Shown here: piece after piece, positions 1 through 64,000 of the stretch
Position numbering within the stretch: the first letter of the stretch is position 1
How the letters are laid out: every line of letters begins with the position of its first letter
From: an uncultured Actinomycetes bacterium
Lineage (GTDB): Bacteria > Actinomycetota > Actinomycetes > Actinomycetales > Microbacteriaceae
Length of the DNA: 64,000 nucleotides
Reading direction: 5' to 3'
Assembly: GCA_903920435.1 (NCBI GenBank)
Contig: CAIXMB010000163.1
Span: forward strand, 1 to 64,000
Translations under genes and position numbers: made by a program
The notes under the pieces: model-generated
The model's database searches: none
Told to the model about the DNA's origin: nothing
What the model saw: the letters and a program-made list of their open reading frames with translations, nothing else

Positions 1-273
1 GTGGTCGCGTGCTTCGGTGAGCCGGTTCAGCAGCCACTCGCGGTCAGCGGCGGCAACGTCAAGAAGGGCGATGTGGTCAAGGCCGTCATCGTTCGCGTCG
101 TCAAGCAGACCCGTCGTCCCGACGGTTCGTACATCAAGTTCGACGAGAACGCCGCCGTCATCCTGAAGGGCGACGGCGACCCTCGCGGTACCCGCATCTT
201 CGGACCGGTCGGCCGCGAGCTTCGTGACAAGAAGTTCATGAAGATCATCTCGCTCGCTCCGGAGGTGCTGTAA
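1..273 (+). CDS. rplN: 50S ribosomal protein L14, C-terminal fragment (5' truncated; first ~48 nt do not look like L14)
   Basis: [67 protein letters not shown] is L14; residues 1-16 are atypical. Confidence 0.9.
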
Positions 274-276
274 CTC

Positions 277-699
277 ATGGCAAACATTCGCAAGGGCGAC
301 CTCGTGCAGGTCATCAGCGGACCGACCCAGGACCGCGGCGGAGACCGTGGCAAGCAGGGTCGCGTCATCTCGGTGATCGCCGACAAGGACCGCGTCGTCG
401 TGGAGGGTGTCAACTTCGTCACCAAGCACGTCAAGGTGGGCCAGACGCAGCGCGGCACCAAGACCGGCGGCATCGAGACGATGGAGGCACCGATCCACGT
501 GTCCAACGTCGCGCTCGTCGACCCCGACACCAAGCTCCCGGCTCGCGTCGGCTTCCGCGTGGAGACCGACGACCGGGGCAAGACCACGCGCGTGCGCTTC
601 TTCAAGAAGTCGCGTCGCGTCGAGAGCAAGAAGGCGTCTTCGAAGAAGACGTCGACCAGCAAATCAGCGGCCGCCGCTGACGAGAAGGACGCCGAGTAA
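277..699 (+). CDS. rplX: 50S ribosomal protein L24
   Basis: [33 protein letters not shown]; follows rplN. Confidence 0.95.
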
Positions 700-1298
700 T
701 GACTGACACCGCTACCGCTGCCGCGCCGGCTGCCAAAGTACAGCCGCGCCTGAAGCAGAAGTACCGCAACGAGATCGTCGCGCAGCTCACCAAGGACTTC
801 GGCTTCACGAACCCGCACCAGGTGCCGGGCCTCGTGAAGGTCGTCGTCAACACCGGTGTCGGCGAGGCTGCCCGTGACGGCAAGATCATCGACGGCGCCG
901 TCAAGGACCTCACGGCCATCACCGGCCAGAAGCCCCAGGTCACGAACGCCCGCAAGTCCATCGCTCAGTTCAAGCTGCGCGAGGGTCAGCCCATCGGCGC
1001 TCACGTCACCCTCCGCGGTGACCGCGCCTGGGAGTTCCTCGACCGCCTCGTGACGCTCGCACTGCCCCGTATCCGCGACTTCCGCGGTCTCTCGGACAAG
1101 CAGTTCGACGGTCGCGGCAACTACACGTTCGGCCTCACGGAGCAGTCGATGTTCCACGAGATCGACCAGGACAAGATCGACCGCGTCCGCGGTTTCGACA
1201 TCACTGTCGTCACCACGGCGAAGACGGATGACGAGGGCCGAGCGCTGCTCAAGGCACTCGGCTTCCCGTTCCGCACGGCCGAGAACTCCGGCAACTAA
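699..1298 (+). CDS. rplE: 50S ribosomal protein L5
   Basis: L5 signature ([36 protein letters not shown]); overlaps rplX stop. Confidence 0.96.
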
Positions 1299-1374
1299 CC
1301 AAGCACCACCGATCGACTAGGTCGGCATTCGCGTAACGGATGTCGAAACCAGACGAGAAAAGGCACCACATCTC

Positions 1375-1773
1375 ATGACAATGACAGATCCGGTCGCAGA
1401 CCTGCTGACCCGGCTCCGCAACGCCAACTCGGCGTACCACGACACGGTCTCGCTGCCCAGCAGCAAGCTGAAGTCGCACCTCGCGGAGATCCTCAAGACC
1501 GAGGGATACATCTCGGCGTGGAAGGTCGAGGACGCCCGCGTGGGCCAGACCCTCACGATCGACCTCAAGTACGGCCCGAACCGCGAGCGCTCCATCGTGG
1601 GCATCAAGCGCGTGTCGAAGCCCGGCCTCCGCGTCTACGCGAAGTCGACCGAGATCCCCAAGGTCCTCGGCGGGCTCGGCGTCGCCATCCTGTCCACCTC
1701 CTCCGGTCTGCTGACCGACAAGGAAGCGACTCAGAAGGGCGTGGGTGGGGAAGTCCTCGCCTACGTGTGGTAG
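1375..1773 (+). CDS. rpsH: 30S ribosomal protein S8
   Basis: [18 protein letters not shown]..; spc operon order. Confidence 0.96.
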
Positions 1774-1779
1774 CCACCC

Positions 1780-2316
1780 ATGTCACGAATCGGAAGACTC
1801 CCCATCGACGTCCCCGCGGGCGTCGAGGTGAAGATCGACGGCCAGGCCGTCGCCGTCAAGGGCCCGAAGGGCGAGCTGTCGCTCGTCGTCCGTAACCCCA
1901 TCGCCGTCACCGTCGAGGACGGTCAGGTGCTCGTCACCCGTCCCGACGACGAGCGCGAGTCGCGCTCGCTGCACGGCCTCACCCGTACCCTCATCGCCAA
2001 CCAGATCGTCGGCGTCACGCAGGGCTACACCAAGGGCCTCGAGGTCGTCGGTACCGGTTACCGCGTCGCCGCCAAGGGCGACTCCATCGAGTTCGCACTC
2101 GGATACTCGCACCCCATCACGGTTGACCCGCCCGCGGGCATCAGCTTCACGGTGGAGGGCAACAACAAGCTGACCGTCAACGGCATCGACAAGCAGGCCG
2201 TCGGCGAGGTCGCGGCCAACATTCGCAAGCTGCGCAAGCCCGAGCCCTACAAGGGCAAGGGTGTGCGGTACGCCGGCGAGGTAGTCCGCCGCAAGGCCGG
2301 AAAGAGTGGTAAGTAA
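1780..2316 (+). CDS. rplF: 50S ribosomal protein L6
   Basis: [33 protein letters not shown]. Confidence 0.96.
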
Positions 2317-2318
2317 TC

Positions 2319-2690
2319 ATGGGTCTCGGAACTAGAGGTAAGAGCAAGTCGGCCGCAAAGGGCCGCAGGCACGCCCGCCTTCGCAAGAAGGTCATCGGCA
2401 CCGAGGCGCGTCCGCGCCTGGTCGTCACCCGTTCGGCCCGCCACGTCTTCGTGCAGGTCGTGGATGACGCCAAGGGGCACACCCTCGCGAGCGCATCGAC
2501 CCTCGAGGCCGACATGCGCACGTTCGACGGTGACAAGACCGCCAAGGCGAAGAAGGTCGGCGAGCTCGTCGCCGAGCGCGCCAAGAAGGCAGGCATCGAG
2601 GCTGTCGTGTTCGACCGTGGCGGTAACCGCTACGCCGGGCGCGTCGCGGCGATCGCCGACGGAGCGCGAGAGGGCGGTCTCGACCTGTGA
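2319..2690 (+). CDS. rplR: 50S ribosomal protein L18
   Basis: [33 protein letters not shown]. Confidence 0.95.
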
Positions 2691-3388
2691 GCGACGCAAC
2701 TACTAACAAGGAGCAGGACGTGGCTGTTGAGCCCACCGAGGCCGTCGCAACCGAGGCGGCAGTTGACGCCCCCGCGACCGACCTCACCAACGAGCCCCGC
2801 GAGGCCCGCCGTGGCGGCCGCGAGCGCAACCCGAACCGCGACCGTGGCAACAGCCGCGACGCGGAGAAGAGCCAGTTCCTGGAGCGCGTCGTGACCATCA
2901 ACCGCGTGTCGAAGGTCGTGAAGGGTGGTCGTCGCTTCAGCTTCACCGCCCTCGTGGTCGTCGGCGATGGCAACGGCCTCGTCGGTGTCGGTTACGGCAA
3001 GGCCCGCGAGGTTCCCACCGCGATCTCCAAGGGTGTCGAGGAGGCGAAGAAGAACTTCTTCCGCGTCCCCCGCGTCGCCCAGACGATCCCGCACCCCGTG
3101 CAGGGCGAGGCCGCTGCCGGCGTCGTGCTGCTGCGTCCGGCCTCGGCCGGTACCGGTGTTATCGCGGGCGGCCCGGTTCGCGCCGTACTCGAGTGCGCCG
3201 GCATCCACGACGTCCTGAGCAAGTCGCTCGGGTCGTCCAACACGATCAACATCGTGCACGCGACGGTCGCTGCCCTCAAGCAGCTCGAGGAGCCCCGCGC
3301 GGTCGCCGCGCGCCGCGGCCTCGACGTCGAGCACGTCGTCCCGGCCCGCCTGCTGCGTGCCGAGGCTGAAGCTAAGGCAGGTGTCTGA
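2687..3388 (+). CDS. rpsE: 30S ribosomal protein S5 (low-complexity N-terminal extension)
   Basis: [42 protein letters not shown]; overlaps rplR stop. Confidence 0.95.
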
Positions 3389-3573
3389 TGGCCGCGCGCC
3401 TGAAGGTGACCCAGATCAAGTCCAAGATCAGTGAGAAGCAGAACATGCGCGACACGCTGCGCAGCCTCGGGCTGCACCGCATCGGCGACGTCACTGTTCG
3501 TGAGGACAACAAGCAGAACCGTGGCTACGTGCGCACGGTCGCACACCTCGTCAAGGTCGAGGAGATTGACTAA
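3388..3573 (+). CDS. rpmD: 50S ribosomal protein L30
   Basis: [30 protein letters not shown]. Confidence 0.94.
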
Positions 3574-4298
3574 TGGCTGACGAAACCACTCCCAAGAAGG
3601 CTGCTGCCCCCAAGGCCGCAGCTGACAAGCCCGCCGCCAAGGCGCCCGCGAAGGCTGCTGCCCCCAAGGCAGCTGCTGAGAAGGCGCCCGCGGCCAAGGC
3701 CCCGGCTGCTGCGAAGGCACCTGCTGCTGCGAAGGCACCCGCTGCCAAGGCTGCAGCTCCCAAGGCCGCCGCTGCCGCCAAGTCCGACGACACCGCCACG
3801 GCGCCCGCCGCCAAGGCAGCGCCGGCGAAGAAGGCACCCAAGGCCGACACCCCGTCGCGCCCGCAGGTGCTCAAGATGCACCACCTCCGTCCCGCCGCAG
3901 GCGCCAAGAAGGACAAGACCCGCGTCGGACGCGGTGAGGGTTCCAAGGGCAAGACTGCGGGTCGCGGTACCAAGGGCACGAAGGCGCGCTACCAGGTGCG
4001 CCCCGGCTTCGAGGGTGGCAACCTGAACTTCGTCATGCGCCAGCCGAAGCTGCGCGGGTTCAAGAACCCGTTCCGCGTCGAGTACCAGGTCGTCAACCTC
4101 GAGAAGCTCGCCGAGCTCTACCCCAAGGGCGGTGACGTCACTGTCATCGACCTCGTCCTCAAGGGCGCCGTACGCAAGAACGAGAAGGTCAAGGTTCTTG
4201 GGCAGGGTGACATTGCGGTTAAGCTGAACGTTGCAGTCGACAAGGTCTCCGGCTCTGCTGAGCAGAAGATCGTCGCCGCTGGCGGTTCGGTCAAGTAA
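3573..4298 (+). CDS. rplO: 50S ribosomal protein L15 with ~95-aa Ala/Lys/Pro N-terminal extension
   Basis: [36 protein letters not shown] is L15, preceded by an (AAAK/APAAK)n tract. Confidence 0.94.
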
Positions 4299-4308
4299 GT
4301 AACCCCAC

Positions 4309-4364
4309 CCCGGTATTCGATTACCGGGCGGGTTTCGAGCGGGGCTGGTGAACCAGCCCCGCTC
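4309..4364 (+). terminator. Two tandem hairpins between rplO and secY; the second is terminator-like
   Basis: CCCGGTA-TTCGAT-TACCGGG (4309-4328) and GAGCGGGGCTGGT-GA-ACCAGCCCCGCTC (4337-4364), both perfect stems. Confidence 0.6.
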
Positions 4365-4376
4365 GATTGCATTACC

Positions 4377-4382
4377 TAAGCT
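4377..4382 (+). promoter_or_regulatory. Putative -10 element for secY
   Basis: TAAGCT just after the hairpin; same hexamer upstream of infA, rplM and the tRNA. Confidence 0.4.
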
Positions 4383-4409
4383 GTACTTTCAAAAGAGCCG
4401 GAGGCCCTT

Positions 4410-5723
4410 GTGTTTAGAGCTGTCGCGCGGATCTTCCGCACGCCTGACCTTCGCAGGAAGATCGGGTTCACGCTCGGCATCGTCGCGTTGTTCCGCCTGG
4501 GATCGTTCATCCCTGCACCGTTCGTCGACTTCGGCGCCGTGCAGCAGTGTCTTGCGGACAACGCCGGCACCTCCGGACTGTACGACCTCGTCAACCTCTT
4601 CAGCGGTGGTGCACTGCTGCAGTTGTCGGTCTTCGCGCTCGGCATCATGCCGTACATCACGGCCTCGATCATCGTGCAGCTGCTGCGCGTGGTCATCCCG
4701 CACTTCGAGACCCTCTACAAGGAGGGCCAGGCCGGCCAGTCCCGCCTGACGCAGTACACCCGCTACCTCACGATCGCGCTCGGCGTCCTGCAGTCCACGA
4801 CGCTCATCACCGTCGCCCGCAGCGGCAACCTGTTCCCCGGCAGCGGCGTGTGCGACCAGCTCATCACCGACCCCGCCTGGTACGCCACCGTGCTGATGGT
4901 CATCACCATGACCGCGGGCACCGGCCTCATCATGTGGATGGGCGAGCTCATCACCGAGCGCGGCATCGGCAACGGCATGTCGCTGCTCATCTTCACGTCG
5001 ATCTCCGCCCGCTTCCCCGGATCGCTCTGGAGCATCGAGCAGGCGAAGGGCATCGAGACCTTCATCATCGTCATCCTGGTCGGTGTCGTGATCGTCGGCG
5101 CCGTCGTCTTCGTCGAGCAATCGCAGCGACGGATACCCGTGCAGTACGCCAAGCGCATGGTGGGTCGCCGCACCTACGGCGGTAACAACACCTACATCCC
5201 GATCAAGGTCAACATGGCCGGCGTCGTGCCCGTCATCTTCGCCTCGTCGCTGCTGTACCTGCCCGCCCTCATCGCGCAGTTCAGCGCGTCGTCGGACGGC
5301 AGCGCGCCCGAGTGGGTCACCTGGATCCAGACCTACCTGACCAAGGGCGACCACCCGCTGTACATGCTCCTGTACTTCCTGCTCATCGTGGGCTTCACGT
5401 ACTTCTACGTCGCGATCACCTTCAACCCCGAAGAGGTCGCCGACAACATGAAGAAGTACGGCGGGTTCATCCCGGGCATCCGTGCCGGCCGCCCGACTGC
5501 CGAGTACCTGGACTACGTGCTCACGCGCGTCACGCTCCCGGGCTCGCTGTACCTCGGCCTGATCGCGCTCATCCCGCTCATCGCACTCGTGCTGGTGGGG
5601 GCGAACACGAACTTCCCGTTCGGTGGCGCGAGCATCCTCATCATCGTCGGCGTGGGCCTCGAGACGGTCAAGCAGATCGACTCGCAGCTGCAGCAGCGTC
5701 ACTACGAGGGCCTGCTCCGTTGA
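4410..5723 (+). CDS. secY: Preprotein translocase subunit SecY
   Basis: Multi-TM protein; [52 protein letters not shown]. Confidence 0.97.
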
Positions 5724-6319
5724 CCCGGCTGCTCATTGTCGGCCCACCGGGGGCCGGCAAGGGGACGCAGTCGGCCCGGCTCACCGAGGCCTACCGGATT
5801 CCTGCCATCGCGACCGGAGACATCTTCCGCGCGAACATCAAGAACCAGACGGACCTCGGCAAGCAGGTCAAGGCGATCATCGACGCCGGCGACTTCGTGC
5901 CCGACTCCCTGACCAACGACCTCGTGGCCAGCCGCCTGCAGGAGCCGGATGCCCGTGAGGGCTTCTTGCTCGACGGGTACCCGCGCACGCTCGACCAACT
6001 GCACTTCCTCGACGCGATCCTCGCCGCAGACGGAGCGGCGCTCGACGCCGTGATCCAGCTCGTCGTCGACGTCGACGAGGTGGTGTCGCGGCTGCTCAAG
6101 CGCGCGCACCAGGAGGGGCGCAGCGACGACACGGAGGAGACCATCCGTCACCGCCAGTCGCTGTACCAGCGCGAGACCGCACCGCTCATCGCCGTGTACG
6201 GCGAGCGCGGACTGGTCATCGAGATCGACGCGCTCGGCCAGGTCGACGACGTGAGCTCGCGCATCGCGGAGGCGCTCGCCGCTCGCGGCATCGCCCTGCC
6301 CGACACCGCAGCACGCTGA
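5720..6319 (+). CDS. adk: Adenylate kinase (TTG start overlapping the secY stop)
   Basis: [21 protein letters not shown] Walker [12 protein letters not shown]; listed ORF starts too far upstream. Confidence 0.93.
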
Positions 6320-6321
6320 TC

Positions 6322-7155
6322 GTGGCCTTCGGCAGCGCGAAGATCTACAAGACGCCCGCCGAGCTGCGCCTCATGGTGCGGCCGGGCGCCGTCACCGCGG
6401 CCTCGCTGGCCGCGGTGCGCGAGGCCATCCGCCCGGGAGTGACCACGCTCGAGCTCGACGCCATTGCCGAGCGCACCATCCGCGACGCGGGCGGAGTGCC
6501 GAACTTCATGAAGGAGCCCGGCTACCGCCACACGCTGTGCGTGTCGGTGAACGACGAGATCGTGCACGGCATCCCGGGTGATCGCGTCCTGCAGCCGGGT
6601 GACATCGTCTCGGTCGACAGCGGCGCGGAGGTGGAGGGCTGGAACGGCGACGCCGCCATCACCGTCGTCGTGCCCGACCCCGCCCGCCCCGAGCTCGTCG
6701 CCGCGCGTCAGGAGCTCGCCGACGCTACCGAGCACGGCCTGTGGGCGGGCATCGCCGAACTCGCGCGGTCCAAGCGCCTCAACCAGATCGGCGGCGCCAT
6801 CGAAGAGGCCATCGACTCGCGGGGCACCTTCGGCATCATCGAGGACTACGTGGGCCACGGCATCGGCCGCTCCATGCACGAGGAGCCACCGGTCTTCAAC
6901 TTCCGCGTGCGCCCGGCGGGCCCCGAGGTGAAGCCGGGCCTCGTGGTCGCGATCGAGCCGATGGTCACGCGCGGCGGTGTCGGCAGCCACGTGCTGGCCG
7001 ACGACTGGACGGTCGCCACCGACGATGGCACGGATGCCGCGCACTGGGAGCACTCCGTGGCCGTGCACGCCGGCGGCCTCTGGGTACTCACGTCGCCCGA
7101 CGGCGGCGCCGCGGGGCTGGCCCCGTTCGGCGTCGTGCCGGTGCCGATCGCCTGA
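6322..7155 (+). CDS. map: Type I methionine aminopeptidase (GTG start)
   Basis: CVSVNDEIVHGIPGDR, VSVDSGAEVEGWNGDAAITV, GHGIGRSMHEEP. Confidence 0.95.
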   Translation: MAFGSAKIYKTPAELRLMVRPGAVTAASLAAVREAIRPGVTTLELDAIAERTIRDAGGVPNFMKEPGYRHTLCVSVNDEIVHGIPGDRVLQPGDIVSVDSGAEVEGWNGDAAITVVVPDPARPELVAARQELADATEHGLWAGIAELARSKRLNQIGGAIEEAIDSRGTFGIIEDYVGHGIGRSMHEEPPVFNFRVRPAGPEVKPGLVVAIEPMVTRGGVGSHVLADDWTVATDDGTDAAHWEHSVAVHAGGLWVLTSPDGGAAGLAPFGVVPVPIA

Positions 7156-7193
7156 CGGGCACCGCGGGTTCGCCCGAGGCGTATACCGCACGG

Positions 7194-7223
7194 TTGGCGA
7201 AACGCCCGGGAATGACCTAAGCT
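7194..7223 (+). promoter_or_regulatory. Putative infA/alpha-operon promoter
   Basis: TTGGCG (7194-7199) - 18 nt - TAAGCT (7218-7223). Confidence 0.45.
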
Positions 7224-7316
7224 TGATCTTTGGTGTTCGCGGCCGACTTTTGTCGTGCCTGTCGAGCTCCGATCCCCGCAGACCAGCGAATCAATACTTT
7301 TAGCGACGAAGAGGCT

Positions 7317-7538
7317 ATGGCCAAAAAAGACGGTGTCATCGAGATCGAGGGAGCAGTAGTCGAAGCTCTGCCCAACGCAATGTTCCGCGTTGAGCTGACC
7401 AACGGCCACAAGGTGCTCGCCCACATCTCGGGCAAGATGCGACAGAACTACATCAGGATCCTCCCGGAGGACCGTGTGGTCGTCGAGTTGAGCCCGTACG
7501 ACCTGACCCGTGGCCGGATCACCTACCGCTACAAGTAA
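7317..7538 (+). CDS. infA: Translation initiation factor IF-1
   Basis: [54 protein letters not shown]; internal ATG of listed ORF. Confidence 0.97.
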
Positions 7539-7607
7539 CGAATCGCTGAGAAGTAACGTCCCGCGGCATTCCGCGGGTACGAAGACAGCGAGTGCAAGGA
7601 AACAACA

Positions 7608-7724
7608 ATGAAGGTCAACCCCAGCGTCAAGCCCATCTGCGACCACTGCCGCGTCATCCGCCGCAATGGAAACGTCATGGTGATCTGCAAGAGCAACCCT
7701 CGCCACAAGCAGCGCCAGGGCTAA
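7608..7724 (+). CDS. rpmJ: 50S ribosomal protein L36 (38 aa, Zn-ribbon form; absent from ORF track)
   Basis: Translated by hand: [38 protein letters not shown]. Confidence 0.95.
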
Positions 7725-7754
7725 TAACTCAATAACAACGAACGGCACCAAGAA

Positions 7755-7786
7755 CCTCGATCTCGACAAGCTCGATCAGCGGGGGG
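7755..7786. repeat. Candidate dispersed REP-like half element
   Basis: CCTCGATCTCGACAAGCTCGATCAGCGGGGGG; similar core to a TCGAcAAGCTCgAcCAGCGG type of repeat I associate with Microbacteriaceae intergenes. Confidence 0.35.
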
Positions 7787-7855
7787 ACACCCAGGGTGGA
7801 GGCCCTGGCACCGGTGCCGTCCATAACCTCCACATGACTCCATAGGAGAGCCGAA

Positions 7856-8236
7856 ATGGCACGTCTAGCCGGCGTCGACATCCCGCGCGACAAGCGCGTG
7901 GAAGTCGCACTGACCTACATCTACGGTGTTGGCCGTACGAGGGCCCTCAAGACCCTCGCCGACACCGGAATCAGCGGAGAGATCCGCGTCAAGGACCTCA
8001 CCGACGACCAGCTCATCGCGCTGCGCGACTACATCGAGGTCAACTTCAAGGTAGAGGGTGACCTCCGCCGCGAGGTCGCCGCCGACATCCGCCGCAAGGT
8101 CGAGATCGGCAGCTACCAGGGAATCCGCCACCGTCGTGGCCTCCCGGTGCACGGACAGCGCACCAAGACCAACGCTCGCACCCGCAAGGGCCCGAAGCGC
8201 ACTGTTGCCGGTAAGAAGAAGGCGGGACGCAAGTAA
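7856..8236 (+). CDS. rpsM: 30S ribosomal protein S13
   Basis: [57 protein letters not shown]. Confidence 0.97.
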
Positions 8237-8634
8237 TGGCTGCACCGAAGGCCGCTGCGCGCAAGCCGCGCCGCAAGGAGAAGAAGAACGTCGCGCTGGG
8301 CCAGGCCCACATCAAGTCGACGTTCAACAACACGATCGTGTCGATCACCGACCCGAGCGGAGCCGTCATCAGCTGGGCTTCGTCGGGTGCCGTCGGCTTC
8401 AAGGGCTCGCGCAAGTCGACGCCCTTCGCCGCCCAGCTCGCCGCGGAGTCCGCTGCGCGCCAGGCGCAGGAGCACGGCATGAAGAAGGTCGACGTCTTCG
8501 TCAAGGGACCGGGTTCGGGCCGCGAGACCGCGATCCGCTCGCTCCAGGCCGCTGGCCTCGAGGTCGGCAGCATCAACGATGTGACGCCCCAGGCTCACAA
8601 CGGATGCCGCCCGCCCAAGCGCAGAAGGGTCTAA
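8236..8634 (+). CDS. rpsK: 30S ribosomal protein S11
   Basis: [49 protein letters not shown] overlaps rpsM stop. Confidence 0.97.
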
Positions 8635-8660
8635 GGCGACGCAGTCGCAGACCCTCCTGC

Positions 8661-8750
8661 GGGTCGAGTAGCGAGCGCCAGCGAGCGTGTCGAGACACTT
8701 TGTTGCAACAACGAGGGTTTCGATACGCCGCAGGCGGCTACTCAACCAGC
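8661..8750. repeat. Paired inverted REP/BIME-like element in the rpsK-rpoA gap
   Basis: GGTCGAGTAG..GTGTCGAGAC (8662-8696) and GTTTCGATACGCCGCAGGCGGCTACTCAACC (8717-8747) are imperfect reverse complements. Confidence 0.7.
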
Positions 8751-8850
8751 ACAGCTTTTCCACCCATGTCACAACTCAATAGACCGACGGGCCAGCCACT
8801 CGTCGCACTCAGGTGTCAAATAGCGGACACCTCGCCGAAAGGAAACACCA

Positions 8851-9846
8851 GTGCTCATCGCACAGCGCCCCACTCTTGCCGAAGAGAACATCTCCGAGTT
8901 CCGCTCGCGCTTCGTCATCGAGCCCCTCGAGCCCGGTTTCGGTTACACCCTCGGTAACTCCCTCCGCCGCACGCTGCTCTCCTCGATCCCGGGTGCTGCT
9001 GTCACGAGCATCCGTATCGACGGCGTCCTCCACGAGTTCAGCACCGTTCCCGGTGTCAAGGAGGACGTGACCGAGGTCATCCTCAACATCAAGAACCTGG
9101 TCGTCTCCAGCGAGCACGACGAGCCCATCACCGCCTACCTGCGCAAGCAGGGCGCCGGTGAGGTCACGGCCGCCGACATCTCGGCTCCGGCGGGTGTGGA
9201 GATCCACAACCCCGAGCTCGTCATCGCGACGCTCAACGACAAGGCCAAGTTCGAGCTCGAGCTCACCATCGAGCGTGGCCGCGGCTACGTCTCGGCGACC
9301 CAGAACCGCAGCGAGTTCAGCGAGGCGGGCCAGATCCCGATCGACTCGATCTACTCGCCCGTGCTCAAGGTCACCTACCGCGTCGAGGCGACTCGCGCCG
9401 GTGAGCGCACCGACTTCGACCGCCTGGTGGTCGACGTCGAGACCAAGTCCGCGATCACGCCCCGCGACGCCGTCGCGTCGGCCGGCCGCACCCTGACCGA
9501 GCTGTTCGGCCTGGCGCGCGAGCTCAACAACGCCGCAGAGGGCATCGAGATCGGCCCCGCGCCGGTCGACGCCGTTCTCTCGAGCGAGCTGAGCATGCCG
9601 ATCGAGGACCTCGACCTGAGCGTGCGCAGCTACAACTGCCTCAAGCGTGAGGGCATCAACACGGTCAGCGAGCTCGTCGCGCTGAGCGAGACGCAGCTCA
9701 TGAACATCCGCAACTTCGGCCAGAAGTCGGTTGACGAGGTCAAGGACAAGCTCGTCGAGATGGGCCTCTCCCTCAAGGACAGCGTTCCCGGATTCGACGG
9801 CGCGCACTTCTACGGTGGCTACGACGACGACGACACGAACGCCTAA
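8851..9846 (+). CDS. rpoA: RNA polymerase subunit alpha (GTG start)
   Basis: [51 protein letters not shown]. Confidence 0.97.
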
Positions 9847-9884
9847 GCGCCGCACTGACCTTCTGATACTGGAGAACTAGAACA

Positions 9885-10481
9885 ATGCCTACACCTACCA
9901 AGGGACCCCGCCTCGGCGGAGGGCCGGCCCACGAGCGCCTGCTGCTCGCGAACCTCGCCGCCGCCCTGTTCACCCACAAGAGCATCAAGACGACCGAGAC
10001 GAAGGCCAAGCGCCTGCGTCCGATCGCCGAGCGCCTCATCACGTTCGCGAAGCGCGGCGACCTGCACGCGCGCCGCCGCGTGCTCGCGGTCATCGGCGAC
10101 AAGAGCGTCGTGCACGAGCTCTTCACCGAGATCGCGCCGCTCGTCGAACTGCGTGAGGGCGGCTACACCCGCATCACGAAGCTCGGCTTCCGCAAGGGCG
10201 ACAACGCCTCGATGGTTCAGATCGAGCTCGTGCTCGAGCCGGTGAACCCGAAGCCGAAGTCGGCCAAGAAGACCGCTGCCGCCGCCAAGGCCGACGAGAA
10301 GCCCGCAGCTGCGGCACCCGTCGCCGAGGAGGCTCCGGCCGAGGACGCCGCCACCGAGACCGCCGAGGTCGAGGAGGCCGCTGCCGAGTCGACCGAGTCC
10401 GTCGAGAACGAGACCGTCGCGGCCGAGACTGCCGACGCCGATGTCGAGGCTGCTGCCGCCGACGAGGCCGAGTCCAAGTAG
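9885..10481 (+). CDS. rplQ: 50S ribosomal protein L17 with acidic Ala/Glu-rich C-terminal tail
   Basis: [53 protein letters not shown]; tail [25 protein letters not shown]. Confidence 0.96.
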
Positions 10482-10490
10482 TTCCCCGTC

Positions 10491-10523
10491 AGAAGGGCCC
10501 CGCGTTCGACGCGGGGCCCTTCT
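10491..10523 (+). terminator. Intrinsic terminator after rplQ
   Basis: AGAAGGGCCCCGCG-TTCGA-CGCGGGGCCCTTCT, perfect 14-bp stem. Confidence 0.85.
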
Positions 10524-10543
10524 GCGTTAACGCGGCAGCCGGG

Positions 10544-12349
10544 CTAGACAGGCCGGTTCGCGAGCCCGTAGTCGTTGTCGCCGAGTAGGGGCGGGATCTC
10601 CGAGAGCCGCTGCAGCGCATCCGCGAGAGCACCGCAGTAGATGCGCCCGCCCGTCGGCCCGGGGTGAACCTCGTCGTCGGCGAGCACGTCGAGCTGCGGC
10701 TGGATCGCCGAGTACCAGTTCGAGAGCTCGACATCGCGCTGACTCCGGGCGAAATCGTCGAGGATCGAGTTGACGTCGGGCCCCCACTCCCGCGGCACCT
10801 GAACGTTGACGACGATCATCTGCGTTCCCCGCGGCAGCATCGCGTGCACGTCGTCGAGGGTCTCCTCGTCGATCCAGCCGTTCGTGCCGAGCCCCAGCAC
10901 GAGGATCGGCCGCATCGCCCCCGCCGCGATGACGGCGCTCACGATGTCCTCCGCCTCGAACATCTGCCGCGAGACGACGGCGTCGATGGCGATTCCCGGG
11001 AACGCCTCCTCGAGTTCCGGCGCCGCCGCGAGCATCACCGAGTCGCCGACGGCGTAGATCTGGTCACCCGTCGGTAGCGGCTGCGGTCGTCGCGGCGCCA
11101 CGGCGAACCCGGGGAGCGCGAGCAGATCCTGTCCGGCCTCGATCGACGCCTGCGCCTGGCCGCGGCCCGGGTCGCTCGCGATCGCGACGCCGGTGAATCC
11201 GACGGTCGCCACGAGCGCCGCAGCAGCGACCGCGGCAACGGCACGGATGCCGACGCGCCCGCGTACGACGTGCACCCACGTGCCGCGCAGCCCCCGCCGC
11301 CGCACCGGGGTCTCGACGAAGGCGTACGACAGCGCGGCAGCACCGACGGTGACGACGAGAGCGCCCGCGGGCGCCACCCACCACGCCGTACCGACGGGAA
11401 GGGCCGCAACGAGGAGGACGAGCACGGGCCAGTGCCACAGGTACAGGCCGTACGAGCGCTCGCCGATCCAGCGCAGCGGTTGCACGTCCAGTGCGCTGCC
11501 GAGCCACGAGCCCGGAACGGTGGCCCCCGCGATGGCGATGGCGGTCAGCGCGGCGACGGCGGCCAGACCGCCGTGGGTGGTGAACCAGTCCCCTTCGCGC
11601 AGCAGCCCGGCGGCGGCGATGATCCCGAGGACGGCGAGCCCGCCGGCCACCGGGAGGGCGACCCGGGCCGCGCGGGGGAGGGGGGCCGCGGCATCCGTGA
11701 ACCGCCCTTCGACAAGGAAGGCCAGGGCGGCCCCGAGCGCGAGACCGAAGCTGTGGGTGTCGGTGCCGTAGTAGACGCGCGTCGCGTCATCGGTGACGAG
11801 GAGTGCCATCGCCGTCGCCGAGGCCGCCGCGATCACGAGGGCGATGGCGCTGCGCGCGACGCGGTTGCGCACGAGGAGCAGTGCGAGCAGGACGAGCGGC
11901 CAGAGGAGGTAGAACTGCTCCTCGACGGCGAGGGACCACAGGTTGCGGAAGAGCTCCGGCGTCGTCGCGTCGAAGTAGCTCTGGCCCTGGAGGATTGCGA
12001 GCCAGTTGCTGCTGAAGGTGGCGGCGCCGAGCACCTGCGAGCCGAGGCCGACGAGCACATCTCCGCCGATCAGGAGGGCGGCGGTCGAGCAGACGGCGAC
12101 GACGAGCACGAGGGCGGGAACGAGCCGGCGCGCGCGGCGCGCCCAGAAGCCGCCGAGGGAGATGCGCCCGGCCGTCGCGCGCTCCCGCACGAGCAACCCG
12201 GTGATCAGGAAGCCCGAGATGACGAAGAACACGTCGACGCCGACGTAACCGCCCTTGAGGGTGTCGGGGAGGAAGTGGAACGCCATGACCGCGAGTACGA
12301 CGATCGCCCGGAGCCCGTCGAGCCCCGAGAGCCGCGCGGAGGGGTGCAT
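10544..12349 (-). CDS. Acyltransferase family 3 with C-terminal SGNH-like domain (OafA-like)
   Basis: RLSGLDGLRAIVVLAVMAFHF..GVDVFFVISGFLITGLL; SLAVEEQFYLLWP; C-terminal YAVGDSVMLAAAPEL. Confidence 0.88.
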   Translation of the reverse strand: MHPSARLSGLDGLRAIVVLAVMAFHFLPDTLKGGYVGVDVFFVISGFLITGLLVRERATAGRISLGGFWARRARRLVPALVLVVAVCSTAALLIGGDVLVGLGSQVLGAATFSSNWLAILQGQSYFDATTPELFRNLWSLAVEEQFYLLWPLVLLALLLVRNRVARSAIALVIAAASATAMALLVTDDATRVYYGTDTHSFGLALGAALAFLVEGRFTDAAAPLPRAARVALPVAGGLAVLGIIAAAGLLREGDWFTTHGGLAAVAALTAIAIAGATVPGSWLGSALDVQPLRWIGERSYGLYLWHWPVLVLLVAALPVGTAWWVAPAGALVVTVGAAALSYAFVETPVRRRGLRGTWVHVVRGRVGIRAVAAVAAAALVATVGFTGVAIASDPGRGQAQASIEAGQDLLALPGFAVAPRRPQPLPTGDQIYAVGDSVMLAAAPELEEAFPGIAIDAVVSRQMFEAEDIVSAVIAAGAMRPILVLGLGTNGWIDEETLDDVHAMLPRGTQMIVVNVQVPREWGPDVNSILDDFARSQRDVELSNWYSAIQPQLDVLADDEVHPGPTGGRIYCGALADALQRLSEIPPLLGDNDYGLANRPV

Positions 12350-12379
12350 CGAACCAGCCTACCCACGTAGGTTGAACCC

Positions 12380-13387
12380 ATGGCCAGTGAAGCGACGACG
12401 ATCAAGGCGGGCGACCGCGAAGTGCGCATCTCCAGTCCTTCTCGGGTGCTATGGCCCGAACCCGGTATCACCAAACTGCAGTTGGCGGAGTACCTCGTCG
12501 CCGTCGGTGACGCGTTCGTGCGAGCGAACGGTGACCGGCCGGTGTCGCTGCAGCGCTTCCCGGAGGGCATCGAGGGCGAGCAGTTCTTCTCCAAGAACCC
12601 GCCCAAGGGCGCGCCCGACTACGTGCGCAGCGTGCCCGTGGTGTACCCGAGCGCGCGATCGCACCCCCAGCTCGTCATCGACGAGATCGCCGCCGCCGTG
12701 TGGGCGGTGCAGATGAACACGATCACCTTCCACCCGTGGCCGTCGCGCGCGGAGAACAGCGACAACCCCGACCAGCTGCGCATCGACCTCGACCCGCAGC
12801 CCGGCACCGACTTCACGGATGCCGTCGCCGCCGCCCTCGAACTGCGCGCCGTGCTCAACGAGGCGGGCCTCACCGCCTTCATCAAGACGTCGGGGAACCG
12901 CGGCCTGCACGTGTTCGCCCCGATCGAGCCCACCCACGAGTTCCTCGACGTGCGCCACGCCGTCATCGCCGCGTCGCGCGAGCTCGAGCGACGGATGCCC
13001 GACGCCGTCACCACCGCATGGTGGAAGGAGGAGCGGGGCGAGCGCATCTTCGCCGACTTCAACCAGGCGAACCGCGACCGCACGATGGCCGGCGCCTACA
13101 GCCCCCGGCCGCTGCCGCACGCCCCCGTCTCGGCGCCACTCGAGTGGAGCGAGCTCGAGGCCGCGGACCCGCGCGAGTTCACCGTGCTCACGATGCCCGC
13201 GCGGCTCGCCGCGACGGGCGACCCGTGGGAGCACTTCGGCGACGAGCCCGGCACCATCGACACCCTGCTCGGCTGGTGGCAGCGCGACCTCGACAACGGC
13301 CTCGGCGAGCTGCCCTTCCCGCCCGACTACCCGAAGATGCCGGGCGAGCCGCCGCGCGTGCAGCCGTCCCGCGCTAAGAAAGACTGA
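12380..13387 (+). CDS. LigD-like DNA polymerase domain protein (primase-polymerase)
   Basis: REVRISSPSRVLWPEPGITKLQLAEYL; catalytic RIDLDPQPG; KTSGNRGLHVFAPI. Confidence 0.9.
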   Translation: MASEATTIKAGDREVRISSPSRVLWPEPGITKLQLAEYLVAVGDAFVRANGDRPVSLQRFPEGIEGEQFFSKNPPKGAPDYVRSVPVVYPSARSHPQLVIDEIAAAVWAVQMNTITFHPWPSRAENSDNPDQLRIDLDPQPGTDFTDAVAAALELRAVLNEAGLTAFIKTSGNRGLHVFAPIEPTHEFLDVRHAVIAASRELERRMPDAVTTAWWKEERGERIFADFNQANRDRTMAGAYSPRPLPHAPVSAPLEWSELEAADPREFTVLTMPARLAATGDPWEHFGDEPGTIDTLLGWWQRDLDNGLGELPFPPDYPKMPGEPPRVQPSRAKKD

Positions 13388-13742
13388 GGTCGTCCGGCGC
13401 CGTCATGAGCTGCTCGACGAGCTCACGGTAGCGCAGCAGGAACGCACGCTCATCGAGGCCCTTGCGCCGCAGCCACGACGTGACCTCGTCGTTGCTCTTG
13501 CTCGCGTTGCAGGAGCGGCACGCCGGCACCACGTTGTCGACGGTGTACCTGCCGCCGCGCGAGAGCGGAAGCACGCAGTCACGCTGGAGTGTCCCGTCGT
13601 CCGGCGCGGCGCAGTAGGCGCAGGCGCCCCAGGCGCCCCGGATCGCGACCCACTGCGCTGGGGTCAGGTCGTTGTCGGCCCTGGCCATGCGACCCTTGCG
13701 CCTGCGTGCGGCGCGTGCGCGCCGGCTCTGGCTCACTGCCAC
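13374..13742 (-). CDS. HNH endonuclease-like protein (GTG start 2 nt after the ligase stop; ATG alternative at 13688)
   Basis: CAYC..DCVLPLSRGGRYTVDNVVPACRSCNASKSN; C-terminal part of listed 439-aa ORF. Confidence 0.8.
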   Translation of the reverse strand: MAVSQSRRARAARRRKGRMARADNDLTPAQWVAIRGAWGACAYCAAPDDGTLQRDCVLPLSRGGRYTVDNVVPACRSCNASKSNDEVTSWLRRKGLDERAFLLRYRELVEQLMTAPDDLSLS

Positions 13743-13744
13743 GG

Positions 13745-14785
13745 TCAGGCCAGTACCGACCCGAGGTCGTACGCGACGGGCCGCTCGAGCTGCTCGTAGG
13801 TGCACGACTGCGCCTGCCGGTCGGGCCGCCAGCGCTCGAACTGCACGGTGTGGCGGAAGCGCGCGCCCTCCATCTGGTCGTAGCGCACCTCGACCACGCG
13901 TTCCGGGCGCAGCCTGACGAACGACGTGTCCTTGTTCGACGAGAAGCGGTTGCGGTCGGTCGCGCCGGTCACGGCGTCGCCGCTTCCGTCGCGGACGACG
14001 AGAGGCTCGAGCTCGTCGACGAGCGCGAGCCGGCGCGCGTCGGAGAACGCGGAGATGCCGCCCACATTGCGCAGCTCGCCCTCGGAGTCGTACAGCCCGA
14101 CCAGCAGCGAGCCCACGCCGCTGCCCGACTTGTGCACGCGGTAGCCGAGCACCACCACATCGGCGGTGCGGGCGTGCTTGGACTTGAACATCGTGCGCTT
14201 GCCCGGCGCGTAGGCCGCCGCGAGCGGCTTGGAGACGACGCCGTCGAGCCCCGCACCCTCGAACTCGAGGAGCCAGCGGCGTGCGAGCTCGACGTCGCGG
14301 GTGGTCTGCGTGATGTGCAGCGGCGCCTCGAGGCTGCCCGCGAGCAGCTCGAGGGCCGCGCGGCGGGTCTCGAACGGCTCGTCGAGCAGCGACCTGCCGT
14401 CGAGATAGAGCAGGTCGAACGCGACGAAGCTCGCGGGGGTCTCGACGCTCAACTTGGCGATGCGGCTCTCGGCGGGGTGGATGCGCTGCGAGAGGGTCTC
14501 CCAATCGAGGCGCTCGTCGCCCTCCGGCCCGCGCCGCACCACGATCTCGCCGTCGAGCACGCACGTGACCCGCAGCTGCCGGCGCAGTTCGGCGACGAGC
14601 TCGGGGAAGTAGCGCGTGAGCGGCTTCGAGCCCCGGCTGTCGAGCTCGACGTCGTCGCCTTCCACGTAGGCGATCGCGCGGAAGCCGTCCCACTTCGGCT
14701 CGTAGCTGAGCCCGGCGGCCTCCGGTACCTCGGGCACGGCCTTGGCGAGCATGGGGGCGACGGGGAATCCGGCTGGCAGCTGCAT
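13745..14785 (-). CDS. ATP-dependent DNA ligase (LigD-lig/LigC type)
   Basis: LSYEPKWDGFRAIAY (KxDG), DGEIVV, GLDGVVSKPLAAAYAPGKRTMFKSKHARTADVVVLGY. Confidence 0.92.
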   Translation of the reverse strand: MQLPAGFPVAPMLAKAVPEVPEAAGLSYEPKWDGFRAIAYVEGDDVELDSRGSKPLTRYFPELVAELRRQLRVTCVLDGEIVVRRGPEGDERLDWETLSQRIHPAESRIAKLSVETPASFVAFDLLYLDGRSLLDEPFETRRAALELLAGSLEAPLHITQTTRDVELARRWLLEFEGAGLDGVVSKPLAAAYAPGKRTMFKSKHARTADVVVLGYRVHKSGSGVGSLLVGLYDSEGELRNVGGISAFSDARRLALVDELEPLVVRDGSGDAVTGATDRNRFSSNKDTSFVRLRPERVVEVRYDQMEGARFRHTVQFERWRPDRQAQSCTYEQLERPVAYDLGSVLA

Positions 14786-14837
14786 CCTCCGATCATCCTC
14801 GGGCTGGGCGCCGACCGCGAGTGCTGGCGAGCTGCCG

Positions 14838-14916
14838 CCGTGAACAACTCAGGCAGGATTGCCCCAGCACGCACGTGATGGGTCTCTCGCAGCCGCTCAG
14901 CCTGAGTTGTTCACGG
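14838..14916. repeat. 17-bp perfect inverted repeat with 45-bp spacer between ligase and truA
   Basis: CCGTGAACAACTCAGGC (14838-14854) and GCCTGAGTTGTTCACGG (14900-14916). Confidence 0.9.
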
Positions 14917-14937
14917 GCGTGGCAATAAACTCGCAGG

Positions 14938-15807
14938 GTGTCGACCCCGCCGCTCACCCGCCTGCGCCTCGACATCGCCTACGACGGCACCGACTTCGCG
15001 GGCTGGGCGCGGCAGCCGGGCCTGCGCACGGTTCAGGGCGAACTCGAGGCGGCGATCGCGATCGTGCTGCGCACGGATGCCCCCACTTTGACGGTCGCCG
15101 GCCGCACCGACGCCGGCGTGCACGCGACGGGCCAGGTCGCGCACCTCGATCTCACGGATGCCCACCTCGCCCTCCTCGCCAAGCCGCACGGCCGCGCGGC
15201 GAAGGCGCCGGCAGCCGCCCTGCGCAAACGCCTCAACGGCATCGCGGGACTGCGCAGCGACGTGCACGTGCGCGCCATCACCGTCGCGCCGGAGGGGTTC
15301 GACGCACGGTTCTCGCCGGAGTACCGCCGCTACGAGTACCGCATCGCCGACGCCGTGGCCGAGCGCAACCCGCTGCTGCGGCGCCACACGGTCTGGTACC
15401 CCGCCACCCTCGACGCCGAGCGCATGAACACCGCGGCCAACGAGCTGCTCGGCCTGCACGACTGGGCGGCGTACTGCCGCCCGCGCGAGGGTGCGACCAC
15501 GATCCGCGAGCTGCAGGAGTTCGCCTGGCGCCGCGACGAGACCGGCGTCCTCATCGCGACGCTCAAGGCCGACGCGTTCTGCCACAGCATGGTGCGGGCG
15601 CTCGTCGGCGCCTCGGTCTCGGTGGGGGAGCACAAGCTCGCGGGGGAGCGGCTGCTGGGCATCCGTGCCGAGGCGCAGCGCACGAGCGAGTTCAAGGTGA
15701 TGCCGGCGCACGGCCTCACGCTCGTCGAGGTGGGCTACCCCGACGACCTCGCCGCGCGGGCGGAGCAGACGCGAGCTAGACGGGACGCGCCAAACCCCCT
15801 AAGCTAG
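14938..15807 (+). CDS. truA: tRNA pseudouridine(38-40) synthase TruA (GTG start)
   Basis: RLRLDIAYDGTDFAGWARQPGLRTVQGELE..GRTDAGVHATGQVAH. Confidence 0.95.
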   Translation: MSTPPLTRLRLDIAYDGTDFAGWARQPGLRTVQGELEAAIAIVLRTDAPTLTVAGRTDAGVHATGQVAHLDLTDAHLALLAKPHGRAAKAPAAALRKRLNGIAGLRSDVHVRAITVAPEGFDARFSPEYRRYEYRIADAVAERNPLLRRHTVWYPATLDAERMNTAANELLGLHDWAAYCRPREGATTIRELQEFAWRRDETGVLIATLKADAFCHSMVRALVGASVSVGEHKLAGERLLGIRAEAQRTSEFKVMPAHGLTLVEVGYPDDLAARAEQTRARRDAPNPLS

Positions 15808-15850
15808 ACCCTTGGTGCCACGCACCCGATCATGAGCCCTCCATCGAAGG

Positions 15851-15873
15851 GTTCCCTGACATCGTCAGGGAAC
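15851..15873 (+). promoter_or_regulatory. Hairpin in the rplM 5' leader
   Basis: GTTCCCTGAC-ATC-GTCAGGGAAC perfect 10-bp stem; putative -10 TAAGCT at 15800-15805. Confidence 0.5.
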
Positions 15874-15931
15874 GTTTCACCGGAGTGGGATTCACGAGCC
15901 ACTCATCCGATCACAAGAAAGCAGTACTACT

Positions 15932-16378
15932 GTGACGCGTACATTCTCACCCAAGCCCGACGATGTCCAGCGCGACTGGGTCATCATCGACGCCACCGAC
16001 ATCGTGCTCGGCCGTCTCGCCAGCCACGCGGCCACGCTGCTGCGCGGCAAGCACAAGCCGACGTTCGCCCCCCACATGGACATGGGCGACTTCGTCATCA
16101 TCGTGAACGCGGAGAAGGTGGCCCTCACCGGCGCCAAGCTCGCGCAGAAGAAGGCGTACCGCCACTCGGGCTACCCGGGCGGCCTCACGGCGACCACCTA
16201 CGCCGAGATGCTCGAGAAGCACCCGACGCGCGCCGTCGAGAAGGCGATCCGCGGCATGCTCCCGAAGAACTCGATCGGCCGCGCCCAGCTCACCAAGCTC
16301 AAGGTCTACGCAGGCGCCGAGCACCCGCACGCTGCGCAGCAGCCTAAGCCGTACACCCTCTCCCAGGTCGCTCAGTAG
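15932..16378 (+). CDS. rplM: 50S ribosomal protein L13 (GTG start)
   Basis: [42 protein letters not shown]. Confidence 0.96.
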
Positions 16379-16408
16379 AGCCCCCGCAGAATTAAGGACT
16401 GACTACTC

Positions 16409-16918
16409 ATGGCCAAGATCGAAGACTCCGTCGAGACCGACGAAACCAGCTACTCCACCGAGACCCCGACGAGCTACTCCACCGAGTCCGCTCCCGAGGC
16501 GGCTCCCAAGGCTCCCCGCGCCGTGCTCAACGTCCCCGGCGCAGCCGTCGGCCGTCGCAAGGAGGCGATCGCCCGCGTGCGCATCGTCCCCGGCACCGGC
16601 AAGGCGACGGTCAACGGCCGCGAGCTAGCCGAGTACTTCCCGAACAAGCTGCACCAGCAGCTCATCAACGACCCGTTCAAGGTGCTCGACCTCCTCGGCT
16701 CGTACGACGTGACCGCCCGCATCACCGGTGGTGGCCCCTCCGGCCAGGCCGGCGCGCTTCGCCTCGCGATCGCCCGCTCGCTCAACGAGATCGACCGCGA
16801 GAACAACCGCCCCGCCCTCAAGAAGGCAGGCTTCCTCACTCGTGACGCGCGCGTCATCGAGCGCAAGAAGGCCGGTCTGAAGAAGGCCCGCAAGGCGTCG
16901 CAGTTCTCGAAGCGCTAA
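16409..16918 (+). CDS. rpsI: 30S ribosomal protein S9
   Basis: [62 protein letters not shown]. Confidence 0.96.
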
Positions 16919-16944
16919 CCCGAGCCGCGTAGAGGCCAGCAGAA

Positions 16945-18306
16945 ATGCCACGGCTCTTCGGCACGGATGGCGTACGTGGGCTCGCCAATGGCGAGCTCAC
17001 GGTCGACCTCGCGCTCAGCCTCGCCCAGGCGGCGGCAGTCGTCCTGGGCAAGGGTCGCGTCGCTGACGGCAGGCGCGCCTCCGGGCGGCGCCCCGTCGCG
17101 GTCATCGGCCGCGACCCCCGCATCTCGGGTGAGTTCCTCGGCGCGGCGGTGGCAGCGGGTCTCGCGAGCTCGGGTGTCGACGTGTTCGACGCCGGAGTGA
17201 TCCCGACCCCGGGCCTCGCCTTCCTCGTCGGCGACTTCAAGGCCGACCTGGGGGTCATGATCTCGGCGTCGCACAACCCGGCGCCCGACAACGGCATCAA
17301 GTTCTTCGCCACCGGCGGCACCAAGCTCCCCGACGAGGTGGAAGACCGCATCGAGGCCGCGATCGCCGAGCCTAGCCTCGCCCCGAAGGGCGGCGACGTC
17401 GGTCGCATCCGTCGCTTCTCCGACGCCGAGGACCGCTACATCGTGCACCTGCTGTCGACTCTGCCGCACCGGCTCGACGGCATCCACGTCGTGCTCGACT
17501 GCGCGCACGGCGCCGCCGCGGGCGTCTCGCCCCAGGTCTTCACGGATGCCGGCGCCAAGGTCACCGTCATCGGCGCCGACCCCGACGGCGTCAACATCAA
17601 CGACGGCGTGGGCTCGACCCACCTGGAGCCCCTTGCCGCCGCGGTCGTGGCGCACGGCGCCGACATCGGCATCGCGCACGACGGCGATGCCGACCGCTGC
17701 CTCGCCGTCGACGCCCAGGGCAACGTCATCGACGGCGACCAGATCATGGCGATCCTCGCGGTCTCGATGGCGGAGCGCGGCGTGCTCGCCGAGCGCACCC
17801 TCGTCGCGACGGTGATGAGCAACCTCGGCCTCAAGCGCGCCATGGCCGCCCACGACATCTCGGTCATCGACACGGCGGTCGGCGACCGCTACGTGCTCGA
17901 GGCGCTTGCCGAGCGCGGGTTGTCGCTTGGCGGCGAGCAGTCGGGCCACGTCATCATGACCAAGTTCGCGACAACGGGCGACGGCATCCTCACCGGGCTG
18001 CACCTCGTCGCCGAGATGGCCCGCACCGGCAAGACGATCGCCGAGCTCGCCTCGGTGATGACCGTCTACCCGCAGGTGCTCGTGAACGTCCGCGGAGTCG
18101 ACCACCACGCGCTCGGCAAAGACGCGGTCATCGCCGAAGCCGTGGCCGACGCCGAGGCGGGCCTCGGCGACAGCGGTCGCGTGCTGCTGCGCCCGTCGGG
18201 CACCGAGCCGATGGTGCGGGTCATGGTCGAGGCCGAGCACCAGGACGAGGCCGACCGCATCGCCCAGTCGCTCGCCGACACGGTGCGCGAGCGCCTCGGC
18301 GCCTGA
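16945..18306 (+). CDS. glmM: Phosphoglucosamine mutase
   Basis: [62 protein letters not shown]. Confidence 0.96.
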
Positions 18307-18393
18307 GCCCCGCCGCGGCCGGATCTGAGCAATGATTGCTCAGGTGACGCCGCCGGTGTGCTGCGATCCTGAGGGTATGGGAAGGACAGCACA

Positions 18394-18747
18394 GTGACGA
18401 TCTACGACCAGATCGGCGGCCAACCGGTGATCAAGACCGCGACGACGGTCTTCTACAGCCGCATCACTGACGACCCCGCGCTCGCCCGGTGGTTCGAGGG
18501 AGTCGACATCTCACGCCTGCGCGCGCACCAGCGCGCTTTCCTCGCCGCCGCGCTCGATGGGCCGCAGCTCTTCACGGGCCTCGACCTCGGCGAGGCGCAC
18601 TCGGGCATGGCGATCACCGACGACGCCTACACCCGCGTCGTCGCGCACCTCATCACGACGCTTGACGATCTGGGCGTTGCAGAGGCCATCCTCACCGAGG
18701 TGGAGCAGCGGCTGGAGTCACTGCGCGGCCAGGTCGTCGCCGCCTGA
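18394..18747 (+). CDS. Truncated hemoglobin (group 1-like)
   Basis: MTIYDQIGGQPVIKTATTVFYSRITDDPALARWFEGVD..LRAHQRAFLAAALDGP..GEAHSGMAITD. Confidence 0.85.
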   Translation: MTIYDQIGGQPVIKTATTVFYSRITDDPALARWFEGVDISRLRAHQRAFLAAALDGPQLFTGLDLGEAHSGMAITDDAYTRVVAHLITTLDDLGVAEAILTEVEQRLESLRGQVVAA

Positions 18748-18755
18748 GTGGGCGC

Positions 18756-21374
18756 CTAGCGACCTGTCAGCTCGCTGCGCCCACGGATGCCCAGCTTCGC
18801 GTAGCTCGACTGCAGGTGGTTGTCGACGGTGCGCGGGGAGAGGAACAGCCGCTCGGCGATCTCGATGCTGCTGAGGCCCTGGGCGGCGAGACCGCTCACC
18901 TCCCGCTCGCGCTTGGTGAGCTGCTGCGCCGTGTCGAGGAACTGAAGCAGCGGGGTCGCCGCGGTCTCGCAGTTCGAGGCGAGGGCGTCTGCCCGGTTCT
19001 GCAGCGCCGCAGCCTCGCGGCCGCGCTCGGCCTTGCGGGCGACCCCGGCGGCGGACGCCATGGCCTCCGCAGCGAACAGCAACTGCCCGAGGGCCTCCCA
19101 GCGCTCCGAGATGGTCACGAGGGCCTCGACCGTCGGCTCGGCCTCCGCGCGCACGTGCGCGGACTGCAGGTCGATGAGCGGCGACTCGCCCTCGTTGCCG
19201 AGCACGACGAGCGCGGGCATCGCGAGGGATGCCCCGCCCAGCCGCGCGGCGCCGTGCAGCAGGGATGACGCGAGCACGCGGTGTCCGCGACGGGCGACGG
19301 CCTCCGCACGCTCGATGATCGTGGGGATGGCGGCCTGGTCGCCCTGCACAGCCTTCACCCAGTGGACCGCGAGGGTGGCCACCGAGCTGTTCGCGGCGTA
19401 GCCGGGGGTGAGCGCATCCGTGACCTCGGTGGCTTCGGCGGTGCGACCCTGCCACGCGAGGGCGAGCGCGAGCCACGCCATGCCCTGATCGCGGTACGCG
19501 ATGGGGCCGCGTGCCTTGGCGCCGCTGATGACGTCGCGGAACCAGCGCGCCGCGGTGTCGAGCTTGCCGAGTGCGAGCGCGCACCGGCCGAGCAGCAGCT
19601 CGTCGTAGCGGATCGCGAGCTCGTCGTCGTGGTCCATGCCGTCGTGCAGCGATTCGAGCGCCAGGCTGCGGCACTCCGCGACCTGGCCGGACTGGATGAG
19701 CGCCGTCGCGAGCACCATCTGCGCACGTCGCAGCGAGAACACCGGCAGCGGGTCGCTCGTCGCGTAGGCCACGGCCTCCCGTGCGGCGGCGATCGCGGCA
19801 TCCGCGCGGCCGAGTGCTGCCAGAGGCAGGGCCGTCGACATCGCGAGGATCGCGGCACGCGCCACCTCGGACTCGTGCTGCGGGCGGGCGTCCAGCAGCT
19901 GCTCGGCGGCGAGCTCGGCCTCTTCGAGGTTGAGCAGCAGCACCGCGCGCGAGAGCGCTAGCGAGCTCTTCAGCGACGGATGCTGCGACTCGACCTCATC
20001 GAGCAGATCGAGCCCTTTCCGGTTGCCGAGGAACTCGCCGGCGTAGGTGCTCGCGCGCGCGGTGGCGATGAGCCCCGTGAGCCGCTCCGCCGTCGGATCC
20101 TGGGTGTCGGCGGCGGCCGCGCGCTCGAGCAGGTCGAGTGCGACGGAGTTGCGGCCCATCGTCCACTGCGCCTCGCCCTGCAGGAAGAGCATCTCGGCGG
20201 CGGGGGCTCCCGCGAGCAGGGCCGCGGCGGCCAGGCGCGAGACCGACTCGTGGTCCTGGGCGAGCAGGGCCAGGTGCGCGGCACGCGAGAGCAGGCCCGG
20301 GTCGCTCGGCTCGCCGGCGTCGAGGCGCCACACGGCGACGCGCAGCTCATCGTCGGAGGTCATCGGGCGCGAGGAGATGATCTCGGCCTGCTCGAGCAGG
20401 TTGTCGACGATGGTGAGGCGCGACAGCGACGCGCGGATCGCGGCCACGTACTGCGGGTGGGCGAGGGAGACGAGCAGCCGGTCGCCGACCACCTCGACGA
20501 GCCCCGACTTCTCGAGCGCGATGACGCGCTTGCGCGCATCGTCGGTGCGGATGTCGGCGAGGGCGAGCGGCTGGCACACCGCGAGCCGCTCGACGATCGC
20601 GCGATCGACGGGGTCGAGGTGCTGCATGCGCGACCGGATGAGGTCGTGCAGCGCGGGTGTTCCGATCGGCTCGCCTACGAGCTGCCACACGCCCTCGGTC
20701 TCGACGAGCTGCTTCTCGTCGAGCGCGCCGAGCACGAGTTCGCGCAGGAACAGCGGATTGCCGCCCGACATGGCGTGCAGGTCGACCGCCGTGCGGTGGG
20801 CGATGCGGCCGGAGAGCACCTGGCCGAGCACCGCCTCGTAGCCGGCGACGTCGAGCGGGGGAACATCGACGCGCAGCGCCGTGCTGCTCGTCCACATCGA
20901 GAGGATCGCGTCGGGCAGGGGGTCTCCGCTGCGCACGGTGGCGATGAGCCGCGCTGCCCCCGCCGCGAGCAGTTGCGTGATGACCGCGAGCGACAGCGAG
21001 TCCAGCAGTGACAGGTCGTCGATGGTCACGACGACGCGGCGGCCCGCCGCGCGGGTCTCCACCGCCGCGCGCACCTGGCCGAACAGCACCACCGAATCCT
21101 GCGACGCGGCCTGGAGGTCGATGGGCTCACGCGCGAGTGCCGGGGCGAGAGCGCCGAGGGGGATCGCCGACATGGTCTCGCTCGCGGTGATGGGGATGAC
21201 GAGCCATCCGTCGCCCTCGAGCACCGACGCCGCCTCGGAGGCCAACCGGGTCTTACCCACGCCGGAGGGCCCGCACAGGATGACCACGGATGCGGCGGGG
21301 GAGCGCAGCGTCGCGGTGATGCGGTCGAGCAGGGCATCCCTGCCGACGAGCGGCCACGCGGCGGAGAGCTCCAT
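18756..21374 (-). CDS. LuxR-family (LAL-type) regulator with N-terminal AAA ATPase
   Basis: Walker A CGPSGVGKTRLASEA; C-terminal HTH LTKREREVSGLAAQGLSSIEIAERLFLSPRTVDNHLQSSYAKLGI. Confidence 0.92.
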   Translation of the reverse strand: MELSAAWPLVGRDALLDRITATLRSPAASVVILCGPSGVGKTRLASEAASVLEGDGWLVIPITASETMSAIPLGALAPALAREPIDLQAASQDSVVLFGQVRAAVETRAAGRRVVVTIDDLSLLDSLSLAVITQLLAAGAARLIATVRSGDPLPDAILSMWTSSTALRVDVPPLDVAGYEAVLGQVLSGRIAHRTAVDLHAMSGGNPLFLRELVLGALDEKQLVETEGVWQLVGEPIGTPALHDLIRSRMQHLDPVDRAIVERLAVCQPLALADIRTDDARKRVIALEKSGLVEVVGDRLLVSLAHPQYVAAIRASLSRLTIVDNLLEQAEIISSRPMTSDDELRVAVWRLDAGEPSDPGLLSRAAHLALLAQDHESVSRLAAAALLAGAPAAEMLFLQGEAQWTMGRNSVALDLLERAAAADTQDPTAERLTGLIATARASTYAGEFLGNRKGLDLLDEVESQHPSLKSSLALSRAVLLLNLEEAELAAEQLLDARPQHESEVARAAILAMSTALPLAALGRADAAIAAAREAVAYATSDPLPVFSLRRAQMVLATALIQSGQVAECRSLALESLHDGMDHDDELAIRYDELLLGRCALALGKLDTAARWFRDVISGAKARGPIAYRDQGMAWLALALAWQGRTAEATEVTDALTPGYAANSSVATLAVHWVKAVQGDQAAIPTIIERAEAVARRGHRVLASSLLHGAARLGGASLAMPALVVLGNEGESPLIDLQSAHVRAEAEPTVEALVTISERWEALGQLLFAAEAMASAAGVARKAERGREAAALQNRADALASNCETAATPLLQFLDTAQQLTKREREVSGLAAQGLSSIEIAERLFLSPRTVDNHLQSSYAKLGIRGRSELTGR

Positions 21375-21519
21375 AGGTGAAAAAGCCTATCGTTCCGGCC
21401 CCCTAGGTAGTGGGTACCCGGCAATTGAGTAATCGCTGCCCATCCGTGAACTTCCGGGCTCGCGGAGTCTGTAACCACGCCGAGAAACGGCATCACTTCA
21501 CACAGACCAAGGACACAAC

Positions 21520-22707
21520 ATGAACACCAAGTGCAAGATCGCCAGTGCCGGATTCATGGCAGTCGGCCTCACCGCCTTCGGCCTCGTCGGCGCCACCGCC
21601 GCCAACGCAGCGGGCGTCGCGCCCGTGGGCGGCGACGACTACTACACGATCGCCCAGGGCGGCTCGCTCACGATCGCCGCTCCCGGCATCCTCGTCAACG
21701 ACGTCGACGCCGAGGGCGACACCCTGCACGTCGGCAATTCCTTCGGCTACAACGGCGCCGACTCCGTGCAGGTGAACCTCGACGGATCATTCACGTTCAC
21801 CCCGAGCCCGAACTTCTACGGAACCGCAGGCTTCGCCTACTACCCGTCCGACGGCGCTCTCGGTGCCGAGACCCACGTCTACATCACGGTCACCCCGACC
21901 GCCGCGCCTGTGGCGCTCGCCGCGGCGGACGACGGCTACTCGATGGTGCAGGACACGGTGCTCACCATCCCCGCAGCATCGGGGCTCCTCGCCAACGACT
22001 CCGGGCCGGGCTACCTGTACGCGGCGAACGGCGCGGCGATCGCGGCGAACCAGCTCGTCGTCAACCAGGACGGCAGCTTCGTCTACACGCCCCCCGTCGG
22101 CTTCGTCGGCACCACCACGTTCGGGTACCGCACGAGCGACGGCAACGTGTTCAGCAACGACGCCCTCGTCACCATCACCGTGACGGCCTCGGGCGTCGTC
22201 GTGCCGCCAGCGCCGCTCGTGGTCGCGGACGACTTCTACTCGATGGACAAGGACACCGTGCTCACGATTCCCGCCGCGAACGGCGTGCTCGCCAACGACT
22301 CGGGCGTCGTCACCGTCGCCAATACCCTCGGCAACGGATGGGCCCAGGTCATGCCGGACGGCAGCTTCGTGTTCACCCCCGTCGCGGGCTTCGTCGGCAC
22401 GATCACCTTCGAGTACCGCTCGACGGACGGTACCCAGTTCAGCAACTACGCAACCGCCACGATCGTCATCAACGACGTCGTGGTGCCGCCCGCCGGCGGT
22501 GGCGCCGCCGGTGGCGGACTCGTGCCGCAGATCCCCGTCATCCCGCAGATCCCGGTGGTCCCGCAGACCCCCGGCGATCTCCCCACCCTCGCCTACACGG
22601 GCGGCACCGACGATGTCTCGACGTGGCTCGCAGCACCTGCGGCGGCGCTCATCGGCCTCGGAGGTCTCGGCCTCTGGTACTCGCGCCGTCGCGCGCAGAA
22701 CTCCTAA
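21520..22707 (+). CDS. Secreted surface protein, three cadherin/VCBS-like repeats, LAxTG sorting signal
   Basis: Signal peptide; repeats (DDxYSMxxDTVLTIPAAxGxLANDSG..DGSFVxTPxxGFVGTxTFxYRxxDG); C-terminal LAYTGG-TM-RRR. Confidence 0.88.
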   Translation: MNTKCKIASAGFMAVGLTAFGLVGATAANAAGVAPVGGDDYYTIAQGGSLTIAAPGILVNDVDAEGDTLHVGNSFGYNGADSVQVNLDGSFTFTPSPNFYGTAGFAYYPSDGALGAETHVYITVTPTAAPVALAAADDGYSMVQDTVLTIPAASGLLANDSGPGYLYAANGAAIAANQLVVNQDGSFVYTPPVGFVGTTTFGYRTSDGNVFSNDALVTITVTASGVVVPPAPLVVADDFYSMDKDTVLTIPAANGVLANDSGVVTVANTLGNGWAQVMPDGSFVFTPVAGFVGTITFEYRSTDGTQFSNYATATIVINDVVVPPAGGGAAGGGLVPQIPVIPQIPVVPQTPGDLPTLAYTGGTDDVSTWLAAPAAALIGLGGLGLWYSRRRAQNS

Positions 22708-22748
22708 TCGCACACCTCCACCCCAAACCACACGAAAGAAGAACGACA

Positions 22749-23117
22749 GTGAACCTCCTCAAATCCCTCAAGGACATGGGCGCCATGGTCAACGCGGCCC
22801 CCGACCTCATCCAGTCAGCCAACCGCCTTGCCGAGAACGCGAAGGTGCAGCAGGCCCAGGCCATGGCGCCCGCCGCCGCAGCCGAGCCCTCCGCCGCAGC
22901 GCTCGCCCCCATCGCGGGCGTCGAGCTCGGCACCTACGTGCTCGTGTCGAAGGGCATCGCAGCGTACGGCTACGACGCGGCCAAGCTGCCGCTCGTGGCC
23001 TCGGCCTACGGGGTCTCGGCCGACGCGTGGGCCATCGCCCAGGCGGGCTGGGCAGCACGCATCCAGAACGACGCGGCCGTTGGCGCGAAGTTCAACAGCC
23101 TCTACGCGGGGTCCTGA
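22749..23117 (+). CDS. Small Ala-rich protein of unknown function (122 aa, GTG start)
   Basis: In-frame end of listed 528-aa ORF: VNLLKSLKDMGAMVNAAPDLIQSANRLAENAKVQQ..; start 41 bp after surface-protein stop. Confidence 0.75.
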   Translation: MNLLKSLKDMGAMVNAAPDLIQSANRLAENAKVQQAQAMAPAAAAEPSAAALAPIAGVELGTYVLVSKGIAAYGYDAAKLPLVASAYGVSADAWAIAQAGWAARIQNDAAVGAKFNSLYAGS

Positions 23118-23119
23118 TC

Positions 23120-23521
23120 GTGGGCTTCCTCGACAGCTACTTCCGCCTCACGTCGATGACCGACGAGATGGAGAAGAAGAGCGACGTGGGGGCGAGCCTG
23201 TCGAGCATGCAGTCCAAGCTCGACGGTCTCAATGCCGCCATGGAGTTCTCGGGCCCCGTGGCGGCAGATCCCGCCAAGCGCACGGATGCCACCGCCACCC
23301 TGACCGCGTCGCGCCCCACCGGTGCGCAGGTGAACGGCGCACTCATCGTCGAGCTCGACCTGCTCGTGATGCTCCCGTCGGGCATCCCGGTGCCGGTCAC
23401 GCAGACCGCGATCGTGCCCGCCACCGCCGTCGGACTCCTGCACCCGGGCGCCCGGCTCGCGGTGAGCCTCGACCCGGCAGTGCCGGCGACGCTCGCGGTC
23501 GACTGGAACCGCGCAGCCTGA
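23120..23521 (+). CDS. Small protein of unknown function (133 aa, GTG start)
   Basis: VGFLDSYFRLTSMTDEMEKKSDVGASLSSMQSKLDGLNAAMEFSG..; nearly abuts previous gene. Confidence 0.75.
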   Translation: MGFLDSYFRLTSMTDEMEKKSDVGASLSSMQSKLDGLNAAMEFSGPVAADPAKRTDATATLTASRPTGAQVNGALIVELDLLVMLPSGIPVPVTQTAIVPATAVGLLHPGARLAVSLDPAVPATLAVDWNRAA

Positions 23522-23526
23522 GCAAG

Positions 23527-23560
23527 GAAGGGCCGGCCACGTACGCGTGGCCGGCCCTTC
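23527..23560. terminator. Bidirectional intrinsic terminator
   Basis: GAAGGGCCGGCCAC-GTACGC-GTGGCCGGCCCTTC, perfect 14-bp stem between convergent genes. Confidence 0.85.
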
Positions 23561-23566
23561 GCCGTC

Positions 23567-24514
23567 TCAGACCTTGCGCAGCAGAACGCTCGAGACCGCG
23601 TGGTCGCCGCCCTTGCGCAGCACGAGATCGGCGCGCGGGCGCGTCGGCACGATGTTCTGCACGAGGTTGGGCTCGTTGATCGCTGCCCAGATGCCGCGTG
23701 CCCGGCTGCGCGCCTCGTCTTCGGTGAGGGAGGCGAAGCGGTGGAAGTACGACTTCGGGTTCGTGAACGCGCCGCGCTGCAGGCGCAGGAAACGCTCCTC
23801 GTACCAGCGCGCGATGTCCTGCGTGCGCGCGTCGACGTAGAGGGAGAAGTCGAAGAGGTCGCTCACCGCGAGGCTGTGACCCGGTGCCGCGGGCTGCAGC
23901 ACGTTGAGCCCCTCGACGATGAGCACGTCCGGCGCATTCACAACGATCTCCGCGTCGGGCACGATGTCGTAGGCCAGGTGGGAGTAGAAGGGGGCGCGCA
24001 CCTCGCGCACCCCGCTCTTCACCTGGCTCACGAAGCGCAGGAGCGCCCGTCGGTCGTACGACTCGGGGAATCCCTTGCGCTCCATGAGCCCGCGGCGCTC
24101 GAGCTCGGCGTTCGGGAAGAGGAATCCGTCGGTGGTCACGAGCTCGACGCGCGGAGTGCCCTCCCAGCGTCCGAGGAGCTCGCGCAGCAGGCGCGCGACG
24201 GTGGACTTGCCCACGGCGACGGAGCCGGCTACCCCGATCACGAAGGGGGTGCGGGGGGAGCGCTCGCCCAGGAACGACGACGTCGCCGAGTGCAGGTGCT
24301 GCGCATTCTCGGCGTACAGCGACAGCAGCCGACTGAGCGGCAGGTACACCGCCGCGACCTCGTCGAGGTCGAGTTCGTCGCCCAATCCGCGCAGTTCGAT
24401 GACCTCCGTCGCGCTCAACGGCGCCGTCATCGTCGGCGCGAGCGCCGCCCAATCACCGCGGTCCAGCTCGATGAACGGAGTCTCGTGACCGGGGTGCGAG
24501 GAGGGGTCGGACAT
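23567..24514 (-). CDS. coaA: Pantothenate kinase (type I)
   Basis: [53 protein letters not shown]. Confidence 0.95.
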
Positions 24515-24547
24515 CGCCCCCAGCTTACTGGCACTAAAATCGACGGC

Positions 24548-26401
<1,854 letters not shown>

Positions 26402-26420
26402 TGCTCGTGGGGTGCGCGCC

Positions 26421-26789
26421 ATGATCGTCGGCATCGGCGTCGATGTCGTCGATCTCGCGAGATTCGAGCGCGGCCTCATCCGCACGCCGGCGCTCAAAGA
26501 CCGCTTGTTCGCCGAGAGCGAACAGGTACGCGACGGCGCTCCGATGCCGCTGCGCTCGCTCGCGGGTCGGTTCGCCGCGAAGGAGGCGCTCATCAAGGCG
26601 CTCGGCGACTCGTCGGGCGTCACGTGGCACGACATGCGGATCGTCTCCAACGATCTCGGCAACCCCGGTTTCGAGCTGTACAACTCCACCAAGGCGATAG
26701 CGGAGGGGCGCGGCATCACGGCGATCCACCTGTCGATGAGCCATGACGCGGGGTTCGCCGTCGCCTACGTGATCGCCGAGGCGCCGTGA
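26421..26789 (+). CDS. acpS: Holo-[acyl-carrier-protein] synthase
   Basis: MIVGIGVDVVDLARFERGL..LAGRFAAKEALIKALGD..HLSMSHDAGFAVAYVI. Confidence 0.93.
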   Translation: MIVGIGVDVVDLARFERGLIRTPALKDRLFAESEQVRDGAPMPLRSLAGRFAAKEALIKALGDSSGVTWHDMRIVSNDLGNPGFELYNSTKAIAEGRGITAIHLSMSHDAGFAVAYVIAEAP

Positions 26790-27904
26790 GGTACGCGACC
26801 ATCGACCTCGCCGCAGTGACCCGCAACATCGAGGCCATGCGCGCACTGGTCGGGCCAGCATCGACCATGGCCGTCGTGAAGGCGAACGCGTACGGCCACG
26901 GCGCCGTGCCGGTCGCCCGTGCCGCCCTCGAGGGTGGCGCCGACTGGCTGGGCGTCGTCGATCTCGACGAGGCGCTCGAGCTGCGCGCGGCCGGGGTCGA
27001 GGCTCCCGTCTTCGCGTGGCTGCACGACCCGGCCGCCGACTTCGACGTGGCGGTCGAGCACGGCATCGATGTGGGAGTGAGCTACCTCGACCAGCTCGAG
27101 CGTGCGGCAGCGGCATCCGGCAGGCCGAGCGTGCACCTGAAGGTCGACACCGGGCTCGGCCGCAACGGCATCGCGCCGGCGGACTGGCCAGCGGTGTTCG
27201 CGGCCGCGCGGGCACACGAGTCGGCAGGGCGGCTCGAGATCCGCGGCCTGTGGACCCACCTCGCGGGCGCCGACGACGACGCGCAGCTCGACAGGTTCGA
27301 CGACGCACGCGCGGCCGCAGCAGCGGCGGGCCTCGAGCCGGAGTTCGTGCACGTGGGCGCGACCGGCGCCGCCCTGCGCAACCCGCGGGCGCGCCTCGAC
27401 CTCGTGCGGCTCGGCATCGGCACCTACGGCATCTCGCCCTTCGACGACACGGATGCCGCGGGCCTGGCCCTCACCCCCGTGATGACCCTCTCGGCTACCG
27501 TCGTCTCGTCCAAGCGCGTGGCGGCCGGCACGGGTGTCTCGTACGGCCACGACTACGTCACCGACCGCGAGACGACGCTCGTGCTCGTGCCCCTCGGGTA
27601 CGCGGACGGCATTCCGCGCCACGCCTCGTCGCGCGGGCCGGTGAGCATCAACGGCACGACGTACCGGGTGGCCGGCCGCGTCGCCATGGACCAGTTCGTG
27701 CTCGACGTCGGCGACGACGTGGTGTCGGTGGGCGACCGGGCGATCCTGTTCGGCGACCCGTCGACGGGCGTGCCGTCTGTCGACGACTGGGCGACCGCGG
27801 CGGGCACCATCAACTACGAGATCGTCACCCGCATCGGCAACCGCGTGAAGCGGGTGTACGCGGGGCCCACGCCGCCGGTTCCGGCGCGAGGCGAAGCCTC
27901 GTGA
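26786..27904 (+). CDS. alr: Alanine racemase (GTG start)
   Basis: VVKANAYGHGAVPVARAAL; YVTDRETTLVLVPLGYADGIPR; GRVAMDQFVLDVG. Confidence 0.95.
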   Translation: MRYATIDLAAVTRNIEAMRALVGPASTMAVVKANAYGHGAVPVARAALEGGADWLGVVDLDEALELRAAGVEAPVFAWLHDPAADFDVAVEHGIDVGVSYLDQLERAAAASGRPSVHLKVDTGLGRNGIAPADWPAVFAAARAHESAGRLEIRGLWTHLAGADDDAQLDRFDDARAAAAAAGLEPEFVHVGATGAALRNPRARLDLVRLGIGTYGISPFDDTDAAGLALTPVMTLSATVVSSKRVAAGTGVSYGHDYVTDRETTLVLVPLGYADGIPRHASSRGPVSINGTTYRVAGRVAMDQFVLDVGDDVVSVGDRAILFGDPSTGVPSVDDWATAAGTINYEIVTRIGNRVKRVYAGPTPPVPARGEAS

Positions 27905-28386
27905 CGCCCGTGTGGCGGGGAACTATCGAGAGCCCCGAGGCCATGGCCGAGCTGGGCGCGCTCGTCGCGCGGCAGCTGCGCGCGGGCGACCTGGTGCTGC
28001 TCAACGGCGAGCTCGGCGCGGGCAAGACGACGTTCACGCGCGGTCTGGGCGAGGCGCTCGGCGTGCGCGGCGCGGTGACGAGCCCCACGTTCGTGCTCGC
28101 GCGCACCCACCCGGCCGATCCCACCCCGCTCGTGCACGTGGACGCCTACCGGCTCGGCAGCGCGCTCGAGCTCGACGATCTCGACATCGACTACGCGGGC
28201 TCCATCGTCGTCGTGGAGTGGGGCGCCGGCCTGCTCGACGGTGTCGCGGAGTCGTGGCTCGAGCTCGACATCGTGCGGCCCCACGGCGGCGACCCCGACG
28301 CCGAGGTCGAGCCGCGCGAGGTCACGGTCACGGGCCACGGCCCGCGCTGGCAGCGGATGGAGTGGCTCGATGCTGCTCGCCATTGA
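27901..28386 (+). CDS. tsaE: tRNA t6A synthesis ATPase TsaE
   Basis: VLLNGELGAGKTTFTRGLGEALGVRGAVTSPTFVLARTH; VVVEWGAGL. Confidence 0.92.
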   Translation: MTPVWRGTIESPEAMAELGALVARQLRAGDLVLLNGELGAGKTTFTRGLGEALGVRGAVTSPTFVLARTHPADPTPLVHVDAYRLGSALELDDLDIDYAGSIVVVEWGAGLLDGVAESWLELDIVRPHGGDPDAEVEPREVTVTGHGPRWQRMEWLDAARH

Positions 28387-28984
28387 CACCTCGCTCGGCA
28401 CGAGCGTGGCGGTAGTCGACAACGCGGCCGGCATCATCGCCGAGCACTCGTCAGACGACACCCGCGGTCACGCCGAGATCGTGGGCACGCTCATCGCCGC
28501 GTGCCTGGCCGACTCCGGCATCCCCGTCTCGGCGCTCTCGGGCGTCGTCGCGGGCATGGGCCCCGGGCCCTTCACGGGGCTGCGCGTCGGCATCGCCGCC
28601 GCGCGCGCCTTCGCCTTCGGCGCCGGCAAGATCGTGGTGCCGATCGTGAGCCACGACGCCATCGCCCTCGGTGAGGAGGGCAGGTTCGTCGTCGCGACGG
28701 ACGCCCGGCGCGGTGAGCTCTACTGGTCCGCATACGAGGGGCCGGATGCCGCGGCCCTCCCGGTCCGCACGCACGGCCCCGCGCTCGTCAAGGCCGGGGA
28801 GCTCGAGTCGGCGGTGCCGGCCGGGCACCGGATCATCCGGGCGACGCGCGTCTCGGCGGGCGACCTCGGAATGCTCGCCGAGGCCCTCTACGCGAACGGC
28901 CGCCCCTTCGCCGCCGACGAGCCGCTGTACCTGCGCTCGCCCGACGTCACGCTCTCCGCCGGGCCCAAGCGGGTGACCGGATGA
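28370..28984 (+). CDS. tsaB: tRNA t6A synthesis protein TsaB
   Basis: MLLAIDTSLGTSVAVVDN; GVVAGMGPGPFTGLRVGIAAARAFAFG. Confidence 0.92.
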   Translation: MLLAIDTSLGTSVAVVDNAAGIIAEHSSDDTRGHAEIVGTLIAACLADSGIPVSALSGVVAGMGPGPFTGLRVGIAAARAFAFGAGKIVVPIVSHDAIALGEEGRFVVATDARRGELYWSAYEGPDAAALPVRTHGPALVKAGELESAVPAGHRIIRATRVSAGDLGMLAEALYANGRPFAADEPLYLRSPDVTLSAGPKRVTG

Positions 28985-29463
28985 CCGCCTGGCAGTTGCG
29001 CACGGCGACCGAGGGCGACCTCGACGCCATCATGGCGATCGAGTCGACCGTGTTCCCGGATGACGCGTGGTCGCCGGCCACCATGCTCGCCGAGCTGCGC
29101 GACCGCAACGGCGTCTACTACGTGGCGTTCCCGCCCGACGACCCCGCGCGCGTCGACGCGTACGCGGGACTGCGGGCGCCGCGCCGCCAGCCCCAGGCCG
29201 ATATCCAGACCATCGCCGTCGTCGAGGGTGCCCGGCGCCACGGGCTCGGCCGCGTGCTCATGCTCCGGATGATCGACGATGCGCGTGAGCGCGGTGCGAG
29301 CGAGCTCTTCCTCGAGGTGCGAGCGGACAATCCCGGCGCGCAGGCGCTGTACGAGTCACTCGGGTTCGAGCAGATCGCGGTGCGGCCGCGCTACTACAAC
29401 GGCGTCGTCGACGCGGTGATTATGCGCCTGGAGATCCCGGCGCCGAAGGCGGGGCTGGCATGA
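28981..29463 (+). CDS. rimI: Ribosomal protein alanine N-acetyltransferase (GNAT)
   Basis: [62 protein letters not shown]; between tsaB and tsaD. Confidence 0.9.
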
Positions 29464-30524
29464 GCGGGCCCCTGGTGCTCGGCATCGAGACGAGCTGCGA
29501 CGAGACCGGCATCGGCATCGTGCGCGGTACGACGCTGCTCGCCAACGTCATCTCGTCGTCGATGGAGGAGCACGCGCGCTACGGCGGCGTCGTGCCCGAG
29601 GTCGCCGCGCGTGCGCACCTCGAGGCCCTCGTGCCCGCGCTGCGCCAGGCGCTCGCCGAGGCCGACGTCGAGCTCGCCGATCTCGATGCGATCGCCGTCA
29701 CGAGCGGGCCGGGCCTCTCCGGTGCGCTCATGGTCGGCGTGGGGGCGGCGAAGGCGCTCGCCCTCTCGCTCGGCAAGCCGCTGTACGCGGTGAACCACCT
29801 CGTGGGCCACGTGGGGGCGGATGTGCTCTCGGTCTCGGCAGGCTCGACCACCGGGCCGCTCGAGTACCCGACCATCGCACTGCTCGTGTCGGGCGGCCAC
29901 ACCTCGCTGCTGCATGTGCGTGACCTCATCTCCGACGTCGAACTGCTCGGCGAGACCATCGACGACGCGGCGGGCGAGGCGTTCGACAAGGTCGCGCGCC
30001 TACTGGGTCTGCCCTACCCGGGCGGTCCCGAGATCGATCGGGCCGCGGTGGGCGGCAACCCGAAGGCGATCCGGTTCCCGCGCGGGCTCACCCACGCGAA
30101 AGACGCGGAGAAGCACCGCTACGACTTCTCGTTCTCCGGGCTCAAGACGGCGGTCGCGCGCTGGGTCGAGCGCGAGCGCGATGAGGGGCGCGAGGTGCCC
30201 ATCGCCGACGTTGCGGCGAGCTTCCGCGAGGCGGTAGTCGATGTCCTGCTGACGAAGGCCGTCGCCGCGTGTGTCGACCTCGGGGTGCCGCGGCTGCTGC
30301 TCGGTGGGGGAGTGGTGGCCAACGCCCGCGTGCGCGAGCTCGCGGCCGAGCGCTGCGCTGCCGCGGGCATCCGGCTCCGTATCCCGCCGCTCTCGCTGTG
30401 CACCGACAACGGGGCGATGATCGCCGCCCTCGGGGCCCAGCTCGTCGCGGCGGGCCACGCGCCCTCCGGGCTCGGATTCGGCGCGGACTCGACGCTGCCC
30501 GTAACACTCGTACAACAGCCGTAA
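29460..30524 (+). CDS. tsaD: tRNA t6A synthesis transferase TsaD
   Basis: [62 protein letters not shown]. Confidence 0.95.
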
Positions 30525-30575
30525 CCCGCAGCGCCCCGCGTTGACTTAGGCGCGGCGTGCTGAAACGATGACACC

Positions 30576-30926
30576 ATGACTGATCAGACTCCTGCTCCCA
30601 CGCCCGAACCCGCAGCGGTTCCCACCCCGGCCGCTCAGCCCGCGGCCCCCGCGTACGCCCCCGCCGGGCCTGCCCGCCCGTGGAACGTGCTCGCGATCGT
30701 CTCGCTCGCCATCGCCATCGTCGGCTTCTCGTGGATCAGCCTCGGTGCCGTCATCACGGGCCACATCGCCCTCAGCCAGATCAAGAAGACCGGCGAGCAG
30801 GGCCACGGCCTCGCGCTCGCCGGCACGATCATCGGCTACGTCGGCATCGCGGTCACCCTGATCTGGATCCCGATCGTGATCTTCGGCATCATCGCCTCCG
30901 CGAGCTACGGCGGCTACAACTACTAG
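30576..30926 (+). CDS. DUF4190-like membrane protein, paralog 1
   Basis: ALSQIKKTGEQGHGLALAGTIIGYVGIAVTLIW after a Pro/Ala-rich N terminus. Confidence 0.8.
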   Translation: MTDQTPAPTPEPAAVPTPAAQPAAPAYAPAGPARPWNVLAIVSLAIAIVGFSWISLGAVITGHIALSQIKKTGEQGHGLALAGTIIGYVGIAVTLIWIPIVIFGIIASASYGGYNY

Positions 30927-31171
30927 TGACTGACTCAGCCGGGGTCGCGAGGCGCACGAGCGTCCTCGCGATCCTGTCGCTGGTAGCGGCGTTCGTGGCC
31001 TCGGTCGTGGGCGTCGTGCTCGGCATCGTCGCGCTCGTGCGCATCCGTCGCACGGGTGAGGCGGGGCGCGGTCTGGCCATCGCGGCGATCGTCGTGGGCG
31101 TGCTCGTCACCGCCTACTTCTGCCTCGCGTTCGTGCTGCCGTACGTGCTGTACTACCTCTCCACCGCCTGA
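30926..31171 (+). CDS. DUF4190-like membrane protein, paralog 2 (81 aa, GTG overlaps previous stop)
   Basis: ALVRIRRTGEAGRGLAIAAIVVGVLVTAYFCLAF. Confidence 0.75.
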   Translation: MTDSAGVARRTSVLAILSLVAAFVASVVGVVLGIVALVRIRRTGEAGRGLAIAAIVVGVLVTAYFCLAFVLPYVLYYLSTA

Positions 31172-31199
31172 CCGCATCGAGGATTGCTAGGGTTTGACC

Positions 31200-31760
31200 A
31201 TGGCTGAGAACAACGACATCCCGCCCATCCCGCTGCCGCCGTCGGGCGGTGCGGTGCCGCCCGTCGAGCCTGCTCCCGTGACGCCGCCCGCGGCCGCCGC
31301 CCCCACGCCTCCCGCGTTCCCCACAGGCGCGCCCCAGCCGCTCCCGCCCGTCGCGGCACCGCGCCCCGACCCGTACGCACAGCCCGGTGCCTATGCCGCC
31401 CCGCCGCCCGGTTACGCGCAGCCGCAGCCCGGGTACCAGCAGGCCCCTCCGGCCTACGGCCAGCCCGGCTACGCCTACCAGCCCGTCGCGGCGGGCCCCG
31501 CCCAGGGCCTCAGCCTGGCGTCGATGATCACCGGCATCGCCGCGGTGCTGCTCTCGTTCGCGGGCTTCGGCTTCCTGCCCGCGGTCGCCGCCGTCATCCT
31601 CGGCCACATCGCGCAGCGCCGCCAGCCGTACGCCAGGGCGTTGTGGATCACGGGCCTCATCACGGGCTACGTGGCCCTCGGCATTTCGCTCATCACCGGC
31701 ATCGTGGCGCTCGTGTTCTTCATCGCCGCGTTCTCGAGCTCCGGGTACTACGGCTACTAG
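31200..31760 (+). CDS. DUF4190-like membrane protein, paralog 3 with Pro/Gly/Tyr/Gln-rich N terminus
   Basis: PPPGYAQPQPGYQQAPPAYGQPGYAYQP; AVILGHIAQRRQPYARALWITGLITGYVALGISL. Confidence 0.78.
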   Translation: MAENNDIPPIPLPPSGGAVPPVEPAPVTPPAAAAPTPPAFPTGAPQPLPPVAAPRPDPYAQPGAYAAPPPGYAQPQPGYQQAPPAYGQPGYAYQPVAAGPAQGLSLASMITGIAAVLLSFAGFGFLPAVAAVILGHIAQRRQPYARALWITGLITGYVALGISLITGIVALVFFIAAFSSSGYYGY

Positions 31761-32932
31761 ACCCGTTCGACCAGAAGGGCCCTGCGCCGGTCGCCCACCC
31801 TCGTGAGGATGAGCGTGCCGCTCGCGGGGCCCTTCGGCGCGAGAGCCGTGCGGAAGGCGGCGGGGTCGATGTCGACTCCGCGCTTCTTGATCTCGAGTGT
31901 GCCGATGCCGCGCGCGGCGAGTTCGCGCTTGATCGCCTTCTTGTCGAGCGGCAGGTCGCCGACCACTCTGAAGCACGTTGCGAAGGGCGTCTCCACCGCG
32001 GCGTCGGCGGTGATGTACGCGATGGTCGCCTCGAGCATGCGGCCGTCGAGAGTCCGCGCGAGGTCGCCGATGAGCCGGGCACGGATGACCGCGCCATCGG
32101 GCTCGTACACGTACTCGCCGAGGCTGCCGGCAGCGGCATCCGGGCTGTCTGCGGCCGCAGTGAGCTCGGCGGTCCCGTGCTCGCCGACGACGAGGGCCGC
32201 GCGGCGCACCCCGGGCCGCGCGAGCGCACCGAACCACACGCCGAGCTCGACGACCTCGCGGTCGACCGACACCCACTGCGCCTCGGCCCCATCGGGGATC
32301 AGATCGCGGTCGATCCCCGGCCCGAGCTTCACGCCGACCGGCAGTCGCTCGGCGAGGCCGAACGCGAAGTCGAGGGAGGGCGACCAGTCCGCCGGGTTCT
32401 TCAGGCGCTGGGCGCCGTCGCGCCGCGCGGGGTCGAGGTACACGCCGCCGACGCCCGAGAGATCGAAGGTCTCGGCATCGCCGAGCTCGACGCGCGCGTT
32501 CGACCACGAGGCGAGGTTGTAGCTCGCCACGGCGGCGGTCACCTCGTCGCGCTCGACGGCGGTGACCTCGAGCTCGAGCGCGGCGAGGGCGAGGGCATCC
32601 GCGCCGATCCCGCAGCCGAGATCGGCCACCCAGCCGATGCCCGCGAGCTGGAAGCGGCCGGCGTGCTGGGCGGCGACGCTCAGGCGCGTAGCCTGCTCGA
32701 GGCCCGCCTCGGTGAAGAGCATGGTCGCGGCAAAGGGGCCGAACTTGGCCACCGCCCGCGCGCGCAATCGCGCCTGCCCCATGACGGCCGCGACGAGCGC
32801 GGGGGAGTGGCCGGCCTTGCGCAGGTCGGCGACGCTGCGCACGACGTCGGCGGAGGACTCCCAGGGCGGCAGCGAGTCGAGCAGGGCGAGCCCTTCTGCG
32901 GTGAGCAGCTCGCGAAGCTCGGCCTGGTCCAT
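31757..32932 (-). CDS. Class I SAM-dependent methyltransferase (THUMP-like domain family)
   Basis: WVADLGCGIGADALALAALELEVTAVERDEVTAAVA..VYLDPARRDGAQRLKNP. Confidence 0.82.
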   Translation of the reverse strand: MDQAELRELLTAEGLALLDSLPPWESSADVVRSVADLRKAGHSPALVAAVMGQARLRARAVAKFGPFAATMLFTEAGLEQATRLSVAAQHAGRFQLAGIGWVADLGCGIGADALALAALELEVTAVERDEVTAAVASYNLASWSNARVELGDAETFDLSGVGGVYLDPARRDGAQRLKNPADWSPSLDFAFGLAERLPVGVKLGPGIDRDLIPDGAEAQWVSVDREVVELGVWFGALARPGVRRAALVVGEHGTAELTAAADSPDAAAGSLGEYVYEPDGAVIRARLIGDLARTLDGRMLEATIAYITADAAVETPFATCFRVVGDLPLDKKAIKRELAARGIGTLEIKKRGVDIDPAAFRTALAPKGPASGTLILTRVGDRRRALLVERV

Positions 32933-32949
32933 GTGTCGAGCGTAATAGG

Positions 32950-32976
32950 TTGGCACTCACATTGAACGAGTGCCAA
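32950..32976. promoter_or_regulatory. CIRCE operator (HrcA site) upstream of groES
   Basis: TTGGCACTC-N9-GAGTGCCAA, perfect IR9-N9-IR9; degenerate second copy at about 32996-33020. Confidence 0.93.
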
Positions 32977-32990
32977 CGAGGCTCTATAGT
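32962..32990 (+). promoter_or_regulatory. groES promoter overlapping CIRCE
   Basis: TTGAAC (32962-32967) - 17 nt - TATAGT (32985-32990). Confidence 0.75.
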
Positions 32991-33053
32991 TGATCTGGCA
33001 CTCTCACAAGGAGTGTGCCAACCCCAAAAGTTTCTAGAAAGAAGAGGTCAACC

Positions 33054-33350
33054 GTGTCGGTGTCCATCAAGCCGCTCGAGGATCGCATTGTCATCAAGCA
33101 GGTCGAGGCTGAAACGACCACTGCGTCGGGTCTCGTCATCCCCGACACTGCCAAGGAGAAGCCGCAGGAGGGCGAGGTCGTCGCCGTGGGCCCCGGCCGC
33201 ATCGACGACAACGGCAACCGCATCCCGCTCGACATCGCTGTCGGTGACAAGGTCATCTACTCCAAGTACGGCGGCACCGAGGTGAAGTACGGCGGCGAAG
33301 ACCTGCTCGTGCTCTCCGCGCGCGACGTTCTCGCGGTAGTCGTTCGCTAA
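33054..33350 (+). CDS. groES: Co-chaperonin GroES (GTG start)
   Basis: [77 protein letters not shown]. Confidence 0.97.
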
Positions 33351-33362
33351 CCACTTACTGCC

Positions 33363-33396
33363 AAAGGTCCCGGTGATTTCGGTCACCGGGACTTTT
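33363..33396 (+). terminator. Intrinsic terminator after groES
   Basis: AAAGGTCCCGGTGA-TTTCGG-TCACCGGGACTTTT. Confidence 0.8.
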
Positions 33397-33424
33397 GCCG
33401 TTAAACCCGCCCTAGGCTTGTGAG

Positions 33425-34360
33425 GTGATCAAGCCCGACGACAGAGTCTCGGGCAGCGGAATCGCCTTCGCCGCCGTCGCCTACCTGCTCTGGGGCTTCC
33501 TGCCCGTTCTCTTCTTCGCGCTGCGCGACTCCGGGCCGATCGAGATCGTCTCGTGGCGCATCGTGCTCTCACTCGTCTTCTGCGCGCTGCTCATCACCGC
33601 TACCCGCAGCTGGTCGAAGCTCATCGCGATCCTGCGCGACCGCCGCACGGTGCTCACCCTCGGCCTCGCCGCGGTGTTCATCGTCGTGAACTGGACCGTG
33701 TACGTCTTCGCGAGCGTGAGCGGCCACGTCGTCGAGGCATCCCTCGGCTACTTCACGAACCCCATCGTCACGGTGCTGCTCGGCGTGGTCGTGCTGCGCG
33801 AGCGCCTGCGGCCGCTGCAGTGGGTGGCCCTCGCCACGAGCGCCGTCGCCGTGCTCGTGATCGCGATCGGCTACGGCGCCTTCCCGTGGATCGCCCTCAC
33901 CCTCGCCTTCAGCTTCGGCCTCTACGGCCTGGTCAAGAAGCGGGTGGGCCCCTCCGCCGATGCGGTCAGCGGCCTCACCATCGAGACCGCCGTGCTGGCG
34001 CCGGTCGCGGGCATCGTGCTGATCATCCTCGCCTCGACCTCGGGACTGTCGCTGGGGGCGCTCGGGCCGACGCATGCCGTGCTCATGCTGTCGCTGGGCG
34101 TGGCCACGGCGGTACCGCTCATCCTGTTCGCCGCGGCCGCCCGTCGGCTGCCGCTGATCTACATCGGCCTCGCCCAGTACATCGCGCCGATCCTGCAGCT
34201 CATCGTCGGAGTCGTGTTCCTGCGCGAGGCGATGCCGCCGGAGCGCTGGGTGGGATTCGGGATCGTCTGGCTCGCGCTCATCATCCTCACCGTCGACATG
34301 TTCCTGCACGCCAACCGCCAGCGCGCGGCGGCGCTGCCGGAGGCGACGGGCGCGCCCTGA
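33425..34360 (+). CDS. rarD: EamA-family transporter RarD (GTG start)
   Basis: GIAFAAVAYLLWGFLPVLFFAL; NWTVYVFASVSGHVVEASLGYFTNPIVTVLLGVVVLRERL. Confidence 0.92.
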   Translation: MIKPDDRVSGSGIAFAAVAYLLWGFLPVLFFALRDSGPIEIVSWRIVLSLVFCALLITATRSWSKLIAILRDRRTVLTLGLAAVFIVVNWTVYVFASVSGHVVEASLGYFTNPIVTVLLGVVVLRERLRPLQWVALATSAVAVLVIAIGYGAFPWIALTLAFSFGLYGLVKKRVGPSADAVSGLTIETAVLAPVAGIVLIILASTSGLSLGALGPTHAVLMLSLGVATAVPLILFAAAARRLPLIYIGLAQYIAPILQLIVGVVFLREAMPPERWVGFGIVWLALIILTVDMFLHANRQRAAALPEATGAP

Positions 34361-34396
34361 GCTCGCGCCCAGCGACGCGCGGGTAGCCTTTCCTGC

Positions 34397-35641
34397 GTGC
34401 GCCTGCCCGTTATTGCCGTCGTCGCGACGGTGGTCCTCCTGGCCGGATGCTCGACCCCCCAGCCCACGCCGGTTCCGTCCTTCAGCGCCTCCGCGGCCCC
34501 GAAGCCCGGTGACGGCACACTGCGCATCGGCACCCTGTTCCCCGTGACGGGAGCCGCCTCGTACATCGCCCCCGCCCAAGCGGCTGGCGTCGCCCTCGCG
34601 ATCGCCGACGTGAATGCCGCAGGCGGTGTTGCGGGCACGCCCCTCGACCTGCTCGCGCGCGACTCGGGCGAGGCGTCGGGCACCACTCTCGAGACCTCCT
34701 TCTCCGACCTCGTCGCCGGCGGCGTCGATGTCGTCATCGGTCCGTCGTCCTCCCTGCTCGCGGCTCGCGCCATTCCCCTCGCGGCCACGGCCGGGATCGC
34801 CCTCATCTCGCCCGCCGCGACCTTCCCCAGCCTCACGACCGCCGCTGACGACGGCTACTTCTTCCGCACCATCCCGGCCTATGGGCACCAGGGCCTCGCG
34901 CTCGGTGAGGTGCTGTCGGAGTCCGGCCCGGAGAAGATCGCGCTCCTCTATATCGACGACGAGTTCGGGCGGGCGCTCGCGCCCACGCTCGCGCGGGGGC
35001 TCGAGCAGCACGGCAGCACCCTCGCCCTCTCGCAGGGCATCCCCGTGGGCACCACCGATCTGTCGATCGTCATCGACCAGGTGAAGGCCGCGGCGCCCGA
35101 CGCGGTGGTACTGGGCTCCACCTACGCCTCTGTTGACGCGACCAAGGCCCTCATCACGGCCGTGATCGCCGCGGGCTACGGCGGGTCGAAGCTCTGGTTG
35201 ACGACCCAGAACACCGGCGACTACTCGCAGGCGCTGCCGGGTGGCACTCTCACAGGCGTGAACGGGATCATCGAGGGCTTCCAGCCCGACGACGCCTTCA
35301 TCGCGCGGCTCAAGACCGTCGACTCGAGCCTGACCGCGTATCGGTACGCCGCAGAGGCCTACGACGCCGTGATCCTCGCGGCCCTCGCTGCGGTGCAGGG
35401 CGGGGATGCCGGCAGCGCCATCGCCGAGAACCTGGGCGACGTCTCGGTGGGCGGCCTCAAGTGCGGGAGCTTCGCCGAATGCCTGAATCCCCTCCAGGCC
35501 GGGCAGGACATCGACTACGATGGAGTGTCCGGTCCGCTGAACTTCACGCCGGAGGGTGACATTTCGCCCGCGTACTACGGCTTGTACACCTACGACGGCG
35601 AGAATCGCTTCGTCTTCAGCCGTGGCCTACTGGCTGGCTGA
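34397..35641 (+). CDS. ABC-type branched-chain amino-acid-like substrate-binding lipoprotein 1
   Basis: Lipobox LLAGC; LRIGTLFPVTGAASYIAPAQAAGVALAIADVNAAGG. Confidence 0.88.
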   Translation: MRLPVIAVVATVVLLAGCSTPQPTPVPSFSASAAPKPGDGTLRIGTLFPVTGAASYIAPAQAAGVALAIADVNAAGGVAGTPLDLLARDSGEASGTTLETSFSDLVAGGVDVVIGPSSSLLAARAIPLAATAGIALISPAATFPSLTTAADDGYFFRTIPAYGHQGLALGEVLSESGPEKIALLYIDDEFGRALAPTLARGLEQHGSTLALSQGIPVGTTDLSIVIDQVKAAAPDAVVLGSTYASVDATKALITAVIAAGYGGSKLWLTTQNTGDYSQALPGGTLTGVNGIIEGFQPDDAFIARLKTVDSSLTAYRYAAEAYDAVILAALAAVQGGDAGSAIAENLGDVSVGGLKCGSFAECLNPLQAGQDIDYDGVSGPLNFTPEGDISPAYYGLYTYDGENRFVFSRGLLAG

Positions 35642-35672
35642 ACCGGCCCTCTCGAATGCAGGAGGAACCCTG

Positions 35673-36899
35673 ATGTCCCGAATCGCACTCCCCGGCGCCG
35701 CCGCCGTGGTCGCCCTCGCCCTCGTGCTCGCGGGCTGCACGCCCTCGGGCGGCGATGAGCCCACCGCTGCGCCCGTCGACCGCAAGCCCCTCGACCTCTC
35801 GATCGGCACCCTCCTTCCCGAAACCGGGGCCCTCGCTGCCTTCGGACCGGCCACGGAAGCCGCCGCCGAGCTCGCCGCGGGCGACATCAACAACGCCGAC
35901 GCCGGCATCACCGTCACCATCACGAACGCGGACTCCGCCGACGCGACGACCGACACCGCCATCACCTCCACCTCGACGCTTCTCGACGCCGGTGTCTCGG
36001 TCGTCGTGGGCGCGATCTCCGACAACGTCTCCCGCAAGGTGCTGGACCAGATCGTCAAGGCCGGGGTCGTGCAGATCTCCCCCGGGAACACCTCGACCGA
36101 CTTCACCCGCTCCGCTGACGACAACCTCTACTGGCGCACGGCGCCGTCCTGCGTGCTCGAGGGCGACGCCATGGGCAAGCAGATCGCGGCAGACGGAGCT
36201 ACCTCGCTCGGCATCATCTACCAGACCGGCTACTGCGAGCCGGGCCTGCCCGAGGCGCTCTCGGCGGCCTTCGAGCGTGCGGGCGGCAAGGTCGTCGACG
36301 AGCAGCCGTACGCCGCCGGGGCCACCGACCTCACCGCCCAGGTGACTGCGGTATCCGACGCCAGGGCGCAGGCCGTGGTCGTCGTCGGCGCGAGCGGAGT
36401 ACAGGCAGTCCCGCCGCTCACCGCCGCCAAGTACGAGGGCACCGACCTCTACTTCGTGGGGCTGCCCATCTCCGACCACAGCGCCGACATCGCCGCGGGC
36501 GCCATCACGGGCTCCGTCGCGAGCATGCCGGGGCTCGACATCTCGTCGCTCGACGACTTCACCGACCGGCTCCTCGACATCAACCCGGCCCTCACCGACT
36601 TCAGCTACGCGGCAGAGACGTACGACGCCGTCGTCGTCGCCGCTCTGGCCTCACTCGCCGCGGCCTCGACGAAGGGTGCGGACATCGCGGAGAAGCTGCA
36701 GGAGGTGTCGGGCGGTTCGGGCAAGGGCACGGTCGCCACCGACTTCGGCTCGGCGGCCAAGATCATCCTCGACGGCGGAGTGGTCGATTACGACGGCCCG
36801 TCGGGCGCCATCGCCTTCGACGACAAGGGCGACCCGCAGGGCGCGGTTATCGGGCTCTACCGCTACGGCAAGGACAACAAGTTCACCCGCATCGACTGA
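35673..36899 (+). CDS. ABC-type branched-chain amino-acid-like substrate-binding lipoprotein 2
   Basis: Lipobox LAGC; LSIGTLLPETGALAAFGPATEAAAELAAGDIN; KLQEVSGGSG..VDYDGPSGAIAFDDKGDP. Confidence 0.88.
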   Translation: MSRIALPGAAAVVALALVLAGCTPSGGDEPTAAPVDRKPLDLSIGTLLPETGALAAFGPATEAAAELAAGDINNADAGITVTITNADSADATTDTAITSTSTLLDAGVSVVVGAISDNVSRKVLDQIVKAGVVQISPGNTSTDFTRSADDNLYWRTAPSCVLEGDAMGKQIAADGATSLGIIYQTGYCEPGLPEALSAAFERAGGKVVDEQPYAAGATDLTAQVTAVSDARAQAVVVVGASGVQAVPPLTAAKYEGTDLYFVGLPISDHSADIAAGAITGSVASMPGLDISSLDDFTDRLLDINPALTDFSYAAETYDAVVVAALASLAAASTKGADIAEKLQEVSGGSGKGTVATDFGSAAKIILDGGVVDYDGPSGAIAFDDKGDPQGAVIGLYRYGKDNKFTRID

Positions 36900-36905
36900 G
36901 CCGGG

Positions 36906-37763
36906 CTACGCACACGCGTCGGTGACGAACTGGTAGAGGGCGCCGCGCACGGCGTCCGCTGCGGGCACGTAGATGCGGCCCTCCGTGTCGCCGACCCGCA
37001 CGTCGATCGGCATGATCGTGCCGCGCTTGTCCTCCTGGATGGCGTGGGGGTCGCACCGGCCGGGCGTGATGTTGAGGGTCACGACGGTGGGGGCATCCGT
37101 GCCAGCGATGACGATGCCGAGCGGCTGCTCGTTGGTGGGGATGCCGGTGGTCGGGTCCGGCGCCATGAACAGGGTGGTGCTCGAGAGCGAGACGAGCTCG
37201 ACTGAGCCGTCGGCGCCCGTGGGCTCAGTCGCGAGGTCGAGTTCGACGACAGGGAGTCCCGCGATCGTCGCGGCCCGCGGGGGAGCCGTGATCGTGAGGC
37301 CCACGATGTCGGAGACGGCCTTCTGGATGCAGTCCTCGACCATGAGCGACGGGAGTCGGTCGATGCGGTCGTCGGCGACCGTGCGGGCGGTTCCGGTTGT
37401 GCCGTCGGCGAGCACGTAGTCGAACTCGACGACGGGGTCGGGCGCGACCGCAGTGCAGTTCGGCTCGGGCAGGAGCACGGGCAGGTCGACCGTCGCACCC
37501 GCGGGGATCGACGTGTGGTCCTTCTGCCACACGGCCGGCTCCACGAACTGCTCCGAGTCCAGTCGCGCGCCTGTGATCTGGAGCGCTCCGGCCGTGCCGT
37601 TGGTGATCGACAACTCGAGGCGGCGGGGGCCGACATCCGTGCGCGTCTGGTAGACGGCGACCGAGATTCCCTCGGGAACGGCCTTCGAACCCTCGCCGGT
37701 CGCGCACCCGGCGAGAGTCACTGCGATGAGGAGCGCGGCACCCAGCGTTCGCCAGTTCGACAT
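36906..37763 (-). CDS. Putative lipoprotein of unknown function
   Basis: MSNWRTLGAALLIAVTLAGCATGEGSKA (lipobox LAGC); remainder not recognised. Confidence 0.8.
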   Translation of the reverse strand: MSNWRTLGAALLIAVTLAGCATGEGSKAVPEGISVAVYQTRTDVGPRRLELSITNGTAGALQITGARLDSEQFVEPAVWQKDHTSIPAGATVDLPVLLPEPNCTAVAPDPVVEFDYVLADGTTGTARTVADDRIDRLPSLMVEDCIQKAVSDIVGLTITAPPRAATIAGLPVVELDLATEPTGADGSVELVSLSSTTLFMAPDPTTGIPTNEQPLGIVIAGTDAPTVVTLNITPGRCDPHAIQEDKRGTIMPIDVRVGDTEGRIYVPAADAVRGALYQFVTDACA

Positions 37764-37788
37764 GTCCCGATAGTAGACGCCGCACCAA

Positions 37789-37823
37789 TGTAACGATTGT
37801 CCCGTGTTACACGGCTGTAACAC
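37789..37823. promoter_or_regulatory. GlnR-box-like inverted repeat upstream of substrate-binding protein 3
   Basis: GTGTTACA-CGGC-TGTAACAC (37804-37823), readable as GTTAC-N6-GTAAC, plus TGTAAC half site at 37789-37794. Confidence 0.6.
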
Positions 37824-37924
37824 AGTCGTATTGTGCGCGAGCGGTGAGCCGAATAACTTTGCACAATGGCCGTGCGTCTCGCGCGGCTACTTGTCCTGAA
37901 CACATTCGAAACGCAAGGAGCAAC

Positions 37925-39202
37925 ATGAGCGTATTCGCGAAGGCCCCCACCTCGCGCACGCGGACGATCGGCGCGGGCATTGCCCTGCTCGCCACGTCGG
38001 CGCTGGTGCTGAGTGGCTGTGCCACCACCGCAACGCCCGAGGAGACCGCTGGTCCCGTCACCGACTACACGCTGAAGATCGGTACGGCTCTGCCGCAGAC
38101 CGGTAACCTCGCGTTCCTCGGCCCGCCCGAGGAGGCCGGCGTTGCGTACGCCGCCTCGCAGATCAACGCCGCCACGGCTGACACCGGCCTCACGGTCGAC
38201 GTCACCTACGGCGACTCGGGTAACACCGACAACAAGGCATACGAGACCGAGATCCCCCGCCTCCTGGGCGCGGGCGTTTCGGCGATCATCGGTGCCGCGT
38301 CGTCCGGTACGTCGCTCCAGTTCATCGACCAGGTCGTCGGTGCGGGCGTCATCCAGTTCTCGCCGGCCAACACGTCCGACGCGTTCACCACCTACGACGA
38401 CGACGGCCTGTACTTCCGTACGGCTCCGTCTGACACCCTCCAGGGTGAGGTTCTCGGCAACCTGATCGCTGAAGACGGCAACCAGACCCTCGGTCTGATC
38501 GTCCTCAACGACTCGTACGGAACCGGTCTCGCGAAGTACGTCACCGAGGCCTTCGAGGCCGCCGGTGGCACCGTCGTCGCCGCGCCCACCTACAACACGG
38601 GTGACACGGTCTTCGACTCGCAGATCAGCGAGGTGCTCGCAGCGGCTCCCGACGCGATCGCCCTCATCACCTTCGACGAGGTCTCGACGATCCTGCCCGG
38701 CCTGTTCGGCAAGTTCCCGTCGGACAAGCTCTACTTCGTCGACGGCAACCTGAAGAACTTCGGCGACGCGTTCGCCGCTGGTTCGCTCACCGGCGCCAAG
38801 GGCACCCTGCCCGGCCTCTCGATCGACTCGATCAAGTCCTTCACGGACGAGCTCGACGCGTTCGTCGCCTCCGAGGGCACCCCCGCGCTCGAGGACTACA
38901 GCTACGCAGCTGAGTCGTTCGACGCGACCATCCTGCTCGCTCTCGCGTCGCTCGCCGCCGGTGGTTCCACCGATGGCAAGACGATCGCCGCGAAGCTGCA
39001 GGAGGTCTCCGGTGGTTCGGGCGATGGTGAGAAGTGCACCACGTTCGCCGACTGCGCCGCGATCATCGTCGGAGGCGGCGTTGCCGACTACGACGGCATC
39101 TCGGGTCCGATCACGTTCGACGAGGTCGGCGACCCGACCGAGGCGTCCATCGGCATCTACCAGTACGGCGAGGACAACAACTACGCGGCCTACAACGGCT
39201 AA
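37925..39202 (+). CDS. ABC-type branched-chain amino-acid-like substrate-binding lipoprotein 3
   Basis: Lipobox LSGC; LKIGTALPQTGNLAFLGPPEEAGVAYAASQIN; ADYDGISGPITFDEVGDP. Confidence 0.9.
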   Translation: MSVFAKAPTSRTRTIGAGIALLATSALVLSGCATTATPEETAGPVTDYTLKIGTALPQTGNLAFLGPPEEAGVAYAASQINAATADTGLTVDVTYGDSGNTDNKAYETEIPRLLGAGVSAIIGAASSGTSLQFIDQVVGAGVIQFSPANTSDAFTTYDDDGLYFRTAPSDTLQGEVLGNLIAEDGNQTLGLIVLNDSYGTGLAKYVTEAFEAAGGTVVAAPTYNTGDTVFDSQISEVLAAAPDAIALITFDEVSTILPGLFGKFPSDKLYFVDGNLKNFGDAFAAGSLTGAKGTLPGLSIDSIKSFTDELDAFVASEGTPALEDYSYAAESFDATILLALASLAAGGSTDGKTIAAKLQEVSGGSGDGEKCTTFADCAAIIVGGGVADYDGISGPITFDEVGDPTEASIGIYQYGEDNNYAAYNG

Positions 39203-39221
39203 CTAGCTCGTCACAGCAAGG

Positions 39222-39252
39222 AAGGGCCCCGGTCTTCGGACCGGGGCCCTTT
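39222..39252 (+). terminator. UUCG-tetraloop terminator
   Basis: AAGGGCCCCGGTC-TTCG-GACCGGGGCCCTT(T), perfect 13-bp stem. Confidence 0.88.
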
Positions 39253-39551
39253 CCCGTTCCCGCAGCGGCCCTCAGCCGCCGCGTGAGGCCGCGGGAGCGC
39301 TCCCGCAGGGACGCGCCGGGTCTCGCGCCCCCGCGGGCGGCACAGGGGCGCACAGTCGTGCGGCGTGCCGCTACCGACGCGCCCGTATCGGGCCCGCGCG
39401 CTGACGCGCGTGGGCGCGTCGCCCCGTTGCCGGCGCGTCACCCGCGCGCACCTTTCGACCCCATGCGCTCGCCGCGGCCTCAGCGTGGGGACGAAACCTC
39501 CGCGCGGGCCGGGCCCTCGGCGCCTCCCTCGCTCCTGCACACCCAACGCAG

Positions 39552-39580
39552 AACGCCCCGGCCGTAGCGGCCGGGGCGTT
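39552..39580 (-). terminator. Intrinsic terminator of the liv operon
   Basis: AACGCCCCGGCCG-TAG-CGGCCGGGGCGTT, just past livF stop. Confidence 0.85.
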
Positions 39581-39594
39581 CGTGGCTGAGCGGG

Positions 39595-40338
39595 TCAGGC
39601 GCCGAGGGTGCCGAGGTAGAGCTCGGTGACCTTGGGGTCGTTGAGCAGCTCGCGGCCCGTGCCCGTGTAGGCGTCGCGGCCCTGGTCGAGCACGTAGCCG
39701 CGGTCGCAGATCTGCAGGCAGCGGCGCGCGTTCTGCTCGACCATGATGCAGGTGACGCCGGCCTTGTTGATCTCCGAGACCCGGATGAACGCCTCATCCT
39801 GTCGCACGGGCGAGAGGCCGGCGGAGGGCTCGTCGAGCAGGAGCACCTTCGGGTCCATCATGAGCGCACGGGACATGGCCACCATCTGGCGCTCACCGCC
39901 CGAGAGCGAGCCCGCGCGCTGCTTGAGGCGCTTGCCCAGCTCGGCGAAGATGCTCGTCACGAACTCGAGGCGCTCGGCGTACGCCCCGGGTCGCTGGTAC
40001 AGGCCCATCTGGAGGTTCTCCTCGATGGTGAGGCTCGCGAACACGTTGTTCGTCTGCGGCACCATGCCCACGCCCAGGGCGACGAGCTGGTTCGCGCGCA
40101 ACGACGTGATGTCGTCGCCGTCGAGGGTGATCGTTCCGCTGCGCACGTTGACCTGGCCGAAGATCGACTTGAGCAGCGTCGACTTCCCGGCGCCGTTCGG
40201 GCCGATGATGCCGATGAGCTCTCCGCGGCGGGCCTGGAGCGAGCATCCGTTCAGGATGTTCACGCCGGGCAGGTAGCCCGCGACGACATCCTTGATGTCG
40301 ACGACGATCTCTGCGGTGGCTGTGGCGGTGGGGCTCAC
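39595..40338 (-). CDS. livF: Branched-chain amino acid ABC transporter ATPase LivF
   Basis: GIIGPNGAGKSTLLKSIFG; LSGGERQMVAMSRALMMDPKVLLLDEPSAGLSP. Confidence 0.93.
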   Translation of the reverse strand: MSPTATATAEIVVDIKDVVAGYLPGVNILNGCSLQARRGELIGIIGPNGAGKSTLLKSIFGQVNVRSGTITLDGDDITSLRANQLVALGVGMVPQTNNVFASLTIEENLQMGLYQRPGAYAERLEFVTSIFAELGKRLKQRAGSLSGGERQMVAMSRALMMDPKVLLLDEPSAGLSPVRQDEAFIRVSEINKAGVTCIMVEQNARRCLQICDRGYVLDQGRDAYTGTGRELLNDPKVTELYLGTLGA

Positions 40339-41306
40339 TTCGACTCCTCGCTGGCTTCTTCCTCGATCACGTCGACATCCGTCGCACCGGATGCCGCGGC
40401 ATCCGTCGTGGGGTCGGCGTCGGCGGCGGCGTACCGGCCGGTCACGACGCCGAGGTCGAGCTCCTGGTGGGCGCCGAGGTAGGCGTCGATGACCGCGGGG
40501 TTCTTCATGACCGTGACGGGATCGCCCTCGGCGACGACACGGCCCTCGGCCATGACCACCACCCAGTCGGCGATGTGCCGCACCATGTGCATGTCGTGCT
40601 CGACGAAGAGCACGGTCATGCCCTCGTCTTTCAGGTTGAGGATGTGCTCGAGCAGCGACTGCGTGAGCGCCGGGTTGACACCGGCCATGGGCTCATCGAG
40701 CATCACCAGCGTGGGCTCGCTCATGAGCGCGCGCGCCATCTCCAGGAGCTTGCGCTGCCCGCCGGAGAGGCTGGCGGCGAAGTCCTCGCTCTTGCCGTCG
40801 AGCTTGAACTTCTTGAGCAGCTCGAACGCGCGCTCCTCGATCTTCTCGTCCTGCTTGCGCCAGAAGAAGGGGAACAGGCTCTGCCAGAAGCGCTCGCCGA
40901 CCTGGCCCTTCGCGCCGAGCTTCATGTTCTCGAGCACGGTGAGCAGTCCCAGCGCCTTGGTGAGCTGGAACGTGCGCACCTGGCCCATACGGGCGACCTT
41001 GTAGGCGGGCACGCCCGACAGCGACTTTCCGTCGAACACCCAGGTGCCGGCATCCGGCTTGTCGAAGCCGGTCAGCAGGTTGAAGAGGGTGGTCTTGCCG
41101 GCGCCGTTCGGGCCGATGAGGGCCGTGATCGCGCCACGCGGGATCTCGAGGTGCGCGACGTCGACGGCGGTCAGACCGCCGAACGTGCGGCGCACGCCGT
41201 CGACCACGATGATCGGATCGGCTTTGGCGACACCGGGTGCCGCTTCGCCGACGTGCAGCCCCGTGGTCTTCTCGCGGGCCACCGGGGGAGTGATGTCACT
41301 TGACAA
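40335..41306 (-). CDS. livG: Branched-chain amino acid ABC transporter ATPase LivG (C-terminal low-complexity tail)
   Basis: ALIGPNGAGKTTLFNLLTGF; LSGGQRKLLEMARALMSEPTLVMLDEPMAGVNP. Confidence 0.93.
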   Translation of the reverse strand: MSSDITPPVAREKTTGLHVGEAAPGVAKADPIIVVDGVRRTFGGLTAVDVAHLEIPRGAITALIGPNGAGKTTLFNLLTGFDKPDAGTWVFDGKSLSGVPAYKVARMGQVRTFQLTKALGLLTVLENMKLGAKGQVGERFWQSLFPFFWRKQDEKIEERAFELLKKFKLDGKSEDFAASLSGGQRKLLEMARALMSEPTLVMLDEPMAGVNPALTQSLLEHILNLKDEGMTVLFVEHDMHMVRHIADWVVVMAEGRVVAEGDPVTVMKNPAVIDAYLGAHQELDLGVVTGRYAAADADPTTDAAASGATDVDVIEEEASEESK

Positions 41307-42276
41307 AGGTCAGCTCCTTCTTGTTCCCGAGGATGCCCTGGGGCCGGAAGATCACGATGAGCATCAGCGCGATTCCCACGAGGATGAAGCGCAGCGTCTG
41401 CGCCTGGATGTTCGACATGAACGGCAGGATTCCCGCGTCGACCGCAGCCGGGAGCACGTTGCCGAGCACCGTCTGCAGCACCCAGAAGATGAGCGAGCCG
41501 ATAAGCGGACCGAACACCGTCGCCGCGCCACCGAGCAGGAGCGCGGTGTACACGAAGAACGTGAGCGAGGTCACGTAGACGCCGGGGTTGACCGCAGAGG
41601 GCAGCGCGTAGACGATGCCGCCCACCGAGGCGATGACACCACCGACGACGAGCGCCGTGAGCTTGTACGAGAACACGTTCTTGCCGAGTGCGCGAACCGC
41701 ATCCTCGTCTTCACGGATGCCCTTGAGCACGCGCCCCCAGGGGCTGTTCATGAGGCGCCACACCGTGAGGGCCGCAAGTGCGAGGGCGATGATGCCGAGG
41801 ATGCGCACCCACCACCCGATCTCGTTGTACATGAACGGACCGAAGCCGTATGTGCCCTCGGGGATCGGGTTCGACGCGCGGAAGCTGCCGTGGTACCCGC
41901 TCAGGCCGTCGGCCGAACCGGTGACCGAGTCGAACGTCGTCGTCAGGAACAGCAGGCGCAGCACCTCGGCGGCCGCGATCGTCACGATGGCGAGGTAGTC
42001 GCCCCGTAGCCGCAGCGTCGGTATGCCGAGGATGAGCGCGAAGACCGCCGCCGCCGCCATGCCGAGGAGGGCGGCAGCCCACCACGGGAGGTCGAAGGTG
42101 AGGATGCCGATCGCGTACCCGTACGCACCGAGGGCCATGAAGCCCGCGATACCCATGTTGAGCAGGCCCGCGTAGCCGAAGTGCACGGCGAGGCCGAGCG
42201 CTGCCAGGGCGTAAGCGAGCGTCGCCGGGCTGATGATCGATGAAGCTGAGTTGTTGAGGATCTGTAGCCAGTCCAT
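41296..42276 (-). CDS. livM: Branched-chain amino acid ABC transporter permease LivM
   Basis: HFGYAGLLNMGIAGFMALGAYGYAI; RLRGDYLAIVTIAAAEVLRLLF; IFRPQGILG. Confidence 0.93.
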   Translation of the reverse strand: MDWLQILNNSASSIISPATLAYALAALGLAVHFGYAGLLNMGIAGFMALGAYGYAIGILTFDLPWWAAALLGMAAAAVFALILGIPTLRLRGDYLAIVTIAAAEVLRLLFLTTTFDSVTGSADGLSGYHGSFRASNPIPEGTYGFGPFMYNEIGWWVRILGIIALALAALTVWRLMNSPWGRVLKGIREDEDAVRALGKNVFSYKLTALVVGGVIASVGGIVYALPSAVNPGVYVTSLTFFVYTALLLGGAATVFGPLIGSLIFWVLQTVLGNVLPAAVDAGILPFMSNIQAQTLRFILVGIALMLIVIFRPQGILGNKKELTFVK

Positions 42277-42281
42277 TGTCG

Positions 42282-43613
42282 TTACCCGACCCTCTCACGG
42301 CGCCCGAGGATTCCCTGCGGGCGGAATAGCAGGATGATGATGAGAACCACGAGCGGTGCCGCGAACTTCAGGTCAGCGGGGATCCAGAGCGTGGAGACCT
42401 CCACGATGAGCCCGATGACGATGGCGCCCGCGAGTGCACCGAAGGCCGTGCCGAGACCACCGAGGGTCACCGCGGCGAACAGCAGGAGCAGGAACTCCGC
42501 ACCCATGTCCCACTTGATGCCCGGGCGGTAGTAGGCGTACAGCACGCCCGCGAGGCCGGCGAGTGCGCCCGACATGATCCAGACGATGCGGACCACGCGG
42601 TCGACGTCGATGCCGGATGCGGCGGCGAGCGACGGGTTGTCGGAGATCGCCCGTGTCGCCTTCCCGATCCGGGTGAACAGCAGCCACATCGCGAAGGCGA
42701 CGATCACGACGACCGAGATGCCGACGCTCACGAGGTCGATGATGCTCAACTGCACGGAGCCGAAGAGCGGGATGGGCCGCATGTCGGCACCCACGAGCTG
42801 CGAGGTGCTGCCGCCGATGAAGTACTGGAACACGTACCGTGCGGCGAGCGAGAGGCCGATGCTCACGATCATGAGCTGCACGATGCCGGTTCGCCGTTTT
42901 CGCAGGGGCCGCCAGAGGCCCACGTCGAGCAGGTAGCCGACGAGGCCGCTCAGCACGAGCGCTATCGGGATCGCGAAGTAGATCGGCAGGCCCAGGCCCC
43001 GCGAGAACACGAGGGTCATGACAGCGCCGAAGGTCACCATCTCGCCGTGCGCGAAGTTGGAGAGGCCGGTGGTGCCGTAGACGAGGGAGAGGCCGACCGC
43101 GGCGAGGGCGAGCATAAGGCCGAACCGCAGGCCGTTGACGATGCGCTCGACGAGTTGGTCGGCGAAGCTCGTGACGTTGCGCACTCCCTCACCGATGAAG
43201 AAGTTCACGCTCACGCGCCCGCCGGGGCCGACTTCGGCGTCCTTGACGTTGGGCGTGTCATCCGTCTCGTCGACCACCGCGATGCCGTCGGGGAGCGTCG
43301 TCTCGTCGAGGGTTACCGAGTACTTGGCGTTGCGCTCGGGAACGCCGACCGCCCACTTGCCGTCGGCGTCGGTCTTGACCTCGGTCTTGATGCCGTTGCC
43401 CTCGATGGTGAGCGAGACGCCTTCGAGCGGGTTGCCGTCGAGTTTCACGTTGCCGCTGACCCGGTACGGGTACTTGTCGGTGTCGATCTCGTCGGCGGAG
43501 GCGACCCCGGCACCCGCGAGCACCGTCAGGGCGACGAGCGCGGCGAGAAACGCGACGAAGAGCGCGAGTAAGCGCGGCACGCGGGCAGCTGTTGCAGCTC
43601 CGGAACGCGTCAC
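42282..43613 (-). CDS. livH: LivH-type permease with N-terminal extracytoplasmic carboxypeptidase-regulatory-like domain
   Basis: GLSLVYGTTGLSNFAHGEMVTFGAVM (LivH) preceded by YRVSGNVKLDGNPLEGVSLTIEGNGIKTEVKTDADGKWAVGVP; GTG at 43613 has SD GGAGG 4 nt upstream. Confidence 0.9.
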   Translation of the reverse strand: MTRSGAATAARVPRLLALFVAFLAALVALTVLAGAGVASADEIDTDKYPYRVSGNVKLDGNPLEGVSLTIEGNGIKTEVKTDADGKWAVGVPERNAKYSVTLDETTLPDGIAVVDETDDTPNVKDAEVGPGGRVSVNFFIGEGVRNVTSFADQLVERIVNGLRFGLMLALAAVGLSLVYGTTGLSNFAHGEMVTFGAVMTLVFSRGLGLPIYFAIPIALVLSGLVGYLLDVGLWRPLRKRRTGIVQLMIVSIGLSLAARYVFQYFIGGSTSQLVGADMRPIPLFGSVQLSIIDLVSVGISVVVIVAFAMWLLFTRIGKATRAISDNPSLAAASGIDVDRVVRIVWIMSGALAGLAGVLYAYYRPGIKWDMGAEFLLLLFAAVTLGGLGTAFGALAGAIVIGLIVEVSTLWIPADLKFAAPLVVLIIILLFRPQGILGRRERVG

Positions 43614-43675
43614 GGGACCTCCAAAACCTCGAGACGGCCCTCGCGGTTGCGCTGGCGTCGTCACCAAACTACTGA

Positions 43676-45336
<1,661 letters not shown>

Positions 45337-45553
45337 GGGGGTTCAAGCGCCCTATTCCGCGCCACGCGCCGACGCGCGTCGGCGCGCCAGTCTGAACGGG
45401 GCGCGTGAGCGGTGCGCTACCCAGCCCCACACGGCCTCAGCAAACGACGTCGCGCGGATATGGTCAGCGTCGATCGCGGGGTCGTCCCACGTTCCCACTC
45501 GTGGGTCCTTCAGTGCCTTGTAGCGATTCACCCTTCGCATGGCGTTGATAGCT
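45337..45553. mobile_element. Candidate integrated-element scar bounded by guaB 3'-end repeats
   Basis: 217 bp between perfect repeats; contains a 62-aa minus ORF (45352-45540) and a 22-bp perfect palindrome. Confidence 0.5.
45365..45386. repeat. 22-bp perfect palindrome
   Basis: CGCGCCGACGC|GCGTCGGCGCG. Confidence 0.95.
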
Positions 45554-45582
45554 GAGGCGCCGAACTACCGCGGGTAGCGCGC
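45554..45582. repeat. 29-bp direct repeat, copy 2
   Basis: Identical to 45308-45336; re-encodes EAPNYRG-stop. Confidence 0.97.
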
Positions 45583-45693
45583 CCTCAACACCGCGCACGG
45601 ATGCCCGGCCCTGTACCGATCCGTCGGTGCGCGCCGCCGCGCCCGGGTGAGCGCGGCAGGCTGTTCCCGCTCGGGTCGAGACGGGAGCGGGAG

Positions 45694-45885
45694 ATGAAGG
45701 TACCCAGTACGAAGAAGCTCAGTGCGCGGCTGCTCGCCGAGCGCGGGGCGGCCACCGCCGAGTACGCGGTCGCCACCCTTGCCGCTGTGGGGTTCGCGGG
45801 CCTGCTCGTGATCATCCTGCGGTCTGACGAGGTGCGCGGCATGCTCACCGAGGTCGTGCGCCAGGCGCTCACCCTTCCGGGATGA
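45694..45885 (+). CDS. DUF4244-like small membrane protein (Tad locus)
   Basis: LLAERGAATAEYAVATLAAVGFAGLLVIILRSDEVRGMLTEVVRQAL. Confidence 0.8.
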   Translation: MKVPSTKKLSARLLAERGAATAEYAVATLAAVGFAGLLVIILRSDEVRGMLTEVVRQALTLPG

Positions 45886-46211
45886 GCCCTGCCGGCCGAG
45901 GGCACGACCGGGGGAGCGTGACCGCCGAGCTCGCGGTCGCGCTCCCCGCCGTCGTGCTCGTGCTCGCGTGCTGCATGTCGGGGCTCGCGGCGGCGGCGCA
46001 GCAGCTCCGGCTCACGGATGCCGCTGCCCTCGCCGCGCGCACCCTCGCGCGCGGCGGCGACCCCGACACCCTCGTCGCCCGCCTCGTGCCCGGCGCGCAC
46101 GTGACCCGCAGCGCGGAGGGCGACCTCGCCTGCGTCACCGTCGCCGTCGCCGCGGGTGGTCTGCCGCTCACGCTCACGGCCCGCTCGTGCGCCCTGGCCG
46201 GCGGGCGGTGA
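45882..46211 (+). CDS. TadE-like protein
   Basis: GSVTAELAVALPAVVLVLACCMSGLAAAAQQLRLTDAAALAARTLARG. Confidence 0.82.
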   Translation: MSPAGRGHDRGSVTAELAVALPAVVLVLACCMSGLAAAAQQLRLTDAAALAARTLARGGDPDTLVARLVPGAHVTRSAEGDLACVTVAVAAGGLPLTLTARSCALAGGR

Positions 46212-46552
46212 GGGCCGAGCGCGGGGCCGGCACCGCGCTCACGCTCGGGCTCGGGCTGGGCCTCGTGGCACTCCTGCTGCTCGTGCTGCCGGTCCACGCC
46301 GTGGTCGTGGCGCGGCACGCAGTGGCGGCGGCGGCAGACGCGGCGGCGCTCGCCGCGGCCGAGGCGGCGAGCGGGGCCGTGCCGGGGCATCCGTGCGAGG
46401 TGGCGGTGCTCGTGGCCGAGGCGAACGGGGCATCCGTGCGCAGCTGCGAGGTCGACGGGCTCGTCGCGACGGTGACGACGGGGCGAACGATTCTCGGGTT
46501 GGACGTGAGTGAACGGGCCACGGCGGGCCCGGCGGGTTCCGCCCCCGATTAG
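46208..46552 (+). CDS. TadE-like protein, Rv3654c family (GTG start)
   Basis: ERGAGTALTLGLGLGLVALLLLVLPVHAVVVARHAVAAAADAAALAAAEAASG. Confidence 0.8.
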   Translation: MRAERGAGTALTLGLGLGLVALLLLVLPVHAVVVARHAVAAAADAAALAAAEAASGAVPGHPCEVAVLVAEANGASVRSCEVDGLVATVTTGRTILGLDVSERATAGPAGSAPD

Positions 46553-46633
46553 GCAGAGGCGCGGGTCTGGTGTGTATGGTGTCGCTGACGGAGGTCAACT
46601 GTGCTCCGTTCCTTTACTTAGGAGTGTTGTGCC

Positions 46634-49348
46634 GTGAAGCTCGTCATCGTCGAGTCGCCCACCAAGGCCAAGACGATCGGCCAGTACCTCGGCGACGGCT
46701 ATGAGGTGCAGTCGTCGGTCGGGCACATCCGCGACCTCATCGAGCCGAAGAACCTGCCGCCCGAGCTCAAGAAGGGCTCGCTCGGCAAGTTCTCCGTCGA
46801 CGTCGAGAACGGCTTCGAGCCGTACTACGTCGTGTCGGATGCGAAGAAGAAGACCGTCGCCGATCTGAAGCGCGCACTGAAGAATGCCGACGAGCTCTTC
46901 CTCGCAACTGATGAGGACCGCGAGGGCGAGGCCATCGCATGGCACCTCCTGCAGGAGCTCAAGCCCAAGGTCCCGGTCAAGCGCATGGTGTTCCACGAGA
47001 TCACCAAAGACGCCATCCAGCACGCCATCGACAACCCGCGCGAGCTCGACACCGCGCTCGTCGATGCGCAGGAGACCCGGCGCATCCTCGACCGCCTCTA
47101 CGGCTACGAGGTCTCACCGGTGCTGTGGCGCAAGGTCGGCCCCGGCCTCTCGGCGGGTCGCGTGCAGTCGGCGGCCACCCGTCTCGTCGTCGACCGCGAG
47201 CGGGAGCGCCTCGCGTTCGTCACTGCCGGCTACTGGGACCTCATCGCCCAGCTCGCACCCCAGGGCGACAGCCAGAGCTTCGAGTCGCGCCTCGTGCGCC
47301 TCGACGGCAAGCGCATCGCCGCGGGCCGTGACTTCGACGACCGCGGAAACCTCAAGGGCGACGCGGTGGTCATCGACGAGGCCGCCGCCCAAGCGCTCGC
47401 CGAGGGCCTGCGCGCTCCGTCGGTGAAGATCGCGGTGACGAGCGTCGAGTCGAAGCCGTACACGCGTCGGCCCGCCGCGCCGTTCACCACGTCGACGCTG
47501 CAGCAGGAGGCGGGCCGCAAGCTGCGCTTCTCCGCGCGGCAGACGATGAGTGTCGCGCAGTCGCTCTACGAGAACGGCTACATCACCTATATGCGAACCG
47601 ACTCGTCGTCGCTCTCGCAGCAGGCCATCGACGCAGCCCGGGCCCAGGCGCGCAAGCTGTACGGCGCCGAGACCGTTCCCGACTCCCCGCGCGTCTACAC
47701 GAGCAAGAGCAAGAACGCGCAGGAGGCGCACGAGGCGATCCGCCCGTCGGGCGACACCTTCCGCACCCCGAGCGAGCTGCAGTCGGTGCTGCGCGGCAAC
47801 GACTGGAAGCTCTACGACCTGATCTGGAAGCGCACCGTCGCCTCGCAGATGGCCGACGCCAAGGGTTCGACCGCGTCCATCACCATCGGCGCGGGCCCCG
47901 TCGCGAGCGGGTCCATCGCCGAGTTCGTCGCCACGGGCACGATCATCACGTTCCGCGGCTTCATGTCGGCGTACGAGGAGTCGCAGGACGAGGAGCGCAA
48001 CGCCGAGTCGTCCGAGCCCAAGGAGGCGAAGCTCCCGCCGCTCACCGAGGGCCAGGCGCTCAGCCTCGTGGATGTCGAGGCCAAGGGCCACGAGACCTCC
48101 GCCCCGCCGCGCTACACCGAGGCGAGCCTCGTCAAGACCCTCGAGGAGCTCGGCATCGGCCGGCCCTCGACCTACGCGTCGATCATCTCCACCATCATCG
48201 ACCGCGGCTATGTGACGCCGCGCGGCCAGGCCCTCGTGCCGAACTGGATCGCGTTCTCGGTGGTCCGCCTGCTGGAGGAGTACTTCGCCGACCTCGTCGA
48301 GTACGGCTTCACCGCGGGCATGGAAGACGACCTCGACCGCATCGCCGGCGGCGAGGAGGACCGGGTCGAGTGGCTCACGGGCTTCTACTTCGGCAACACC
48401 GGCCACCGCGGCCTGCGCACGGTCATCGACAACCTCGGTGAGATCGACGCGCGCGAGATCAACTCGATCCGCATCGCCGACGACGTCACCCTGCGCATCG
48501 GCAAGTACGGCCCCTACCTCGAGGCCCCGAGCGACGACCCCGAGAAGCCGCGCCGCGTCAACATCCCCCAGGAGCTCGCTCCGGATGAACTGACCGCCGA
48601 GAAGGCGCGCGAGCTGATCAACGCCCCGATCGTCGGCGACCGCGTCATCGGGGTCAACCCCGAGAACGGCAAGGAGATCGTCGCGAAAGACGGTCGCTTC
48701 GGCCCCTACGTTACCGAGCTCGAGCCGGAGCCCGAGGCCGTCGAGCCCGAGTACGTGCTCGACAAGAAGACCGGTGAGCTCAAGGAGAAGAAGGTCAAGA
48801 AGCCCGCAGCGGTCAAGCCGCGCACGGCCTCGATCTTCAAGTCGATGAACCTCGCCACCATCGACCTCGACACCGCCCTCGCGCTGCTCAACCTGCCGCG
48901 CGTCGTGGGCGTCGACCCCGAGACGGGCACCGAGATCCTCGCGCAGAACGGTCGCTACGGCGCCTACCTGAAGCGCGGCACCGACACCCGGTCGCTCGTC
49001 AGCGAGGACGACATCTTCGGTATCGACCTCGCCGGGGCGCTCGAGCTGTACTCGCAGCCCAAGTACGGCAACCGGGCGGCCTCCAGCGCACTCGCCGAGT
49101 TCCCGGAAGACCCGGTGAGCGGCAAGCCGATCAAGATCAAGGACGGCCGCTTCGGCGCCTACGTGACCGACGGAACGACGAACGCCACGATTCCCCGCGG
49201 AGAAGACGTGGAAGACATCGACTACGACCGCGCCGTGCAGCTGCTCGCCGACAAGCGCGCCAAGGGCCCGGCCAAGCCCAAGGCCAAGGCAGCGCCCAAG
49301 CGCAAGCCGGCCGCGAAGAAGGCCCCGGCGAAGAAGGCTGCCTCTTAG
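46634..49348 (+). CDS. topA: DNA topoisomerase I (GTG start)
   Basis: KLVIVESPTKAKTIGQYLGDGYEV; GYITYMRTDSSSLSQQAI; GIGRPSTYASIISTI; Lys/Ala-rich C terminus. Confidence 0.97.
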   Translation: MKLVIVESPTKAKTIGQYLGDGYEVQSSVGHIRDLIEPKNLPPELKKGSLGKFSVDVENGFEPYYVVSDAKKKTVADLKRALKNADELFLATDEDREGEAIAWHLLQELKPKVPVKRMVFHEITKDAIQHAIDNPRELDTALVDAQETRRILDRLYGYEVSPVLWRKVGPGLSAGRVQSAATRLVVDRERERLAFVTAGYWDLIAQLAPQGDSQSFESRLVRLDGKRIAAGRDFDDRGNLKGDAVVIDEAAAQALAEGLRAPSVKIAVTSVESKPYTRRPAAPFTTSTLQQEAGRKLRFSARQTMSVAQSLYENGYITYMRTDSSSLSQQAIDAARAQARKLYGAETVPDSPRVYTSKSKNAQEAHEAIRPSGDTFRTPSELQSVLRGNDWKLYDLIWKRTVASQMADAKGSTASITIGAGPVASGSIAEFVATGTIITFRGFMSAYEESQDEERNAESSEPKEAKLPPLTEGQALSLVDVEAKGHETSAPPRYTEASLVKTLEELGIGRPSTYASIISTIIDRGYVTPRGQALVPNWIAFSVVRLLEEYFADLVEYGFTAGMEDDLDRIAGGEEDRVEWLTGFYFGNTGHRGLRTVIDNLGEIDAREINSIRIADDVTLRIGKYGPYLEAPSDDPEKPRRVNIPQELAPDELTAEKARELINAPIVGDRVIGVNPENGKEIVAKDGRFGPYVTELEPEPEAVEPEYVLDKKTGELKEKKVKKPAAVKPRTASIFKSMNLATIDLDTALALLNLPRVVGVDPETGTEILAQNGRYGAYLKRGTDTRSLVSEDDIFGIDLAGALELYSQPKYGNRAASSALAEFPEDPVSGKPIKIKDGRFGAYVTDGTTNATIPRGEDVEDIDYDRAVQLLADKRAKGPAKPKAKAAPKRKPAAKKAPAKKAAS

Positions 49349-49974
49349 TGGACAAGCCCGGGGCCGGTCTGTTCATCACCCTCGAGGGCGGCGACGGGTC
49401 GGGCAAGTCGACGCAGTCGGCCCTGCTCACCGAGTGGCTCACGGATGCCGGGCACACCGTGCTCGTCACCCGCGAGCCCGGCGGCACGCCCCTCGGCGAG
49501 GAGCTGCGCGAGATCGTGCTGCACCGCCGCGGCGACATCGCCCCGCGCGCGGAGGCCCTCATCTACGCGGCCGACCGCGCTCACCACATCGCGACGAAGG
49601 TGCGGCCGGCCCTCGAGCGCGGCGAGATCGTCGTGCAGGACCGCTACCTCGACTCGTCGGTGGCCTACCAGGGCGCGGGCCGGGTGCTCGACGGCACCGA
49701 GATCCGCAACCTCTCGCTCTGGGCGACGGAGAACCTGCTGCCCGACCTGACGATCCTGCTCGACCTCCCGGAGGACGACGGGCGCGACCGCCTCGCCGAG
49801 CGGACCAAGTACGACAGGCTCGAGGCCGAGGCCGCCGACTTCCACGCGCGCGTGCGCGCCGCCTACCTCGGCCTCGCTGAGGCCGAGCCCGGCAGGTTCC
49901 TCGTGCTGGATGCGCGCCAGCCCCGCGAGGTCATCGCGGCCGCCGTTCGGGAGCGCGTCGGCTCCCTGCTTTAG
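49348..49974 (+). CDS. tmk: Thymidylate kinase (GTG start)
   Basis: LFITLEGGDGSGKSTQSALLTEWL; TREPGGTPLGEELREIVL; DRYLDSSVAYQG. Confidence 0.96.
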   Translation: MDKPGAGLFITLEGGDGSGKSTQSALLTEWLTDAGHTVLVTREPGGTPLGEELREIVLHRRGDIAPRAEALIYAADRAHHIATKVRPALERGEIVVQDRYLDSSVAYQGAGRVLDGTEIRNLSLWATENLLPDLTILLDLPEDDGRDRLAERTKYDRLEAEAADFHARVRAAYLGLAEAEPGRFLVLDARQPREVIAAAVRERVGSLL

Positions 49975-49983
49975 GCTTGCCCC

Positions 49984-51183
49984 ATGGCCGCCGTCTGGGA
50001 TGAACTGACCGGGCAGGCCGACGCCATCGCGATCGTCGAGGCCGCGGCATCCGCGTCCGCGATCGGCGGCAGCGACGACTCGTCGATGACGCACTCGTGG
50101 CTCATCACGGGCCCGCCCGGGTCTGGCCGGTCCAACCTCGCCTACGCCTTCGCGACGGCGCTCCTGAGCCCCGGCAACCCGGAGGGCGACGCCGCCGCGG
50201 CACGCCAGGTCGCTGCGCGCACCCATCCCGACCTCGCCGTGCTCGCCACCGAGCGGGTCATCATCCCCATTGACGAGGTGCGCGAGCTCGTCGCCACATC
50301 GCAGTTCTCGCCGTCGGTGGCGCGCTTCCGGGTGATGATCATCGAAGACGCCGACCGGATGGTCGAGCGCACCTCCAACGTGCTGCTCAAGGCGCTCGAG
50401 GAGCCGCCGCCCCGCACGGTGTGGATCCTGTGCGCGCCGAGCGAGGCCGACCTCATCCCGACGATCCGCTCCCGCGTGCGCACCGTGCGGCTGCGCGTGC
50501 CCGACGTCGAGGAGGTCGCGGCGCTGCTCGAGCGCCGGGATGGCGTCGAGCCGGCCGTGGCGCTCCGGGCCGCGCGCGAGGCGCAGTCGCACATCGGCAT
50601 GGCCCATCGGCTCGCCACGAACGCCGAGGCACGGCAGCGGCGCGAGCGCACGCTCGACCTCGCGCTGGGCATCCGTTCGGTGTCGTCGGCGGTGCTCGCC
50701 GCCGCGTCGCTGCACGAGCTCGCGAAGGCCGATGCCGATGCGATCACCGAGGAGAAGGACTCTCAGGAGCGCGACGCCGCGCTTCGCTCGCTGGGCATCG
50801 AGCCGGGGGGCACCATTCCCGCCGCGCTCCGCAGCCAGCTCAAGACCCTCGACGAGGATCAGAAGCGCCGCGCCACCCGCAGCCTGCGCGACGGCATCGA
50901 CCGCATCCTCGTCGATCTGCTGTCGCTCTACCGCGACATCCTGCTGCTGCAGCTGGGTGCGCCGGGCGAGCCCATCAACGTGCGCATCCTCGACCGTCTC
51001 GAGGTGGCGGCGGCGGAGTGCACCCCGGTCGAGACCCTCGCCACCATGGATGCGATCGGCACGGCCCGCGAGCGCATCGAGAGCAACGTGTCGCCGACGC
51101 TCGCGCTCGAGGCGATGCTCGTCAGCGCAATCAGAAACAGTGCGATCAGAACCAGTGCCGTCAGGAATGGAACCGCCCGATGA
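49984..51183 (+). CDS. holB: DNA polymerase III subunit delta'
   Basis: WLITGPPGSGRSNLAYAFATALL; VMIIEDADRMVERTSNVLLKALEEPPPRTVWILC. Confidence 0.93.
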   Translation: MAAVWDELTGQADAIAIVEAAASASAIGGSDDSSMTHSWLITGPPGSGRSNLAYAFATALLSPGNPEGDAAAARQVAARTHPDLAVLATERVIIPIDEVRELVATSQFSPSVARFRVMIIEDADRMVERTSNVLLKALEEPPPRTVWILCAPSEADLIPTIRSRVRTVRLRVPDVEEVAALLERRDGVEPAVALRAAREAQSHIGMAHRLATNAEARQRRERTLDLALGIRSVSSAVLAAASLHELAKADADAITEEKDSQERDAALRSLGIEPGGTIPAALRSQLKTLDEDQKRRATRSLRDGIDRILVDLLSLYRDILLLQLGAPGEPINVRILDRLEVAAAECTPVETLATMDAIGTARERIESNVSPTLALEAMLVSAIRNSAIRTSAVRNGTAR

Positions 51184-52709
51184 AACGTCCGCTGGTCGCT
51201 GCCGCCCTCGCCCTGGCCGTCGTGCTGCCGCTCAGCGGGTGCATCTCGTGGTTCCTGCCGCCGACCGCCAGCTCGACCTCGACCCCGACGGGGGAGGACG
51301 TGCCCGCCGCCCTCGCGCCCTACTACGGCCAAGTGCTCACCTGGAAGAGCTGCAACGGCAGCATGCAGTGCTCGACCGCGAAGGCGCCCCTCGACTGGGC
51401 CGACCCGAGCGCGGGCGACATCGAGCTCGCCCTCATCCGCCACCCCGCGACGGGCACGCGCCTCGGCTCGCTGCTCGTCAACCCGGGCGGCCCCGGCGGC
51501 TCCGGCTTCGACTTCATCAAAGACAGCGTCGACTACGCCACGGATGCCCGCCTCCAGTCCAGCTTCGACATCGTGGGCTTCGACCCTCGCGGCGTGAACC
51601 GCTCCACCCCGGTCACGTGCTACCGCGACCCCGCCGAGCTCGACGCCTACCTCTACGACATCTACCCGGGAACGCCCGGCAGCGACGAGTGGCTCGCCGC
51701 CGCCAACGCGACCATGAAGGCGTTCGGCGAGCGGTGCCTCGAGCTCACCGGACCGCTGCTCGGCGACGTCGACACCCCGAGCGCCGCGCGCGACCTCGAC
51801 ATGCTGCGCGCCGCCCTCGGCGACACGACGCTGAACTACCTCGGCTACTCGTACGGCACGCTGCTCGGCCAGGTCTACGCGGAGCTGTTCCCCGGCAAGA
51901 CCGGCAGGCTCGTGCTGGACGGCGCCGTGGACCCTGCGGCGAGCGACTTCGACGGCACCGCGACGCAGGCCAAGGGCTTCGAGAGCGCCCTCACCGCGTT
52001 CCTCGAAGACTGCGCCGACCAAGACGACTGCCCGTTCACGGGCTCGACCGCGCAATCGCTCGCGACGATCCGCGCGCTGCTCGACAGCCTCGATGCGAGC
52101 CCCCTGCGCAGCACCACCGACGACCGCCAGCTCGGCAGCAGTGCCATGTTCATCGCGATCATCTACCCGCTCTACAACCAGGGCAGCTGGCCCACCTTGC
52201 GCCAGCTGTTCGCCGAGGTGTTCCAGGGCAACTCCGACCTCGCCTTCCGGTTGGCCGATGCGTACAACGGGCGCAACCCCGACGGCACGTACGAGAACAA
52301 CCAGACCGAGGCGTTCATCGCCATCAACTGCCTCGATGCGCACGGCGACGGCAACGTCGAGCAGATGCGCCAGGAGGCCGCCGAGCTCAAGAAGATCGCG
52401 CCCGTGTTCGGCCCGCAGATGTCGTGGGGTGGCACCGGATGCCCGAACTGGCCGGTAGCGGCCAAGCGCGACCGCGTGCCGATCGTGGCCGCCGGGTCGT
52501 CCGACATCCTCGTGGTGGGAACGACGAACGACCCCGCCACCCCGTACACGTGGGCGCAGACCGTCGCCGCGACCCTGCAGAACGGGCACTTGATCACGTA
52601 CACGGGCGAGGGGCACACCGCCTACAACAAGTCGAACTCGTGCGTGAACGACGCCGTCGACGACTACTTCATCGACGGAACAGTCCCCACCACCGACCCG
52701 CAGTGCTAG
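51180..52709 (+). CDS. Secreted alpha/beta hydrolase (tripeptidyl-aminopeptidase-like), paralog 1
   Basis: Lipobox-like LPLSGC; VNPGGPGGSGFDF; LNYLGYSYGTLLGQVYAELFP; C-terminal GHTAYNKSNSCVNDAVDDYF. Confidence 0.88.
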   Translation: MKRPLVAAALALAVVLPLSGCISWFLPPTASSTSTPTGEDVPAALAPYYGQVLTWKSCNGSMQCSTAKAPLDWADPSAGDIELALIRHPATGTRLGSLLVNPGGPGGSGFDFIKDSVDYATDARLQSSFDIVGFDPRGVNRSTPVTCYRDPAELDAYLYDIYPGTPGSDEWLAAANATMKAFGERCLELTGPLLGDVDTPSAARDLDMLRAALGDTTLNYLGYSYGTLLGQVYAELFPGKTGRLVLDGAVDPAASDFDGTATQAKGFESALTAFLEDCADQDDCPFTGSTAQSLATIRALLDSLDASPLRSTTDDRQLGSSAMFIAIIYPLYNQGSWPTLRQLFAEVFQGNSDLAFRLADAYNGRNPDGTYENNQTEAFIAINCLDAHGDGNVEQMRQEAAELKKIAPVFGPQMSWGGTGCPNWPVAAKRDRVPIVAAGSSDILVVGTTNDPATPYTWAQTVAATLQNGHLITYTGEGHTAYNKSNSCVNDAVDDYFIDGTVPTTDPQC

Positions 52710-52744
52710 TGCCCCGCCGGGAGGCGCCCCGCTAGGCTCGCTTC

Positions 52745-54289
52745 GTGGCCATGGCAAACCTGATCCGTTCTCGCGCCCCCTTCGTCGTGGGCGCCACCGC
52801 GCTCGTGCTCCTGATGTCCGGTTGCTTCTTCGGGGTGCCGAAGCCGACGACCGTGACGCCGGACTCCGACGTCTCGGCGGAACTCGCGCCGTACTACCAG
52901 CAGCAGGTCACCTGGAAGGACTGCGGCAACGGTGCCCAGTGCGCGACCGTGATCGCGCCGATGGACTGGGCCAACCCGTCGTCCGACACCGATATCACCC
53001 TCGCCCTTGCCCGGCACGGCGCTAAGGGCACCAAGCTCGGCTCGCTCTTCGTTAACCCGGGCGGCCCCGGGGCATCCGGCTACGACCTCGTGCATGACGA
53101 CGTCGACTTCGCCGTCGATAAGACTCTGCAGCAGAACTTCGACGTCATCGGTTGGGACCCCCGCGGGGTCGGGCGCTCGACCCCCGTCACCTGCTACGAC
53201 GCCCCCGAGCTCGACAACTACATCTACGGGCTGCCCGCAGACCCGGTCGGCAGTGACGCGTGGCTCGCCGAGGTGACCCAGAGCGCCGTGGACTTCGGCC
53301 AGGCGTGCCTCGAGAACACGGGCCCGGTGCTGCAGTTCATCGACACCCAGAGCACCGTGCACGACCTCGACATGCTTCGGTCGATCGTCGGCGACAAGAA
53401 GCTCAACTACCTCGGCTACTCGTACGGCAGCGACATCGGCTCGTACTACATCGAGAATTTCCCCGACAAGGTCGGCCGCATCGTGCTCGACGGTGCCACC
53501 GACTCGTCGATCTCGGTGTTCGAGGTGGGGCTCGTGCAGACCGCGGGCTTCCAACTCGCGCTGGAGAACTACATCACCGCGTGCCCGACGATGTTCCCCG
53601 ACGACTGCCCGTTCCTCGACGGCAAGGATGCGGCGCTCGCCACGATCCGCGGGCTGTACGACCGGTACGACGCGACCCCGGTCGAGGCGCCCGACGGCCG
53701 CATGATGGACGCCGGCGTGCTCGACACCGCGATGAGCATGGCGCTCTACTCGCAGGACTCGTGGAGCTTCCTCAACGACCTCTTCACCGAGGCCGAGCAG
53801 GGCGTCACCGACACGGCGTTCTTCCTGGCCGACTACTACTACGGCCGCGACTCCGACGGCACGTACGCCGACAACTCGCTCGAGGCGTTCATCGCGATCT
53901 ACTGCGTGGACTACCCGGTGGAGACCGACCCCGCGGTGCTCGCGCAGCAAGAGGTCGAACTGCAGGCGGCATCCCCGACGACGTACCGGGCGTTCCCGCC
54001 CACCGGCGACCTCACCTGCGGCAACTGGCCGTACAAGTACACCGGTCCGCCGCTGACCGAGCTCACCGGCAAGGGCGCCCCCGACGTGCTCATCGTCTCG
54101 ACGACGGGCGACCCTGCGACGCCGTACCAGTGGGGTGTCGCCCTGTCGAAGCAGCTCGAGAGCGCCCACCTCATCACCTACAACGGCGAGGGGCACACGG
54201 CGTACAACAAGTCGAACTCGTGCGTGGATGACGCCGTCGACGACTACTTCACGAAGGGAACGGTCCCCGCGGCCGACCCCAACTGCTGA
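52745..54289 (+). CDS. Secreted alpha/beta hydrolase (tripeptidyl-aminopeptidase-like), paralog 2
   Basis: Lipobox-like LLMSGC; VNPGGPGASGYDL; LNYLGYSYGSDIGSYYIENFP; GHTAYNKSNSCVDDAVDDYF. Confidence 0.88.
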   Translation: MAMANLIRSRAPFVVGATALVLLMSGCFFGVPKPTTVTPDSDVSAELAPYYQQQVTWKDCGNGAQCATVIAPMDWANPSSDTDITLALARHGAKGTKLGSLFVNPGGPGASGYDLVHDDVDFAVDKTLQQNFDVIGWDPRGVGRSTPVTCYDAPELDNYIYGLPADPVGSDAWLAEVTQSAVDFGQACLENTGPVLQFIDTQSTVHDLDMLRSIVGDKKLNYLGYSYGSDIGSYYIENFPDKVGRIVLDGATDSSISVFEVGLVQTAGFQLALENYITACPTMFPDDCPFLDGKDAALATIRGLYDRYDATPVEAPDGRMMDAGVLDTAMSMALYSQDSWSFLNDLFTEAEQGVTDTAFFLADYYYGRDSDGTYADNSLEAFIAIYCVDYPVETDPAVLAQQEVELQAASPTTYRAFPPTGDLTCGNWPYKYTGPPLTELTGKGAPDVLIVSTTGDPATPYQWGVALSKQLESAHLITYNGEGHTAYNKSNSCVDDAVDDYFTKGTVPAADPNC

Positions 54290-54297
54290 GCGCAATT

Positions 54298-54312
54298 TTG
54301 CAGACTGTGCAA
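54298..54312. promoter_or_regulatory. Putative TetR operator
   Basis: TTGCA-GACTG-TGCAA ending 11 nt upstream of the TetR GTG. Confidence 0.5.
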
Positions 54313-54323
54313 GAATAGTTGAC

Positions 54324-54959
54324 GTGACCATCGATACCGCCGAACCCGGGCTGCGCGAGCGCAAGCGCCTCGCCACCCGGCGCGCGATCCAGGTCGCGGT
54401 GCTCGAACTGCTCGCCGAGCGCGGGCTCGACGGCGTGACCGTCGACGACATCAGCCGCGAGGCAGACATCTCGCCGCGCACCTTCTTCAACTACTTCGCC
54501 TCCAAAGAAGAGGCGATGATCGGCGACTCGCCCGAGTTGCCCGAGCAGGTCTATCTCGACGGGTTCCTCGACGGCCACGGCACCGTGCTCGACGACCTCG
54601 CCGTGCTGCTGCGCCATGCCGGCGACCGCTCGACGACGGATGCCGAGATGCTGCAGCTGAGGCACCGGCTCGTCAAGCAGTACCCCCAGCTCTTCGCCAT
54701 GCGCATGGCCTCGTTGCGCGCGTTCGAGGAGAGCGTGGGCGAGGTCGTCGCGCAACGCCTCGCCCGTGACGAGCCCGCGCTCGCCGCCGACCCCGAGGCG
54801 CGCGCGAGCAAGGCGCGGCTCATCACCCTCGTCGCATTCGCCGCGATGAAGCACGCGTGGGCCGCCTGGGCGCACAGTGAGCGGCCCGGACTCCTGGGCG
54901 ATCGGCTCGACGACTCGTTCACGCAACTCCGCGACCTGTTTGCGTCGGAGCATCCCTGA
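54324..54959 (+). CDS. TetR-family transcriptional regulator (GTG start)
   Basis: RKRLATRRAIQVAVLELLAERGLDGVTVDDISREADISPRTFFNYFASKEEAM. Confidence 0.92.
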   Translation: MTIDTAEPGLRERKRLATRRAIQVAVLELLAERGLDGVTVDDISREADISPRTFFNYFASKEEAMIGDSPELPEQVYLDGFLDGHGTVLDDLAVLLRHAGDRSTTDAEMLQLRHRLVKQYPQLFAMRMASLRAFEESVGEVVAQRLARDEPALAADPEARASKARLITLVAFAAMKHAWAAWAHSERPGLLGDRLDDSFTQLRDLFASEHP

Positions 54960-55002
54960 TCATCGGCTAAGCTTTCATGCTGTGCCTCGGGAAACCGGGC
55001 CC

Positions 55003-55075
55003 GCCGCCTTAGCTCAGTCGGTAGAGCATCTCACTCGTAATGAGAAGGTCAAGAGTTCGATTCTCTTAGGCGGCT
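55003..55075 (+). tRNA. tRNA-Thr (anticodon CGT), CCA not encoded
   Basis: Cloverleaf folds by hand: acceptor GCCGCCT/AGGCGGC, D stem GCTC/GAGC, anticodon stem TCTCA/TGAGA with loop CTCGTAA, T stem AAGAG/CTCTT. Confidence 0.95.
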
Positions 55076-55241
55076 CCGTATTTATGGCGCGACCTTCGCA
55101 CGCTTGCGCTGCAGGCCATGCGGACCTTGTGACCGGAGGCGGTGACCGCGGCGGGCGCATGACGTCAGAGGGTCCGCACGGGCATCCGGTGAGCGCGAAG
55201 CTGCGCGGCATCCGCCAATCGTGTCCTCCATAGTGCGGACA

Positions 55242-55294
55242 GGGGTACAGGATCGTGCCCCCAGTGTGCGGGTGAACACACTCGTTTGTACCCC
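55242..55294. promoter_or_regulatory. 8-bp inverted arms upstream of a putative promoter
   Basis: GGGGTACA (55242-55249) / TGTACCCC (55287-55294). Confidence 0.45.
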
Positions 55295-55301
55295 CGTTCG
55301 C

Positions 55302-55330
55302 TTGCCGGGTACCCCGGGCGGCCCTACGTT
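55302..55330 (+). promoter_or_regulatory. Putative promoter for secreted CAP-like protein
   Basis: TTGCCG (55302-55307) - 17 nt - TACGTT (55325-55330). Confidence 0.45.
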
Positions 55331-55379
55331 TAGTCGCAGAAACACCAAAGGGGCGATCGCCCGTGGCCCGGGGGTACTG

Positions 55380-56228
55380 ATGAAGAGAATCGCGTTCCTC
55401 GCGACGCTCTTCACAGCCGTGCTCGTGATCGTCCTTCCCTTCGTGGGTGGTGGCGGACCGGGACTCACGTCCCAGGCAGTTGCCGATTCGGGTTCGGCAA
55501 CCCCGCTCCTCGCCTCGATGACCGCTCCGGTGGCCGCGCCGGTGGTCGAAGCGCCTCGGGTGGCGCTCGCGACCACCGTGCGCGTCACGGACGACTACGC
55601 GCAGGCCCAGGCCGAGGCCGAGAAGGTCGCGCTCACCCAGGACTGGGAGCACATCGCGCAGAAGCCGGTGCCCAAGCCGGTCGTCGTGATCCTCGAAGAC
55701 GGATCGGTGGACCGCCGCACCCTCCTCGCCTCGCAGGGGCTGGCGTGCCCGACGGATGCCGGCGGCAGCGTCGGGGGAGCACCCGCCGCCTACTCCGCCC
55801 AGGGCGTTCCGGGCACGACGTCGGACGACCTCGCGTCGTTCGCCTCCACGTACAACGCGATCCGGATCGAGAACTGCCTCGACCCGATCCCGTACGGCAA
55901 CTTCTTCTACGACTCCTGCATGGAGGCCCGCCTGTTCTGGATGGCGGAGTCGCCGAGCCCCGATCCGCTCGACGCGTGGGGCCACATGGGCTCGGTGCGC
56001 ATCGACGGTGTTCCCAGCACGGGCTGCGACGGAAACCTCGCGGGCGGCTCGGGCAACACGGGCTCGACCGTCGCGAGCAAGTGGTGGTACTCGCTGGCGC
56101 ACCGCGCCTCCCTGTACCGACCCGGTGACGACGTCGGCGGGGCGTGCATCGCGTTCGCGATGACCCACGGCGGCATCGACGAGCCCTACGACTTCGCGCG
56201 GGCCGCGGCCCGCTGGGTGAGCTGCTAG
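55380..56228 (+). CDS. Secreted protein with divergent CAP-like C-terminal region
   Basis: Signal peptide MKRIAFLATLFTAVLVIVLPFV; WGHMGSVRIDG..NTGSTVASKWWYSLAHRASLYRPGDDVGGACIAF. Confidence 0.65.
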   Translation: MKRIAFLATLFTAVLVIVLPFVGGGGPGLTSQAVADSGSATPLLASMTAPVAAPVVEAPRVALATTVRVTDDYAQAQAEAEKVALTQDWEHIAQKPVPKPVVVILEDGSVDRRTLLASQGLACPTDAGGSVGGAPAAYSAQGVPGTTSDDLASFASTYNAIRIENCLDPIPYGNFFYDSCMEARLFWMAESPSPDPLDAWGHMGSVRIDGVPSTGCDGNLAGGSGNTGSTVASKWWYSLAHRASLYRPGDDVGGACIAFAMTHGGIDEPYDFARAAARWVSC

Positions 56229-56249
56229 CTCCGCCGGTATCATTGGCGG

Positions 56250-57722
56250 GTGACGGATTCGCACGACCAGCCCACCGAGGTGTTCAGCCGCCGCGCCGCA
56301 CGTGAGGGCGCCGCGAAGCCGAAGGCGGCGCCTGCCGGGGGCATCCGGGCCGTCATCGCGAAGCACCCCACGGCATGGCTGTTCTCGGCGCTCGGCGTCG
56401 TCTTCCTGCTCCTGGCGACGGGCTCGGTCTTCGCCGGCATCGCCTCCGGGTCCGGCCAGGTGGAGGCAGTGCCGCTGCCCACCGAGAGTGCACCGCCACC
56501 GCGCCCGCAGCCGAGCGCAGTACCGGCCGGCACGCACCTGCGCACGTGCAGCATCGCCTCCGCCGCTGCGCTGCCCGACCTCGGTACCCTCGCCGCCTCG
56601 GTGGTCAACGCGTCGACGGGCGAGACGCTCTTCGACCGCGCTGCGACGACACCGTCGACGCCGGCGAACGTCAACCAGCTGCTGGCCGCGGCGAACGCCA
56701 TCAAGATCCTGGGTGCCGGCACCCAGCTGTCGACGCGGGTGATTGACGGGTCGTCAGAGGGCACGATAGTGCTCGTGGGCGGCGGCGACCCCACTCTCGC
56801 CACGACCTCGAGCAGCGTGTACGACGGCGCCCCGCTCATCTCCGACCTGGCGACATCGGCGATGGCCGCGTACACGGCGAAGCACCCGGGCAAGCCCGTG
56901 ACCAACATCGTTCTCGACACCTCGCTGTGGAACGCGGCGGACAACTGGGATGAGTCGTGGCCCAGCTCCGAGCGCGCGAACGGCTACATGCCCTACATCG
57001 TGCCGCTCATGGTGGACGGCGACCGCGACGATCCGTCCGACCCGGAGAGCGCGCGCGGGGAGGACCCGGTGTCGCGCGCCGGCCAGGCCTTCGCCGCCGC
57101 CGCGGGCCTCAAGAACGTCACGTTCTCGTCGGGCTCGGCGACATCGGCCACGGTGCTCGCCGAGGTCAAGTCGCAGCCGATCAGCACGCTCGTCGGCCAG
57201 ATGCTCCTCAACGGCGACAACGCGCTCGCCGAGATGCTCACGCGGGTCGCATCGAAGACCGCTGGCTTCGGCGGCTCATCGGCGTCGATCGGCCAGATGA
57301 TCCCGCTCACGATGAAGGATCTCGGGCTCGACGCCACCGGGCTCATCTCGAAGGACGGCTCGGGTGAGAGCCCCAGCAACTCCGTACCGCCGGCGCTCGT
57401 CTCCCAGCTCCTCGTCAAGGTCGTCGCCAACAGCGACGGGCTCGGCGCCATCTACGCAGGGATGGCCGTGGCAGGCCAGTCGGGCAACCTGTACGACAGG
57501 TTCACCGGCAACAACGCGGTAGCCGCCGGCAAGGTGGCCGGCGTGACCGGATGGATCACGAACGCACGCTCTCTCGCTGGAGTCATCAACGCCCCCGACG
57601 GCACCCAGCTCGCCTTCGCCTTCTACGGGCTCGGCGACGCGATCTCCACCGACACCAAGGAAGCGCTCGACACGCTCGCCACCGCCGCGTACACCTGCGG
57701 CAACAACCTGTCCAACAACTGA
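56250..57722 (+). CDS. PBP4/DacB-family (D-Ala-D-Ala carboxypeptidase-like) protein, probably inactive
   Basis: DPTLATTSS; LLNGDNALAEML; DGSGESPSNSVPPALVSQLL; catalytic motifs substituted (see findings). Confidence 0.85.
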   Translation: MTDSHDQPTEVFSRRAAREGAAKPKAAPAGGIRAVIAKHPTAWLFSALGVVFLLLATGSVFAGIASGSGQVEAVPLPTESAPPPRPQPSAVPAGTHLRTCSIASAAALPDLGTLAASVVNASTGETLFDRAATTPSTPANVNQLLAAANAIKILGAGTQLSTRVIDGSSEGTIVLVGGGDPTLATTSSSVYDGAPLISDLATSAMAAYTAKHPGKPVTNIVLDTSLWNAADNWDESWPSSERANGYMPYIVPLMVDGDRDDPSDPESARGEDPVSRAGQAFAAAAGLKNVTFSSGSATSATVLAEVKSQPISTLVGQMLLNGDNALAEMLTRVASKTAGFGGSSASIGQMIPLTMKDLGLDATGLISKDGSGESPSNSVPPALVSQLLVKVVANSDGLGAIYAGMAVAGQSGNLYDRFTGNNAVAAGKVAGVTGWITNARSLAGVINAPDGTQLAFAFYGLGDAISTDTKEALDTLATAAYTCGNNLSNN

Positions 57723-57738
57723 TCCGACGGGAGGGGTC

Positions 57739-58317
57739 GTGACCTCGGCACTCTTCATCATCGATGTGCAGAACGACTTCACCGAGGGCGGTGCCCTCGG
57801 TGTCGAGGGCGGGTCCGCCGTTGCTGCGGGGATAGCGTCACTGCTCGCCGAACATCCGGACCGCTACGACTACGTCTTCGCCTCGCGCGACTGGCACGAC
57901 GGCGACAACGACAACGGCGGCCATTTCGCGGTCGCGCCGGACTTCGTGGACTCGTGGCCCGAGCACTGCGTCGCGGGCACCGTGGGCGCCGAGTACCACC
58001 CGGCGCTCGACCCGTCGGCGGTCGACGTGCACGTGCGCAAGGGGCAGGGCAAGCCCGCGTACTCGATCTTCGAGGGTGTGACGGATGAGGGCGAGACGGT
58101 TCCCGCCGCCCTCGATCGGCTCGGCATCACCGACGTCGACGTCGCGGGGATCGCCACCGACTACTGCGTCCTCGCCTCGGCGCTCGACACTCTCGAGTCG
58201 GGCCGCACGGTGCGCGTGCTCACCGATCTCGTCGCGGGAGTCGCTGCCGAGTCGAGCGCAGCGGCGCTCGTCACGCTCGACGCCGCGGGTGCGGAGATCG
58301 TCGAGGCCGGCGGCTAG
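57739..58317 (+). CDS. pncA: Nicotinamidase/isochorismatase family protein (GTG start)
   Basis: ALFIIDVQNDFTEGGALGVEGG; FASRDWHDGDNDNGGHF; VAGIATDYCVLASALD. Confidence 0.9.
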   Translation: MTSALFIIDVQNDFTEGGALGVEGGSAVAAGIASLLAEHPDRYDYVFASRDWHDGDNDNGGHFAVAPDFVDSWPEHCVAGTVGAEYHPALDPSAVDVHVRKGQGKPAYSIFEGVTDEGETVPAALDRLGITDVDVAGIATDYCVLASALDTLESGRTVRVLTDLVAGVAAESSAAALVTLDAAGAEIVEAGG

Positions 58318-59759
58318 TACCCGAAGTGGAGCCAGACCGACTTGGTCTCGGTGTAGGCGTCGATCGCCCACGGCCCCATCTCGCGGCCCCAGCCCGAGGC
58401 CTTGTAGCCGCCCCACGGAGCGGCCATGTCGGGGATCGAGGGCATGTTCACGAAGACGGCCCCCGCCTTGATGCCGTTGGCGAGGCGCTGCGAGGTGGCG
58501 ATGTCGCGAGTCCAGATCGTGGCGGCGAGGCCGTACTCCGTGTCGTTCGCGCGCGCGATGAGCGAGTCCAGCTCGTCGGCGTCGTCGTAGGCGAGCACCG
58601 AGAGCACGGGGCCGAAGATCTCGTCGTGGGCGATGGTCATGGCATCCGTGACGCCGCTGAAGACCGTCGGCTCGAAGAAGTAGCCCGCGCCGTCGATGGG
58701 CTTGCCGCCCGTGACGACCTCGGCGCCCTCGGCCCTGCCGGTCGCGACCAGGCGCTCGACGTGCTCGCAGTGCTTGCCCGATACCAGCGGGCCGAGCTGC
58801 TTGGTCTCGTCGAGGCCCGACCCGACCGAGAGCCCGGCGACGCCGCTCGCGAGCTTGTCGACGAACTCCTGCTCGCGGCGGCGGTCGACGTAGAACCGCG
58901 TGTATGCGGCACAGACCTGCCCGCTGTTGAGCACGCTCCCGGCGATGTTGCCGGCGACCGCGGCGTCGATGTCGGCGTCGGCGGCGATGATGCTCGGGGC
59001 CTTGCCGCCGAGCTCGAGGGTGAGCCGCTTGAGGTTGGAGTCCGCACTCGCGCGCGTGATGATGCGGCCGACGTTCGTGGAGCCCGTGTACGACAGGTGG
59101 TCGATGCCCATGTGCGCGCTGAGCAGCGCCCCGGTCGTGTGGTCTCCCGTCACGAGGTTCACGACGCCCTTTGGGAACCCCGCCTCCTCGATGAGCTCGA
59201 TGAGTCGGATGCTCGTGAGCGGCGTCACCTCCGAGGGCTTGATCAGCACCGTGTTGCCGGTCGCCAGAGCCGGGGCCAGCTTCCACGCGAGGATCATGAG
59301 CGGGAAGTTCCACGGCAGCACGAGGGCGTTGACACCGATCGGCTCCCTGCGCGTGTAGTGCAGGGTGTCGGGGAACGAGATCGGGTTGGTGGTGCCCTGG
59401 ATCTTCGTGACCCAGCCGGCGTAGTAGCGGAAGTGCTCGGCGGCGCCCGTGACGCTCACCATGCGCGAGATGCCGATGGGCTGGCCCTGATCGCGGGTCT
59501 CGAGGGCGGCGAGCTCCTCGTGGTGCGCGTCGATGAGGTCGGCGAGCCGGAACAGCAGGGCGGCGCGCTGCACCGGCAGGAGCGCCGCCCAGTCCGACCG
59601 GTCGAGCGCGATGCGGGCCGCCGCGACCGCCGCATCGATCTCGGAGGAGGTGGCGCTGGGCACCTCGTCGATGACCTCTTCGGTCGCCGGGTCGATCGTG
59701 GGGATCGTCGCCCCCGCGGACTCCACCCATTCGCCGTCGATGTAGAGGCGTGTGGTCAT
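58314..59759 (-). CDS. Aldehyde dehydrogenase (NAD(P)+)
   Basis: PWNFPLMILAWKLAPALATGNTVLIKPSE; LELGGKAPSII; NSGQVCAAYTRFYVD. Confidence 0.94.
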   Translation of the reverse strand: MTTRLYIDGEWVESAGATIPTIDPATEEVIDEVPSATSSEIDAAVAAARIALDRSDWAALLPVQRAALLFRLADLIDAHHEELAALETRDQGQPIGISRMVSVTGAAEHFRYYAGWVTKIQGTTNPISFPDTLHYTRREPIGVNALVLPWNFPLMILAWKLAPALATGNTVLIKPSEVTPLTSIRLIELIEEAGFPKGVVNLVTGDHTTGALLSAHMGIDHLSYTGSTNVGRIITRASADSNLKRLTLELGGKAPSIIAADADIDAAVAGNIAGSVLNSGQVCAAYTRFYVDRRREQEFVDKLASGVAGLSVGSGLDETKQLGPLVSGKHCEHVERLVATGRAEGAEVVTGGKPIDGAGYFFEPTVFSGVTDAMTIAHDEIFGPVLSVLAYDDADELDSLIARANDTEYGLAATIWTRDIATSQRLANGIKAGAVFVNMPSIPDMAAPWGGYKASGWGREMGPWAIDAYTETKSVWLHFGY

Positions 59760-60053
59760 GTGTGCTGCTCCCTCGTGCGAGGTCGTTCGCCACGCCGCGA
59801 GATCCAGTCTGGGATCGCGCGCCGAAACCCGGTTGTCGGGAGGGGAACGCGGGTTGTGCGCCAGCGAAGGCTTTACTCGCGCGTGTCATACCGGTGTGCG
59901 CGGAACGTCAACGGTTGTAGAACAACGACCGGCAGGATGGACCGCAGGTTGGTGGAAAGACCTGGGGCCGTTCCGGCCCGTTGCCGGTGAACCAGATCCG
60001 TGGTCACCGGGAACGGTTCGGGGCGGCCCCGAACCACATCCGGAGGAGTGCAG

Positions 60054-61004
60054 ATGAAGCCCGTGCCCTACGACCCCGAACTCGAGCCGGGGCTGGCCGC
60101 GTTCCTCGAATTGGTGGAGCGGGTGCCGCTGCGCGCCGACACGATCCAGCAGAACCGCGAGATCTTCGCCGCGCTCCTGCCGCCCATGGAGCAGATCGTG
60201 GGCGATCGCCCGGTCGTGTGGGAGGACCGCGTCGTCGGCGACCTCACCCTCACCGTCGTGCGCCGAGCGGGCGATGCTCCGGTCGGCGCACCCGCGATCT
60301 ACCAGATCCATGGCGGCGGCATGATGCTGGGCACGCGCTTCTTCGGGATCGAGGAGCTCATTTCCGCCGCGTTGACCTACGGCACGGTCGGGGTGGCCGT
60401 GGAGTACCGGCTCGCGCCGGAGCATCCGCACCCGGTGCCGGTCGAGGACTGCTTCGCGGGGCTCGTCTGGGTGGCAGAGCACGCCGACGAGCTCGGTATC
60501 GACCCCGCTCGTATCGTCGTTGCGGGCGCGAGCGCCGGCGGCGGACTCACTGCGGGCGTCGCGCTGCTCTCGAGGGATCGTGGCGGCCCGGCGATCGCCG
60601 GCCAGCTCGTGAGCGCCCCCATGATCGACGATCGCAACGACACGGTCTCGAGCCGGCAGTACGACGGCATCGGCGCGTGGGACCGCAACAACAACGACAC
60701 CGGATGGACCGCGCTCCTCGGCGACGCGGCGGGCGGGCCGGGCGTCTCCCCGTACGCCGCTCCCGCGCGGGCCACGGACCTCGGCGGGCTCCCGCCCGCG
60801 TTCATCGACGTCGGGGCCGCAGAAGTCTTCAGGGACGAGGCGATCGCCTACGCGAGCGCGATCTGGGCCGCGGGCGGCGATGCGGAGCTGCACGTCTGGG
60901 CGGGGGCGTTCCACGGGTTCTCCGGTGCGGCGCCCGAGGCTAGAGTGTCCCGCGCATCCGTCGACGCCGTCGACTCGTGGATGCGCAGGACGCTCGGCCT
61001 CTGA
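60054..61004 (+). CDS. HSL-type alpha/beta hydrolase (esterase), paralog A
   Basis: YQIHGGGMMLG; VEYRLAPEHPHPVPVEDC; VAGASAGGGLTAG; SD GGAGG upstream of ATG 60054. Confidence 0.92.
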   Translation: MKPVPYDPELEPGLAAFLELVERVPLRADTIQQNREIFAALLPPMEQIVGDRPVVWEDRVVGDLTLTVVRRAGDAPVGAPAIYQIHGGGMMLGTRFFGIEELISAALTYGTVGVAVEYRLAPEHPHPVPVEDCFAGLVWVAEHADELGIDPARIVVAGASAGGGLTAGVALLSRDRGGPAIAGQLVSAPMIDDRNDTVSSRQYDGIGAWDRNNNDTGWTALLGDAAGGPGVSPYAAPARATDLGGLPPAFIDVGAAEVFRDEAIAYASAIWAAGGDAELHVWAGAFHGFSGAAPEARVSRASVDAVDSWMRRTLGL

Positions 61005-61964
61005 CTACAGCCCGAGGATTCGGCGGAACCACGACTCCCGGGCCGCGATGGCCGCGCGGGCGACTATGGACTCGGGGGCGAAGATGTCGAAGCCGTGGAA
61101 GGCGCCGGCCCAGACGTGCAGCTCGGCGTTGCCCCCGACCGCCCAGATGCGCGACGCGTACTCCACGTTCTCGTCGCGGAACACCTCGGCCGCACCCACC
61201 TCGATGTAGGCGGGCGGGAGTCCCGTGAGGTCGGTGGCCCGCAGGGGCGCGGCGTAGGGCGAGGCATCCGGTGTGCCGGCGGCGCCGCCGAGGAGCGCCT
61301 TCCAGCCGATGTCGTTGTTCTGCCGGGTCCAGGTTCCCGAGTCGGGGTACTGGTGGCTCGAGACCGTGTCGTTGCGGTCGTCGATCATCGGGCACAGCAG
61401 CAGCTGGCCGATGAGGGCCGGGCCGCGCCGATCGCGCGCGAGCAGGGCGACGCCCGCACTCAGACCGCCACCGGCACTGCCGCCCATGATGATGATGCGG
61501 TCGGCGTCCACTCCGAGCTCGGCCGCGTTGGCGGCCATCCAGACGAGGCCCGCGTAGCAGTCCTCAACCGGCGCCGGGTGCGGGTGCTCCGGGGCGAGCC
61601 GGTACTCGACATTGACCGCGACGACGCCGAGCGTCTCGACGAGGTCGGCGAGCCGGCCGGTGTCCATCACGCGGTGGCCCGTCATCATGCCGCCGCCGTG
61701 GATGTTGTACAGCCCCGGCACGACGCCCGTGAGGCCGCGCGGCCGCAGGATCGTGACGGTGATGTCGGGCTCGCCGGCCGGGCCGGGGATCGTCCGGTCC
61801 TCGGTGTCGATCGGGCGGTCGCCGATGACCTGCTCCGCGCTCGGGAAGAAGTCGCCGCTCGCCGCCCGCGCCGCGGGCATGCCCTCGAGCGTGAAGACCG
61901 GCGGGGTGCCGAAGCCGGCGAGAGAGGGGCGGAGCTCGGCGGATACTTCAACGGGGGTGGTCAT
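61005..61964 (-). CDS. HSL-type alpha/beta hydrolase (esterase), paralog B
   Basis: YNIHGGGMMTGH; VEYRLAPEHPHPAPVEDC; MGGSAGGGLSAG; MIDDRNDTVSS shared with paralog A. Confidence 0.92.
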   Translation of the reverse strand: MTTPVEVSAELRPSLAGFGTPPVFTLEGMPAARAASGDFFPSAEQVIGDRPIDTEDRTIPGPAGEPDITVTILRPRGLTGVVPGLYNIHGGGMMTGHRVMDTGRLADLVETLGVVAVNVEYRLAPEHPHPAPVEDCYAGLVWMAANAAELGVDADRIIIMGGSAGGGLSAGVALLARDRRGPALIGQLLLCPMIDDRNDTVSSHQYPDSGTWTRQNNDIGWKALLGGAAGTPDASPYAAPLRATDLTGLPPAYIEVGAAEVFRDENVEYASRIWAVGGNAELHVWAGAFHGFDIFAPESIVARAAIAARESWFRRILGL

Positions 61965-61972
61965 GGTTCTCC

Positions 61973-63079
61973 TTACGGGAGTCGCGGATCGATGACGGCT
62001 TTGACCTGGCCGAGGTCGGCCATGGTCCGGATGCACTCGGTGGCGCCGGAGAGCCCGACGGGTTCCGAGAACAAATCGTCCCAGGGCATCCGGTCGGCGA
62101 ACGCCTGGAAGAACTCGATGGCACGCACGTAGTCGCCGATGTCGCCGTTCAGCGAGCCCGCGATCGTGAGCTCTTTGCCCATGACGGCGCTCAACGGGAT
62201 CTCGGTGAGCCCCCAGCCCGTGCTGCCCACGACGGCGAAGGTGCCGCGCTGGGCGGCCATGCCCACGGCTTCGGCGCCCACGCTGGCGGCGCCCGCGAAG
62301 TCGAAGACGTGGTCGGCGCCGTGGCCGCCCGTGAGCTCCATCACCCGCTCCACGATCGGCTCCGAGATGGTGACGGTCGCCGTGGCGCCGAAGCGCGTCG
62401 CGAGCTCGAGACGCGCATCCGGTGCGCCGATCGTGATGACCCTGCCCGCGCCCGAGAGGTGCGCGACCGCGGTGGCGAAGATGCCGAGCGCGCCGGCACC
62501 CTGAATGGCCACGGTCGATGCCGGCCGGATGCCCCCCACGCGCCCGAAGGCGCGCAGCACCGTCTTGGCGGCGCAGCCGGCCATCGATGCCCAGGTGCTC
62601 TTGATGTCGTCCGGCAGGAGGAGCTTGGCCGCGCCGGGAGTCACGTAGCAGAGCTCGCTCAGGCCGCCGATCGCGTAGGGCGCGACGTCGGCGCGCTGGG
62701 TGAAGCCGTAGCCGCGGCTGCTACAGGCGACGGGTTCGCGCAGCACGGTGCATCCGTAGCAGTGCCCGCAGGTGCGCTCCGACCAGCCGATGCGCGCGCC
62801 GACCGGGATGTCCCGCCCGAGCGCATCGACGGTGCCGGCGCCCACGGCGATCACCTCGCCGACCATCTCGTGGCCGAGCACCATGGGCAGCATGCCCGGG
62901 AACGACATCTTTCCCGACCAGATCTCGATGTCGGTGCCGCACAGGGTCGTGCACGTCAGCCGCACGAGCGCGGCCCCGGGCTCGAGCTCGGCGGGAAGGG
63001 GCAGCTCCTGCAGGGAGAGGTCTGCGGAGTGCTCGGTGAGCACCGCGGCCCTTGTGCTGGTCGGCAACGTCATCGTCAC
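61973..63079 (-). CDS. Zinc-dependent alcohol dehydrogenase
   Basis: TLCGTDIEIWSGK; LGHEMVGEVIAVGAG; CGHCYGCTVLREPVAC; STVAIQGAGALGIFATAVAHLSGAG. Confidence 0.92.
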   Translation of the reverse strand: MTMTLPTSTRAAVLTEHSADLSLQELPLPAELEPGAALVRLTCTTLCGTDIEIWSGKMSFPGMLPMVLGHEMVGEVIAVGAGTVDALGRDIPVGARIGWSERTCGHCYGCTVLREPVACSSRGYGFTQRADVAPYAIGGLSELCYVTPGAAKLLLPDDIKSTWASMAGCAAKTVLRAFGRVGGIRPASTVAIQGAGALGIFATAVAHLSGAGRVITIGAPDARLELATRFGATATVTISEPIVERVMELTGGHGADHVFDFAGAASVGAEAVGMAAQRGTFAVVGSTGWGLTEIPLSAVMGKELTIAGSLNGDIGDYVRAIEFFQAFADRMPWDDLFSEPVGLSGATECIRTMADLGQVKAVIDPRLP

Positions 63080-63155
63080 TCCATTGCGGTCGTAGTCTTT
63101 TCGGATATTCTACATACGTTGACCCAAATCCCACAGAGAGTCCTGCGTGCCGCCG

Positions 63156-64000
63156 ATGTCACACACCCCCCTTCCCGCCGACCTCGTCCTCACGGGCGGG
63201 GCGGTCCTCACGCTCGACGAACTCGGTACGGAGGGCACGGCGATCGCCGTTCGCGCCGGGCGCATCGCCTACGTGGGTGACGACACCGGCGCGCTCGCCC
63301 ACGTGGGGGAGGGGACGCGGCACATCGAGCTCGCCGGCCGTGCGGTGATCCCCGGCATCAACGAGTCGCACTTCCACGCGACCTGGCTCGGCGCCATCTG
63401 GCCGGCGACGATCATGGACGGCCTCGCCGGCGGCTCGGGCTTCGCGCAGTCGACGACGCTCGACACGTCCGCCCAGCGCCTGGCGGCGATCCTCAAGGCA
63501 GGCGGCATCGCGGCCTCCCTCGGCATCACGAGCTACACCGAGCCCGGCCTCGGCCCGGGGGAGGACGACGGCGCAACGGGGGCCTGCGGTTCGGACGTCC
63601 TCGTGCAGTACCGCTCGCTCGCCGCCGAGGGGCTGCTGCGAGCGCGGGTGACGGTGCTCATGCTGTTCGGCGAGATCGACGGCCCCAGCTCTCTCGACGA
63701 CTTCGAGCGCGGGATGCGCGACCTCGAGCTCGACGACTCCGACTCCGAGTGGCTCCGCATCGGCGGGGTGAAGGTGTTCGCCGACGGCATCCCGCCCATG
63801 CGCTCCGCGTGGATCCACGGCCACTACCCCGACGGCTCGCACGGTGAGCTGCTCGTGGGCGGCGCCGATGAGGCCGAGCGCGAGGCGAACATGCGTGCGA
63901 TGATCACGCTCGCCCACGACCTCGGCTACCAGGTGGGCGTGCACGCGACAGGCGACCGCTCGATCGACACCGTGGCCGACGCCGTCGCCGCCCTCGACCC
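63156..64000 (+). CDS. Amidohydrolase, YtcJ-like (runs off window end)
   Basis: Translated by hand: MSHTPLPADLVLTGGAVLTLDELGTEGTAIAVRAGRIAYVGDD..AVIPGINESHFHATWLG..GVKVFADGIPP. Confidence 0.88.
   Translation, partial: MSHTPLPADLVLTGGAVLTLDELGTEGTAIAVRAGRIAYVGDDTGALAHVGEGTRHIELAGRAVIPGINESHFHATWLGAIWPATIMDGLAGGSGFAQSTTLDTSAQRLAAILKAGGIAASLGITSYTEPGLGPGEDDGATGACGSDVLVQYRSLAAEGLLRARVTVLMLFGEIDGPSSLDDFERGMRDLELDDSDSEWLRIGGVKVFADGIPPMRSAWIHGHYPDGSHGELLVGGADEAEREANMRAMITLAHDLGYQVGVHATGDRSIDTVADAVAALD

Follow-up and report, generated by a model that had tools for sequence, protein, structure and literature searches.

A Penicillin-Binding Protein 4 Homologue Probably Kept as a Pseudoenzyme after Stepwise Loss of Its Catalytic Motifs in Microbacteriaceae

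Our analysis of a 64,000-nucleotide stretch of DNA (the window, taken at its full length) points to a gene that probably encodes a membrane-anchored extracytoplasmic protein of the S13 fold, devoid of acyl-serine D,D-peptidase chemistry and of beta-lactam acylation and kept for a noncatalytic job. The protein is an S13 member by descent and, judging from its residues, a nonpeptidase homologue, and it is best read as a genuine pseudoenzyme. Pseudoenzymes usually arise alongside an active duplicate. In contrast, the sole S13 copy appears here to have been disarmed stepwise in living sister species. That a penicillin-binding protein (PBP) found mostly as a single copy should lose its catalytic residues in place, step by step, and more than once is what makes the case interesting. 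The name D-alanyl-D-alanine carboxypeptidase is misleading for such degenerate S13 genes, even where the TIGR00666 cutoff is passed. The features concerned are as follows.

55221..56228, + strand: upstream neighbor, a 335-aa secreted-looking protein assigned to no Pfam family, used as a marker of synteny within the genus
56250..57722, + strand: putative S13/PBP4-type pseudoenzyme, 490 codons plus stop (PF02113, TIGR00666, AlphaFold2, Foldseek)
56367..56441, + strand: predicted membrane-anchor helix, residues 40 to 64, hydrophobic (PTAWLFSALGVVFLLLATGSVFAGI), a helix in the model and conserved in orthologues
56667..56678, + strand: former SxxK, residues 140 to 143, now NVNQ (alignments)
56778..56798, + strand: kept landmark GGGDPTL, residues 177 to 183, near-invariant in the genus and invariant in the window clade
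57213..57221, + strand: former SxN, residues 322 to 324, now GDN (alignments)
57354..57380, + strand: kept landmark DGSG....N, residues 369 to 377 (alignments)
57543..57551, + strand: former KTG, residues 432 to 434, now VTG (alignments)
57739..58317, + strand: downstream neighbor, nicotinamidase/isochorismatase (pncA-like; Pfam/NCBIfam), S13-pncA adjacency being an orthology marker across the family

The open reading frame at 56250 to 57722 (+) starts with GTG and encodes 490 aa, and its only significant Pfam match is Peptidase_S13 (PF02113; E value of 4.8e-49, 167.8 bits for a cutoff of 22.8). The product also exceeds the NCBIfam cutoff for TIGR00666 (PBP4; 113.3 versus 107.8 bits), and the match to both profiles spans the whole domain, which bears out its initial description as a PBP4/DacB-like protein. 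In the PDB it matches six distinct sequences, all PBP4, PBP4a/DacC, or R39. The structure prediction that the first-pass annotation had called for was run with 99 aligned relatives: the AlphaFold2 model has a mean pLDDT of 90.7, with at least 94 in each ten-residue block from residue 101 onward, and its top Foldseek ranks against the PDB are H. influenzae PBP4, B. subtilis PBP4a, R39, and E. coli PBP4, with E values of ~1e-21 or better (~1e-23 for 3a3d, 1w5d, and 1w79), indicating a predicted PBP4 fold. The very hydrophobic helix 40-64 would hold the protein by a single membrane anchor. The window protein thus resembles the S13/class C1 PBPs (E. coli PBP4 DacB, Actinomadura R39, and B. subtilis PBP4a) in sequence family, predicted fold, motif order, and the DGSG and GGGD landmarks, while differing from them in the substitution of all catalytic motifs and in a stretch between motifs 1 and 2 that is ~65 residues shorter. 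This spacing is ~245 residues in E. coli PBP4 and R39 and 182 residues (N140 to G322) in the window protein, which leaves no room for the domain III that PBP4/R39-type proteins carry as an insert in domain II. It matches the 181 residues separating S114 and S295 in the PBP4 of M. tuberculosis (DacB, Rv3627c), a two-domain protein without domain III (PMC10815838), arguing that domain III is missing from the two-domain window protein as well. The M. tuberculosis protein, unlike that of the window, retains S-T-N-K, S-D-N, and K-T-G. Since intact relatives within the genus align collinearly and also lack the insert, the absence of domain III is a trait of the lineage.

The motif columns were fixed by alignments with more than 100 family members, and pairwise alignments to the solved PBP4, DacC, and R39 structures gave the same columns. 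The nucleophilic serine and general-base lysine of SxxK correspond to N140 and Q143 (N140-V-N-Q143), the serine of SxN to G322 (G322-D323-N324), and the lysine of KTG to V432 (V432-T433-G434), whereas N324, T433, and G434 are retained. The by-eye alignment of the first-pass annotation, which had claimed S to N and K to Q in SxxK, S to G in SxN, and K to V in KTG, is therefore right at every position, and the fold landmarks that it listed are indeed kept, LAFAF being present and conserved in addition to GGGDPTL and DGSG..N. Essential catalytic residues are thus absent from an enzyme homologue, as expected of a pseudoenzyme. Because the nucleophile, the base, the SxN serine, and the KTG lysine are all missing, acylation by a substrate or by a beta-lactam is not expected, and we infer an absence of activity that the sequence strongly supports. 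The position corresponding to E. coli R361 was considered as a sign of altered substrate and dropped, as it varies equally among intact members.

The window genome belongs to a Microbacteriaceae genus of the Salinibacterium/Rhodoglobus type, with Leifsonia sp. SCN 70-46, Rhodoglobus sp. RYN_70, and Salinibacterium spp. as named relatives. The S13 orthologue occurs as a single copy in 26 of the 27 genus genomes, at the same place before pncA. Synteny, compared by tblastn with named genes, places S13 directly before the pncA-like gene at most Microbacteriaceae loci, intact and degenerate alike, so that the degenerate copies are positional orthologues and not extra copies. A search of the window genome found no second S13 protein, which disposes of an active S13 paralogue; what this genome does contain is an intact S11 D,D-carboxypeptidase (DacA; S-I-S-K, S-A-N, and K-T-G), a protein present as one copy in 26/27 genus genomes, together with three transpeptidase-domain proteins. 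The remaining genus genome (G167) has neither the S13 gene nor its 335-aa neighbor, either because the region was deleted or because the assembly has a gap there. The 335-aa protein itself has no Pfam match up to an E value of 5 and no NCBIfam match at 1e-3; it recalls a CAP/SCP domain by eye, and a partial second homologue lies at G000:C148:5043-5588 (64% identity over the C-terminal part).

Serine, lysine, serine, and lysine are all kept at the motif positions in 9 of the 26 genus orthologues, the other 17 being degenerate, and five motif states can be distinguished: (a) G-S-V-[LM]-K / S-D-N / K-T-G in seven genomes, as seen at the named locus of S. soli (L146); (b) A-S-[IV]-L-K / S-D-N / K-P-G in two genomes, as seen at the named loci of S. 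metalliresistens (L147) and Rhodoglobus sp. RYN_65 (L154); (c) A-G-[AV]-L-Q / S-D-N / K-S-G in two genomes, as seen at the named loci of S. xinjiangense (L145) and strain G-O1 (L142); (d) A-N-V-x-[QH] / G-D-N in the four genomes of the window clade, with K-P-G in one genome, V-T-G in two (one being the window), and V-V-G in one; and (e) A-H-I-[VG]-T / [GA]-D-D / K-S-G in the eleven genomes, each of a different species, of the H..T clade, as seen at the named loci PAMC 21357, PHSC20C1, SWN248, and NG253. As to whether orthologues keep the replacement residues of the window protein, the four closest species all have N140 and G322, as well as N324; position 143 varies between Q and H, and V432 is shared by three of the four. 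Of the 26 genus orthologues, just three have lost the KTG lysine, namely the window protein and those of its two nearest relatives; the next relative out (L116) has kept K there. In a genus tree built without the motif columns, support was high for the c+d clade (100/99), the d clade (100/99), and the three V forms inside d (99/97), whereas the positions of states b and e with respect to the c+d clade received support of only 40 to 54. From the nesting of these clades, the order of loss in the c/d lineage was SxxK serine and lysine first, SxN serine second, and KTG lysine last. One common Ser/Lys loss for c, d, and e was not rejected (p-AU of 0.40), so that one or two such losses occurred in the genus. 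The KTG threonine (to P or S) would have changed before all other motif losses if, as is likely, b branches first. K-P-G with intact SxxK and SxN is found in Terrimesophilobacter mesophilus (L155), S. metalliresistens, and L154; this change is possibly a first inactivation step and apparently arose independently in L155.

The window gene is kept under purifying selection. Median pairwise dN/dS (NG86 in place of YN00 for these GC-rich clades, the values being compared only among themselves) was 0.225 in state d, 0.11 in the A-G pair of state c, 0.067 in state e, and 0.225 in intact orthologues, and, for the genes flanking the window clade copies, 0.22 (335-aa gene), 0.16 (pncA), and 0.39 (TAP-like hydrolase). 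Degenerate clades thus show dN/dS no higher than intact orthologues or flanking genes, and this purifying selection argues against a dead gene. Together with the loss of the acyl-serine machinery in 17/26 genus orthologues and the absence of disruptions in all 26 genomes at a dN/dS of about 0.07 to 0.23, it supports the initial proposal of a conserved pseudoenzyme. The alternative that survives best, which we nevertheless regard as unlikely, is an early decay in which catalysis is dispensable, S11 DacA being sufficient, and the protein drifts toward loss with selection lagging behind. S13 is indeed carried by 119 and absent from 28 of the 147 Microbacteriaceae genomes, and from one genus genome, so its job is dispensable in some lineages; a frameshift interrupts the copy L049 of another genus; and the former Lys and KTG positions of the window clade differ among close species (Q/H, K/V, and P/T/V). 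However, none of the 26 genus copies is interrupted and all are close to full length, the degenerate clades evolve under the same constraint as intact orthologues and neighbors, and the eleven species of the H..T clade share a fixed replacement motif. When 24 family genomes with no or a weak Pfam match were searched again with a genus profile, 22 remained negative, so that a hidden, strongly degenerate S13 does not account for the absence in these 22; the two positives (G073 and G130) were both degenerate.

His140, Thr143, and Asp324 are invariant in the H..T clade, at positions that are just as invariant as Ser, Lys, and Asn in intact orthologues, and this could also suggest a repurposed enzyme, whose pocket would have acquired a new chemistry based, e.g., on His140 and Thr143. 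This clade has a long stem branch (0.66) followed by a slow phase. In the window clade, Asn140, Gln/His143, and Gly322 offer no plausible nucleophile or base; to our knowledge, no family of the PBP4 fold uses such a set. We consider a new enzyme quite improbable. That the window protein is still an active S13 peptidase, its motifs being misaligned or supplied from elsewhere, is hardly credible even though T433, G434, and N324 remain, since the whole domain aligns collinearly and with few gaps with intact orthologues (up to 59% identity), leaving no displaced S..K/S.N/KTG set anywhere in the protein, and no serine lies at or beside position 140 in the window clade.

Returning to the pseudoenzyme reading, the window gene is, by its position, orthologous to an active enzyme and did not arise as a duplicate, and we propose a model in which the activity was lost stepwise on this single copy: probably the KTG threonine (to P/S) first, then Ser and Lys, then the SxN serine, and finally, in the window lineage, the KTG lysine. 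States c to e would still serve at the membrane as adaptors or as binders of peptidoglycan: they would keep partners of peptidoglycan synthesis in place or time their action, or take up stem peptides and leave them uncut, while hydrolysis would be left to S11 DacA and other hydrolases; D,D-carboxypeptidase chemistry is still available in the window genome from the intact DacA. The window protein would then probably be a noncatalytic extracytoplasmic docking protein. This role is suggested for states c to e because inactive E. coli PBP4 and PBP7 mutants still localize: PBP4 S62G and S62A neither hydrolyze peptidoglycan nor bind penicillin covalently, and S62G is still found at midcell (PMC9166362), while PBP7 S67A, S124A, and K231A are inactive and keep their midcell localization (PMC11586513). 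As in PBP4 S62G/S62A and PBP7 S67A, the active-site serine is replaced in the window protein and the fold, as predicted, is kept; unlike in these laboratory mutants, the loss is natural, affects several residues, and is common to many species. In the H..T clade, the seven former catalytic positions are themselves conserved, with a mean entropy of 0.06 compared with 0.37 at random positions; 6.5% of random sets reach so low a value, and we take this as a hint that the pocket has been refitted. Against docking, the window protein is short by about domain III, which E. coli PBP4 requires for midcell localization (PMC9166362). In the window clade, moreover, the former pocket shows no special conservation (mean entropy of 0.45, compared with 0.40 for the remainder), so that it gives no pointer to a specific new ligand site. 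If true, the model would provide natural evidence that a catalysis-independent PBP role, at which the E. coli mutants already hint, can be a selected one, and the series of sister species can be used to test which PBP4 function outlives catalysis.

A further known system for comparison is CspC of C. difficile, of the subtilisin-like family. CspC is described as a pseudopeptidase, a relative of proteases that has lost catalysis but has been retained as a regulator (PMC6636752); the window protein differs in coming from an unrelated family, and the function of CspC is known. Our literature search, with most subscription journals outside its scope, returned no description of a naturally inactive S13 protein or PBP pseudoenzyme and nothing relevant on the PBPs of Salinibacterium.

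A broader reading, to which we lean slightly less than to its opposite, is that the single-copy S13 protein of Microbacteriaceae was repeatedly converted in place into a selected noncatalytic cell-wall protein, the refitted H..T/GDD/KSG pocket of the eleven-species clade probably binding a ligand that it leaves uncleaved. With about the same reserve, this conversion would have proceeded mostly without gene duplication, intermediate stages being preserved in one genus. Outside the genus, 6 of 105 aligned family sequences are substituted (L074, L028, L103, L112, the first copy of L081, and L110), to which L170, L173 (Glaciihabitans), and L223/L224 can be added. A mixture-model tree of the family implies at least six changes of state within Microbacteriaceae, a count that is approximate because several branches are long, and a single origin of all degenerate forms was rejected (p-AU of 0.00046). 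The degenerate genomes of the 147-genome survey have one S13 copy each, except that of L081. Among the 70 S13 sequences examined at the level of the order, the 69 from other families are all intact; degenerate S13 is likely rare outside Microbacteriaceae, as far as this sample, which omits the weakest matches, goes.

Three observations concern individual genomes. In L081 (G026), two S13 genes lie ~2.6 kb apart, the first degenerate (GGTQL/GDA/IAT) and the second with SxxK and KTG intact, the sole case here that resembles duplication. The copy L049 (G098:C1:2643462-2656076), split over two frames and belonging to a genus other than that of the window, has the appearance of an ordinary pseudogene and differs in this from the window gene; its genome has a second, intact S13 gene elsewhere. 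Moreover, a second distinct S13 subfamily (L003-L008, L229, and L231) occurs in some Microbacteriaceae and in a single genome from a different family within the order, with intact motifs, mostly EPGSFVKTYSAGAAW / ISYN / KTGTL, and an insert after KTG.
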